Source: Desmodus rotundus (Eukaryota; Chordata; Mammalia; Chiroptera; Phyllostomidae). From it: a stretch of 64,000 bases of DNA. How positions within the stretch are numbered: position 1 is the stretch's first letter; each line of letters begins with the position of its first letter. The stretch lies in contig NC_071390.1 of NCBI RefSeq assembly GCF_022682495.2, positions 169,967,220 to 170,031,219 of the forward strand. The letters run 5' to 3'. The position numbers and the translations under genes are program-made. The notes beneath the pieces are model-generated. The model searched no databases. It saw only the letters and a program-made list of their open reading frames with translations, and was not told where the DNA came from. This document shows positions 1 to 64,000 of this stretch, one piece after another.

Positions 1-334
1 TCTCTCTTTTCTCAAAGCCTCTGGGAAATACTGTTTGGAAAGTGACTATCCAGTCAAGTCTATGAGCCTCACAGAAATGAGATTTACGGCTTCATTTCAA
101 TATGAAAAGAAAATGGCCATCTGTCATAGTTGCAGATTTGATCCCGAATTGCTTTGGGGATTTTTTCAAAATCAAATCATCAACAAAATGATGAACACTT
201 GACATAGTAAAAACCACGATGACCCTGGCCTCATCCTGCCAGAACTCGCCTCGCACCTCACTCTCCGGCCGCACCCGCCTCTTACCTCTGCTCCCCTCAC
301 TCTCCTGCTCTGCAACACGGGGAACCGTGGCAGC
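1..334. other. Non-coding DNA, no recognised feature
   Basis: No repeat family or gene was recognised. A CpG-containing patch lies at about 240-330. A 60-codon minus-strand frame here resembles no protein I know. Confidence 0.5.
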
Positions 335-660
335 ATCATGCTAAATGAGGTAACTCAGAAGGAAAAGGACAGGGATTATATGACATCACTCCTCTGTAGA
401 ATTTAAAATGAAAAGCAACAAAAGAACAAACAAAACAAACTCAGACACAGATGACAGAATGGTGGGTTACCAGAGGGGAAGCGGGTGGAGGAGGGTATAA
501 AGGGATCAAGTGGCCACATATAAGGTGACAGGATGACACTGGACTCTAAAATATCCTGGTATGCTCTGAGCAATGTCAGAATAAATGCAAAAAGAGTGTA
601 ATCAGTAAGATAACCACTTTGAAGGGGATGGTCATTATTTGGATTTATACTTTTCAAAAC
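335..660 (+). mobile_element. Old L1 3'-end fragment
   Basis: It matches the end of ORF2 and the 3' UTR of mammalian-wide L1M families: CATGCTAAATGAGGTAACTC followed by GTGGGTTACCAGAGGGGAAG. It is heavily mutated and 5'-truncated. Confidence 0.75.
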
Positions 661-1294
661 ATGTCATAAAAACCCACCCCATTATGTTGTAGTGATGTAT
701 GTTTAATGCCTGGTTAACTCTGAATGAAAGTACTGTCTTAGCAAAATATGGTCAGAGAGATAATAGTGATATGCAAGAAGAACCTCAGAAGCAAAAGAGA
801 CAGATTTAGAGTGCCAACTTGTAAATCTTGGATTCTGCAGGTGGTAGAGGAGTATACAAGTACTTTCTGTATCATTCACTGTCTGTATCATTCTTGTTGA
901 ATCTAGTACTTGCCCTCCAGACAATGCCAGGACCAGAAATTGCCCAAGGCAAGGGAGATGATTCATTGATTGACTTTTTTGGTTTGGTTTGGAATTCTCT
1001 TGTAACTTCAAGTTTTATAAGATTTTTAAGGTAAAGAATCATTCAGAGAACATCTAGTTCCTATGGTTGGTTCACAGGAGATACCCAGATGCTGGGAGTA
1101 CAGTTTTGTCCCAAGGTCACCAAGAGGTTTAGGGACAAAGAGGGCAGAGACAAGGACCGATATGCATTTTCCATTGTATTGTATGAGCTGACCACTCAGT
1201 AGTTACTAGTGAGATCGAATAGAACTCAATTTCTCTCTCCAACAAGTTTCACTAGAGTCTGTGAGGTGCAGGTCCTTTATTTAAAATGAGAAGA
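661..1294. other. Non-coding DNA, nothing recognised
   Basis: Between two old L1 pieces. No gene, RNA or repeat signature was identified. Confidence 0.5.
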
Positions 1295-1790
1295 GAAGAG
1301 TGTTGGGAATCTACCCAAAAGAAATGAAAACCTGAGTCTAGAAAAAGACTTGAAAGCAAATATTTAGAGCAGCGTTATTTGTAATAGTGATGCAAATGCC
1401 TGTCGACTGGTGAATAGAATGATAAAGCATAGTAGGTTGATAAAACAGAACACACTTTAGTAATAAAAAGAAACCAAGTAGTACTGGTACAAGATACCCC
1501 CAGAGACGAACCTCCACTTTGCATGATGGGAAAGGAGCTAGACAAAAAGACAGCATGTGTTGTAATTGCATTTACATAAAATATCTGGAAAACATGAATT
1601 GACAGATTAAAAAAGTAGACTATGGTTGTCTGTGGCCGCACATGAGCATGAGAGATCTCTCGGGGTGACAAAAATGTCCTATTGTGGGATTTTGGCAATG
1701 GTTGCACAACTATGTAAATTTTGCTAACCATCATTCAATCATACACATAAATGGGTTGCAAATTATACTTCAATGAAACTGTTTTCAAAA
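1295..1790 (+). mobile_element. Old L1M fragment (ORF2 end and 3' UTR)
   Basis: The order GGGAATCTACCCAAAAGAAA, an internal stretch of broken ORF2 end, then GGGTTGCAAATTATACTTCA is typical of an ancient L1M copy. No ORF survives. Confidence 0.7.
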
Positions 1791-1984
1791 ATGGGGAAGG
1801 GGCACAGTTTATTCTTAAGGACCCAAGGTTATTTAACTCCATCAACTCCACCGGCTATGCTGTTACCCTTTCTTAGAACTTATATTCTCAAGCACAGGAT
1901 ATCTTAAATTTATGTCCCTTAGGACAGATTATTCTATGGCAACAACTAACATTTTTTTGAGGTTCTATTACACAGTGAAATTTT

Positions 1985-2115
1985 ACTTATTTTGCCTTTT
2001 TATTCCTCACCATAATCCTGTGACATATTAACCCTATTTTAATGAGGAGGAAACTGAATGATTTGATTGATGTCACAAAACTTGGACAAAGCCAAGTGGA
2101 ATCTCAAACCCTTGA
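1985..2115 (-). repeat. MIR SINE fragment
   Basis: Antisense MIR core: ACCCTATTTTAATGAGGAGG AAACTGA followed by degenerate downstream sequence. Ancient. Confidence 0.6.
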
Positions 2116-2724
2116 TTTCCGGAGTCTGAACTCTTGGCCAACACGCCCCTGCTTGTCTGTCAGCTGCTCTGTGAGTGGTTGCCGGAGGAAAGGAAGATCG
2201 GTTTTTCTGGATGCCTTGCTGAGCCTGTTTTGCAACAGACAGTGGACACTTGTGTGATAAACCCTTTCTGTCACGGTTTTAGCACATCCAGGAAAATAAT
2301 GCTTTCTTTATCTCCTGAAATTTATTTCTACAGTGATATGATAAAGGAGTGGTAGGAAAATCCCCAGGATTTTTGGACTGAATTATTAAGAATAAGCAAG
2401 TGATTGCCTTTTGGGCGCCAGCCCTAAAAAATTAGTTTTGCCACTGGAAGGATCCATCCTCTCTCTAGCACATCTTTAATTTACTGTGGCAGGTTTATGT
2501 GGGAGATTTTTATTAATTATTTTTTGGTTATCTTCAATGACAGAATGCCAGTGTGATGTCATGTTTCTTTTTTCCTTGATATATATATTAAAAAGTTTCC
2601 TGATAAAAAAATTCATGATGAAATGTCAACAAGATCACATCTTTTCCCATAGAGCAGGTCTAACGGGGAGAAACAGACATGTAAACAAGTTGTTAGTACA
2701 AAATGTGTTAAATGCCATATTCTG
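2116..2724. other. Non-coding DNA, nothing recognised
   Basis: AT-rich. Short chance ORFs only, with no splice or protein signature. Confidence 0.45.
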
Positions 2725-2960
2725 AGTTGATAGCAAAGAGAAGGGATTGATGATCTTCAAACAGGTAGAAAATATTTTATGAAAAATCTGACATTTATGT
2801 TGAACTATGAAGGATAAACAGAGATTTTTAGGAAGACAAAGTAGGAGAGGGTACCCCACGAAGGAGGTATGAGCAAGGTAGAGAAGGTGAAACTGAAGGA
2901 GAGACATCATGTGGCTAAGTCACATGGTGAGTGTGGCTTTAGTAGGCTTGTTACATATTA
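2725..2960 (-). repeat. L2-like LINE fragment
   Basis: Degenerate antisense L2 pattern (GAAGGAGGTATGAGCAAGGT and related wording). Weak, based on recognition of the family style. Confidence 0.4.
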
Positions 2961-3490
2961 ATCACTCTGAAAATGTCTGTTGAGTGAATAAATGGATGAA
3001 TGAGCCCAACAATTTTGCTTATGCAATATAATTTTCTGAACTCCAATTTCTGGGCAAAGGAAATAGTAGAAAGAACGCTTGTGTATAGACTTTCTGAATT
3101 AACATGAGATACAAACTATATAATCGTGTATGAAATTCCTAGAGAAGATATGAACCGGGAGTTATCTGATGTGGTGGTAAAAGTGTATATTTATTTGTAT
3201 GGAGAGAGACAGAGATCAGGGAAAGGGGAGACAGAGAAAGGAAGGGAAGGAGAATGGAAAACGATTTTTAAAATCATCTTGAGGGAAATGAGCACCAACA
3301 GAAATGGCAGTAAAATGACACTGGGCATGACCGGAGAAGTACACACTAGGAACTATGGGGCTCAGAAAGGGAAAAACATTTCTGAATATTGGTTTTAGCC
3401 AAGAAACAAGAAACAGACTACAGTCAAAGTTTGTGATAGGGAGTCAAAATGAGAAACTCCATCAACCCAGGGAAAGCAGGATACAGTTTT

Positions 3491-3708
3491 CTTTTTTTTT
3501 TTTAAGATTTTTATTTATTTACTTTTAGATAGAAAGGAAGGGAGGGAGAAAGAGAGGGAGAGAAACATCAATGTGTGGTTGCCTCTCACGTGCCTCCTAC
3601 TGGGGACCTGGCCTGCAACTCAGGCATGTGCCCTAGACTGGGAATCAAACCTGCTACCCTTTGATTCACAGGCCAGCACTCAATCCACTGAGCCATGACA
3701 GCTAGGGC
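3491..3708 (-). mobile_element. VES SINE (tRNA-derived), copy 1
   Basis: On the minus strand it runs from a tRNA-like head with box A (TGGCTCAGTGG) and box B (GGTTTGATTCC, one change from canonical), through the body GGCCAGGTCCCCAGTAGGAG and a CT-rich stretch, to an A-rich tail (T-rich at 3491-3502 on the + strand). The flanks GGATACAGTTTT (3479-3490) and GGTACAGTTTT (3711-3721) are an imperfect target-site duplication. VES SINEs are specific to bats, so this is a main clue to the organism. Confidence 0.9.
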
Positions 3709-3721
3709 AGGGTACAGTTTT

Positions 3722-5036
3722 AAAAAGGAACCAGACCAGACTATCAGAAAAGGGGAAAACAGAGAAAGCAGTAGGAGAGTAGGGTACAGAACAAATCAGG
3801 AGACAATCCAATTTAATTTTAGTGCCTGGTTCAGGTTTGACTTTGAAGGGGCAGGTCTTAGCTTTGGGAACCAACGCCTCAGTGTCTTAAAGGTGCAATT
3901 GAGAACTGCTGAAAGTAATGGGCGAGGCATGGCTGAGAAAAAAAGTGGGCTCTTTTCAAGAAGCGACAAGAGAGATAGGGAGAAATAAGACATTGCTGAG
4001 GATGGAGCCGGGGGATTTTGCTAAAATTCATTTGCAGAAGGTAATTATTCACTGGAGGTAGGAGTGACCACATTCAATGACAACACTGATTATGTTGGAA
4101 GAGAAAGCTACAGAGCTTGTTATCCTTTGAGGACACCACATTTTTGTTGAAAACCATTCATGTGGAATGTGTCATGAGGTTTCAATTAAATTTGTCCAGG
4201 ATTAAATGTGAAATTATTCCTTGTTTTAATTTGAGAGAATTAATACAAAACCTTTCCTTAACTTTATACAATGGCAAAATGAATGTCATCACTCACTTTT
4301 TTTTAGCTTATTTTTGTGTGAAATTGGGTAGCGCAACTCTTTAATTCCTGGAATTTATATAATCAGAATTCTGTAGCTGTAAATGTTATTGTCTGTACTT
4401 CTTATAACTTTGATTCCACTGTGTTCCTTAGAGTCATTGCTTCAAAAGAATATTTCACAGCAGTATTCTTGTGATTCTCAGACTTTTTCCAATTCAGAAA
4501 TTCCTGTAATGTATCCATTCTAACCAATTTATGTACTCTCGTAATTAAGCATTTGAAAGGAATGATTCTCACTTCTTAGTTTTACATTAATTAGATGTTT
4601 CATGGTGCCTCTGCTGCAACTATGATTGGTTTCCAAGCAGTAGATGTGCTCATGAACACCATCGAACATTTAAGCTCTGAAATGATTTATAAAATGTTAC
4701 TAGTGGTCCTCATATATTCAGTGTACTGACCTAAACGGGCAGGTATGCTTTAGCTTATGTCATCTAAACATACTGCTTTTAATGACTTCTACAGTGAAGA
4801 AGGGAAACTTGCCGATATGTTGGCTGGGATGTTAAGATATTATTTGAGATGGCTTTGAAATCATCTCAGTGTTTATTAATATCTAGTGGACCTGAAAAAA
4901 TACAAAACTGAAATATTTTAGGTAGCATTTGTACCATTCTACCTATCAAATATTAGTTAATTTGCTAATATGTCCCTCTAATAGTCTGCTACTCTCTTCT
5001 GTTCATTTTATACCTGCATGGGCTGATGTATAAAAT
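3722..5036. other. Non-coding DNA, nothing recognised
   Basis: AT-rich sequence without recognised repeat, RNA gene or exon. Confidence 0.5.
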
Positions 5037-5370
5037 TTCCTTTTCTGGGAACGCTCTTGCTTGTTGGCCTGGAAAACTCCTACTCACCTTTAAGACCCAT
5101 CTTGGGCCTCACCTCTTTGGGGAGGTCTTCCCTGATGAAAACGTCAGGCCCACTGTCGGCAGAACCAAATTTCTCCTCATCGGCATTTCCCAGCACCATA
5201 GGCCTTTCTCTGAAGTGCAGATCATGTTGTTTGGAATTGTGTGTTTACAAGAGTTCTCTCCAACTAGACTGTGGGGTCCTGGAAAGCAATGATCTCATCT
5301 TTTTTTTTTTTTTTCTTTTTTAAGTGTCAGTGCAGAGAGCAGGTACTGCATAAATATTAGTTGAGTAGAA
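5037..5370 (+). repeat. L2 LINE 3' end
   Basis: Sense L2 wording in order: TGGGAACGCTCTTGCTTG, GGGAGGTCTTCCCTGATG, TAGACTGTGGGGTCCTGGAA and GGTACTGCATAAATATTAGT. Ancient, interrupted by a T-run at about 5301-5320. Confidence 0.8.
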
Positions 5371-5411
5371 TTTTCTTCTTTAGAAAGACAGCATGGGTCC
5401 GCCCTCTTACA

Positions 5412-5640
5412 GAGTTTTCTTTTAAATTTTCGTATTGTTGTCTGATTACAGTTGTCCCCGTTTTTCCCCATTATGCTCCCCTGCCCCAACCACCCCCCCT
5501 CCCACATTCAATCCTTCCCCCCCCCCCGTTATCTTTGTCCATTGTTTTTTTATACATGTTCCTTGACTTGACCCTTCCCCTTCTTTCCCCGTTATCCCCC
5601 CACTCCCCTCTGGTCACTGTCATTTAGATTTTTTCATACT
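5412..5640 (-). mobile_element. Truncated bat L1 3'-UTR copy
   Basis: ATTGTTGTCTGATTACAGTT followed by a C-rich stretch and TTTGTCCATTG corresponds to the antisense 3' UTR of the full-length L1 at 12086-12300. Only the 3' end was copied. Confidence 0.75.
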
Positions 5641-6219
5641 CTTAAAACAATACTATTACTCGGTGGCTATGGCGTGCCATCTACAACCCCCTTTAGGAGG
5701 AAGATGCTCATAAACAGTGTTTTTTTGTATTGTAAGTAATCAAATACTATATATTAATTATCAGTCTTTTTTTCTCAGAATAACATCGTACAAGCTATGA
5801 AGCAATTGTGTAGGTTGTTTTACACAAGGTTATCATTTATTGAAATAATCCCGATATCAGGTCCATTTTCTGTTTATATGAGAACAGGGAAATCTAACAT
5901 ATTGTTATGATGACATAAGTACCAAAGAAGGCAAAGGATATATTGCCTTTAAGCAATGCTATTTTATAGATGTGACCAAAATTGGCCCATACACAGTTCA
6001 GCAGCTGGTGAAAACTGGGCAATACATCAACTCATGGCCGAAGTTGTTGGAGACCCTTTTCAGATCTGCGTTACACTACCAATCCCCTCCAATTAAATCA
6101 AGTGCAGGGTAATTGAGTGTTTGCTGTGTGTTAGGCACTGGGCAACTTCCTAAGTGTTAGGTATCATAGAAATACATTGAAGGTAACCCAACTGGTATTC
6201 TCTTCATTCCTGGCTGTTT
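5641..6219. other. Non-coding DNA, little recognised
   Basis: AT-rich. A GTGTTAGGCACTGGGCAACT phrase at about 6128 is an MIR/L2-type remnant. Nothing else. Confidence 0.4.
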
Positions 6220-6370
6220 GTTCTACTATCTAAAGTGATTTAGGGGAAATTACTTAACTTCTTTGACCTCAGATTTTTAATCAGTGCAATGAAGGACATG
6301 AATCTCAACCACAAAGGGAGTTACAAAGGAGAGAGGGCTGGCATCTAGTTGGAGCTCAAGAAATGAGAAT
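6220..6370 (+). repeat. MIR SINE fragment
   Basis: Sense MIR core: AATTACTTAACTTCTTTGAC CTCAG followed by a degenerate 3' part. Ancient. Confidence 0.5.
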
Positions 6371-7046
6371 CTCGTGAGTCACTAAAAGGAGAACCCTTTT
6401 TTGCCAATTCACCATTTCATAGTAGAGGAAGGAAACATGCAGGGCTCCTTCAAAAGGCAGGTGCCAGCTACAAAGAGATAATGGGACTATAGGTTGTTTC
6501 CAGATGTCTTTATTTTAATAGCATTATTATGTGTTGGAGTTTTATATCATTCAGTTTCAATTACAGTAGCTGTTACATGTAGTGGGCTAGCCAAAGGTTG
6601 GCAGGTACCTCATGCCCAGGCTTAGATTTAATAGCATTAATGGCTACGTCAGCTCCCCATTACTGTCTGCGTTTGATTTAGTGGTGGCCTTCAGCCCAGA
6701 GGTAGGGCATTGACACCTTCTCATTGACTGGCTCGGGTTTCTGGAGGAGACTTTCATTTTGCCTGAGAACATTTTCTTCTGTTTCCTGTTATTAGGCACA
6801 ATGCAACAAAATGTAGTTTCCTATCCCCTTTTTATTTCCCCTTCCTTTTCGGGCAGGTTCTGTCACCAAACAGAGTTACTTTACCAAAGCATTCCTTGCA
6901 TTCAATGGATTCTATTTTTATTGTCACCCATGAATACCTACTTATTAAAAACATAATGATGATTTATATATATTATAGTTTGAAAAAAACTATCCAGAAA
7001 GCAATGTCAACCTTGCTGGTGTATTTGATAGAGAAATAAATTGGGG
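6371..7046. other. Non-coding DNA, nothing recognised
   Basis: No gene or repeat family recognised. Confidence 0.45.
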
Positions 7047-7057
7047 GGTGGGTGGGA

Positions 7058-7245
7058 TTGAAATTTCATCCTTCCTTCCTCACCTTTTCTCTCCCTTATT
7101 CCTTCCCTTCCTTTTTCCTTCTTTTTTCCTCTCTTCCTCTCTTCCTTTCTTCTTCCTCTCTTCCTTTCTTCTTCCTCATACTCCTGCTCTTTTTATTCCC
7201 CTCTCTCCCCTTCTTTCCCTTCCTGCTCTTTTTCTCCTCCTCCTT
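7058..7245 (+). repeat. Polypyrimidine tract (TTCC/TCTT-rich)
   Basis: About 190 bases almost entirely C and T, built from CCTT, TTCC and CTTCTTCCTC units. Frames running through it encode only Ser/Leu/Phe/Pro low complexity and are not genes. Confidence 0.8.
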
Positions 7246-7259
7246 TTATGTTTTGTTAA

Positions 7260-9713
7260 ATGCTGAACTTACCGAATCCCCTTGTCCTCATCTTGTCTGA
7301 AGCTTCCCATTCGATTCCATTTCGCTCCTGCCAGCCCGCTGAGAAGTCTGCTGGATTACCTGTACTTACATCCTCCCACCATTTGTAGATTTTTATCGTA
7401 TCCCCTTGGGTTGTCACTTAGCCAAGTAGTAGACATTTGTCTCCTTTAATCTGGCCTCATCAATCAAACCTATTTTTTCCACTAATCATTTTTTATCACT
7501 TCCTAAATGGTTTCCAATTTGTCTACATCTCTCTGGAATGAATCTACCTCACACTGAATTCAGGGACCCAAGGATGAACCCTCATTGGCCAGATTTGGCC
7601 ATGCTGTCTTTCTGAACAAATACTTTATAACAAGTAAGTGTAGTATGGTTCTTTATCTTGCCAATTTATAACTTTGCAAATTCATGCAGACTGAGTCCTC
7701 ACTGAGGTTCTCTGAAGTTGATTAAAAAATGTATTTTTTCCCAGGAGCCCAAGTGGGTAAACCCTGATACAACACTACTTATGGCATTTGCACTTACATT
7801 CTGTGTAAATGGCTTCCCTAATATCTAACACAGAATCCATAATGTCTACTCTCCTGATGGGAGTCCAGACCAGGGTGAGGTGAGCCAAGTCCCAGGACAG
7901 CTGCAGGACCTCGACAATCAGTCTCCCCTTAAATTATGCAAACTGTGTATGTGCTTGTTTTATGCTACTTCCTTTCAGACTTTCTCATGCAGGTAAAATA
8001 GCATGAAAGTTTGAAAATACTCTGAAAAATGTGAAGACATGGACACATATGAGAATTGTCATCATTGTTCTTCACCAGTGCAACTCAGCACAACTTAACA
8101 GCAGTAGAATTATCACCCAGGTGGGCTCACTTTGCCAAGTCCTTCTCTCCAGCCTCATCAATCCACTCTTCCAAGTTTTCTAGGGCTGTGATCACACAAG
8201 CCCCTGCCTACCCAGGCACCTCTGTGCCAAAACTAACCCAGCAAGCTATTCAGACACAGACCTTATTATTTTTTTATTCTACCATTAAAGGGAACTCATA
8301 TAGATTCCCATTCCCTTGTCTGCTTCTTGAAAATAACAAGCTTATCAGAAGAAATTGTGTATGTTTATAAGGAAATACTATTCATGTCAGGTCACAAATT
8401 TGCAATTTCATTAAGGGGTTTTGCAGACACGATGCCTTCTCTGGCTGGTGTTCTAACACATGGTTTATAAAACTATTCTGATTATGAACTTCAGTAAGAA
8501 ATATATTCTTTTCATTACCCAGAACACACACAAAGACACACAGAAACATAATGGGACAAGGATTTCTCAAATTAGTACTAACATTTTCTCCTTGCAAAGC
8601 ATTCACCTATTCTATTCTTTTTCTTTCTATTCAATTCTGTTCTGTTCTGTCCTATAAAGTGAATTCCATTCCATCCTTTTGGAATGTACTCAATCTACTA
8701 GGCTATTTCAGTTTTTTTTTAAATTGTTAACCATGAACCAATTAAGTTCATTTTGCTATCCATTACTATGACACAATAATTTTGGACAAGTAAAATACTT
8801 GGAAGTTTTGTCTCGTAGTGGAACTAGGTAGATTGCTGTGAACAGGCTTTTAACTGATGTTTGTATACATATTTATGTACATATTTGTATATGCCTGTGT
8901 AAGGTGATAGAAGACAATGATGGACTGACACCATCAAGTGCAAACAAGCATCCACCTTGAAGGAGACGTAACTGTTCTTGTGTGCACTGCTATTTAGCAG
9001 GTTACCATGTAATTCAAGGAATGGGAGAATTCTGCACAAGCTAATGGGGCTTATATTGGGTGGACAGCTAGTTTATCATAGGACATTGAAAAGAAGGCAA
9101 CTTTCAGAGACCCAGAGAGGCATCAAGCATTTGGGAACTTTCTACACAAAAAGTAGAATCCTGGTAATTGAGAGGCAGGTACTAGAGGTAAATCATTGAT
9201 TGAAATACAAGGGAAAAACTAGTCAAAAACCAGAACCTACAGAACACAGTAGGACTTCAGAAAAGGTCCACTCCATGCCATATCATGCATCTGTGGACTT
9301 CTTGCTCCTTAAGTCTATCTTTACTTAAGATGTGATTGATCCAACTACACGCAGGTGCAACCAGATAGTCATAGCCGCAGACAAAACCAGTCTTGAGGCT
9401 CAAAGAATGAATAGTGCTTGGTAGATCTTGGGAAGTGGACAGGAATCTGCCCTCTTTAGACTTATATTTGGCATTTGCTTTTTGTTTTTTGCCTATGAAT
9501 AGAGCAAGTTCTGAGTACCCCACTAGAATGTACACATCCATAAATGCTGTTAATGTTATCTTTTCTGATTTATTTCATAAGTTCTGTCTTTAAATTGCCC
9601 TGGTATGGCATCTGGTTTGAGTTGTATTTTATTCTTTTCCATTGTACACTGCCATTATCAAATTAGTAATATTCCAGACTTTATTATTAACAAGAGGAAT
9701 TATATTGGGTTTC
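7260..9713. other. Non-coding DNA, no gene recognised
   Basis: Mostly unique-looking AT-rich sequence. A small TTCTG-type repeat lies at 8605-8655. ORFs here are short and without family resemblance. Confidence 0.45.
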
Positions 9714-9875
9714 CTTCATAGCTTGTTGATAGCTTAAAAATAACTCCTTTTTAAGCAGTTTCAGATGAAGTGACTCTTCTCATTTCTTATGTCCCCTCAT
9801 AGCTTGTTGATAGCTTAAAAATAACTCCTTTTTAAGCAGTTTCTGATGGAGTGACTCTTCTCATTTCTTATGTCC
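9714..9875. repeat. 81-bp direct tandem duplication, two copies
   Basis: The block starting TCATAGCTTGTTGATAGC at 9716 recurs at 9797, a period of 81 bp. The copies end at 9794 and 9875 and differ at about two positions (TTCAGATGAAG versus TTCTGATGGAG). No mobile-element hallmarks. Confidence 0.92.
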
Positions 9876-9964
9876 AAGAAAAATATAAGTTCAGGAATGT
9901 TTTTTACTAACCTTGTAAAATCACAGGATAAAGCTCATTTTAAAAAAAAAGAGTGAAGAAAAAA

Positions 9965-11290
9965 AGCTTCTCTCTCTCACTATTTATTCCCCCATACCCT
10001 CTTCCACCTCCATCTACCCCCGTCCCCCCCTAATTACCACACTGTTGTCCATGTGCATGAGTTATTTCTCAATTTTTTTCTTTTTTTGCTCAATTCTTCC
10101 ACCTCCCCAGCCCCCCAATACTCTTCAGAGCTGTCAGCCTACTCTCTAGCTATGAGTCTGTCTCTAGTTTGCTTGTGGTTCAATTTGTTTATTAGATTTC
10201 ACATATGAATAAAATCACGTGGTACTTCTCTTTATCTGACTGGCTTATTTCACTTAGCATAATGTTCTCCACATCCATTCATGCTCTCTCAAAGAGTGAA
10301 ATCTCATGGTGTAAATGTGTCATAACTATTTTATTGACTCATCTACTGATGGATACTTGGGTTGCTTCCAAATCTTGGTGGTTGTAAATAACACTGCAAT
10401 GAATATAGGCATGCTTATGTTCCTTCTAATTAGTGTTTAGGGTGGAATCACTGGGTCATAAAAATGGACAGTTCCATTTTTAATTTTTTGAGGTAGCTCC
10501 ATACTGCTTTCCAGAGTGGCTGCACCAATCTGCATTCCCACCAACAGTGCCTAAGTGTTCTCCTTTCTCCACATCATCATCAACACTTGGTGTTTGTTGA
10601 TTTATTGATGATAGCCATTCTAACAGGTGTGAGGCAATATCTTAGTATGGTTTTAATTTGCATTTCTCTAATGATTAGTGACGTTGAACATCTTTACACA
10701 TGTCTACTAGCCATCTGTATGTCCTCTTTTGGGAAGTGTCTGTTTAGGTCCTTTGTCTATTTTTTAATTGGATTCTTTTGGTGTTGAGGTGTGTGTGTAT
10801 ATATATGAATATAAGTATATGTATGAATATATATTCTTTATAAATTTTGCATAATAACCTTTTATAGGATATATCAACAAATATGTTCTTCCATACCATG
10901 GGTTATGTTTTCATTTTGTTGATGGTTTCCTTTAGTGTGCAAAATTTTTAAATTTGAATGTTGTGCCATTTATTTATTTTGTTTGTTTGTTTGTTTCCCT
11001 TGCTCAAGGAAATATATTAGAAAACAATATTGCTACAAGCAATGTCTGAGATTTTACTGCCTGTATATATTTTCTTGTAGGATTTTTATGGTTTCAAGTT
11101 TAACATTTAAGTCTTTAATCTATTTTGAGTTTATTCTTGTGTGTGGTATAAGAAGGTGGTCTAGTTTCATTTTTTTTTTGCACAAATCTGTCCAATTTTC
11201 CCTACACTATTTATTGAATAGACTATCTTTAGCCCATTGTATGTTTTGTTCTCCTTTGTCAAATATTGAGCTTCTTTTGATGCGTAGGCT
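9965..11290 (-). mobile_element. Older 5'-truncated L1 (3' part of ORF2 and 3' UTR)
   Basis: Reading the + strand, this follows the antisense L1 order: C-rich 3' UTR, CTTATTTCACTTAGCATAAT, AATGAATATAGGCATGCTTA, AGGTGTGAGGCAATATCTTA, and on to TCTCCTTTGTCAAATATTGA. ORF2 is broken by many stops. A TA/TG microsatellite (about 10788-10840) has grown inside. It belongs to an older lineage than the intact copy. Confidence 0.85.
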
Positions 11291-12034
11291 CTTTAAAAAA
11301 CTGAAAACCATGTTCATATATAAACTTGCAGTTACTAAAAACACATATCAAGGAGCACTACAAAGGTAAAGAGTTTTACAAAGAAAAAAAAAACACAGAG
11401 TTGAGTGCCATTTTCTCTTCCACTGTTTGGTGGTGCATTGGTAACAAAGTACTTTGCTATACAATGCATACGTCTCAAAAATGTGAAAGTAAATAACATA
11501 AAATATATAGAAAAATGACCTTTTGAAAATCCCATTTCAAACTTTCAAAGTCAGAAGTTTAAGTGAATGGTGAACTTAAGATGCCTTTTCCAAGTGGAAT
11601 AGAATTGTAGAAGCTTATTTCTACCCTGAGTAACAAGAAATTATTAGGATTTCTTTGACTCATAATGATAAGGTGAACTTCCAACTATCCCAGGCAATCT
11701 AGGCAAGGTTAGTGAATAATTGAAGTTCAATGATAAAACAAAAGGTTTATTTTAACCATGGATTTCAACTTCCTTTCCTAGCAAACCTTTATATAAGCCA
11801 AAGAAAAATAGGCAAGTTGCTTGTGCATCATTTTACCTCTCTGCCTTGCATTCTCTCTCTCTTTATCTCTCTCTCTCCCTCCCTCTCCCCCTATCTTTCT
11901 TGATAGTATTTATAAGACATGAAGTAGTCAAATGTGATGAAAAAGGGCAATGCCTTTCCTGTGAGTCAGGTAAAACTTGACCTAGTTTTTATGCTAATGG
12001 CAGTGAGGAGACATGGACTTCAGGCAAACTCCAG
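11291..12034. other. Non-coding DNA with a CT-rich patch
   Basis: Flank of the full-length L1 target. A CTCTCT/CCCTCC tract occurs at about 11850-11895. Nothing else recognised. Confidence 0.5.
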
Positions 12035-12050
12035 GCTAGACTGATTTTAT
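12035..12050. repeat. Target-site duplication, 3' side of the full-length L1
   Basis: GCTAGACTGATTTTAT, identical over 16 bases to 18867-18882. It directly abuts the L1 tail. The inferred first-strand nick GATTTT/AT resembles the L1 endonuclease consensus TTTT/AA. Confidence 0.93.
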
Positions 12051-12085
12051 TTTTTATTTTATTTTTTTTTTTTAATTTATTTATT

Positions 12086-12328
12086 GTTATTTAATTACAG
12101 TTGTATGCCTTTTCCCCCATCCCTTCACCCCACCCCAGGTGAACCCACTTCCCTCCCCCCTCTCCACCCTCCCCCTTGGATTTGTTCATGTGTCCTTTAT
12201 AGTAGTTCCTGTAATCCCCTCTACCCACTGTCCCCGCCCCCGCCCCCCACCCCCGCCCTTGCTATTGTTACATTGTTCTTAACTTCAATGTCTCTGGTTA
12301 TATTTTGTTTGCTTTTTCCTTCTATTGC
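12086..12328 (-). other. LINE-1 3' UTR with G-rich tract
   Basis: Between the ORF2 stop and the poly(A) signal lies about 240 bp that is strikingly G-rich on the L1 sense strand. Runs of three to six G occur at 12230-12257, in a spacing that meets the G-quadruplex pattern. L1 3' UTRs of several mammals carry such a tract. The same tract marks truncated copies elsewhere in this window (5412-5640, 29755-29884, 54540-54650, 58255-58440). Confidence 0.8.
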
Positions 12329-15300
12329 TTATGTTCCAGTTAAAGGTGAGATCATATGGTATTTGTCCCTCACTTCCTGGCTTATTTCACTTAGCATAAT
12401 GCTCTCCAGTTTCATCCATGCTGTTGCAAAGGGTATAAGCTCCTTCTTTCTCTCTGCTGCGTAGAATTCCATTGTGTAAATATACCATAGTTTTTGGATC
12501 CACTCGTTTGCTGATGGGCACTTCGGTTGCTTCCAGTATTTGGCTATTGTAAATTGTGCTGCTATGAACATTGGGGTGCACAGATTCTTTTGGATTGGTG
12601 TTTCAGTGTTCTTAGGGTATAATCCCAGCAGTGGAATTACTGGGTCAAAGGGCAGTTCCATTTTTAGTTTTCTGAGGAAATTCCATATTGTTTTCCACAG
12701 TGGCCTCACCAGTCTGCATTCCCACCAACAGTGCACTAGGGTTCCCTTTTCTCCGCATCCTCTCCAACATTTGTTTGTGGATTTGTTTATGTTGGCCATT
12801 CTGACTGGTGTGAGATGATACCTCATTGTGGTTTTAATTTGCATCTCTCTTATGGCTAGTGATGCTGAGCATCTTTTCATATGTCTCTGGGCCTTCTGTA
12901 TGTCTTCCTTGGAGAAGTGTCTGTTCAAGTCCTTTGCCCATTTTTTAATTGGGTTGTTTGTCTTCCTGGAGTGTAGTCGTGTGAGTTCTTTATATATTTT
13001 GGAGATCAGGCCCTTGTCTGAGGTATCATTGGCAAATATGCTTTCCCATATTGTTGGTTCTCTTTGTAATTTGGTGCTGTTTTCTTTAGCCATGCAGAAG
13101 CTTTTTATTTTGATGAGGTCCCATTTGTTTATTCTTTCCTTTATGTCCCTTGCTTTAGGGGATGTGTCTGTGAGGATGTTGCTGCGTGGAATGTCTGAGA
13201 TTTTCCTGCCAATGTTTTCCTCAAGGACTTTTATGGTGTTACGGCTTATATTTAAGTCTTTTATCCATCTTGAGTTTATTTTCGTGTATGGCGTAAGTTG
13301 GTGATCGAGTTTCATTTTTTTGCACGTAGCTGTCCAGATCTCCCAACACCATCTGTTGAAGAGACTGTTTTTGCTCCATTTTATGCTCCTGCCTCCTTTG
13401 TCAAATATTAATTGATCGTATAGATTTGAGTTTATTTCTGGGCTCTCTATTCTGTTCCATTGGTCTATGAGCCTGTTTTTATGCCAGTACCAGGCTGTTT
13501 TGATTACCGTTGCCTTGTAATACAGTTTGATATCAGGTATTGTGATACCTCCTGCTTTGTCCTTCTTTCTCAAAATAGCTGCTGCTATTCGAGGTCGTTT
13601 ATGGTTCCATATGAATTTCTGCAATGTTTGTTCTATATCTGTGAAATATGTCATGGGTACTCTAATAGGGATTGCATTGAATCTATAAATTGCTTTGGGT
13701 AGTATGGCCATTTTGATGATGTTAATTCTTCCAATCCATGAACATGGTACATGCTTCCATTTGTTTGTATCTTCCTTAATTTCTTTCTTCAGTGTTGTGT
13801 AGTTTTCTGAGTACAGGTCTTTTACCTCCTTGGTTAGGTTTATTCCTAGGTACTTTATTTTTCTTGTTGCTATATCGAATGGGATTTTTTTCCTGATTTG
13901 TGTTTCTGCAGTTTCGTTGTTGGTGTACAGGAATGCCTTTGATTTCTGGGTATTGACTCTGTATCCAGCTATTTTGCCAAATTCATTTATTAGGTCGAGT
14001 AGTTTTTGAGTGGAGTCTATAGGGTTTTCCATGTACACTATCATGTCGTCTGCAAACAGTGACAGTTTCATTTCCTCCTTTCCAATTTGGATGCCTTTTA
14101 TTGCTTTTTCTTGTCTGATTGCTGTGGCTAGGACTTCCAATACTATGTTGAATAGGAGTGGTGAGAGAGGGCATCCTTGTCTTGTTCCTGATCTTAGTGG
14201 GAAAGCTCTAAGTTTTTGTCCATTGAATGTGATGCTGGCTGTAGGTCTCTCATATATGGCCTTAATTATGTTGAGGACTGCTCCCTTTATTCCCACTTGG
14301 CTGAGTGTTTTTATCAGAAATGGGTGCTGTATCTTATCGAATGCTTTTTCCGCATCTATTGATATGATCATGTGATTTTTGTCTTTGCTGTTGTTGATGT
14401 GATGTATTATGTTTATTGATTTGCGAATATTGTACCATCCTTGCATCCCTGGGATGAATCCCACTTGGTCATGGTGGATGATCTTTTTAATATATTGCTG
14501 GATGCGGTTTGCTAATATTTTGTTGAGAATTTTAGCGTCTATGTTCATCAGCGATATTGGCCTGAAGTTTTCTTTCTTCGTTGTGTCTTTATCTGGTTTT
14601 GGGATTAGGATGATGTTGGCTTCATAAATAGAGTTTGGGAGTCTTCCATCAGTTTGGATTTTTTCGAATAGTCTGTGAAGGATAGGGGTTAGTTCTTCCT
14701 TGAATGCTTTGTAGAAATCTCCTGTGAAACCATCTGGTCCAGGGCTTTTGTGTGATGGGAGTTTCTTGATGACTGCTTCAATTTCCTTTGCTGATATTGG
14801 TCTGTTCAGGTTTTCTGCTTCTTCTTCAGTCAGTTTTGGAAGATTATATTTTTCTAGAAATGTGTCCATTTCATCTAGGTTTTCAAATTTCTTAGCATAT
14901 AGGTCTTCATAGTAATTTCTTACGATCCTTTGTATTTCTGTGGTATCAGTTGTAATCTCTCCTCTTTCATTTCTAATTCTGTTTATTTGGATCCTCTCTC
15001 TTTTCTTCTTGATAAGCCTACTTAAAGGCTTGTCGATTTTGTTTATCTTTTCAAAGAACCAGCTTCTGGATTCATTGATCCTTACAATTGTGCTTTTAGT
15101 CTCTATGTCATTTAGTTCTGCTCTGATCTTGGTTATTTCCTTCCTTCTGCTTGCTCTGGGCTGTCTTTGTTGTTGTTCCTCCAGTTCTTGTAGGCGTAGG
15201 GTTAGGTTGTTTGTGTGAACTGTTTCTAACTTCTTAAGGTAGGCCTGTATTGCTATGAACTTCCCTCTCAGGACTGCCTTAGCTGTGTCCCATAGGTTTT

Positions 15301-16150
15301 GGGTTGTTGTGAGTTCGTTTTCATTTGTTTCCAGGAAGTTTTTGATTTCTTCCCTAATCTCGTTCTTGACCCATTCATTGTTTAATAGCATGCTATTCAG
15401 TCTCCATGATTTTGAGTGTTTTGGGTTTTTACCCTTGGGGTTGGTTTCTAGTTTCAGACCCTTGTGGTCAGAGAAGATGCTTGATATGATTTCAATTTTC
15501 TTGAATTTGTTGAGGGTTGCTTTGTGTCCTATCATGTGGTCTATCTTTGAAAAAGATCCATGGACACTTGAAAAGAATGTGTATTTTGCTTCTTTGGGAT
15601 GAAAAGCTCTGTATATATCAGTTAAGTCCATTTCCTCTAGGGTATTGTTAAGTGACACAATATCTTTGTTAATCTTTTGTTTGGAAGACCTGTCCATTTT
15701 TGATAGTGGGGTGTTAAAATCCCCTACTATAATTGTGTTGCTGTCAATATCTTTCTTGAAATCCTCCAAGATTTTCTTTATGTATTTGGGTGCTCCTATG
15801 TTGGGTGCATATATATTTATAATGTTTATGTCTTCTTGGTGGATTCTTCCTTTGAGTATTATGAAGTGACCTTCTGGGTCTCTCTTTATGGCCCTTCTTT
15901 GGAAGTCTATTTTGTCTGATATGAGTATTGCTACCCCTGCTTTTTTTTCCTGTCCGTTTGCTTGGAAAATTTGTTTCCAGCCCTTCACTTTCAGTCTGTG
16001 TAAGTCTTTTGTCCTGAGATGGGTTTCTTGTAGGCAGCATATGTGTGGGTCATGTTTTCTTATCCATTCAGCTGTTCTATGTCTTTTGATTGGAGCATTT
16101 AATCCATTTACATTTAAGGTTATTATCGATAGGTAGTTATTCATTGCCAT
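12329..16150 (-). CDS. LINE-1 ORF2p endonuclease/reverse transcriptase
   Basis: The 1273-residue protein is uninterrupted (human ORF2p is 1275). It nicks target DNA and reverse-transcribes L1 RNA at the nick. The N-terminal APE-type endonuclease (about 1-238) keeps the expected active-site residues: N13, E42 (in QETH), Y114, D144 and N146 (GDFN), T191, D204 and the SDH triad 227-229. The reverse transcriptase keeps IDAEKAFD near residue 600 and FADD at 699-702 (catalytic D701, D702). The C-terminus has the CX3CX7HX4C motif at 1128-1145. The protein ends SPLTGT followed by TAA. The ATG at 16148-16150 gives the alignment to other L1 ORF2 starts, shifted by one residue. No frameshift or missing catalytic residue was found. 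Confidence 0.96.
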
Positions 16151-16196
16151 TATTTCCTACCTGTGTTCCTCTGTCTTTCTCTTTTCCTTCCTTTCC

Positions 16197-17129
16197 TTAA
16201 AGCAGTCCCTTTAGCATCTCTTGCAGAGCTGGTTTGGTGGAGCTGTATTCTTTTAGACTTCTTTTGTCTGGGAAGCTCTTTATTTGGTCTTCTATCTTGA
16301 TTGAGAGCCTTGCTGGGTAAAGTAGTCTTGGTTGGAGGCCTCTGGTTCTCATTACTTGGAATATTTTTTGCCATTCTCTTCTGGCTTGGAGCGTTTCCAT
16401 TGAGAAGTCAGTTGCTAACCTTATTGGGGCTCCCTTGTATGTTACTTCCTTTTTCTCCCTTGCTGCCTTTAAGATCCTCTCTTTGTCTTGGAAATTTGCC
16501 ATTTTAATTATGATGTGTCTTGCAGTGGGTCTCTTTGGGTTCCTCTTGTTTGGGACTCTCTGTGATTCCTGGATTTGGGTGACTTTTTCTCTCCTCAGAT
16601 TAGGGAAATTTTCCATCATTACTTTTTCAAACAGGTTTTCTATCCCTTGCTCTTCTTCTTCTCCTTCTGGTATTCCTATTATACGGATATTGTTACGTTT
16701 CATGTTGTCCTGCATTTCCCTTATTGCCTCTTCATTCTTTCTGAGCCTCTTTTCCTTTTCTTGCTCCTTCTGGGTGTTTTTTTCTACTTTATCCTCCAGC
16801 TCGCTGATCCGTTCCTCTGCTTCATCAAGTCTGCTTTTAATTCCTTCTACTGTGTTCTTCAATTCAGAAATTGTATTCTTCATTTCCTCTTGGCTCTTGT
16901 TGATATTTTCTATTTCCTTTTTCATGTTGATATAGTTTGCAGTGAGTTCATTGTAGTTTCCTTGTAGTTTCTGGTAGTTCTCTTTGAGCTCAGAGAGCTC
17001 AGTGAGCTTCCTGATGACCATTGCTTTGAACTCAGTATCTGATAGTTGACTTGCCTCTTTTTCGGTTAGCATTCTTTCTGAGACTTCCTCCTTTCCTTTC
17101 ATTTGGGAATTGTTTCTTTGTCTTCCCAT
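16197..17129 (-). CDS. LINE-1 ORF1p RNA-binding chaperone
   Basis: The 310-residue protein coats L1 RNA as a trimer and is required in cis for retrotransposition. A basic, low-complexity start (1-45) is followed by a long heptad-repeat coiled coil (about 45-140, rich in E, K, L and I). An RRM-like domain follows (about 143-240, beginning NNIRIIGIPEG), then a C-terminal domain (about 240-310) with the conserved stretch around TLQARREWQ (246-254). Human ORF1p is 338 residues; the shorter length lies mainly in the N-terminal part and coiled coil. The frame is intact from ATG to stop, 46 bp upstream of ORF2. Confidence 0.93.
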   Translation of the reverse strand: MGRQRNNSQMKGKEEVSERMLTEKEASQLSDTEFKAMVIRKLTELSELKENYQKLQGNYNELTANYINMKKEIENINKSQEEMKNTISELKNTVEGIKSRLDEAEERISELEDKVEKNTQKEQEKEKRLRKNEEAIREMQDNMKRNNIRIIGIPEGEEEEQGIENLFEKVMMENFPNLRREKVTQIQESQRVPNKRNPKRPTARHIIIKMANFQDKERILKAAREKKEVTYKGAPIRLATDFSMETLQARREWQKIFQVMRTRGLQPRLLYPARLSIKIEDQIKSFPDKRSLKEYSSTKPALQEMLKGLL

Positions 17130-18866
17130 TGTTTGTGAGGCTCTTCTTGTTGGCCTCTGCTTCTTAAATTGCTTTGTTCTGAATCCCTGGGTTTATGATA
17201 TGAACTTCTATGGTAGAATGCCAATGGGATTCGGTGGTGCTGTCTCCTTACTCTCCTGTGCTCACTGGTCTTGAGCTGACGTTTATGTGTTTAACACGGT
17301 CTAACTCTAGTCTTTTCAGCACTCCAGGTTTTGTTGTCGCACCTGTGGGAAAAATAGAAAGGGGGGGAGAAAGAAAAGGAAAAAACAAACAAACAAACAA
17401 ACAAAAAAAAAAAACCAAAGATGGGAAGGAGGGAAAAAGGAAATAGGAAAGGAGGAAAGGGAGGAAGGAGGGAAGAAGGATTAAAGAAAGATCGGAGGCA
17501 AGATAAGAAGGAATTTTAACAAAAATTAAAACATAGAAATAGATAAAAGAAGGCAGGAAGAAGACATAAAAATGGTAAAGGATGGGAGGAAGAAGGAATG
17601 AAAGAAAAAAAAAGAGAGAGAGAGGAAGAAGGAGTTCAGGTGGAAAGGAAAAGGGAAAAAAAAAAAAAAAAAAGGGGAAAAAAAAAAAAATCTTCTGTTG
17701 GCTTTAAACCGTTCAGGTTATTTCTGCTGTTGTCCTGTCTGTGCAACGGGAGGGGGTGGTTGGAAGGATTGGTTTTACTTTTCTTCCTTCCTGGGTCACA
17801 CTCTTCACTGTTTTGTAGGTGTGGTCCCTGGCAGGCAATCAGGCCGTTGATCAGCCAATCCAGCAGCTTTGTTCTTGGGACTCTCGAGTGGCCGCTCCAG
17901 CCGCTTTGGCTCCGGACGCGTGCGCGCGCAGCAGGGGAATCCAGCCGCTTCGGGTTTGTGACGTTATTTGGGCTCTGAGCGCGCAGCCGGCCGACCAATC
18001 GAGCCGCCCAGGCTAGGGAGGCTGGCGCGCTGCAAGCTGCTGGTTCAGCCGCCTTGGTGTTACGACTCTCGCCAGCCCCTTTGTGCTTGGGAAGTGCGCA
18101 TCCAGCCGGCCCTACGCTTGGTGAGCGCGCAGCCCGCCGCCGAGCCAGAGGCTCTACGCTTGGGAGCCCGATCCAGCCGCCCGGGGCTTGAGACTCTCGG
18201 GTGGGCGGGGCCGCCCTGGGACCGAATCACGCGGTCCTCGGTTCCGAGGTTTTGGGTCTGTGGGTGGAGCAGCTAGTCTCTGCTCCAAAAGATCTCGGAG
18301 GTTTCAGGTGTGGGCGCCCCTCCGGGGTTTCACGTATGGGCCCCGTTCGCTAATCTGCGCGCGCGCTACCGCGCGCAACGGACCTCAGGTGAGCGCCGGT
18401 GCTGCTTATCCCGCGTTCCCCGTTCGCAGTCCAGGGGCGGAGGGGGGAGGGGCGCCAGGGGCCTCGGCCACCACCGAGAGTTCTCTAACTAGCCCCTGAG
18501 TGTCTCTATTTTCTTTTTCTTTTTGAGAAATTCCTCCTTTTCAAGCCCCCCTGGTCTAATCAAGCACCTGGCTGCTCACAGCACAGCCTGGCTCTCTCCC
18601 AGGACTCCTGCAGCAGCCCCTGCGCCAGGGCTGGCGCCTCTGCAGCCCTTGTACCGCGCGGTCCCGGGTCCCGGGGACCTTATTGTCCTTGAGCACTCTT
18701 CTTACCGTCAGATCTTTCAATGTCCTCTATCTTTGGTCTCTAATCTTCGTATATGCTGGAGTACTGTTGGCTGTTCGCTCTGCTCCTCAGATCAGCTAGG
18801 TATTTCCCTGGCGCTGAGTGGAAGTGGTTTCCGCTCCCACCTATGTTGCCGCCATCTTCCAAATCC
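17130..18866 (-). promoter_or_regulatory. LINE-1 5' UTR with internal promoter
   Basis: This 1.7-kb leader has two parts. The distal part (about 17700-18866) is GC- and CpG-rich and begins, in L1 sense, GGATTTGGAAGATGGCGGC; the AAGATGGCGGC core (about 18848-18858) matches a YY1 site at nearly the same place as in primate L1. It carries several CAGCCGC-type motifs on the + strand (near 17897, 17941, 18045, 18101, 18171). The proximal part (about 17340-17700) is a pyrimidine-rich tract in L1 sense with homopolymer runs and a short (TTTG)n run. Promoter function is inferred from L1 biology. Confidence 0.8.
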
Positions 18867-18882
18867 GCTAGACTGATTTTAT
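18867..18882. repeat. Target-site duplication, 5' side of the full-length L1
   Basis: Perfect second copy of the 16-bp sequence at 12035-12050. It fixes the 5' end of the L1 at 18866 and shows the element is not 5'-truncated. Confidence 0.93.
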
Positions 18883-19188
18883 ACACATAGAAACGATCTA
18901 CAGGTGGAACCTTGGCCAGTATACTCCAAGCCTCAGAATCCCATGGTTGCTGGTTAGCCACATATTGACATGCCTGGTGAGGTGACAGAGAGATGCTACC
19001 ACATGAAGCTCCAGCATCTGCCAAGGTGCTTATCACATCTCGAGGGCCCACAAGGCATCCAGCATGGGAACCACCCACCTTTCTCAGAAAAGCTTACGAA
19101 GAAGGATATGGCTCTAAAAATGCCATGTGTTATCTTTCTCACTGGTGCAGAGAATGGAAAGTTTGAGCATGATGGCAGCAAGAATTGA
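18883..19188. other. Non-coding DNA, nothing recognised
   Basis: Short stretch between the L1 and a VES SINE, with no identifiable feature. Confidence 0.4.
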
Positions 19189-19199
19189 AAGGGAATTCC

Positions 19200-19410
19200 T
19201 GTCCTGGCTAGGTGGCTCTGATGGTTGGAGCATCACCAAATACCCCAAAAGGTGGTAGGCTCAATCCCCCCATCAGGGCACGTATGGGTGGCAACTGACC
19301 AATGTTTCTCTCTCTTCGATGTTTCTCTTTCTCTCTCTCCCCCTCTCCCTTCTTCTCTCTCTAAAATCAATAAACATATCCATGGGTGAGGATTAAAAAA
19401 AATAAAAATA
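19200..19410 (+). mobile_element. VES SINE, copy 2 (different subfamily)
   Basis: Head CCTGGCTAGGTGGCTCTGAT, degenerate box B GGCTCAATCCC, CT-rich region, then AAAATCAATAAACATATCCA and an A-rich tail. It is flanked by the 11-bp duplication AAGGGAATTCC (19189-19199 and 19411-19421). The body lacks the CCAGGTCCCCAGT segment seen in copies 1 and 3, so it is another VES subfamily. Confidence 0.9.
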
Positions 19411-19421
19411 AAGGGAATTCC

Positions 19422-19593
19422 CAAAAGGGGAGCTCTAAAATGTTTGAACGAAGGCAACATCATTGGAAAAACTGCCTAAATTTTTGATATGGCTTCACTG
19501 AAGAGTAGAAGACCCATTCGGATTTGTATGGCCAAGTTCTGACAGCAGCTAGTTACATGTACATACACTCTCTATTCTTCATACTCATCCTTG
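19422..19593. other. Non-coding DNA, nothing recognised
   Basis: No feature identified. Confidence 0.4.
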
Positions 19594-19596
19594 TTT

Positions 19597-19685
19597 ATGT
19601 GTGTGTGTGTGTGTGTATAAGCACACACACATTTCATGCACCATAGATACACACACACATATATATGTATATATATATATATATA
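19597..19685. repeat. Compound TG/CA/TA microsatellite
   Basis: A (TG)n run is followed by two (CA)n runs and then a (TA)n run. The TG and CA parts are inverted relative to each other and could pair as a hairpin. Confidence 0.9.
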
Positions 19686-20507
19686 AAAATCTCAATCATT
19701 CCATATGTGGAATGAGTGTTTCTTTACCAGGTTTTTGGTATTACTTAATTGTTTTTTAAAGAGGTTGATGTAAATACACATTTGCCCATTTGATTTCCTC
19801 TATGGATTTTATTGAGATTTTTTTTCCCAAAGGAAAGTTAAGTCATAAAAAATGATTTACAGTGTTTTTGGAACACTGAGTAGCAAATGTATTTTTTTTT
19901 TTATTTTATGTTAATTCATGAAAATGATTTCTATGTTCATTAATCAAAATGTGTTGATTAACTTTATGTTAAAATCATTAGGCTTTAAAAATTGACAAAG
20001 AGACAGTTGGCATGTGAATTGAGAGTTTGATCAAGTCCAAGATACTGTGAAAACAATCTGAAATGCTCAATATCCCAGACCAGATGCCACTTTTTCCTCT
20101 TGCTAATGACAAGCATGTCCATCCCAAGAGAATACTGAACCACCTTCCCAGTGTCTCTTGAATGGTTGGCCACCTGAGAAGTGTGACAGCCAGAGCAGCT
20201 CCTGAGAACGAGTTGACGTTACCTGTAAGAACACCGCGTCAGGCGGTGTGTGTTCCTGAAGAGAGGGGATGCATGAAACTCCGAACAGGTTGTTCCCAAC
20301 ACAGAGCCGACTTCTGTAAAGTTGGTTTCATAATTTGGGAGGTTGCATCCATCAGTGTGGTGGCTAGTAAACTATTTTAACAAAGTAAATTTGAATGTTC
20401 AAAACATAGAAAAGTTAATAGAAGGTAGGAAGAAGGTCACAATATTGCAGAGTAGTGATTGCCTAAGAACATCTGCGTGAGTTTAGAATGTTCTGATTGC
20501 CTTAGAA
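19686..20507. other. Non-coding DNA, nothing recognised
   Basis: AT-rich. No repeat family or exon seen. Confidence 0.4.
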
Positions 20508-21150
20508 TCACTATGCAGGCTCTGTAGAAAGCAGTATGGAGATACCTCAAAAAGTAAAAATGGAACTGCCTTCTGACCCAGGGATTCCACTTCTGGGAAT
20601 TTATCTAAAGAAACCTGAAACACTAATTTGAGAGAATATATGCACCCCTATGTTCATTGCAATGTTATTGACAATAGCCAAGATTAGGAAGCAGCCTAAG
20701 TGTCTGTCAGCAGATGAGTGAATAATGCAGCTATGGTACCTTTATACAACAGAATATCACTTGGCCATAAAAAAGAAGAAAATTTTATCCTTTGTGACAA
20801 CATGATTGGACCTAGAGACCATTATGCTAAGTGAAATAAACCAGACAGGGAAAGACAAGTGCCATATGATTTTACTCATATATGGAATCTAATGAACAAA
20901 CTAAATTAACAAGCAAAGTAGAGACAGACTCATAGATAGAAGCAGGCTGACAGCTCTGGAGGGGAGATGGGGATGTAGAGATCAAGCAAAAAAGAAAAAC
21001 AAGAGAAAACTCATGGACACAGATAACAAAGTAGTAATTGCAGGGAGGAGGTAGGTGGGTGGAGGTGGAAGAAGATATGGGGAGGATAAATGGTAATAGA
21101 AAAAATATAATAAAATAAAACATCAATCAATCATAATTCCAAAATAAAAG
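20508..21150 (+). mobile_element. Older 5'-truncated L1 in sense orientation
   Basis: Sense L1 order: CAGTATGGAGATACCTCAAA, TGACCCAGGGATTCCACTTC, ATATCACTTGGCCATAAAAA, CATTATGCTAAGTGAAATAA, then an A-rich end (about 21095-21150). ORF2 is broken by stops. Not the same subfamily as the intact L1. Confidence 0.85.
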
Positions 21151-21559
21151 AATCATTCTGGATTTTCCAGTTCAACTAGCTATTCTATTGGATAAGCCTC
21201 TGTGCTTCCCAGGAAACTGGCTCTTAAAAATACCTCCCTCATCATGCCCCAGTGCCATCAGACGTCAAGTCACCAGGTTGCTAATGGTCTCACTTTTTCT
21301 GCACAAAGGTGATGAACAAAACTCTTTCACACCAGGGGGTTAGTGAGTAATTTTTTTTCTGCCATTTAAGTTATTTTGGGGACATCTGGAATGCTTAATG
21401 TGAAACATTAAATCATTAATTGTGGGATTCTGCGCATGGCGTTGCTTTGGTGGAGGGTTATGCGTTTGGCTTAAATCCTCTTCGTGCCTTACAGATAACA
21501 CACTGTTAGTTTCCTCCTTTTTAACTCCCCTCTATTTCATCCTTTTTCATTTACTGCAA
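21151..21559. other. Non-coding DNA, nothing recognised
   Basis: No feature identified. Confidence 0.4.
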
Positions 21560-21965
21560 GATTTATTGATCAACTAATATACTCCAGAAACATGATCAAG
21601 TACTGAGGATAGAAAGAGAAATAAGATATGATCTCTCCTCTCAAAAACTCCTAGTTTCATACAGGAGATAGTTATGTCAACCAGCTCATAAATCTTGAAA
21701 GAATAATAGTTGAGATAAGTACCAAGAAGAATGGGGGGCGAGAGGGGAGGTCAATCCTGTCTGGTTGGGGGAAGGAGCTTGTGAAAGACCCCACCCAAGT
21801 GAAAACATTTCAGCTGATTCTTAAATGATATATAAGAATTCCTCAGAAGGAGGCAAGAAGCAGTTGAACAAATGAGCTCAGCATATTGGCTACGGCAGTA
21901 GTTTAGCGTGACTCGAACCCAAGGAGATGTGGCTGGAGAGCTCCTCAGAGGGCTGGAGGGGACCT
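21560..21965 (-). repeat. L2 LINE fragment
   Basis: Antisense L2 phrasing: TTATTGATCAACTAATATAC, then AAAACTCCTAGTTTCATACA, then GGTCAATCCTGTCTGG. Diverged. Confidence 0.6.
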
Positions 21966-22184
21966 TGCCTTGCTGCGGTTTGGGATTTCATTCTGTAGTC
22001 AGCGAGATAGCGCTGAAAACTGAAGCTGAGACTGACATGTTCCTACCACTGTGACAACAACATAGACTGAGGCTGGATCAGAGAGGAAGAGAGGCTTTGA
22101 GTTTAGCAGCCACGTGTTGAGTGGATATCAGAGGCCAGACATGGCACCAGATTCTGGACACACCTTGGGAGAAAAGCGCCTGTC

Positions 22185-22390
22185 ACACTCATGTCATTCT
22201 AATGCTAACGATGACAACGCCATTCATTTATTTTCTTTAAGTACTTCAACTCACAACTTTGAGGTGTTATAACTACGTGTGTTTTATAGGGGAGGTAACT
22301 AGGATTAAGAGATGGAATCTGTCCAAAGCTCTGTAGCCAGTGAGTATCACATTAGTAATTGTGCCCAGGCAATGATTTCACTACGATCTA
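22185..22390 (-). repeat. MIR SINE
   Basis: Antisense MIR: a TTATAGGGGAGGTAACTAGG core, then TGTCCAAAGCTCTGTAGCCA and GTGCCCAGGCAATGATTTC. Ancient. Confidence 0.65.
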
Positions 22391-23159
22391 CTGGGATGGG
22401 AGGAAAAGAGATATCCATACAGTCAGCCACGACCTTAGTGAGAACAGAGCTGGGCCACAGTTACTACTGCAACAAGAAATAGGTAAAAAAAATACAGGGA
22501 GAATCTGTGCTACAATGATTGGAATCAGGACGCTATAGTGTTGGGGCCCCAGATATGCATTTTCTCACCCATCCCTAGGTTGTTCTCTCTGCCTTGCACA
22601 CTTTAATGGGTGCAGCCAGCTGGCCAATGTGAACAAGTGCTGAGTGGGCAACTGGAGGGCTGTTGTGCCTTTTTCTTGACTCTTTCTTCCCTCTTGCTGC
22701 TGAAAGTGGCTCGTGGACAGCTTCCACTCCAGGACTTCAAATCTGTGTGTTGGTTCTCATGCATTCAGCAGCCAATTGCCCAGTAGGTCTATGCTAAGCC
22801 TCCAAAATTTGGTTTGAAAAAATCATAAAATAAAAATTGTTCTTGTAACCAGTAATACCTTGTGTGTAACTCAGCAGTTAAAGTAGAAATACAGGAACCG
22901 GCACAAATAACACCCTTTTTTATGAGCTGGTAATTTACACCAGATCTTTTATTACAAAATCATAAGCATGTAATTCCATAACATAACAATATCACAGTCA
23001 AGCATACCATGTGACATTTTAGGTGAAATGTTGAAATTACTGTCTATCTCGTGTGAGACATTTACATACCCTACCAACCACACTCAATGGCGTTACTTCT
23101 GCTGGACCCTGTTTGTGTGGTGGCCCCAAGATTCCATGCCGTGGTATATATGCCCTGTG
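22391..23159. other. Non-coding DNA, nothing recognised
   Basis: No feature identified with confidence. Confidence 0.4.
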
Positions 23160-23199
23160 GAGCCCTTTTCCCTGGGGGCAGGAGTGGAACTTGTATCTG

Positions 23200-23760
23200 T
23201 GATAGGGTACCACTACCATAATTATGGTGCTGTATATAGCAGAAGTGATTTTGCAGATGTAGTTAAGGTCCCTAGTCAGTTGACTTTTAGTTCATCACAA
23301 GGGAGACTATCTTAGGTGAGACTGACCTAATTAAGTAATCCCTGAAAAGAGATCAGAGAGATTGAAAAATAAGAGAGATTTTCCTACTGGCATTGAAGGA
23401 GCAAACTGCCACATTGTACAGATGGCAAGCACTGAGAACATCTTCTAGAAAATTGGAGTGCTCCTTGTCCAACAGCCATCAAGAAAACAGGATTTCAGTC
23501 ATACAACCACAAAGAAATCAGTTCTATGCATAACCAGTGATCTTGGGTAAGGACCCAGAGCTACAGATAGGGGCATAGCGCCAGACTATACTTTCACTAT
23601 ACTTTTTGTAAGCCTGGGTAGAGGATCCAGCTGACCCATAACCAGATTCTTCATCCATGGAAGGTATGAAATATTAGCTGTGTGTTGTTCTAAGTGACTC
23701 AGTTTGTGACAATTTGCTATGTAGCGGTAGACAACTATGGTAGGTACTAATGGCACATTC
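23200..23760 (+). repeat. MLT1-like (ERVL-MaLR) solo LTR, old
   Basis: Recognisable pieces in order: TTTTGCAGATGTAGTTAAGG, GGATTTCAGTCATACAACCA, and near the end AGTTTGTGACAATTTGCTAT. This is the usual order of MLT1-group solo LTRs. It is ancient and non-coding; no internal retroviral region is present. Confidence 0.6.
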
Positions 23761-25066
23761 ACAGAGGTGCCGTTCTCACTTATCAACCCAGCAAGTCCTG
23801 CTGGCTTGTTTGGATGACCCTACAAAAAAGTTTAACCTGGTTATGGCTCTCTATATAAATTTAATATACCAGGCCCTCAATTAACTATAAAATATAACCT
23901 TTCACTCTCTGAGGCCATTTTGTGTAATTTAATGAGTTGCATTTCTATTGAATTGATGTGTGTATCACATAAAACATAAGCTTAATTATAATGCAAAATT
24001 GAATTCTAACATGATATAAATATCATAGCATTGCATTTGAAATATTCTTATTGAAAGCAAGTTATTAAAAAGTGATTAACTTAGAATTGTTATTAAACTA
24101 CAACATATAAGTACTATGAATAATTGTCAAGTAGATTGTTCTCTATTACTTTACATATTTTGTATTTCTTTTGTGCAATAAAATAAGAGAATGAACAAAT
24201 TTTATATTATATTATAGTGAGGAACTATAAGATGTCAACTTAATGAGGAATAATTTTTTGGAAGGACAATATTTGGAATAAAATCTGGCTGAATATATAT
24301 CTGTACCTAAGAATTCTATTAAACAGGGCTAAAATCTGTAGAAATTGCCCTGGGTTTAATGATCACATAAATAATCCCATTTCAATTATTTGATTTTATA
24401 ATAAATGAATTATGCATCAGACTTTGTGTCTTTTGTTACTTTTATAGTATCGATTTAGATAAAGATGATCTCTGGCAGAATAATGGGGCAGGGCTCCATG
24501 TGGCTGCTGTTTTATTTTTTATTAGATCTCAAACTACAATATCTACTTTGTCTAAATCAGCTTCACACATCCGAACACTTGCATCCATCACTTGCTCTTC
24601 CTTTCACTTTGCTTGGCTATTAAGATGGCTGCATTTCAGTGTTGTCCCTCACTTAAGTGATTACATTTGCGGCCCAAAAGAGGATGCTCCAGGGATAAAT
24701 CCAAGATGAGAGTTAGGCTGTGGAGCAGTGCTGAGAAGAACGGAAAGGTTCACAGTCCTGTCTCCATCTAAGTTTGCATCTGAAGCTCCCTGGTGAAAGA
24801 AAGTTATAGTGGATGCAGGGAGTGAATCATCAAAAAATACTTTGACAACATAGAATGGAACCTTGCATCTATCCACCAACAATTTTAAAATATCTTACTT
24901 TTAGTAGAAGAAAAAACTTTCTAGAGAAACAGATGGAGCCCCTGTCTATTCTTAACGATGTCAAGTTCAGAAAATGTGTGACTCTTGGGGAGTTTTTAGT
25001 AAGCTGAAGAAATGCCTCCCTGGAGGCTGTGTTACCTGCGGGGTGAGAGTGTGTGAGCAGATGAAG
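23761..25066. other. Non-coding DNA, nothing recognised
   Basis: Very AT-rich around 23880-24440. No exon or repeat family recognised. Confidence 0.45.
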
Positions 25067-25251
25067 GTAGTGTTTCTCACGGTGTGGTCCGTGGTCTGAG
25101 AAGTCCTGCATTGGGAGAGTTGATAAAAAGGGAGACTCATGGGCTCCACTCAAGATCTACTGAGTAACAATCTTTGGGGAGGATCTGAAGATTCGTTTTG
25201 AAGAAGGTCTCTAGGTAACTGTAATGCACACTAAATTTTGAGCACCACCAG
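25067..25251 (+). mobile_element. MER5A-type hAT-Charlie MITE
   Basis: TAGTGTTTCTCACGGTGTGG at the left end, TCTACTGAGTAACAATCTTT in the middle and CTAAATTTTGAGCACCACCA at the right. These match the MER5A plan and length (about 185 bp). An old, non-autonomous DNA transposon. Confidence 0.8.
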
Positions 25252-26119
25252 TAAATATATATGTATTTATTTTACATATGTATTTATGTAAAAAGACTCA
25301 AGAGAATGATCTTTTCTCTCTTGCCAGTGTTAAGCAATATTGCTCCTATTTGTAATCCACCCTCCTCATTTATCATTAATCCCATAAGGATGCACTATAG
25401 TGGCTTCAGAGTGTTTTCTGAGTCACTGCCTATTATTTCTCCACTTAACTCCATTCACATTCACCCACTGAGCAGGCTGCCTTTGCTATTCATCCTGAGG
25501 ACAAAGTCACCTGGTGAAGCCTGGTGCTTTCTCACCACTGAGGATATTGTCTAGACAAGGGATGCTGAGTGTGACGTATAGACAACTGATGGGACTGATG
25601 GAGCAACGGAATACATCCTTGAATTGAATTTCCTCAGCAGATGACACGGCTCTGAAAAGCCAGGTAAACCTGAACAGAGTCTGGTGCTCCACTGAAATCT
25701 CACTGTATCTGTTTACCCTGCGAAGTGTTCCGGAATGGGAGGTGACTAAGATTTCTCAAAAACCAGTTCCCAGGAAAGGTATTGCAAAGATATTTACAAT
25801 TTTTTTTCTGTGCAATAAGAATGCCTGGATTTACATTTTTCAAAAGAAAAGCAATTTAAAAGCTATGTCATTAAAGGAAATAAATGTTCCTACATCACTT
25901 TGGTGAAGATGGTGGTAAACTTGACAGGTGGATGTGAGCAGTGTGTTTTCTTTAGAATCCCAACTTAATTGAAGGTATCCTATTTCTTCAGATCCACGAG
26001 GTGGCTGGGAATAATAATGGTGTTTAGCTAATGGAGTTGTTCTGTGGATTTATTGATATAATTCATATAAAGCAATTAGAACAGTGTGTGATGTGCAGCA
26101 AGGGCTCCATAAGTAATAA
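25252..26119. other. Non-coding DNA, nothing recognised
   Basis: No feature identified. Confidence 0.4.
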
Positions 26120-26250
26120 CAGTAATAAGTACCATTTATTGAGCATTTACAATGTGACAGCCTCTGTTCGAAGAGCTTTGCATGAATCATCTCAGCAATT
26201 TACTCAAAGCCAAGAAGCTCCAAAGAAGTGGGCTAAAGATTTGAACCCAA
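26120..26250 (-). repeat. MIR SINE fragment
   Basis: TACCATTTATTGAGCATTTA CAATGTGACAGCC and then ATTTGAACCCAAGCG: antisense MIR with the middle decayed. Confidence 0.7.
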
Positions 26251-26879
26251 GCGTGCTCCTAAACCTCTGTCTGCATTGCCTGCCACTGTCATAAATGCGG
26301 CTCATTATTTCTTCACATTATTATTGAAATACACTTCTCACTTGATGACTTACTGCTTGGTTTTATTTTGAAGTTCATGTAGAAGGGCCAAATATCCTCC
26401 CAATTCACTCAGTCAGAGGATTTAGCCAGGCTTCTCTTGGATCGAGTAACTGCCAAAGGAGGGGAATAAATTAGAGGCAGGCAACTGGTCCTCATTTTGT
26501 GTCAGAATGGGAGATGGAGGGGAGAAACTTCACGTGGGCATCAGGGTGAGTGATCGGACTGGTGCTGAGTGTTTTCCAGGCCCTGGGTGAATTCTCTGGC
26601 GAGTCTAGTCTTATTTTCCACTGGGCACATAATGAAGACTGCTCTTGCTATGAAAAAAAAAAAATTGCCACCGATATCTGTATGGTTCCATTCTCCTACC
26701 TCCCACTGCCACTGGGCCTGAGTAGGGTCTCCCACTCTCATGGTACTTTCCATACTTCCTCAAGGACTTTTTTGCTCGATCCTGCTATAGATGATAGTTG
26801 TTTGTAATTAGTTCTAAAAAACTGTCTGGTCAAGATCTGTGGAGTCAGATCTGAATTTCAATCCTGGGTTGGATATTTT
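26251..26879. other. Non-coding DNA, nothing recognised
   Basis: No feature identified. Confidence 0.4.
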
Positions 26880-27010
26880 CTGTTACAGTCTACTAACTCT
26901 CTGTTCTTCAATTTCCCTTTGTACAACGGAGATAATGGTGGTACCTACTTCATAGGATATGGCACGGGATGCAGTAAAAGAATACAAGTAAAGTGCTTAG
27001 TTCACTAATC
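26880..27010 (+). repeat. MIR SINE fragment
   Basis: Sense MIR: TCTTCAATTTCCCTTTGTAC, GGTGGTACCTACTTCATAGG, AAGTAAAGTGCTTAG. Confidence 0.7.
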
Positions 27011-28004
27011 TATCAACCAGTAATTAGCCTACGAGTACTAGCTATTACCATCTAAATTTTGTTTTAACAGATTTTAAGTGTTATAAAAACTGGAGATAGG
27101 ATTTTTATTGCCTATACCATCTTATATTCCTTGACCATAAATCTAGCAAATGAGTACATGATGAATAATCAAAAAATAAATGAAATAAAGTTTAGTTTTT
27201 GACCAGACAAACAAACTGAGGCTCTGAGACTTGGGTAAGAGAAAGCTGTCCACCCTGCCTCCCTCTCCTCCCCGCCCCCTCGTTTAATACCACCGCCAAC
27301 CTGGAATGAAAAAAATAGGCATAACCAGACCCTCTTTGCACCCTGTCTTGGTTCCTCAAAGGGCAGCCTCACCCCTCATTTTGGAAGAAAACATTGTTTT
27401 CCTTCCAAAAGCCATGTTGCTGAAAACAAAGCAGAAGTGGGTTTGCTGCTTCCAGTAACTGGTGTTTTGAATAAACTTCACCTGAAGGATAAGCTTTGAA
27501 GCGCCATAGTAAGAATGTCTGTAACTAGATGTGTTCATTCATCTGAGCACGGGCCAAGAAGGGTTTCATGTGGCTGCAGAGCCTGAGTTCCTCCCCACAG
27601 TTGCTTTGTGGAACCTTCTTTTAAACAGTAAGACCTGCATCTGCCTCTCACCCTCCTGGTTAGTTTTCAAGAGTAGGTCACATAGGCACTTTTGAGGAAA
27701 TATCATTACAGCATCCCCTTTCTCTCACCACAGCCTCATACCCACCCCTCCCCCAGCCCCAGCCCCTCCCCAGTGCAGGGGCACAGAATTTTCCTGTGCC
27801 TGAAATCAGGCGATCCAGAAAGGGCAAACTCTGTGGCAAGTCATGGTATAGTGCTGGTTACTTATCGCACTGATATTTGTCTGTTAGTGAAGGGAAGCAT
27901 TTATTACGTACTCAGTGCGAATTTGCCCAGTGTTAAGTCCTTCACATGGGAATTCTCCTGGCAGCCCATGTACAGATGACTGGCTTCTGATGCTTTGGAA
28001 CATG
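27011..28004. other. Non-coding DNA, little recognised
   Basis: A C-rich patch lies at 27737-27780, and an MIR-like trace (TTATTACGTACTCAGTGCGA) at about 27901. No exon recognised. Confidence 0.4.
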
Positions 28005-28275
28005 GGACAATTTACTAACTCTTCTCAAGCCTCTGTTTTTTCATCCCTAAGATGAGAATGAAAACCTTTATCTTCTTTTTGGAGAGGCTGAGAGGATAGG
28101 AGAGTTGGTGTGCTCAGCCCAGGGCTTGGCCAAGCATGTACTCCTTGAAACATGCATGCTATACAGCACATCATCCTCACGACACCCTCAGGGTGGTATA
28201 CTGGCCCCATTTGGAGGACCAACTAACTGAGGTTTAGAAAGTTGAAGTAACCTGAATGAGGCCAAAGATCTGGTC
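28005..28275. repeat. Two MIR fragments back to back
   Basis: 28005-28150 reads as sense MIR (CTCAAGCCTCTGTTTTTTCA, CCCAGGGCTTGGCCAAGCAT). 28160-28275 reads as antisense MIR (CATCATCCTCACGACACCCT, AACTGAGGTTTAGAAAGTTG). Opposite orientations show two separate insertions. Confidence 0.6.
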
Positions 28276-28849
28276 CCTTCTTTCTATTGGCCACTCTAGT
28301 AGTTGTCTTTTAAAATAGAATGCTGTGCTTTGTAGGAAGGAAAGATACTGATTCATGCTTTAACTTGATTCTAAGCTATGACTGAAAGCTGAGTTATTGA
28401 CAAAGGCACTTTGCCTATTTAGACGGCAATGGTCTTTCTGAGGAAAATCAAAGGATGGGAGGGGGCGCTCTCCTAGGTCCTTCCCATCCTCCTCGCCAGT
28501 GGCGTTTAGGTAACTTGGACAGGGAGACCTGCCCTGATGCTGCCTGGTATCGCTTTCCTTGGTCGCATTGTTGGGCACTGCAGGTTAAACTCACATTAAA
28601 CTCTGAGAGAACATGGTAAATACACTCCAGTGGGCTGTGCTCACGGCTCTCCTCACAGCCAGGTGTCGGGAACACACTGCGCTGCTACGCTGGCCTCCTC
28701 AGCACGGGGCTTCCTCACGAGGCAGGCAGGAACCTCAGCAGAGTCCACAGGCACACTGGGCACTCGAGATAACAGGGAGCAAGGTCCTGGAGGATGAGTG
28801 GGAGAGCAGGTAGCTTTGTAGGCTAAGTGACAGTATCTATACCGTTGTT
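28276..28849. other. Non-coding DNA, nothing recognised
   Basis: No feature identified. Short ORFs on both strands have no family resemblance. Confidence 0.4.
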
Positions 28850-29230
28850 CATGCAACAGCTAGTCAGTGCCTTCTATGTACCAGGCACTATTCTAAGCGC
28901 AAGGCTATCCCAGCGAACAGCGTGGACAAAAATCTCTGCCTTCGTAGGAGGAGGTTATATTCTAACAGAAAATATTAGATAAATGAGTAAACAAATATAC
29001 ATCTTGGGTGGTGACAGCGCTTTGGAGGAAAATAGAGGGCGGTGATCCCAAGGCTGTGAAGCTGTGGTGTTCTACACTGTGCAGTTAGCAATGACCGTGC
29101 CATGATGGGCAGTTTGGAGCCAAAACCTATGGGAAGTCACTTATTCATGGAGTGACCTGGAAATCAGCATTCCAATAGAGGGAAGAGCCAGGGACAAAGG
29201 CCTGAGCTTATGAGGGAAACGATCTGAAAG
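28850..29230 (-). repeat. L2 LINE fragment
   Basis: Antisense L2: GTGCCTTCTATGTACCAGGC ACTATTCTAAG, then AATCTCTGCCTTCGTAGGAG, then GGAAGAGCCAGGGACAAAGG CCTGAG. Confidence 0.7.
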
Positions 29231-29369
29231 GAACTCCCACAGGTCCTGGGGGGAACCACTCAGATCCGAGGGAACCACTAATTTGTCCCTGACCAAGTGG
29301 GAAGAACCTCCCTCCGGGCTTTTCACTGGCAACGTGCCTACACCCAGTTCGCAGCCAAACAACACCAAC

Positions 29370-30860
29370 TTTACTTTGTTTTAATAAAAGTTGCATATAT
29401 TTTAAGGTGTACAATATGATATTTTGATGTACATTTACACAGTGAAATAATTACTGTCATCATCTCTTGCATAGTTTCCTTTTTCACGGTCACGAGAGCC
29501 CAGAAATCCACTATCTTAGCACATTTCAGGAATACACTGCCACATTACTAACTACAGCCAGCATGCTGTATGTTACATACCTAGAATGGATTCATCCTAC
29601 ACACCCACTGCTTTGCACACTTGGAGCACCATCTTCCCATTTGTCCCACCCCCTGCCCTTGGTAACTGCCATTCTACCCTCTGCATCTATGAATTCAGCT
29701 ATTTTAGATGTGACATATATGTGAGATCATTTCCTTCTTTGTCTGGTTCATTTCGTTTCTTTTTCCACATTTTTTATTGTTGTTCAAGTACAGTTGTCTC
29801 CATTTTCCCCCCACAACTCCGCCCCACCCTAACCATCCCCACCTCCCCACCTTGGTCCTACCCCTTTTTGGTTTTGTCCATGTGTGGTTCATTTCTCTCA
29901 GCATTGTGCCCTCCAGATTCATCCACAATGTCACAAGTGACAGGGTTACTTTCTTAAAGGCTGAATAACATCTCAGTGTTTGTGTGTGTGTGCGCATCAC
30001 AATTTCTTTATCCATTCCTCCATCAGTAGATTGTTTCTATATCTTTGTCACCATGAATAATGATACAATAAACAAGAAAGTGCAGGTGTCTCTTCGAAGT
30101 ACTGACTTCATGTCCTTTGGATATATACCCAGAAGAGGGTTTGCTGAATTCTGTGGTAATTCTATTTATAATTTTATGAGGAAACTTCATACTGTTTTCC
30201 ACAGTGGTGGTACTAATTTAAATTCTCACTGAAAATTCATAAAAGTTCCTTTTCATCCACATTCTCGCCAACATTTACCTTTTATCTTCTTTTCTTTGTA
30301 TGAAACTTCTGGAGGTGACATCGGTCAATACACTTATACAGGTTTCAAGTGTGCATTTCTATGGTGCATGGTCTTCACACTGCACTGTGTGCCCACCACC
30401 CAGAGTGACATCATGCCTGTCACCCAGCCGTTCTCGTGGGTGTGAGATGATATCTCATGGTGGGTTTTTTCTGTGCATATACATTCTTTGACTAATTGCT
30501 TCACCTGCTTTGATTTGCACTTCCCTGATAATTAATGATGTTGAGCACCTTTTCATGTACCTGTTGGCCATTTGTATGTCTTCTTGGAAAAAGTCTGTTT
30601 ATGACCTTCGACCATTTTTTAAATCAAGTTACTTAATTTTTTACTTTTGAGTTGTATGACACACTTATATATTTTGGATTTGGCCACTTTTCAGGCATAT
30701 GGTTGGAAAATATTTTCTCCCATTCTACAGGCTGCATTTCTATTTTGTTGGTGGTTTCCTTTGCTATGCAGAAGCTTTTTAGTTTGATGATGTCCAACAT
30801 GTTCATTTTTGCTTTTGTTGCCAGGAAATCAGCTTTATATATAAATGCAAAGGAACTGAT
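29370..30860 (-). mobile_element. Old L1MA/L1MB-type element, interrupted
   Basis: The + strand follows antisense L1: TAAGGTGTACAATATGATAT, TTGGTAACTGCCATTCTACC, GGATATATACCCAGAAGAGG, CTTTTCATGTACCTGTTGGC, TGCTATGCAGAAGCTTTTTA. ORF2 is broken. It is split by a younger L1 3'-end insertion at 29755-29884 and by a second unlike segment at about 30318-30425 that resembles another L1 3' UTR (CCACCCAGAGTGACATCATG). Confidence 0.85.
29755..29884 (-). mobile_element. Short bat L1 3'-end insertion nested in the older L1
   Basis: TATTGTTGTTCAAGTACAGT, a C-rich stretch, then GGTTTTGTCCATGTG, the same 3' UTR as the full-length L1. It is bounded by the direct repeat TGGTTCATTTC (29744-29754 and 29885-29895), and the surrounding old L1 reads continuously across it. 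About 130 bp, severely 5'-truncated. Confidence 0.85.
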
Positions 30861-31249
30861 TGTTGACTTTCATTTATGGGGCAAGTTCAAGGGCTCCCTT
30901 GGGTAGAAAAACAGAAAAATCCCTTCTGGAGACCAGAGGTTGAAGTGCATTTAAGCAATAATAATCTCTTGAATAAATAGGCAAGAAGATCCATGAATTC
31001 AATTAACTATGAGATTGCAATCTTCTCATGTTGCAAAATTACAGGGGTTAATGGATTAATTAGAATGTCACAAAACTGTTTGGGAGGATCATTTTGGTTC
31101 TGACCTTCATTCCTGGGATGATAAATATTTGTGCAAGTTGTTTGGATATTTAATTCAATTAAAGCTGTGTGGAATAATGGGAGGAAGAATGAGCTTTGAG
31201 TTGAACGAATGAATGTTTGAATTTTGATCCCATCCCTTACCAGCAGCAG
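30861..31249. other. Non-coding DNA, nothing recognised
   Basis: No feature identified. Confidence 0.4.
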
Positions 31250-31945
31250 AACCTTGAGGCTACTAGTTAAACTCTGAAGCTTAGTGTTTCTCTGTAAATC
31301 TCATCTAATTATACCTCATTTCAGAGAGGCTGAAAGGGAAAGCAATGTGTGCAAAGCATCTGGTATGTGGTAATTAATTAATGCTGACTATTGTTATTCA
31401 CGAAGTATATGTGCTGTAGACCTGAGAAGTGTGATGTGCTGTCCATCAAGGCATGTGGGGAACATACGGGAAGGGAAGGCATGATTTCTGCCCTCGACAA
31501 AGTTACCCTTAAGTGTGGTTAATTACACCCAAGTAGCTACAATGTATTATAAGAGGAACAAGTACTGTAATAAAAGGGAGGGGGAGAGTTTCTCTCCAAT
31601 TCTGCTTGGAGAAGTTTCATGGAGATGTTTTAGGAACTTGTGAGGTAGATAGGGTGTAGAAACAGTTTTTCAAATACATACAGTCTTTGAACAAAGCCTG
31701 GGGATGTAGGAACTCAAAATGAGTTTGCAGAGAGGAAGCTGAGCTGTCAGGTAGAGTGATGGACAGAAATAGGGCCAACGAGGTGCACCCTCAAGCTGCC
31801 ATCTGATGAAGAAGAGACTAGGATGTGATTAAAAGGGGCTTGGATTTTATTCATTAGGGGCATAGAGAGCCATGGAAAGTTTCTGTGAAGGGAATAATAA
31901 TATGAGGGCTGTGTCTCAGAGCCATTACTCTGGCAGCCCTGTGTG
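31250..31945. repeat. MIR (sense) followed by L2-like (antisense) remnants
   Basis: 31250-31390 has sense MIR wording (GCATCTGGTATGTGGTAATT). 31430-31945 has antisense L2-style wording (GGCATGATTTCTGCCCTCGA; TCTCAGAGCCATTACTCTGG CAGCC). Both are old. Confidence 0.5.
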
Positions 31946-31979
31946 ATATCAACACAGACAAAGAGACTTGTAATAAAAA

Positions 31980-32200
31980 CAAGAGCTACGAGTGGTGGAA
32001 CACTCACTCTGTTCGGAAAGTATTGCTCAATTACCTCAACAGTCCAATGAGCTAAGTGCAGTATGCCCTTTTTGCAGACAAGCATGTGAAGGCATGGGGA
32101 TGTCAAGTAACTTACCTGAGGCTACCCCGCTTGTGTGAGAGGTCTGAGACTGGAATCCAGGCATCTGGGCTCTGGAGTGCATGCTCGGAACCATTGCACT
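31980..32200 (-). repeat. MIR SINE
   Basis: Antisense MIR: TATGCCCTTTTTGCAGACAA, GTCAAGTAACTTACCTGAGG, GACTGGAATCCAGGCATCTG. Confidence 0.7.
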
Positions 32201-33249
32201 ACCCTGCCTCAAAAGCCAACCAGACATCAGGGACGCCTGCATTCTAACCAGCTGGGCCTTTGCCCGATCTTCCTTGTGCTTTCTGGGTCCTCAGTGTGTT
32301 CATCTTAAATTGGCTTTCTGAGATGCCTTCTAACACTTGTTTGTTTGTTGTAATTCTGTATTTTAATGTGGGTCTGATCTATTTGGGCAGCAAAGGGGTG
32401 GGGGGAGGGATGAATGATCGTGCAAGAAACAGACAGAAACTCCAAGCAAAGTTTTGTTTCTGATTGATCCTTTTTCCTCAGAAAGTGCCCTTGGCTCCAA
32501 ATATACTTAAATCATTTTTTCAAAAAAGCATAGGAGGTACACACTGGGAAAAAAAAGTATATATTTCGGTATATTCAATGGAAATGAGCTAATGCCTCAG
32601 CTAGCTGCTGAACTCTAAAATTTACAATTATTAAGAATACTTACTAGTTTATTAGACCTTTCGTTTGAAACTGTAAGATAGTCACTATTCAAATCCCCAT
32701 ACTAGTTCACAATGACTCAGGCTGTGCCCTGGGATAAAGCAACTCATTGAAAAGAAGCAAGTCAATTCTGCACGACTCCCTTAAGCCTCGTTTCTCTCTA
32801 TTCTCATCCAGCTGGGACAAAATACACACTTCGCTTTTCCTGACTAGTAAACAGTGTGTTTCCGAAGCAGCTGAATCTGAGCTGATACTCCGCCCCTCGG
32901 TATTTTCAGGTTTATTTCAAGATGTGGTGCGCTGGTCCCTGTCTGCAGCAGGAGTCCAGCCTGGGTTAGTTTCCGTTTCCAAGGCAACTGACCAGCCCAA
33001 CAAAGCCACCAGCAGAGCGGGCGCGGGCTGGCTGGTCCAGCGGCCACCTAGCCATCACTGCCACACGTCATGTTTCCTGGAGACCTTCTGGTGACCTCCC
33101 AGGTCTTCGGGTGATCTGCGTGTTACTTCATGCGTGGCTGTCTCTCTGTGTAAGAGTGATAACCCCCAGGAAGCGCATAATTCCGACAGGCTGACTTTAT
33201 TCAGCTGCCACTTCTGGCCTCTGCTACTGTAGACAGGATGAATGCATTT
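32201..33249. other. Non-coding DNA upstream of the KCNIP4 4a promoter
   Basis: No repeat recognised. GC content rises at about 32930-33110, with AGCGGGCGCGGGC at 33016-33028. This may belong to an extended promoter region. Confidence 0.4.
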
Positions 33250-33469
33250 TCTCCCATTCACGCCCTTTCTCGCAGCCTCTCCATCTCGTCTCCTCCTCTC
33301 TCTCTCTCTGTCTCTCTCTCTCTCTCTCCCTACCCACCCCCACCGCGGCTCTCCTCCTCCCCTACTCCTCTGGCAGTAGCCTTCTTCATGTAGTTTAATG
33401 GCTTTACAAAGAAAGCCAGGAAGACAGGCACTTCTCCCTGGCTGTTATCGGACCATGACCTAGCTGACC
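33250..33469 (+). promoter_or_regulatory. KCNIP4: Probable 5' UTR / core promoter of the KCNIP4 4a exon
   Basis: The segment upstream of the KChIP4a start is strongly pyrimidine-rich (TC dinucleotide run at about 33285-33328). It has CACGCCC and CACCCCCACC-like boxes that could bind Sp/KLF factors, a CCGCGG at about 33343, and no clear TATA box. This fits a TATA-less first-exon promoter. The transcription start cannot be fixed by eye. An ACGTCA half-CRE sits farther upstream at about 33065. Assignment is inferred from position next to the exon. Confidence 0.5.
33398..33463 (+). other. Upstream ORF (21 codons) before the KCNIP4 4a start
   Basis: An ATG at 33398 opens a 21-codon frame ending in TAG at 33461-33463, only 6 bases before the KChIP4a ATG. 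A second in-frame ATG lies at 33455 (ATG ACC TAG). Ten bases before the uORF is a start-stop element ATGTAG at 33388-33393. If the 5' UTR includes these bases, the main start would be reached only by leaky scanning or reinitiation. The short gap makes efficient reinitiation unlikely. Seen directly; its use depends on where transcription begins. Confidence 0.45.
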
Positions 33470-33569
33470 ATGAACTTGGAAGGGCTTGAAATGATAGCAG
33501 TTCTGATCGTCATTGTGCTTTTTGTTAAATTATTGGAACAGTTTGGGCTGATTGAAGCAGGTTTAGAAG
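33470..33569 (+). CDS. KCNIP4: KCNIP4 alternative first coding exon (KChIP4a KIS domain)
   Basis: From the ATG at 33470 the frame reads 33 codons plus one base and stops at a GTAAGG splice donor (33570-33575), so the exon ends in phase 1. The peptide starts MNLEGLEMIAVLIVIVLF and ends FGLIEAGLE, with a hydrophobic run at about residues 8-22. I recognise this as the N-terminus of KChIP4a, in which the next residue is Asp; the leftover G fits a GAY codon. KChIP4 is an EF-hand calcium sensor that binds Kv4 (A-type) potassium channels. This variant N-terminus is known as the K-channel inactivation suppressor: it slows Kv4 inactivation and favours intracellular membrane retention. The EF-hand exons are not in this window. 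No TATA box is obvious upstream; the 5' region is TC-rich. Identification comes from recalled protein sequence; homology to another KChIP N-terminus is possible but less likely. Confidence 0.88.
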
Positions 33570-36389
33570 GTAAGGGAGTGCTTTTTAGTGACTTCTAAAA
33601 TTTTTGTTTTGCAATAAAAATTTCTTACGGGACTAGAAGAGGCACCTGAAAGGAAATCAGAGAAATGTAACTGTGGGGTGGATGTGAAGAGACGCAGATA
33701 TTTTCAAGGAAGAAAAGATTAATAAGATAAACTTTCTGTAAGTTTCAATAATGGTTTCACAGCAATAGAACATTAAAACTATGAGCAACACTTTAAATCA
33801 AAATGTTAGCACCAAAACTGAGGAAATGAAAGGTTTATAATTGATATGTCTGTTTATATTGAGAACATTTAGTCCTTATGGATCTTAGGTTATTTTATCT
33901 ACTATCCCCTTTTATTGTATCAGCAAATTTTATTTGGATGTGTTGTGAGGTTCATCTGTTTGTTGCTATGCAAATGCATTCATCAAATGGAAAGGGATAT
34001 ACATTTATTATAATTTCTTATGATTTAAGATTGGAGCCTAAGACTGACAAGCTTTTTATAAGGTTGTCTTGAGACGTATTTATAATATTACTTATGTTAT
34101 ATCCCAACAGAGAGTTTGTGGGGCAGCGTCCCCAACTCATGTGACAGACCTTAGCGTGGAATCGCAACAGCAAACTGTTTTTCCAATGTTGTTCTTTATG
34201 TTTATCAGATGCTCATTCTCCTACTGTCCTTAACAATCATCTTTTGCTTTAAAAAATAAGATGTGTACTTGCCTATACCTCTCCCTGAATTAAAGTCTCT
34301 GTTAAGAGTCTGAGTAAATATAGATTCTTATTTTCCTACTGCTCCGAACACATTTGAGAGTGTGTTTGCATACAGCTAAGTGACTGTCTCTGAAGGTGTC
34401 AGAGCAATGTTTCAACGCAGCCGCAGATGATGTTTGACGTGGTAATACTTTGATATTCGGGTTGCTTTAATTTGGAAACTTGTGTAAAAATGCAAATATG
34501 TTATAAATGTTTTACATCCACAACTAATCTAGTCCTCCAGAGGGGGCTGCCAAGTGTGGCATAAATAAGATTGCATTTACAAATAGCAAACATCAAATTA
34601 GAGTAAGTATGTCACTCTGATGTAGGTTATCGGAAACCTCTGTCTGTAACCCATGGTGGGGAGGGGTGGTAGAAAGCAGGATTTGTACAAGTAATGTTAA
34701 GTAAGTTTGCAGAATGCTTTTTGTGGCCTCCTTCGATGGAAATATCTGTAGTTCTAAAAGAGGATAAAATTCTAAATTCTGGAAGCAGTGACTGCTATTT
34801 AACACTGACTTTATCTCGTGCGCCCTCACGACACCAGGGATTTGGTTGGGTGTCTCTGTTTATTAGTGTGCGTTATTGTACCCGGCGAATGGGACGGGAC
34901 CTCCCGTTGTAAGGCACTGGTTTTTATTTTCTGAGACTAATGGTTACATGGAGTAGTGTTGGCATTCTCAGCTATGTTGAGGGAATTGTTTACCTGATTT
35001 CATGGATGACGTGTGGTCATTCTTTAAACTCTTTGTTGATGGCGTTTATTCTGGGTTTGGGGATGAAACCTACCCTAGTGTTGGTTTTCTTTTAGGAGCA
35101 AAAACATTTACTCTCCCAAAGGAGAGTGTGCATTTCCTTCTTCTAAGGACTACTAATCTTTATGAATTCTTTTCTTTTTCTAATTGCTTGTATTCCAAAC
35201 TATATGGATTTGTATAAGCAGTTTCTATCCCGTATTTTGTGTTTTATGATATCAGCATTTCCCAGGCCAACACTGTACTGATACTATGCAGAGAGTGAGT
35301 GTTCTCTCTTAGAAACTTCAACATCAACCCACAGCTGATTTCCAGTGTTTTTAGAAAGTGTTTTTAAATGGTAAGATGTTGATAACCACTCTAAGGAGAA
35401 ATTTTATCTAATGTGTAAATGTTGATAGAGGCAGAGAACAAAAGTGCTTTCTGTCTTGAAGTTTGTGTAAGACATTTCCAAAGTAAATGCTAGCCTCAGA
35501 AAGCCTTCTAAACTAGATTTAAGTTGGCTGCCTACGTTGTTTATGAGAGATAGAAACCAAAAGAACAGATTGAACTGTTACAGTTCATTGGACATAGTCT
35601 GAATCTACATATGAGAATATATACAAATCTAAAGTCATAGCCTAATTTTAATTAATGAAAAAGATAAACATTTATTATCAAAATCGCATCTTCATAGATT
35701 TTCTGCAGCTTTCTTGAAAACAAACTATAATATTTTTCAGATTTATTTTCCTATAGGAATTCCCTTCCTCCCCCTACCATCTTACATATCTCAGTGGGGG
35801 AAAGTAACTTCTTCCACCTTTCTTATTTGTCTGCTAAAGTGTACTATCATAAAAAGATTTGAGTAGTAAATAGAAAAATTTGGACTTAGGTTAAAGCCCT
35901 ATAAAGATTGTTTTGAATTTTTTTTCTTAAATAATTAAACATTTTCATCTAAGCCCTAAAATTTTTTTACAGTGTAGTTATCATTCCAGATGTAGTTTTT
36001 CTTTCCATATTATTACATGTGCAATGTGCATTACATTCTTAGGGCATATATACTTCTAGGTTTGCATAATGCAGTTATTATCTCTCTTTAAATATGTGTA
36101 GAATAAATGCACTTCAAAATAAATGAGTAACTTTCCATTCTGAAATTTTTGTCTGCTTGTCTTTGAGTACTTTGAACTCACATTCTTGCAGAAGACTGGG
36201 ATGTGGGTCCTAGAGGGCCTGGTTCCATTTATTCTAGACTAGGTCTGATCTGCATAAACACACAATGCTACCCATAGACCCATGACATCTGTTTCTAAAC
36301 AAAAAGAGTTGCATTCAGTGTGTGGCATTCTTGAACATGAGAAAATAAAAACAATAACAGTAGTACAGATTCTTACCCCTGTCCTGCTA
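33570..36389. other. KCNIP4: KCNIP4 intronic DNA after the 4a exon
   Basis: Begins with splice donor GTAAGG at 33570. AT-rich and notably poor in recognisable transposable elements for about 2.8 kb, which can be a sign of constrained regulatory sequence next to an alternative first exon. No second exon recognised. Confidence 0.55.
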
Positions 36390-36403
36390 CTCTCTTACTT
36401 TCT

Positions 36404-36619
36404 TTTTTTTTTAAAGATTTTATTTATCTATTTTTAGAGAGAGGGGGAGGGAAGGAGCAAGAGAGGGAGAGAAACATCAATGTGTGGTTGCCTTTTGCAT
36501 GCCCCCTACTGGGGACCTGGCCCACAACCCAGGCATGTGCCCTGACTGGGAATAGAACCAGTGACCCTTTGGTTTGCAGGCAGGCACTCAGTCCACTGAA
36601 CCACACTAGCCAGGGCCCC
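36404..36619 (-). mobile_element. VES SINE, copy 3
   Basis: Same subfamily layout as copy 1: T-rich tail on the left, GAGAGAAACATCAATGTGTG, CTACTGGGGACCTGGCCCAC, box B region, and GCCAGGGCC at the right. It is flanked by the perfect 14-bp duplication CTCTCTTACTTTCT (36390-36403 and 36620-36633), so it is fairly young. Confidence 0.92.
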
Positions 36620-36633
36620 CTCTCTTACTTTCT

Positions 36634-38489
36634 AACCTTGGTAAGCCATTTTACCTCCTTAGTGGTCTAAAATGAGAAAACTGGACTTGACAGAACTTTC
36701 CATTTCAAAAAGTCTACCAGTCGATCAGGCAACGAGAGTTTGGTGATTTACATAATACATGCCCTTTCTTATGAAATGGCTATCAGTGGCCCATTTTGGA
36801 ATTGATTTGCAGTATAGATGTTGGACTACTGTCTCCTCTCCCCTAGTGGACTCATTTATCATATCTCAGAGAGATTTTCATTGCATTTCAAGAGAACAGA
36901 GAAATGCCCTTTCCTGTAGCTCTAGGATTTGACATTTGGGACCTCAATTCCAGGCATTCTTGTAATGTAGTTTCTCAAAACTTACTTGGGGTTCCAATAA
37001 CAAATAAGTACACGGTGATATAGTTTGTTAACATTTTAAAGTTCAGTTGTTTTTGGTTTTGGATGGTTTGGAGTTTTTGTTGTTATTTCTTTATTACTTT
37101 ATTTTTATTTGGTAATTTAGTTAGATTTCAATATGTTTTCTTTTTCAGAAAAGTAATCTTAACAGCAGACCAGTGTGAATGCATATAATAGTTTGAACTT
37201 GAGCAAAGTTTTGAGGATAACACACACCGCTAGTGTTTTGAATTCACAGTCTCTTTCTGCCTACTGAGGAGTGCAGGAAGCTCCAGAGTTACGCTGCTTT
37301 GGAATACTAAAACCTCACAACAGTAAATTGCCTCTTTTCCAGCTATAAAAATGAAAGTGGTTTTCAGTTTATGCATACCAGGGAGAAATTGAATAAAAAT
37401 TTTAATGGTAAAGCTATTTCACTACTTCTACATCCAACTCTGGGCTGTGAAAATACCTACTTTTCATCCAAATATGCATTAAATAAGGCTGAAATAGTTA
37501 CTGAATTAAGAAAGAACCATCCTTCTCCCTACTACTAATCTCAGTAAAAGGCATTTTACAAAAGGACAATAACACACATGACTTGGAAAAAAAATCACTT
37601 TTATTGGTATTTGTCTTTGATAAAAAGACAAAAAGAAATCGAATGATAATTTAAGTCCCTTGTAGAATACATATTAATTTTCATATATATTTAGCTCATT
37701 TTATTTAGAAGATATTTATAATACCATAATAAAAACTTCCTCGAGAGTTCTAAAAAAGATATTATCCATATGCACAAGATGAATTCTTGGAACCCAAGTT
37801 CTTAGTTTTCCTTGTGTTACAGAAGTGGGGATGTGTTGGGCCTGTCAGTAAAGTGGGCCGACTGGAAAATAGTTTTGTGTGTCCATGATGTGTAATGAGG
37901 ACCATGGGCCTGGAAATGACAGGAACTGTTGTAGTACCTCAGATAGCTCAGTTGCCATTCTTAAAACAGACTCTCTTTTAATTCTTCCATAAATCTGCTT
38001 ACCCAAATGCAATGGGATGCAAAGCTGATGTATATTTGCACTACCAGAAAAGTCTTTCTAAACTGTAATGCTTAAGAAATATAAAACTAATTTGTGGTGA
38101 TATTAGAAAATTTACACATACTATCTTTTTATACCATCTGGGAATGGAATAAAGGAAATATTTACCTATTTGAATTTCTTTAGTGTTTTTACAGTTAATA
38201 TTCCCTTTAATTCAAGAACATTAATGCCTACAAAGGAACTATTGGAAGAAGTAGATTTAGTATGGTTAGAAATTAATACTCAGAGAATCCAGAGTTATTT
38301 TGCTTAGATTCTAGTTACAGCTTTGCCTCTTCATAGTCATGTGGTTGGAGCTATTACTTGGCTTTTATAATGTTTATTTTTTAATCTCTTTAAATGAAAT
38401 AATGATAAATAATATTGATATTTTGATTTATTGAAGATCACCTATCTATGAGACATGTTACAGTATTAAACAGTGTATTAAAGTATGAA
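36634..38489. other. Intronic DNA, nothing recognised
   Basis: AT-rich. No exon, RNA or repeat family recognised. Confidence 0.45.
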
Positions 38490-38665
38490 AGAAAGCATAG
38501 TATTAGTATTAGTACAGTACTATCTGATCTTCACCATGGTCCTCTGGAGTAGGTAAACTTGGACCTCTAGGGGCTGAGTTACTTGGCTCAGTGTTACTTG
38601 ACCCATAAGTCATAAAGGTGAAACTCAAACTCACATCATCAGGCTCTGTATGCTCTTCTGTAACT
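38490..38665 (-). repeat. MIR SINE fragment
   Basis: Antisense MIR: TCTTCACCATGGTCCTCTGG AGTAGG, GAAACTCAAACTCACATCAT CAGGCTCTG. Confidence 0.6.
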
Positions 38666-40742
38666 TTAATTTTGTAGACCTTATAGCAGGGTGGCTATGA
38701 CAAATAATCTGGTAAAGGGGAGAAAGTTTTAGGTCAATTATCCATCAACTGTTTCTACAACCCCTTCCGGACATATTCTATTTGTGAAACACTCTAAATC
38801 ACTGATATTGTTTAATAAGCATGAATGTTCACACTGACATGCTAACAATACTATTCTATAAATAGAGCATAAAGAACATCATAAAGCCTCTATCTTATAA
38901 ATCAGACAAATCTTGTAACCTAAATGAATCTGTATTACACTCTTGTTCAATCAAGTACAGTCTTTATTTGGGCTCTGGGGTAAAAACTGAGAAGAAAGTT
39001 GACAGACTCAGACTGAACCCAGTTTGTACCTGGTTTGCTCTGGATGACAGGTGGGACAACTGGAAATAGGTGGGACAGAGACGGGCTGCTGATTTGGGAG
39101 AAAATAGGAAAATCCAGGAGATGCTGCAGTGTAAAGATAAGACCCTGAACCCAGGAGGGAGGTTATTTGGGAAGGGGCTGAGGTTTACGGGGAGGATCGG
39201 GTGCAGCACGGGCAGATGACAGTATTAGATGGTCCATGCAGGAGTAGGACTTCGGAGTGAGAGCATCCAGCATTGATACCGAGCCTAACAGAAGCCTCAG
39301 TGGGACTTCCGGCTTAGTCAGGATGGCCAGCAGCAGAGAACACATACTCCAGTTTGTTTTCGTGGGTATGAAGTGAGAAGGAACACAGATAGTTCTGTTT
39401 ATGGGGAACAGATGGCTAAGGGAGGGAGAAAACTTACTTCAGTTGGGAATCTACCGTAGGACCAACAAGGTAGAGGGAGTGTTGTTCTGTGCACCATGCC
39501 CAGGCATTCTCACACCAGCCTGCAAGACTGCAGGAGAAACTTCCATGTAGATAATAAACTAGAGGTTCAGAGAGATTAATGACTTGCTCAAGATCACAAG
39601 AGAATATGATGAAGGAATCTGGATTATTTTCAATATCTTCCTACTGGCACTGATGCAAACGCCATTGAGAAGATAAGTATTCAAAGATAAGATAACGTGT
39701 GCACAGATAAATAAAAGCCTTCTCTAATATAAACCTTTTCTATAGACTATCCCTATCAAAATAAATGTTTTTTTTTTAATTTGACTGAATTTGTTTACTT
39801 CTAGTTCCATGTAGAGGTGGTCTATGTAAATGCATAGCTATGATGATAAGTCCAAAACTGAGGAAGAAAAAAAAAGATACATGTGTATTTAACATAATTT
39901 AATTTCTACTTTATCAAGTCTTCATAGAATGGAACATCCTTTAGGAATTTGCAGTTCCAACCTGATTATTTTATAGATAAGTAAACTGAGTCCTAGAGAG
40001 ATGAAATGACTTCTACAGGAGAAAAAAAACCACTTCTCTACAGAAGAAAAAAAGTCTGATGAATTATACTCAGAACATAAACTTCAGGAATGGTCTAAAT
40101 TCCACAAAATATGTACCCAAATGTTAGCTTTCCTGAGTTATTCTGCCAGTGGACCAATTACTCTAACATCCAAAGATTTTAGGACCTCGGTGATGGTAAG
40201 TTTTACACTTTCTGCTTGGCTTTATCAGGAGAGACAGATGCTACTACAAAGGATACTTCGGCACAAACTGAGGCGTTTCCCACTTCAATGACTTGTCTGA
40301 ATGAGTTAGTAATGCAGAGTCATTGCCGCCTGACAGCCAGCAGTTCAATAGCCCAGGGGTTGAATTTTTGGAAAACCTAGGTTCAACACTCAGTAGATGC
40401 ATATACAAATCACAAGGGCAGGTATTCTAATTGGCCATCACTCTGATTACTAAAAGCAGGAAGGTAAGTATCTCCCAGGCCTCACCGCTTGTACCATTTC
40501 ACAGAGGCCTGCTTCCCTTGACCTCTCTGTTTGGAATTATCCCCCAGGCTGCTGGCAGCGATTCTTTGAAAAATGTTTACAAAGGTCAGCAGCCACATCA
40601 TCAAGACCAATGGTTATTACTGAAACAATCCCGATTTTGTGTTTCAGTCTTCTATAGAGACCAGAGGTTATAGAACTGAGAGCACAGACTTTAAAACCAC
40701 AACAATTGCAATTAATAATAATTGAATGCTAGCTCTAATATA
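38666..40742. other. Intronic DNA with MIR traces
   Basis: MIR antisense cores occur at 39525-39625 (AACTAGAGGTTCAGAGAGAT, CTTGCTCAAGATCACAAG) and 39955-40020 (AAGTAAACTGAGTCCTAGAG). Nothing else recognised. Confidence 0.5.
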
Positions 40743-41077
40743 CCATATTTTGCCATGCATAATGTGCTCCCATGTATATTGAGCCCCCATGATTTTGGCC
40801 CAAACTTCAAGAAAAAAATATTCCCTTTTAATTTTTTAATTCAATTTTTATTCATTCATATTTACAAACAAATCCAATTATCATATTCTGGGTTATTATT
40901 TTACATACAGATGTCATTAGTGCTTTCTAGAGTTACACTTTTAACACATAAGCATAAATAAAAGAATTAAAAACATTTATATAGATACAGGATTAGTGCT
41001 ACGCATGTATAATGTGTGTCCTTATTTTTCCCTCAAAAATTTGGTCAAAAATACGTATTATGTGCAGTAAAATACAG
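40743..41077 (+). mobile_element. Tc1/mariner-like MITE, copy 1
   Basis: About 335 bp with terminal inverted repeats: left end CCATATTTTGCCATGCATAA, and right end reverse-complementing to CTGTATTTTACTGCACATAA. It is bounded by TA at 40741-40742 and 41078-41079. No coding capacity. The interior contains TGCTTTCTAGAGTTACACTT, shared with copies at 44918-45235 and 60270-60606. TA target duplication points to the Tc1/mariner superfamily; I cannot give the family name. Confidence 0.8.
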
Positions 41078-41649
41078 TATATTAGTTTTATGACCTTGGG
41101 TAACACGAGTTAGTATTTGTGTATGCTTGGACCTCTTTCTAGGATATAACAAAAGATTTGTGACTTTTGCCATATCCAGGTACCATCGTCTTTTATTCCA
41201 GAGAAAAGAGGTCACCACTCAGCATCTGGAACCAAAAGCTGAATTCTTTGCCTGCTCAGCAAGTGAGAACAGTACTTGTAGAATACATTGTTCAGAGTAA
41301 AAACCGCTGCTGTGGGTCGGGTTGGGGGCTTTGCAAAGTGTGCTTATGACTAATGGAGAGTTGCCATTTTTTTTTATTGGGTGAGGTTCAAAATTGGGTC
41401 TGGTGTTACTTGTTACTATAATCAATGAACAATCATTGATTTCCTTTCTTGAAACCACAATGCGGGAACTTTTTTATTTTCATGGTAAACAATATTTAAG
41501 ATTATTTATTGAGCAACTCTCTAAGCTCTCATATTGTTCTAAGCTCCAGGGATGCTGCCCTAAGCCAAGGAAAAAATCTTCCATTCTTCCAAGCTGAGCT
41601 GCCAAGTTTTGAAATACAGCTATAACTGCTACAAAAAGGTACAGGAGAC
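41078..41649. other. Intronic DNA, nothing recognised
   Basis: No feature identified. Confidence 0.4.
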
Positions 41650-42170
41650 AGAAGCACTAAAGTAGAAATTATTCATGCATTAATTTATTAAGTATGTTAC
41701 CTGTAGTGTGCTCTATACATTGTTCTCTACACAGCAATTAGCACAAAACAAGTCCTTGTAGAACTGATGTATTATTGCAAAAGAAAACCAAAAATGATAA
41801 ACAAAGGAATATGCAATCTGATGTCTAATAGAGACAAGCATAAATTGTAGTAAGGGGTCAGAAACAGGTGTTGTTATGACAGAGTGGTAAGAAAAGGCCT
41901 TTCTGCAGAGTTGACTTTTCTGCCAGCACTTGAAAGAAGTGAGTGGAGAAGACAGTGTTACCTGGGACAAGAGGATTCCAGGCAAAGGGAGAGCCAAGTA
42001 CCAGAGCCTGTGCTGCAAGGTGTGTTTCTTGTACCCGAGTTGCACAGGAAGGCTAGTGGGATTGGAGCAGCAAGCTATTGAGGGTGGTGGGACAAGGAGA
42101 GGAGGGACAACCAAAGTCATATCATGCAGGGCCATGGCAAAGGCTGGGTTTTAGTCTTATATCCTGGGAA
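41650..42170 (-). repeat. L2 LINE fragment
   Basis: Antisense L2 order: TTATGACAGAGTGGTAAGAA, AGGCCTTTCTGCAGAGTTGA, GAGGATTCCAGGCAAAGGGA GAGCC, GAGCAGCAAGCTATTGAGGG. Overlapping ORFs on both strands are shadows of this repeat. Confidence 0.75.
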
Positions 42171-43359
42171 GCTGCTGAAGGGTTAGGATGGGAAATCTCT
42201 ACAAGCCCTCAATTTCGCCTTTCTTTTATGGGCCACAGTATCTGTTTCCACACTGTATCTACCTACGCTAATCTCAGCATGGGGTCTACTTCTAGATATT
42301 TCCTGGCTCTGCCCCAGACACCTCCCAAGACATTGCTTCACTATCTTTTGTCAGACCTCCCTCGTCTGGAAAAACTGCCTGTAGTGCTCACGACCAGTCT
42401 GGAGCATATGTTCACACTTCAATATTCATCTCTCTTCCTTAAGTTAGATCTGCCCTCTCACCTGCTCTGTGGTGTGAGCAGGGCTAGCCTTCATCTCCTT
42501 ACCAGGCTGCTGCAAGGACCTGGCACATGCACCCTTCTCTTAATTGCATCTACAGGGCCAATGTAAATTGTCTTCACTAGAGTGGACATTTTAAAATTTC
42601 AAATTATATTCCTCGAGTACCTGCCATAATGAGAGTATCAGGAAGTTGAGATGAAAGGCAAATCTCACATAAAAGAATTATGTTGTTTTCCTTCGAGTAA
42701 CTTCTCCTCCCCCACATATTAGCTTCAAATATAAATATTCAGATTGGGTATATTCCAAACTGAGATGAGAATAAGACATTTATACTCAAGATATTTATAC
42801 TCATACATTTTTTGAAACTGGCAAGAAATGATAGAGACTGTAGTCCCACCCTCTTACTTTATGAGTAATTGAGGCCTGGGAAGGTTAATTGACTTATTAG
42901 AAGTGACAAAACTAATTGTTACCACTAGATACATAATAATTGCATCATCTATGATAGAGTGATAAATTACAGGTGAATCACTAATACTTTTACATATTTA
43001 TATTATCCAAATTTTATAAAACCCTGTAAGAATAATCTGATTAGTCATAATTACAGGATTTCTGGCTCTTTATTTACTTAATATGTTATTAATCTTTTTC
43101 CCTCATCTTGGTATTTTCTAGTTTTACTGGCTTATGCCCAGGAAAGTGGGGGAGGGAGGTTTCTGGTATGCAGGCAGGGACAAAACTCCGGAGGAAACTG
43201 GAGAGGTATGCCAAAATGTGATGCGCAATGGTGAAGACACAGGGTCAAATCCCAAATGCCTGGTGCTCAGGCATTCAGGCAGGCATCACATGAATACAGG
43301 AGACAGGCATCATGTAAGGAGGTACCCGAGCTGGTGGGTCAGATACTAATAGTGCCAAT
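42171..43359. other. Intronic DNA with one MIR trace
   Basis: An MIR antisense core lies at 42830-42920 (GTAATTGAGGCCTGGGAAGG). A 162-codon + strand frame at 42078-42566 runs partly over the L2 copy and has no recognisable domain. Confidence 0.4.
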
Positions 43360-43580
43360 AATATATGAATGAGCACTGCGTTGAGCATATCAGATGCCAG
43401 GCACTATGGCCAGAACTTTATATGCATTATTCATGTGGACAGTAATTTTTATATACTGGTTATAGAAGTGAAGATTTAACAAATTAGAAAGTATATGCTC
43501 TGGAAGTTTCCATTACTTGACTAAGATCATTCACCTAGGAGTGGTCTCGCTGGAATTCAGTTCTACCCTGTCAGCTTGGA
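43360..43580 (-). repeat. MIR SINE
   Basis: Antisense MIR: TGAGCACTGCGTTGAGCATA, ATGCCAGGCACTATGGCCAG AACTTTATATGCATTATTC, then GGAATTCAGTTCTACC. Confidence 0.7.
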
Positions 43581-44917
43581 GAGTATGAATTCTCAGTCAT
43601 CATGTACCTGCCTCTCAGGTAGGACTAGGTCAATTACACTGAAGTAGACAGAATTACATTGAAGTAAATTAAGCTTAAACTAAAGAGTCCCTCAAATATG
43701 TAGACCCCTTTCCATCTCCATTCTAAATAAATATTAACTTTCATACCAAATTTTGTATATGTGATTTTTCTACTCTTTTCTTAGAGACTCTTCTCCAAAC
43801 TGTATAAGATTCAGGCCCCGCAAAACCAAGATGTGTCCCCGTTGTGAGCTGAGAACATCTTGCCTTCTCTGGCATGACTAAAGTTCCTGGCCAGAGATAC
43901 AGAAGGCAACGTCTGTCCTCCGAGACAGGAAGTTGGATATGAAGTTCACTGTAGGGGTCCCCGCTGTCTCTCTGCCTAGCTCCATGTGCACTCAGACTTC
44001 ACGAGTGACACAGGGAGGCTGAGGTGATTTGGCAGCATGGCACGCCCAGATGCATGGACAGGGCCTGGCTCTATTATTGTGCTCTATAAATGTGACCATT
44101 AATTGTTAGATACACTGTAAAAGCCAGGTGGGACAAAACCGAGAGAATGAGGCAAGGGTAACCATCTTCTATTATTTATTTATCATTTGTTTCACATAGG
44201 ATCATCTAGCTATATGCTACAGATTTGGAGTACCTCCCTAGAAATCTTTATGTTTTCACTGTCCTCCTCTTCATTCAGGGCAAATGGATCCTTTCATATT
44301 CATCAGTATTCATCCATTCATTCATTCAACCTGTATTTAGCAAGCTCCTACAGGATGGAATTCTAGAGGATGGTGACAGGAAAGTGACAAAAATACCAAG
44401 GTCCCTGCTATTATAGCGGAGTCAGCCTCGGTTTCAGCATAGACTCTCCTTCCCTGTATTATACACAAGGGGAGGCAGAGAATGTGGGCACAGATGTTGG
44501 CACATACATAATGGGAGACATTGTGTTTGATTGCTTTCCTCTTCTGTTCATATGGAGTGGGGTGAGGCAAAAGCACTTGTGGCTAGGGTATAATGGATGT
44601 TTTAAGGAGAGAGAGAGTACAGTGTGGTCTTTTTGGAGCCTGGTCTTTATAGAGCAAATATGAGAAGATTGCTGGGCGTTGCTTAGTGCCCATTTGAAAT
44701 GTGTGGTCATAATTTTAAAAGGGGACTCTCCTAACTCAAAGTGAGCCCCTTTTTTAGTACATTACTATAAGATCATTTTTCCCAGATGTGTTCAAACAGA
44801 AGACAGAATTGGTTAGTAAATGGGAAAATGGAAATAAAATTTCCATTCCAGTGGCTATCAAAATCAACAAGGTTTATAATCTGTGCATATACACATACAT
44901 ACTTGTGCACAAATATA
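43581..44917. other. Intronic DNA, nothing recognised
   Basis: No feature identified. Confidence 0.4.
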
Positions 44918-45235
44918 ACATATTTTGCCAGGTATAATGCACACTTTTTTGCCCAAATATTTGAGGGAAAAATAAGGATGCACATTATACATGGGTAGTA
45001 CTAATTCCATATCTATATAAATGTTTTTAGTTCTTTTTTTGTGCTCATACATTAAAAGTGTAACTCTAGAAAGCAATGATAATATCTACATGCAAAATAA
45101 TATTCTAGAATACAATAATCAGTTTTGTCTCTAAATATAAATGAATAAAAAATTGAATTAAAGAATTAAAATGAAATATGTTTTTCGTGAAAGTTTCGGC
45201 CAAAACATGGGTGTGCATTACACATGGTAAAATAC
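44918..45235 (-). mobile_element. Tc1/mariner-like MITE, copy 2 (inverted)
   Basis: Same family as 40743-41077 in the opposite direction: the interior AAGTGTAACTCTAGAAAGCA is the reverse complement of the copy 1 core. The left end is ACATATTTTGCCAGGTATAA, and the right end reverse-complements to GTATTTTACCATGTGTAATG. TA dinucleotides lie at 44916-44917 and 45236-45237. About 318 bp, slightly deleted. Confidence 0.8.
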
Positions 45236-47249
45236 TAGACTCATGGGCATGTACACCTACATGCTTCACACACACACACACTCCAAGAACATAAGCCATG
45301 AACTTTATCAGTTAAGATATAAGCCATAGTTCATTGAAGAACCCAATTCTTGATTCCCTTGTGCCATAACCTATGAAGCTTCTTTGAGAGATGAATTTGT
45401 ATTTAACCATATGAACAAGTACCAAAAAGAAGAGAGGTATAGTGGAAGAGAGCACTGGAGACAGAATGGAACTTGACTCTGGGGTGAAATGGAATGAAAA
45501 GGCCCTGACTGCAATCTCTCCTCTAACTAGCTGTGTGATCTTGGCCAAGTCATTGAACATTCCTGGTCCTCTATTGTGTCTATGAAATCTGTCACTGGGT
45601 GTAGCTCACAGACTAATGTCAGGAAGGAGTCAGATTGAATAGAAACAGAGTGCTTAGAATGATGGTTCTGGTCCATAGTAAGTGCCCAGGTCAGTGTTCT
45701 GTTCTCTGCCTGGGTCTTGCTCTCCAGGTCCTGAGCCTCCTGCCTTGGCTGCCTTTGGATCCCAACCAGATGCCCTTCCTAAGCTCAGGTTCCACCCTCC
45801 CCGATCAGTGTCAGTACCGATGGCCATGCTGAATTCAATTCTAATTTCATTCAGTTTGGACAAGAGCCCTATTGATAAATTGCACGTTGGTAAATTTCCC
45901 CATTCACCTGGCATATATCCCATGAAGTTGGCAAACACCACTGTGTTGAAAAAATATTCCAAATATATTTCTTAAGTTAAAAGAACAAGTTTCAAAACCC
46001 TATGAGAAATAAGGATCCTATTTAAAAAATGCACATGAGGTGGGAGGGGATAGAATGAACACTGGAATTTTTTATTTCTTGCCTGAACTTGTGTGTTTTG
46101 GGCATGTGTTAATATAACTTCTTAAGAGGTTACTTTTAAAAGGCAAAAAATATCCATATAGAATGCATACTAATTTTTCCAATTGAAGAAACTCAGTGCC
46201 CTTTAGAACTTAGCCATTTATTAATTTAAAATGAAAAACTTTTTTTTTAATTTAGAAAATGCATTTAAAACTGAGGCACTTTGAGTTTGTTTTTCATCTT
46301 AAAAAAAAAGATAATTCAGAAGTAACCTCCTGGAACTGAGGACAGATTTTTATACCTTGAAGTCATTTTCCAGCTTCAAGTCGGTTTCTTCAATGATTGA
46401 TAAAAAGCCATCTCTATCACTAGTCCTATGTCAAGGAAGTTTTTAAGGGCTCAGGATATTGATATTTTTCTTACGAGCCTCACTTGTCTAAACGAGGAGC
46501 TCACTTTCTGCCCTTTTTAGGAGGAACTGAAGTTTTATGACTCTGAGGGGAAAACCATCTCACTCCATTGATGGGCTTCACTTCATCTCCACTGAAAAGG
46601 AAATGAGCTGGGCGTGTGGTCTGTGAGAAGGGTTGGGTGGGGAAGTGGGGAGGAGAGTGCCCAGGGAAGTTTGCTGTTTCTGGGCCATTCTCAGCTTCCC
46701 TTGCTTCTGGGCTTCAGTAATTTTCTTTCTCCAACAGCAGCTTGCTGCGTCTGAATGGATGCCATTCATGCAAAAACCTAGGTAACAGTTATTTAGTATG
46801 GGGAACAGATTAAAAGGAAAGGACTGATAGAAAGAAGCTGCAAGAAGTATGGAAGCACTTAAGACCTGGGCAAAGATTCCATTAAATGGCTCCCTAGCAA
46901 AGAATTCTAAGTACCTCTCATGCATTTCTTTTTCTTTTGAAAATACTTTATAGAATTTGGCTACAGGGATGATCCTGTAATTTTCTTTTTTTATTCCTAG
47001 ACATTTTTTGCTTTCTTGAATACTGAATGTGTAAAAAAAAAAAATGAGGTTGACCTTGATTCAAATAAATGGAATTTGGGGGAGGGAAAAACCCTACTTT
47101 GAGATGGCAGACTATGACCTGAGAATACAGTGAGTAAGATGTGATCTGCACTTTGACAGAACTCAAGTCCCAAAACAACTCCCCCTGAATGTTTGCATCG
47201 TGGAAAGAACACAGCATCAGGTTCAAATAGTCTTGTGTTTCCATCCAGA
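45236..47249. other. Intronic DNA with MIR trace
   Basis: A sense MIR fragment lies at 45515-45590 (CTAGCTGTGTGATCTTGGCC AAGTCATTGAAC). No exon recognised. Confidence 0.45.
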
Positions 47250-48660
47250 CTCAGTCTGTAGCTAGATATCTGATCTTAGTTTTCCTTCTCCAACAAGTGG
47301 GTATGAGACCAACCTCATAGAATTCTTGTGAAGAAGAATGAGCTAATATATGTACAACATCAAGTGCAGTAGCCAAATGAGAGGGCTCACTCAACCAATA
47401 CTTGTTACACACTGTACAACAGGTGGCCTAAGAATGTCAAGAGCACGCACTCTGCAGTGTGGCAGCCTCGCTTTTAACCCTAGCCTGGGCAATTACCTGC
47501 TTTGCAATATCAGAGAAACCATCTATCCCTTCTGTGCCTCAACAGCCTCATCAGTTAAAAAAAAAGATAATAATAGCCTTGATATCACAGGGTTTTGAGG
47601 ATGAGTTAAGATATGAAAGCACCTTCAGTGCCTGGCCCAACATACGGTCTCTGTAAAGTTTTGCCCTTACTGTTTATGGTTGAGAACTGGGAATCTTTTT
47701 CAAAATCAAGTCTAAGTACTTAGTCCATCTTCCTTTCAAAAAACGTTTTCATAACAGTGGCTTGTAATTTAGCTTGTTTCTTTCATTTTACATAGGTATG
47801 CATGTGTTTTGTCTAAAACCTAAGCAGGCATCTGTGTGTGGTTGAAGATTCTCAGAGAGATAGGCAGGTCACAGGTACAGTGAGCACCTGGGCAGTTGTC
47901 CAACTCAGCTCGCAGCTCCGCCTGGGCTAAGCATCACAGAGATGTGCACATGCCTCTGGGATCAAGGACAGCCTCATGAGAGGCTGTGCATGCATCAACA
48001 CAAGTCCTGCCGCAGATGGAACAAACCCAGCTTCTGGTAATCAAGCATCTTTCCTCCCCAGAAAATCCAAGCTCCATTTCAGGCAGAAAGAGTTTCTGAC
48101 TGACGCCTGTATCCCCTGCAGCTATACTTGGTAGATACTCAACTGGGTGTGAGCCAGGGAGTCAGACAGATGACTGTGAAATATTGCCTTTATATAGCTA
48201 AATCAAATTTTATAGGATTTGTAATTCTAAAATGTAATTTTGATATCAACTATATGTATTTCATATTAAGGGCTCTCATTTGATATTAGATCAGTAGATT
48301 TCCCAATAACCAAAGCACAGAAGGTGGTAGAAGGTTCAGGAAGGGAAGCATCACAGTGGGAGCCTTTGTTTGTCTTTGCATAGGTTACAGGAGTCCTCCT
48401 AAAGCACCTAGACTTTTCGGCAAAGTAGATTTGAATGGGGGCCATCCGCAGTATGGAATGGGTAGAAAGCCAGGTTCTGCCACACACTTACTTGGGAAAG
48501 TCACAAGCAGGACTTTCGAGAAGTAAATTAACTGTGTCCCAGGTTCCTCATGGGTCATATGGAGATAATAATATTTGCCTCAGGGGTTGCTAAGATGATT
48601 AAATATATTAATATGTACAAAGCACTAAGGACAGTGTCTGGCCTTGCATAACTTTGCTTA
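47250..48660 (+). repeat. Cluster of three sense MIR fragments
   Basis: 47250-47380 (TGATCTTAGTTTTCCTTCTC, CTCATAGAATTCTTGTGAAG), 47450-47660 (CTGCAGTGTGGCAGCCTCGC, CCTCAACAGCCTCATCAG, CAGTGCCTGGCCC) and 48465-48660 (CAGGTTCCTCATGGGTCATA, GACAGTGTCTGGCC). They are separated by unrecognised sequence. Confidence 0.6.
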
Positions 48661-50461
48661 TTGCTTTATTATTATAGTACTTTTCAGACATTCTATGAGT
48701 ATATTATTGTTTTGCCTTCACATAGTGATTATGAGACATACAGAACCTTGTGTAGTATGTATTTATTTTCATATATTTATGCATGCATTGTAATGGGAAT
48801 ATATTTAGTATTATTGGTAGTATTTTGATTTGTATAAATGATCCTTAGCTTTTTCTTTCCCAAATTAATGGAAGGTCATAAAATTTCAGACAGTGAGACA
48901 AACTGACCCGGTTTGGCTGAATCCTAAGCATTGCTTGCCTCCTATTAACACCTAACAGAATACTTTTGGGAAATACTGCTATAGGCAGCAGGAATGTGCA
49001 GAAAGAGCATGCACATCGGAGTTAGAAAGCCTGGATTTGAATCAGAACTTTGTCCCTTAATGAATCTGCGTTATGATTTTTCTTTTCCTTTTGTTTTAAT
49101 TCCTTTGTCTGCTTTCTTGTCAGCAACATGTGAATATTATTTTATTCTTGAAGGGCCATTGGGAAAATTAACAGATTAAAAGCGTAAGCATAGGTCGCAA
49201 ACGTTATCTCCCTTCCCTTCTCTCCAATGAATGGAAGGAAATTTACAGAGAGATTTCTGACAGACATCAGAAATCCCTGGGGAAGTATCTTGCAAACTGC
49301 TCGTTGAGCAGAAATGTTTCTGGGCATGGTTTAAAATAGGGTATAAGATACTTAGATACTTCTCTGGATGAGAGTCCCTTTTCAGAGAAAAGGCATCCAG
49401 GGACTTGGTCCCCATATCACACCTCCTTTACCCTGAAGCAATAAACCTTATCTCCCAGTCTGTCACTTCCAGGCCTTAACCTGTAGCCAATTTGGGGTGC
49501 CAGTTATCACACATGTATGCTGGAGCCATGTTCATTTTCACCTGCTCAGCCAATTATGGTGTCACTGCAACAGGGCATGGTGGCCTTATCACAGGCAGGC
49601 ATTCAGGGCGACGTTTTATTTACTATGTGAAATGCACACACGATGTCATCCAATCACACGTTCTGTTTCTTCCAAATGTTCTGACCTCTTGACTACTTAT
49701 TCTAAAGTTGAAAGCTCTGAGGCAGGTTTTCAAAGTAGGCAAAATAACAGAGATAAGGGGAAAAGAGGGGTAGCAAGATAAGTGAAGGGAATAGAATCCC
49801 CCTGCGTATCTGCATTTAAACAGAAAGGACGCTGAAGGGAGGGAAGGACAGAAAAGCATGCACATAGGCCCCAGGGGCCCAGGCGGTTTTCCTTTAGCTT
49901 TTGTCATTCCTTACGAGCCGTGCTTTGTCTCAGGCAGGAAGTCACAGCATGCTGGAATGAAGCCAGCTCTTTGTGCAGTGCTGTGTGGCAGGCATCATGT
50001 CATGCTCTTTGTTCTTTTTAATTGTAGCTTTGACCATTAAATTCCAGTCACCTGTTTGATTCTATCTCTGATAAAAAGAGAGTGGAAGGCACAGAGCGAT
50101 TTCTCCAAAATGCAGACTGACTCATTTGGAGTGTGCAGTGATGGGGCACTGCTTGAGCCGCGGTTGTGAGGCAATCTTTATTCATCGGGAATGTAAGCGT
50201 GTTTGTCTGAAGAAGACATGGAGAGGGGAGTTTTTTAAATGCTGGAAGAAGTCAACTGTTTTCAAGCAGCCTCCAAGATCCTCAGATGCTGTTTAAATAA
50301 TGCATGTAATTAAAAAGTATTTTTATCTATTCATTAAAAGCAAGATTAAAGAAGGGTGTCAAATAGTCTTGACTTGGAATCCCAGTTTGAATTAATATTT
50401 AATTTCAAAATAGATTCTAATGGATCACCCTAGGCCATAACGGGGTGAGGGGGTGCATTTG
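48661..50461. other. Intronic DNA with MIR trace
   Basis: A sense MIR head lies at 48995-49080 (GTTAGAAAGCCTGGATTTGA). The remainder is not recognised. Confidence 0.4.
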
Positions 50462-50491
50462 TGTGTGTTCGTGTGTGTGCGCGCGCACGCG
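50462..50491. repeat. Alternating purine-pyrimidine GT/GC tract
   Basis: GTGTGTTCGTGTGTGTGCGC followed by GCGCACGCGC: 30 bases, nearly perfect alternation with a CG-rich end. This is a classic Z-DNA-prone pattern. An MIR-like head follows at about 50540-50640. Confidence 0.8.
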
Positions 50492-50640
50492 CTTTCAGGG
50501 CGAACCTAACAAAGCATGATGCTGAAGGAAAAGGATAGGGAGTTAAAAGCACTGCTGTAGAGATCAGATTACTGGTGTTTGAATCTGAAGTATTCTATTT
50601 ACTCGGGGGTGTGACTTGGGTCAAGAGCTGTAGGAGAAGC

Positions 50641-50917
50641 CCTTGGTGCCTTCCCAGGTCCCTTGGAACCCTTTCCTGGTGGGTGTGTCCACCCCCCAGT
50701 TGTGGGCTCTCCATATTAGCTCACACCTGTCACCCCCTCTGAAGGGTTACCCTTGGGGGACTGCAGCCAAGGGGCCCAGGAGAGTCTCAGCTCATATACA
50801 CACACAGAGGACCTGGGATAGAAGCTGTATTTTAGCCTCACTTTCTTACCTCAAGACCTCCAGATGGGACAAACTCTGCTCTCCTATTTATCCTCCCCAG
50901 CCTCCCCTAGATGAGAA
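50641..50917. other. Intronic DNA, nothing recognised
   Basis: No feature identified. Confidence 0.4.
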
Positions 50918-51182
50918 CAGCAATTTTCAACCAGTGCGCTGCAAGAATCTTTAAAACATGCAATACCTGACTAGTTGGCCAGGGGCACTGACCTCCCTTA
51001 GACTGTCAAATAAAAAAGTGACAACAGCCAACACAACAATAGCTGTCCACTGTGAATGAATCAAAATTATATCTAATTTTTTGTCAGATTGGCAAAAAAC
51101 TATAATGTATTTTTTGGTGTGCTGCAGAATTTTAGTAATTAGTTTATGTGCGCCATCAGATGAAAAAGCTTGAAAATCGCTG
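50918..51182 (+). mobile_element. hAT-like non-autonomous DNA transposon
   Basis: The left end CAGCAATTTTCAACCAGTGC is the inverted counterpart of the right end AAGCTTGAAAATCGCTG, giving ends of CAGCRATTTTCAA type. The interior is 265 bp in total with no ORF. The 8 bases outside each end (GATGAGAA and GATTTGAC) match at 5 of 8, as expected for an old 8-bp duplication. Confidence 0.7.
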
Positions 51183-51984
51183 GATTTGACTAAAGCTAGA
51201 CTTCCCTGGAAACTTCCCAGCTCTTCCGCTTTTCCATTCTTGCTCCCTACATCTCATGCTATCATCTCCTGAAAGCATTCCCTCCACAAGCCGGGTGCCC
51301 AGAAAATCTGCTGCAGGCTCTGCGTCCAGGGCCCCAGGTCTAAAACACGTGGCTTAATTTCTCTGTGTCTAGTTACTTTTTCTGGAATAATATCCACAAA
51401 TTGAGAAGCACCCAGCACCCTCAGCAGCCCGAAGCAAGTGTTCAGGAAAGGCTGTTGATCTGATGTTGCTGCCTTTGCTGTTGATGCTATCTATTCTTAT
51501 TCTATTCTTATTCCTCCAATGTGTGGCTGACGCGTTGAGCTATTAAACTACTTTTTTAAGTTAAACACTAAAGGATAAATTTCAGAGCAGCCAACTGAAG
51601 AATGAATACCCACGTCTGGGCATGTTCACTTGTGTTTTTTATCACGGTTAACCTTCATTAAATACAATCTGTTTCCTAAACTTAGACTGAGCAATACTTA
51701 TTTTTAAATGGAATAATCCAGAGGTGTTTGTGTCTGCAAATACTTACAGTCTAGTTAGGATATCACACAGATATTTAAGTGACTAGAATACAAGGAAGGA
51801 TTGGAAGGCAAATGACAAGATATTAACACCAAAATGATGTGTTGTTCCAAGATAAGGAAGGATCATAGTCAGATTGAGGCACAGGAGAGGGACTCTTAAA
51901 GAAAACGAAGAGTGGCTGAATGGGTGAACGGATGTGTGGTTGGCTAGCTGATCAACCGGCCTCTTGGCTGAAGTTTTTAATAAG
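51183..51984. other. Intronic DNA, nothing recognised
   Basis: No feature identified. Confidence 0.4.
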
Positions 51985-52370
51985 TTTATCGAATAATTTA
52001 TAGTCACAAAATTGACCCTCTTAAGTATATAATTCAGTGAATTTCAGTAAATTCACCATGTCATATCTATCCATTTTTAGAACATTTCCATTATTCCAAT
52101 AGGTTCTCTCCTGCCCATTTTCAGGTCATCTCCACTTCCACCACAGCTCCATGCAACCACTAATCTTTATGTGTTTTCCTTTTCTGGAAATTTTATACAA
52201 ATGTATTCAGACAATGTGTGACTTTCAATAATTCATCCTTTTTTATTGCTAGGTAGTCGTCCATTCTGTAGATGCATTGCATTTTCCCTCACCTTTCACC
52301 TGCTGATGAGCCTCTGGATTGGTTCTACTTTTTGGCTATTTTGTGTGCAGGCTTTTTGTGTGCAGGTTAG
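51985..52370 (-). mobile_element. Old L1M fragment
   Basis: Antisense L1M 3' region: AAAATTGACCCTCTTAAGTA TATAATTCAGTG, CCATGCAACCACTAATCTTT, TTCTACTTTTTGGCTATT. Coding capacity is lost. Confidence 0.7.
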
Positions 52371-54075
52371 GTATATTTTAACAGTTGCATATAAGATCCA
52401 GCGAAGGAAATGAATAAGAAATGGAGATGAAAAGTTTGTGTTGTGGTCAAGAAGAAGTGATTACACATTTAGCAGGAGCAAAAAGAATCCCAGAGGTGTG
52501 GAGAAATATGAAAAATAATGAAAGCAACAACACAACTTGTCAATGTACATCAGGAGAAATATTTATCTTCCAAAATGTTCTACCTAGAAAATATTTTATG
52601 TTCGGAACATTTTGCAAAACGCTAAATGACATACACTCCTCTGGGAAAATACCAATTGCCATTAGCATTTTAAAGATTAGGAGAAATCTGGTAGGAAAGA
52701 TATCAATTTTTAAAGTATATTTTAAAACTAAAAATGCATTTAAAAAGCATATTTTGATTAGCCTGTCATTTCACATGGAAATGGTTTTAATTAATTAAAG
52801 TTATTACTATTTCATGAATGTAATATTCTATGGACACACTTTGGTTAATGCATATAAAATAGTTACATACTAGGTTCTGCCTTGAATGCCAGATAGGAAT
52901 TATGGAGAAGTTAATTGTATTATAAGGAGGTAATTATAACCTTCCTAATCCTGGTTAAGTCCTTTGATTATGGAAATGAGACAGTCTATTTTTGGTGCCA
53001 GTCTGAAACACATCAAAAGAGTTGTTTATATCTCTTCTTCGGAAAGAGAGCACAGTCCTGAGCTCAGACGCAAGCCTTGTAAACAAGGCTGTTCCATCGT
53101 GTATGTATCTGTCATTACGTCTTGACGGCAAATGACGCTTATCTGCAATCTGATAGTGATAAAACATTCCCTTTTAAAATAATGCATTGAATTATAAATG
53201 AAATGAATTACTTTAAGAAAAATAACAGTAGTATAAGTAAAATCTGGGTTTTAGTAGAGAGATTAAAGATTATTTTGAATAGTTGGAATTTGGGAAATAC
53301 AATTCTAAGCTTCACCTAAGCTAAGAATGTTCTTTCTTTATGAGAGCTTCCTTGATATTAAAAAAAATAAGAATTGTCTCATTTCTCTTTGGTGATCATA
53401 TTCTGGTTCCTGGGAGTCAACCAGTCTATTTTAGAAGATAGCCATGCAAATAATACATGATAGTCTAGAACTGAAGTTTTGCTGGTGAAAAGCGGAGGCG
53501 TGGTTTGAAAACCACTCTCAGATAGAATGTTTTTCTTCTTTTTTTGCCAAGAAATCTGCAGAAATATTGCAGCCTGTAATGAAAGGCCTATAGAAGTTTC
53601 CACATCTCTCTCTCATTAGATACAATCGACTCAGTTAGTTGAAAATGCTAAGTTGTTTCACTGAATCCAATATTCAGATCAATGGGAAATTGCCACATGT
53701 ACACAGACTAGCAATTTTCAAATGATTAGAATGCATTAGAATAGACCCCACATTCTCCTGATTTTGTGTATATGATTTAATATCTCCTTGTTGAATCAAA
53801 ATTGAACTCAGGGTCTCAAACACTACTGAGACTATCAATTGGGTTTATACTGTGTATGTGCCACAATACCTCTTAAACAGCAATTTATTGGATGCTAGAT
53901 AAAAGTTTACTTGAGCTCAAATGTGTCCAACCACCTTCAAGATGGGCCTGTCCCTACTTTAAGTTTGACACATTGGTATCTTAATTCAATCCTGCATGTG
54001 TGCCCTAAATGTATACCTGCCTCAAAATACTGTTACTGCAGTTAGTACATCAGCAGAGGTAACTGGTTTGTGTTT
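52371..54075. other. Intronic DNA, nothing recognised
   Basis: A 125-codon + strand frame (52421-52798) is AT-rich and resembles nothing known. No repeat recognised. Confidence 0.4.
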
Positions 54076-54089
54076 AAAAAGATAGTTGA

Positions 54090-54807
54090 CTTAGCATAAT
54101 GCTCTCCAGTTCCATCCTTGCTGTCGCAAAGGCTAGGAGCTCCTTCTTTCTTTCTGCTGCATAGAATCCCATTGTGTAAATGTACCATAGTTTTTTGATC
54201 CATTCATTTACTGATGGGCACCTAGGTTGCTTCCAGCATTTGGCTATTGTAAATTGTGCTGCTATGAAGGTTGGGGTGCATAGGTTCTTTTGGATTGGTG
54301 TTTCAGGGTTCTTAGGATATAATCCTGGCATTATGCTAAGTGAAATAAGCCAGGCGATGAAAGACAAATACCATATGATCTCACCTTTAACGGGAACCTA
54401 ATCAACAAAACAAACAAGCAAGAAAAATATAACCGAAGACACTGAAATTGAGAAAAGGCCAACAGTGACCAGAGGTGAAAGAGAGGGAATTTCAGGGGAA
54501 AAGGGTGAAGGGTTTGTAGGAACAATTATAAAGGACACATGGACAATAACAGAGGGGTGGGTTGGGGGGTGGAAATGGGAGGGAGGTGGGGAGGGAGGTG
54601 GGGAGGGCTGGGGATTAGGCTGGGGTTGGGGGGAAAGGCAGAGAACTGTACTGGAATAACAATAAAATTAGAGGGGGAAAAAAATCCATCTCTTACAAAG
54701 CTTAATTAAAACTAACTACAGATGATGTGTGGTAGAACTATGTACCTGAAACCTGCATGATTTTGTTAACCAATGTCACCCCAATAAATTCAATTAAAAA
54801 AAGAAAA
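54090..54807 (+). mobile_element. Twin-primed, 5'-inverted L1 with 3' extension
   Basis: 54090-54328 is the ORF2 3' part in antisense; 54329-54685 continues in sense from almost the same L1 position (CATTATGCTAAG occurs on both sides) into the G-rich 3' UTR, AATAAA and an A-run. After that comes about 120 bp ending ACCCCAATAAATTCAATT and a second A-rich tail. The whole unit is flanked by AAAAAGATAGTTGA (54076-54089 and 54808-54821). Inversion with a small overlap is the mark of twin priming. The extra tail inside the duplication suggests 3' transduction. Confidence 0.88.
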
Positions 54808-54821
54808 AAAAAGATAGTTGA

Positions 54822-55984
54822 AGCTGCTACAGAGAATATAAATTGTATTTTATAAAATCAGGGAAATGATGGCTCTGGGTTTAAGATTATAGGTGCCTGT
54901 GTATGTTTTTCTCTCTTGTGTTTAACTAGGTAACAATGTCATTACCAGGGCACTTATGTTTAAGTTTCTGAAATACAAGGAATCCAAACCACTATGAACT
55001 CCTTTTAACTTCCCCGAAAGTCCTCATTCATATCATTTGTCCTGGATTCCTGGAATAGATGATAGGTTTCCAATGTTGTAATTCCATCTCATGTCATTTT
55101 TAATACCCACGAAGTCACTCAGGGCAGAGATTGAGTCATGTATAACCCAAGTCTCAGTGGTGTTTGATAGACTGATTGATTTTCATTCAACACACCCTTC
55201 TTGTAGGTTATTGCAGGGAACTTGGCCATTTGGGGCAAACAATGGAGGTTTGGGGCAGAGGAGTATTAAGACAGAGTTTGTATTTTCAATGAGTCACCCT
55301 AGCTGATGTCTTCATGGGGTAGGGACAAGGTAGAAAACAGGCAAACCGGTGTGGAGGCTTTGCAGTTAATGAGGTAAAAAGTGATGATGGCATCAACCAG
55401 GGTGGGAGAAGTGACAGGTGCCTGTTTTGTACTTTGCAATGAGCTTAGTAAGTTTTTGTAGTGTTTAAAATATATATGATACCATATTCCTGTCTGTTTT
55501 ATACCTCTACACTTTCCAAACTCTTTTCCTCCCAGTAATTATTTAAAAATACTTGTCTCTGTGTATTTACAAAATAGCCTCGGTATCTAAGCTGATGGGC
55601 AAGGAACAGGGTGAATTATGTAATTGCTGTGTTCAGCAGAATCATTCATTTGTTTCCAATGCAGCTGAATGCATTTTGATTTAAATAGTTTTACTAGATT
55701 TTTTCACATAGGCAGAGAAAAAGAATGGAATGAACATGGACTGCAACTTCTGCTAACAACAACATCAAAAGCCTTGCAATATTTAGACAAAATAAGTGAC
55801 TAAGTACAAAATTTGGCAATCTGCCTGTTAGCACTAAAGAGAAATGTGGTGGCCGCTTTGTGCTCTATCAATGGCTTTATCCCTAAGAGTTCATTTGTGA
55901 GTGCTAGAAATAATTGTGAAGTTGCCTTTTAAATATTAAAATGCTGCTTTGTGAGATGCTTTTTTAGCACAGAAAAATTTTAAT
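54822..55984. other. Intronic DNA, nothing recognised
   Basis: No feature identified. Confidence 0.4.
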
Positions 55985-56160
55985 CTCGCCACACCCTCAA
56001 TTTCCTTTTTAAATAATGGGCTGATAATATTATGCCCATATTAGCCGTGAGTTATATAAAGCTCAAGTAAATCACATGGCCAAGGTCATGCTGTACCAAC
56101 ACACCCACATTGAAAGCCCGATGCCAGCAGAGAATTGTGTCTGTTGGGCATCAACGTCTA
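55985..56160 (-). repeat. MIR SINE fragment
   Basis: Antisense MIR: TATTATGCCCATATTAGCCG, CACATGGCCAAGGTCATGCT. Confidence 0.5.
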
Positions 56161-57089
56161 GTCCACTGCTGGCTGAATAAATATTTGAAGAATATATGAC
56201 TAGATGAGTGAATAAATGATGTCACAGAACCAAAATTATAATAAAGATATAACTTAAAATACTAGACGGGGACTAACTTGATAAAGATGTAGAAAATATG
56301 TTCAATATAACCATAGTAATGAAAAATTAGAAATGATAACTAGTATGTATGATATTTTAAAAATGCAACTTTTTGGAAACTTTAGACTGTTTCTTCTATT
56401 ATAGACTTTTATAATGAATTTGTCCTTACTTATATTTCTTGACTTCTAATTTCAGACATTACCTATTGTCTTCTCGGTGGAGAAGATAAAGATTGCACTC
56501 TCACAAGACTCCTTTGTCTACACCCAAGTCCTCACAATATTTTCACTCAGCATTCAAGGGCTCACATTATTACAATAATATAATAGCATTGTTCAAAGCT
56601 CTTTAAAATTGTGTACAGTGATTACTTTCTTTTGTCACTTGAGCCAATAATGACTTTTTTTTTTCATTTTAGTTTGAAAATGTTCTATGCACATGTGATT
56701 TCCCAATCCCAATCCCAATCTCAATCTCAAACTGTAATTCTCCTCTCAGGACTGATGGACATATTCTAAAATCCCATAAATTCATTTTCCCCTTCGGGAA
56801 GTCCCCCCTTGACCCTCTCCTCTGGTCCCAGTTTCAGCTGGTGTTCTCTAGGTCTCCTGCATACGTGTCTTCCCAGGTTCCTGTTAGAATTCCCTTAGCC
56901 TCTGTCTTGGGTAACAGCCCACGGCCTCTTCTTCCTTGATAGTCCCTCCAGTCAGTGGATTGTGTCTTCTGTTACTTCCTAAGGAGCCAAGGTTATTCCA
57001 TTCTCAGTTTTCCATTCTCAATTTAAAACAAAAAGTTATCATTGCATGTGCCCTGTAGTTTGAATTGGCATTATAAACTGGAGAATAGT
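56161..57089. other. Intronic DNA with a short tandem repeat
   Basis: A CCCAAT/CTCAAT hexamer run lies at about 56702-56731. Otherwise nothing is recognised. Confidence 0.45.
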
Positions 57090-57760
57090 TTCCCTCAGAA
57101 TTTTAAAAGTTTTACTTTTTCAATATCCCAGTATCTTGTTTAAGACTCCACTGTTATTCTTTCAATGGAACCTGTTTCCTTTCTCCCCTCTGGAAGCTGT
57201 TAGCATTTTTTCTTTTTACAGGTGGTCTAAAACTCCAAACCATGTGTCTTAGTGTGGGTTTCTTGCCTTCCAATGTTTGTGCCTGAGGTAGTAGGCCTTT
57301 GCAGTTTGAAAACTTAACCCAGAACTGAAGTTAACCCAGAACTGAACTTAACCCCCTTCAGTTCTGGGGAATCATTTTGCTTTACTTATTTGAAATATGT
57401 TTCTCTACCATCGATTCTGCTTTTTTCTTTCTGTGACTGCTATTAGTCAGATATTGGGTCTTTTGAATTGATTTTGTAATTTTCTGATTGTTTCTCTCCT
57501 ATTTTCTAGCATTTTCCATATTTCTTTATGTGGAGAGTTTCTTAAATTTATTTTCTCTCTTTCTTAATAAATTCCTTTCTATGGCTGCTAACACATTTTT
57601 TAATTTTACAAAATTTCTTATTATTGTTTCTTTTTTTACAGTATTCCTTGTACTTGTGAATTTTTAAAAATTTTATCTGAAGCTATCAAATATATTTAAA
57701 AAATTTAGTAATGTTTTCTCCCTGTACTGAACGTTTCCTCTGAATCCCTTTTATTGCTTG
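57090..57760 (-). mobile_element. Old L1M/HAL1-like ORF1-region fragment
   Basis: The + strand reads as antisense ORF1 region: CCCCTCTGGAAGCTGTTAGC, CATGTGTCTTAGTGTGGGTT, TTTCTCTCCTATTTTCTAGC. This is the same layout as the ORF1 region of the intact L1 at 16450-16700. HAL1 or an old L1M are both possible. No ORF survives. Confidence 0.55.
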
Positions 57761-58254
57761 TTTTGGTTTCTGCGTTTTCATCCTGGGCTGTCCATGAATA
57801 TTTCAGGGTGAGATAATAACATGCTGTGCACGTCACCTGTGTAACTGAGCAGACCATGTTCATTAGTGGGTTTCACTATGGACTGGCCACTCAGTTAAAA
57901 ACCTGGCCATTTAATCAGAAGGTCCTGAAATATTCCCATCTACGGGTCTTTTCTCCAGAGCTAGAGCTGATTTCCTATCATTTATCAGTTGGAAATTGGA
58001 TTAGCCTGTATGAATCAGAAATCCAACTTTAGTTGCTTACTTGTGTAAGATTTTCTCCTTCTCTCTCAATAAAAAAGCTAAAGTTCTGCTCAAATTGTAT
58101 CTTTACCTACCAGCACACTTAGCATATGGCTTTTATCACCCACATTTGTCACTCATAGTTCCAACAAAGTTGCTCCATCTCCAACCTCATGTCCACGATC
58201 TAGACAGGAAGGAAAGGGTTTTTTTGACTTATTTATTTAAATTATTTTTTTAAC
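57761..58254. other. Intronic DNA, nothing recognised
   Basis: No feature identified. Confidence 0.4.
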
Positions 58255-58440
58255 TTTTTAAAATTGTTGTCCAAGTACAGTTGTCTCCATTTTTTCCCCA
58301 CCACTACCCCCCACCATCCCCACTTACCACCCTTGATCCTACCTGCTTTTGGTTTTGTCCATGTGTCCTTTATAGTTGTTCTTGAAAACCCTTCCTCCTT
58401 TTCCCCCCATTATCCCCCCACCTCTTATGTGGACCCCAGC
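58255..58440 (-). mobile_element. Truncated bat L1 3'-UTR copy
   Basis: AAATTGTTGTCCAAGTACAG, C-rich stretch, TTTTGGTTTTGTCCATGTGT CCTTTATAG: the same 3' UTR as the full-length L1, antisense. Confidence 0.8.
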
Positions 58441-58452
58441 CCTCTGGGTCTG

Positions 58453-59007
58453 TGTGTTATGACTGCAACAAACAAATTCACACAGACTGCAGAAGTCCTG
58501 TGGAGAAAAAGGGATGGCATAGCAGCTCTCTGAGAGAGAGAGGGCCCCGACCCCTGCCTGGACAGGCTTTTTAATTGCTTTTCTGGGCACATTACATGGA
58601 GGATGGTCCTCATTTACTATGCACAGGTTCACTTTAGGTGATTACCTTTTACAGATAACACAGGAGAAGAAGTGCTAATTACTACAAAGAAAAAGGACAT
58701 TTGCAAATGCAAAGGAAAAAGTGGTTGAACTGCTTACACTCATCCTTGGAAGGTTCAGCATAGATGTTAGGAAGTTACTTTAAAGATATGCAGTAAACAT
58801 TTGCTGCCTCAATTCAGGGTAAGGGAGTTTTAGCGAAAGCAAGCCTCATAGCAGCCCAGGTACAAGGCAGGCCTGATTCCCCACAGGAGAACCTATCCGT
58901 GGGCATGGGTCCCGTGTGCCAACCTCGTTCCCCATCATTTTTCCAAATCAGGGGCTAGGCTACATTCCCCATGCCATGCAGAATGGTCCCCTATACACCT
59001 CCCCTCA
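58453..59007. repeat. Possible LTR-derived block, unclassified
   Basis: About 555 bp bounded by TG and CA in both readings, with the general texture of a mammalian class II retroviral LTR on the minus strand. I found no target-site duplication, primer-binding site or polypurine tract, and no viral coding sequence nearby. It may be a decayed solo LTR or another interspersed repeat. Confidence 0.3.
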
Positions 59008-59334
59008 GGAAGGAGAATTTTGAAGGAGGAAAGGGTAGCACCTTTATTAAAATAAATCAGTGAATAAATAAACATGCCATAAATCTATAGTGAACTTCTT
59101 TGGCCAAGACTATTTCATTAAACCATTTCTAGTTGCAAGGGGGTATGGGAAGTTAAGGTTTACAGCTGGGCCACTGTTAACCTGGAGGAAGAAGGGAAGG
59201 TAGATATCAAATAGAAAAGTTAGCAGTGTTCGCTACTAAAATAAAACATAAAATGCATTGTCCAAGGTGGGTTAAAGAGATTGAAACCCAATATACTGTG
59301 TGCGCTGTTATTATCTTAGGATTGAATGGCAGAT
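59008..59334. other. Intronic DNA, nothing recognised
   Basis: No feature identified. Confidence 0.4.
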
Positions 59335-59455
59335 GAGGATTGGACTTTGGGGGCTGAGCACACAGTACACTGTGCAGATGGTGTGTTGTGCAGTTGTGCT
59401 CTTGACGCCTGTGTAATCCTGTTGACAGTGTCAAACCAATACATTCAATTTAAAA
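59335..59455 (+). repeat. Old L1-type 3' tail
   Basis: CAGATGGTGTGTTGTGCAGT ... CCAATACATTCAATTTAAAA aligns by eye with the extra tail of the twin-primed L1 (54715-54800). It is probably the 3' end of an older bat L1 lineage. Confidence 0.5.
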
Positions 59456-60059
59456 AGAGAATCTGACTTAACGGACATCAGTGTATTCATGTGCCTGCTC
59501 TAATAGTAAGATCAGGAAGCATTTACCCAAGAAAGACTCTGTGAGCTGCTCTATCATGCTCCATTGCTCTCTGCAGAGTTAACAAACTCTGCTATAACTA
59601 AACTGTAATTGCCCTAAGTGTGGTGGCTGAAAGGGATTCATAATTATAAAATTAGTGTCTAATATACTACCTGACAAAGAGTAAGTATTGGATAAGTATT
59701 TGAATAAACACATGAAGATATGGCATTGCTTATAGTTTATGACTAAATTGTTTATTGTGTAAATAATTGATTTACATTGAACATTTAAAGAGGAAGGAAA
59801 GAATAAATAAAGGAAAAGAAAGAGGAAAAAAAAAGGAAGAGAGACAAAGAAGGAAGGAAAGAAGGAAAATTTTGATTACTTGCAGCCAGTATAGTTTTAT
59901 TTTAAAAAGGAAATCTCACATCCTCACTGTCTTTTGAAGGGCTGTTAAAATCAAAGTTGAGGAAAATGCAGGAGAGTTGATCTAACTTTTACTAGGGCTG
60001 TACTCTGTAGTGCCTGAGTATACAGGTGCTGGAATCAGTCTGCCCGTGGATACGTCTGT
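59456..60059. other. Intronic DNA with a purine tract
   Basis: GGAAGGAAAGAATAAATAAAG and following GAAGG units at 59792-59868 make a purine-rich simple repeat. Nothing else. Confidence 0.5.
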
Positions 60060-60190
60060 TTGCTTAATATTTTTATGTCTCAGTTTTCTCATCTGTAAGA
60101 TGAAAACCATAGTAATGTGTGGCTCATACAATTGATATGAGTAATAAAAGATCCACATATATAAAACACCTTTGGTCAGTAAGCATTTGA
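60060..60190 (+). repeat. MIR SINE fragment
   Basis: Sense MIR: TATGTCTCAGTTTTCTCATC TGTAAGATG, then AAAACACCTTTGGTCAGTAA. Confidence 0.65.
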
Positions 60191-60269
60191 TAAAAGTTAC
60201 CTGATTTAACAAATTTAGACAAGATGAATATTAAAATGAGGTTTTTTTCCAAAAAGAATTAAGCAACTA

Positions 60270-60606
60270 CCATATTTTTCCATGTATAATGCACTCCCAT
60301 GTATAATGCACACCCATGTTTTGGGCCCAAACTTTCAGGAAAAAAATATTAAACATTTTTTAATTCAATGTTTATTTATATTTAGATACTTGTTTTTTGT
60401 ATTATAAAGGAATTTTAGCATTTATTTTTGAACATACAGATATTCTTATTGCTTTCTAGAGTAACACTTTTAACACATAGAATAAATAAAAGAAATAAAA
60501 ACATCTATTAGACATAGAATTAGTAGTACCCATGTATAATGCACATCCTTATTTTTCCATCAAAAATTCAGGCAAAAAATTGTGCATTATCCATGGCAAA
60601 ATATGG
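60270..60606 (+). mobile_element. Tc1/mariner-like MITE, copy 3
   Basis: Best-preserved copy: left end CCATATTTTTCCATGTATAA; right end reverse-complements to CCATATTTTGCCATGGATAA. TA lies on both sides (60268-60269, 60607-60608). 337 bp, same orientation and interior (TGCTTTCTAGAGTAACACTT) as the copy at 40743-41077. Non-coding. Confidence 0.85.
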
Positions 60607-60684
60607 TACATACAAAACAGGATATTTCAAGTGATCACCAGCTGAGACTGGATTGCCAGCAGGGACTATCTTCCCTCAGGCACT

Positions 60685-61118
60685 GTACTTAGTCCGCTAG
60701 ATCTGCCACAACATAGTACCGCAGACTGCGTGAGTTAAACAACAGAAGTTTACTGTTTTGCCCTTCTGGAGGCTGGACATGTGAAATGAAGATGGGTAAG
60801 AGTTTATTTACTTCCGAGGAGGATCTGTTTCATGCCTCTCTCCCAGCTTGTGGTAATCGCAGATGTTCCATGGTTTGTGCTTGGTGATCTCCCTGAGTCT
60901 TCACATCACGTTCCCTCTCTATGTGTCTATCTCTGTGTCCAAAGTCCCCTTCTTCTAAGGACACTGGTCATGTTGGATTAGGGCTCACCTTAGGGAACTC
61001 ACTTTAACCTGAACATCCACAAACAGTCTATTTCCAAATAAGGCCACAATCACAGGTACTGACAATTAACACTTCAACAGATGCGGTGGAAGTGGGAGGA
61101 CAATTCAAACATAATAAG
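60685..61118 (-). repeat. MLT1 (ERVL-MaLR) LTR, old
   Basis: Antisense MLT1 order: TACCGCAGACTGCGTGAGTT AAACAACAG, TTCTGGAGGCTGGACATGTG, CTTCTAAGGACACTGGTCAT, GTCTATTTCCAAATAAGGCC, GGACAATTCAAACATAATAA. Solo and non-coding, ancient. Confidence 0.85.
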
Positions 61119-62839
61119 CATGACTTCGACGAGGACATAGCTAACTTGTTTACCAGATCTATACGTGACCCAGGAGTCAGCTGGTGCCTCTGTGGCCTTC
61201 GGAAAATGGACAGGATTGCTCTTACAGCCTTGGTCAACCTACGGCCCCAGAATGATACCACTGGACTCCTAGTGACTCTTGCTGTCCTGACTCCTCGATA
61301 CCAGGCTATTGCACCCTGTGGACTGCAATGTACCTCACTGACCCAGAGGAAGAACCCACTGGGGTCTTAAGATATGATCCACTTGCACACACACACACAA
61401 AAATCAGTGAGCAATGCTGGCTCCATGGAGTCTTTTTGAGGGGAGGGAGAATTTTTAATATACACCATACAGTGACTTTTCCCAGCACTGCTGGGAGGAT
61501 TGCCTGGATCCCTATGTTTCAGCTGGCCTGCATCAGGATTATTAATAATGGGACTGGTGGTAACAACTTCCCCACTCTGAGTATGAACACTTGCATGATT
61601 TGAGTGCTTATTTGTTCATGCTGCTCCACTAGGCTGAATTCTGTGAGTTAGGTTCCCTGTTTTATATTTTCATACACGAGCTTATCACTGTGATCTAATG
61701 TGGTCAGTTGCGTTAACTACGGGCTCAGAAAAGTATTTGCTGAGCAGGGATGCCCAGATGTATGACCTCCTAGATGCAGTACCACCTATGGAGCCCTGGG
61801 CTGGAAGTCCGAAGACTTGGGTTATGGACAGGGCTTTGCCATGAGCCAGCAGGAGAGTCAGGGCATCTGGAAAAAAACATTCTTCCTCTCAAGATCTCAT
61901 ATGTTCTCGTTTCTAAAGTGAAAAGACTGAATTGGAAATCCATAGACACAAATGCGGATCCATGAGTCCGCATATCAAAATCAGCGTGTGCCTATTAAAC
62001 ATACCAGATGTTGGGCTTCATTCCGGACCGACAGAATTGAATATTAACAGCAGGGCCCATACTAGTCCTCTTTCTGGAGTTGCCCCGGGTCTGATGGGAC
62101 TCAGTGATCAATTTCTTTCCAATTTTGGAATTTTTTGTATTAAGATAGTCACATTTAATTATTTTTTTAATTCCTGAAGGAATCCTTTGTTAAAGGGAGG
62201 AAAAGAACTAAATGAACACTATTCATAGTGATTTTGAAGGAAGATCATCTCCCCCTTTTCTAGAAATCGAACAGAAACGGGACAATCAAATATGCAACCT
62301 CAGCTGAGAGACTATTTCAGGGGTCAATACGTTTAAAACTCTTGCTGCAATGTTGGAATATTTGCACGTTGGGCTCCTGAGTTCTGCAGATGTTGGGAAC
62401 TTTTGCTTAGGGAGAATAGGTGTATTTACCAAATTATTCACAGTATTTGAGGAAATACAATGATTTTCATTGGAATTGAAGACATTATGGTTCTGTGCTA
62501 TTTTAAGCCAGCCCATTAGCAGCCCCTCATAATTGAATTTTTCAGCTGTAGTAACCTTTTAGATCTATGACCTTCTACATCCGAGTTGGAAGTGATTATT
62601 ACAAGTGTTCTCAATTTTCTCTTAGCTCTGTTGGTCTTAAAGGATTCTAAATCAATTTGTTAAATGCCATATCCCAAAGGGAGAAATAAAGGGTCCTCTC
62701 TTTGTGAATAGATTCCTAAACTCTTCCTTAAATTGTTGACTGTTAACTAAGAGGCAGTTCCCAGAAAGCACACATCCTGAGAAAGCCTTCAAGGGTAATT
62801 TTTCCTTCCTTGTTCTTCCTTGATTGGTTCCACAATATT
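61119..62839. other. Intronic DNA, nothing recognised
   Basis: Several 60-95-codon frames occur (for example 61086-61370 on +) without recognised domains. A CA run lies at 61384-61401. Confidence 0.4.
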
Positions 62840-63230
62840 TTCATCTTTGGCACACAGGCATGGTGCTTCACAGCATATAGAAGACTTTCACAAATATTTT
62901 CTAGTTTGATTTTCACAACACAAGGGCTTTATAGGGAATATATTACATTGTTATTTTTTAAATAAAGTATTAAATTTAAGCAGAAAGAAGGTAGGTGATT
63001 TTTGCCAAGGTCACGTGAGATCCGTAAGCAAAACCTTTGTGCATTTTCGTCATCATGAGTTTATTATTCTGCAGGAATGTATTGAGTACACCCTGGCCTA
63101 ACTAACACATACCAGAAATGGTGCTGGACACTGGGAATTCAGATGGGAACAAGAGAGCTCATGGAAAGCTCCAGTCTAACACACACACACATAAATACAT
63201 ATGTACATACATGTATTTAAACATACATAG
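62840..63230 (-). repeat. MIR then L2 remnants, with a short CA/TA microsatellite
   Basis: 62840-63020 is antisense MIR (TTTGATTTTCACAACACAAG, GATTTTTGCCAAGGTCACGT). 63060-63175 is antisense L2 (AGAAATGGTGCTGGACACTG GGAATTCAGATGGGAACAAG). A CA/TA run follows at 63180-63235. Confidence 0.6.
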
Positions 63231-63235
63231 AGTGT

Positions 63236-64000
63236 AGAAAATGCAATAATCGAACCATGTACAAGGTGCAGCTTCAGAACACAGAAAGAAATGATCAGTT
63301 CCCCATGGAGTTTGGCTATAGTAAGAGAGAATCTCCAGCAGCTTCAGAATTCAGTATAGGTAGATTTTAGGAGCCCTACAATTTGGATAAGAATAGATGA
63401 TACATTGTCTTAAATATGTTACAATAGAATTTATGTAAAATCAAGGAAATGCCAATTATCCATATCGCAGAATATGAAGAATATGATGATGCCGTAAGGC
63501 ATCGTTTCTCACTCTCCCTGTAAAAAGACAACTCTCAGATTTTTGGCTTGAGTGACAGCTTGGGTAGCAATGGCTTTCACTGTGATGGAACTGAGATGGG
63601 GTAATACAGGAAGGAAGTTGTCTTTCCACAGGAGATAATTCAGCAGCAATCTTTCCATTGTGCCATGTTGCCTCCACCCAGCAGACTTTTTATTAGTTAC
63701 CACCACAATGGAAAGGAACTTCTCTAGAAGTACTGGGCCTAGGATGGACTGATTTGGCAGGTATTTGGGGTGTAGTGGGCAAACAGATCATGTTGGTCCA
63801 CTCAGGGGGATCATATGGAAAGTATTTATTCAATATTCTTCTCAACAGTTGATGTCCTGTTAATGGTGAGAGTAACAAAAATAATGGTAACTGTTTTGTC
63901 AGCAAAACAGCACCTTAAGGATCTGCCTGTATTGTCTCTGGCAAGGACACAATGGAATGAGACACTATATGTAATTGCCACATTATTCATAAAGCTATTG
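63236..64000. other. Intronic DNA, nothing recognised
   Basis: No gene or repeat family recognised up to the window end. Confidence 0.4.

What the first reader, a model, noticed from the sequence alone, without database searches (positions are those of the whole stretch)
12051..18866. Full-length LINE-1 with both ORFs intact, possibly still mobile
Both ORFs run uninterrupted at near family length, endonuclease and RT catalytic residues are all in place, the 5' UTR is complete, and there is a poly(A) signal and tail. Most genomic L1 copies are truncated or broken. LINE-1 is known to be extinct in some bat lineages (pteropodids), so an intact copy helps place this lineage and marks a candidate source element.
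Basis: partly seen in the sequence, partly recalled or inferred. Interest (0 to 1): 0.78.

Follow-up and report, generated by a model that had tools for sequence, protein, structure and literature searches.

The report
Young intact LINE-1 with spliceable leader
This is a very young, complete jumping gene (LINE-1) in a mammal genome that looks like a bat's; such copies are common there and so it is ordinary, but its untranslated leader contains an intron-like stretch that is missing, cut at the same splice sites, from many sister copies, far more often than reported for the human LINE-1.

Summary
Window 12051-18866 (minus strand) is a full-length LINE-1 with a perfect 16-bp target-site duplication, ORF1 of 310 aa, ORF2 of 1273 aa and the expected endonuclease, RT and cysteine motifs. 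It is young: 5 private substitutions in 6784 bp against 20 nearest siblings. It is not rare: 1183 sites carry the family's 5' end at up to 3 mismatches, and 16 of 20 fetched siblings have both ORFs full length. The family moved recently. Whether this copy can move is unclear: none of the 20 siblings shares its ORF2 F508I, at a residue that is Phe in 120 of 120 listed ORF2 homologues. The Ile codon occurs at 2 genome sites, this one and a decayed copy, against 1358 with Phe.

Unexpected: the 5' UTR holds a 1363-nt GT-AG intron (17343-18705). Its spliced junction occurs at 349 sites (68 exact, control 0) against 2487 unspliced donors, and in at least 24 of 95 young 5' ends, in at least two sublineages and probably a third. 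These look like SpIREs, about 2% in human L1, here 12-25%.

The parts
12051..18866 (-). full-length LINE-1 element
   Evidence: TSD, ORFs, homology to human L1 proteins
12035..12050 (.). target-site duplication, copy next to the L1 3' end (GCTAGACTGATTTTAT)
   Evidence: exact 16-bp match to 18867-18882
18867..18882 (.). target-site duplication, copy next to the L1 5' end
17130..18866 (-). 5' UTR, 1737 bp; CpG-rich in its first kilobase
18851..18858 (-). AAGATGGC, YY1-like motif at element position 9 (name recalled)
18706..18866 (-). leader exon 1 (element 1-161), retained in spliced copies
17343..18705 (-). 5' UTR intron (element 162-1524): donor ACG|GTAAGA, acceptor polypyrimidine-TTTTTCCCACAG|GTGCGAC; 78 of the 88 CpGs of the 5' UTR
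17130..17342 (-). rest of the leader after the acceptor (element 1525-1737)
16197..17129 (-). ORF1, 310 aa: RRM-like and C-terminal domains after a coiled-coil-like region
16151..16196 (-). inter-ORF spacer, 46 nt
12329..16150 (-). ORF2, 1273 aa: endonuclease, reverse transcriptase, cysteine motif
13835..14605 (-). reverse transcriptase domain of ORF2 (Pfam RVT_1, residues 516-772), FADD at 699-702
14627..14629 (-). ORF2 codon 508, ATT (Ile), private to this copy among 21 aligned; Phe in the 20 siblings and in 120 of 120 listed ORF2 homologues
12716..12769 (-). CX3CX7HX4C motif of ORF2 (residues 1128-1145)
12051..12328 (-). 3' UTR with G-rich tract, AATAAA signals (12076-12085) and A-rich tail

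Best explanation
The feature is a recently inserted, full-length LINE-1 of a young, abundant family that was still moving very recently (shown from sequence). It was copied into this site by target-primed reverse transcription: ORF2p nicks a T-rich site, primes on the poly(A) tail and leaves a 16-bp duplication (inferred from the TSD and the established L1 mechanism). The copy keeps both proteins open, but it carries a private F508I change in ORF2 that may weaken it (inferred). Its 5' UTR contains a 1363-nt intron; host splicing often removes it from the family's RNA, and spliced RNAs have been retrotransposed more than once, giving several hundred sites with the spliced junction (junction sites shown; splicing inferred). 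The five such copies that I read have a 368-nt leader. Because the intron holds most of the CpG-rich leader, spliced copies probably lose much of their promoter (inferred from human SpIREs).
For: TSD, ORFs and domains. 39 other hits at 98-100% to the first 900 bp of the leader, 40 scored of 3284 candidates. 1183 5' ends at up to 3 mismatches, reversed control 0. 20 of 20 fetched siblings full length, 16 of 20 with both ORFs full length. Mean pairwise difference 0.39%, 5 private substitutions in this copy. ORF2 variant codons 40 nonsynonymous to 34 synonymous against 2.85 to 1 expected without selection; ORF1 13 to 6 against 2.89 to 1, weak. Splicing: exact 2854-base spacing in 5 of the 19 C1 copies that had both markers, of 22 entered; boundaries on GT-AG with a long pyrimidine tract; 5 of 5 fetched copies with the junction at the same base; 349 junction sites at up to 3 mismatches, control 0; 2487 unspliced donors at the same stringency; exact matches 68 spliced against 338 unspliced; at least two sublineages, probably a third.
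Against: No RNA data. Siblings L036-L055 were chosen for similarity, so 16 of 20 intact overstates the family as a whole. Only 5 of the 349 junction sites were read beyond the 44-base match. The junction has 3 nt of microhomology (GGT), so a recurrent template slip during reverse transcription is not formally excluded. No branch-point motif by a simple pattern in the last 80 nt of the intron. The acceptor string I tested differs in 2 of 20 siblings (L053, L055), though the AG itself is there and the exon side is changed. No empty allele in the assembly, so polymorphism is unproven.
Confidence: 0.87

Rival explanations
1. The junction copies are not splice products but one internally deleted L1 subfamily that arose once and amplified itself.
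For: Spliced L058 and L061 share one base (T to G in the ORF1 region) not seen in the 33 other rows of that alignment; the junction occurs at 349 sites; 5 of 5 checked spliced copies keep ORF1 open.
Against: Spliced copies occur in the GGAAACC lineage of the window copy (at least 4 of 21 exact 5' ends) and among one-mismatch 5' ends on C1-C3 (at least 20 of 74, of which 72 are GGAATCC), there with either GTGCGAC or GTGAGAC after the junction. L059 differs from the other four spliced copies at three sites that also separate unspliced copies: their states are shared with unspliced L027, L028, L029 and L031-L035, and unspliced GTGAGAC copies exist (L029, L055). The boundaries fall on a good donor and acceptor.
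Confidence: 0.12
2. The element is an immobile copy: open frames, but inactivated by F508I at insertion or soon after.
For: Residue 508 is Phe in 120 of 120 listed ORF2 homologues, in 117 of 120 listed nearer fragments with 2 Cys, 1 Val and no Ile, and in the 20 siblings. 85 of 1273 positions are invariant in that alignment and only 6.5% of random missense change falls on such positions. No descendant with the Ile codon was found in the assembly by exact 36-mer.
Against: Phe to Ile is hydrophobic to hydrophobic; no assay; a very young copy need not have descendants yet. A published alanine scan that would bear on it was not held.
Confidence: 0.4
3. An old copy kept similar by gene conversion, not a recent insertion.
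For: None found in the calls; it was not tested directly.
Against: Perfect TSD, only 5 private substitutions and a nearly star-like tree.
Confidence: 0.03

Closest known systems
Human LINE-1 (L1Hs, L1.3)
   Same: Layout 5' UTR, ORF1, short spacer, ORF2, 3' UTR and tail; EN, RT and cysteine motif; ORF2 aligns nearly end to end; internal 5' UTR splicing known (PMC5860796).
   Different: ORF1 310 aa (338 in human, recalled); leader 1737 bp (about 900 in human, recalled); private F508I; different splice sites (161/1525 here, 97/622 in human).
Human SpIRE97/622 (Larson et al. 2018, PMC5860796: abstract and sections 7 and 14 read, other passages by search)
   Same: Intra-5'-UTR splice junction retrotransposed by L1; found in several subfamilies.
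   Different: Human: 116 of 6609 full-length L1PA1-L1PA6 (1.8%), all three SpIRE classes 131 of 6609. Here 349 junction sites against 2487 unspliced donors (12.3%), and at least 24 of 95 among the young 5' ends checked; intron 1363 nt against 524 nt. The denominators are of different kinds: annotated full-length elements there, short-pattern sites here.
Reconstructed megabat L1 (PMC4072516, passages seen)
   Same: Bat L1.
   Different: Extinct about 24 million years ago in Pteropodidae with a long spacer between the ORFs; here a recently active family with a 46-nt spacer.

Membership tests
LINE-1 (L1), full length | ORF2 with AP-like endonuclease and RT | tested here: met
   Pfam and colinear match to human ORF2p
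LINE-1 (L1), full length | ORF1 with RRM and CTD | tested here: met
   PF02994, PF17490 and 2ykp
LINE-1 (L1), full length | complete 5' UTR shared with other copies | tested here: met
   39 other hits at 98-100% to the first 900 bp, one of them only to base 819; 5' ends of 20 siblings line up within 8 bases
LINE-1 (L1), full length | poly(A) signal and tail, target-site duplication | tested here: met
Retrotransposition-competent L1 | both ORFs uninterrupted | tested here: met
Retrotransposition-competent L1 | no substitution at an invariant functional residue | tested here: inconclusive
   F508I at a 120-of-120 Phe position; effect unknown
Retrotransposition-competent L1 | mobility or RNA signal | not testable with these tools
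   no expression or cell data
Retrotransposition-competent L1 | insertion polymorphic among individuals | tested here: inconclusive
   no empty site in one assembly; no population data
SpIRE (spliced integrated retrotransposed element), in sibling copies | deletion with GT-AG boundaries inside the 5' UTR | tested here: met
   (5 of 5 copies read)
SpIRE (spliced integrated retrotransposed element), in sibling copies | the same junction in independent insertions | tested here: met
   different 5' flanks in 5 of 5; 349 sites; at least two sublineages
SpIRE (spliced integrated retrotransposed element), in sibling copies | spliced RNA detected | not testable with these tools
   no RNA data
SpIRE (spliced integrated retrotransposed element), in sibling copies | the window copy itself is spliced | tested here: not met
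   the window copy keeps the intron, 17343-18705

The most novel reading that the evidence does not exclude
This L1 family carries a constitutive-grade intron in its leader. A large share of its germline RNA is spliced, and spliced copies (368-nt leader, both ORFs open) are not dead ends but themselves spread, so that the family cycles between a long CpG-rich form and a short leader that escapes CpG-directed silencing.
Probability: 0.15. Interest if true: 0.75.

Novelty: new member of a known kind. Interest (0 to 1): 0.42.

Why it matters
The intact copy is one of many and by itself ordinary. The useful part is that the genome gives a large natural data set on L1 splicing: several hundred sites with one fixed donor-acceptor junction. 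That makes it testable whether splicing is a host brake on L1 or is tolerated or exploited by it. The listings of my two searches on this showed SpIRE studies of human L1 and none of bat L1. The copy also illustrates that 'both ORFs intact' does not equal 'competent'.

Tried and rejected
Antisense ORF in the 5' UTR (17598-17978, 126 aa), as a possible ORF0-like gene: start, frame and length change between siblings (82-139 aa) with indels in the A-rich tract, so rejected. Whole-window Rfam search: no match at gathering score. Empty allele in the assembly: none at up to 3 mismatches. Descendants of the window copy by its Ile-508 codon: the only other exact 36-mer, in L057, lies in a copy 85.8% identical over 1785 bp and decayed. 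IMG/VR exact search for the junction and for the donor: 0 and 0. Shared base in L058 and L061 as a test of self-propagating spliced copies: not decisive, because nearer ORF1 proteins also show that residue. Adney et al. 2019 alanine scan: not held. F509, the human counterpart of residue 508, was not found in three ORF2p papers searched by term. In one search the extra G at column 155 is an artefact of my slicing; L053 and L055 were dropped from the alignment because my acceptor string did not match, and entered again. In one search the printed junction position is wrong for L059 and L061, because my search string did not match their GTGTGAC; the BLAST rows of the same call place it as in the other three. 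No TSD was printed for 4 of 20 siblings and for 3 of 20; of the 16 nick sites printed, 11 end in TT on the 5' side and 5 do not. In one search I entered 22 of the 25 C1 5' ends listed; the other three lie beyond the end of the ORF2 listing. One search used the 21 exact and the 74 one-mismatch sites on C1-C3 as listed, and the junction listing was cut at 100 of 349, so its counts are lower bounds.

Full report
What is there. Window 12051-18866, minus strand, is a full-length LINE-1. The element has a 1737-bp 5' UTR, ORF1 of 310 aa (16197-17129), a 46-nt spacer, ORF2 of 1273 aa (12329-16150) and a 278-bp 3' part with AATAAA signals and an A-rich tail. ORF1 and ORF2 match the L1 domains in Pfam and human ORF1p and ORF2p in the PDB. 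The expected EN, RT and cysteine motifs are present (which residues are catalytic is recalled, apart from D702 and D703 of human ORF2p, named in a passage of PMC10830416 seen).

Is it unusual in its genome? No. The window lies in a 2.12-Gb assembly. A search with the first 900 bp of the leader scored 40 of 3284 candidates, the window copy and 39 others at 98-100% identity. The 35-base 5' end occurs at 1183 sites with up to 3 mismatches, 21 of them exact, and the reversed control gives 0. All 20 are full length, and 16 of 20 have both ORFs at full length; L038, L039, L044 and L046 are broken. The 20 were picked by similarity, so 16 of 20 is not a family-wide rate.

How old is it? Over 6784 bp the window copy differs from the 20 siblings by 0.18-0.69%; the mean of all pairs of the 21 is 0.39%. 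It has 5 private substitutions. With a recalled bat neutral rate near 2.4e-9 per site per year this is about 0.3 million years, Poisson range about 0.1-0.7; it is an upper-type estimate, since unsampled copies may share some changes. The tree is nearly star-like, with a four-copy group of the window copy, L036, L037 and L038 (support 0.98). Variant codons in ORF2 number 40 nonsynonymous and 34 synonymous, against 2.85 to 1 expected without selection; in ORF1 13 and 6 against 2.89 to 1, weak. Broken copies were included. So the family was moving recently and ORF2 at least was under constraint.

Can this copy move? Of its 5 private changes, 3 are silent, one is ORF1 D106E and one is ORF2 F508I. 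Residue 508 is Phe in 120 of the 120 ORF2 homologues listed (315 passed the threshold; those with a species name are mammals), and in 117 of the 120 nearer fragments listed, the rest being 2 Cys and 1 Val. It is one of 85 invariant positions among 1273; random missense change falls on such a position 6.5% of the time. Genome-wide the exact 36-mer with Phe occurs 1358 times and with Ile twice: here and in L057, a decayed copy 85.8% identical over 1785 bp. So I found no descendant of this copy that carries the Ile codon.

An intron in the leader. Comparing 5'-end sites with ORF2 sites on contig C1, I entered 22 of the 25 listed 5' ends; 19 had an ORF2 match downstream, and in 5 of these the spacing was exactly 2854 bases while in 13 it was 4168-4232 and in one 3787. 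The missing 1363 bases correspond to element 162-1524, which begins GTAAGA after ACG and ends in a long pyrimidine tract and TTTTTCCCACAG before GTGCGAC. The donor string is present in 20 of 20 siblings and the acceptor string in 18 of 20; in the other two the exon side of the string is changed. Five such copies, fetched at 2 kb each, have the junction at the same base, 97.5-100% identity in exon 1 and 99.6-99.8% downstream, and different 5' flanks. All five keep ORF1 open and the first 184 codons of ORF2, with a 368-nt leader; 78 of the 88 leader CpGs lie in the part that is removed.

How often? The 44-base junction occurs at 349 sites with up to 3 mismatches, 68 of them exact, reversed control 0. 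The unspliced donor of the same length occurs at 2487 sites with up to 3 mismatches and at 338 exactly, control 0. That is 12.3% of 2836, or 16.7% of 406 exact sites; the exact figure leaves out the GTGAGAC form and so is low. Cross-matching the listings gives at least 4 of 21 exact 5' ends and at least 20 of 74 one-mismatch 5' ends on C1-C3, together at least 24 of 95. The human figure is 116 of 6609 (1.8%) for SpIRE97/622 and 131 of 6609 for all three classes (PMC5860796, section 7 read); its denominator is annotated full-length elements, so the comparison is rough.

One founder or many? L059 is of the window copy's GGAAACC lineage; L058, L060, L061 and L062 are of the GGAATCC lineage. The three linked states that set these four apart from L059 are shared with unspliced L027, L028, L029 and L031-L035. 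So the junction arose in at least two sublineages. A third is probable: the GTGAGAC form exists both unspliced (L029, L055) and spliced, but I read no spliced GTGAGAC copy beyond the pattern. This fits repeated splicing better than one deleted founder. L058 and L061 share one further base, which leaves room for some spread of spliced copies. The junction has 3 nt of microhomology, and a simple pattern found no branch point in the last 80 nt; both are noted against.

Mechanism. Shown from sequence: structure, youth, copy number, junction and counts. Inferred: target-primed insertion from the TSD and from sibling target sites, of which 11 of the 16 printed are T-rich at the nick; splicing by the host; loss of promoter in spliced copies, by analogy with human SpIREs, where the construct with the spliced leader as sole promoter reached about 7% of the reference L1 (PMC5860796, section 14 read).

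Context. L1 extinction in bats is described for Pteropodidae and did not affect other families (PMC4072516, passages). Reports differ widely between bats: 859 potentially active L1s in the Jamaican fruit bat and 1 in Seba's short-tailed bat (PMC12424770, passages); intact LINE ORFs in Myotis and Rhinolophus but not Molossus (PMC10239488, passages). The splicing papers listed concern human L1 (search listings; PMC5860798 passages). The host is probably a non-pteropodid bat, since the nearest named proteins are from bats, most similar to Phyllostomus discolor; the species was not determined.

Noticed in passing
window 54083-54666: Inverted-plus-direct L1 3' end (54083-54325 minus, 54328-54666 plus), the pattern of twin priming; 90% and 72% identical to the intact element.
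   Followed up: no
window 10214-11267, 20522-20870, 30107-30815, 58232-58394: Older L1 fragments, 68-74% identical to the intact element.
   Followed up: no
window 18861-18866 and loci L036, L037, L039, L047, L051: Six extra bases GGATTT before the usual start GGAAGATGGCGGC, shared by these copies (L051 has one more A); three others begin with GGACTC or GGATAA, most of the rest without such bases, which suggests variable start sites or short 5' additions.
   Followed up: partly
G000:C1:82724813: One 5' end has a spacing of 3787 to ORF2 instead of about 4217 or 2854, a possible other deletion or splice form.
   Followed up: no
window 9716-9875: Two 81-bp tandem copies, 97% matching.
   Followed up: no
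window 19206-19400: A tRNA-related SINE resembling VES SINEs of bats (recognised from memory, not searched).
   Followed up: no
P0048, P0006 and other ENA proteins: ORF1 pieces up to 98% identical to this family come from short ENA contigs without a name, perhaps bat DNA in environmental or faecal samples (origin not checked).
   Followed up: no
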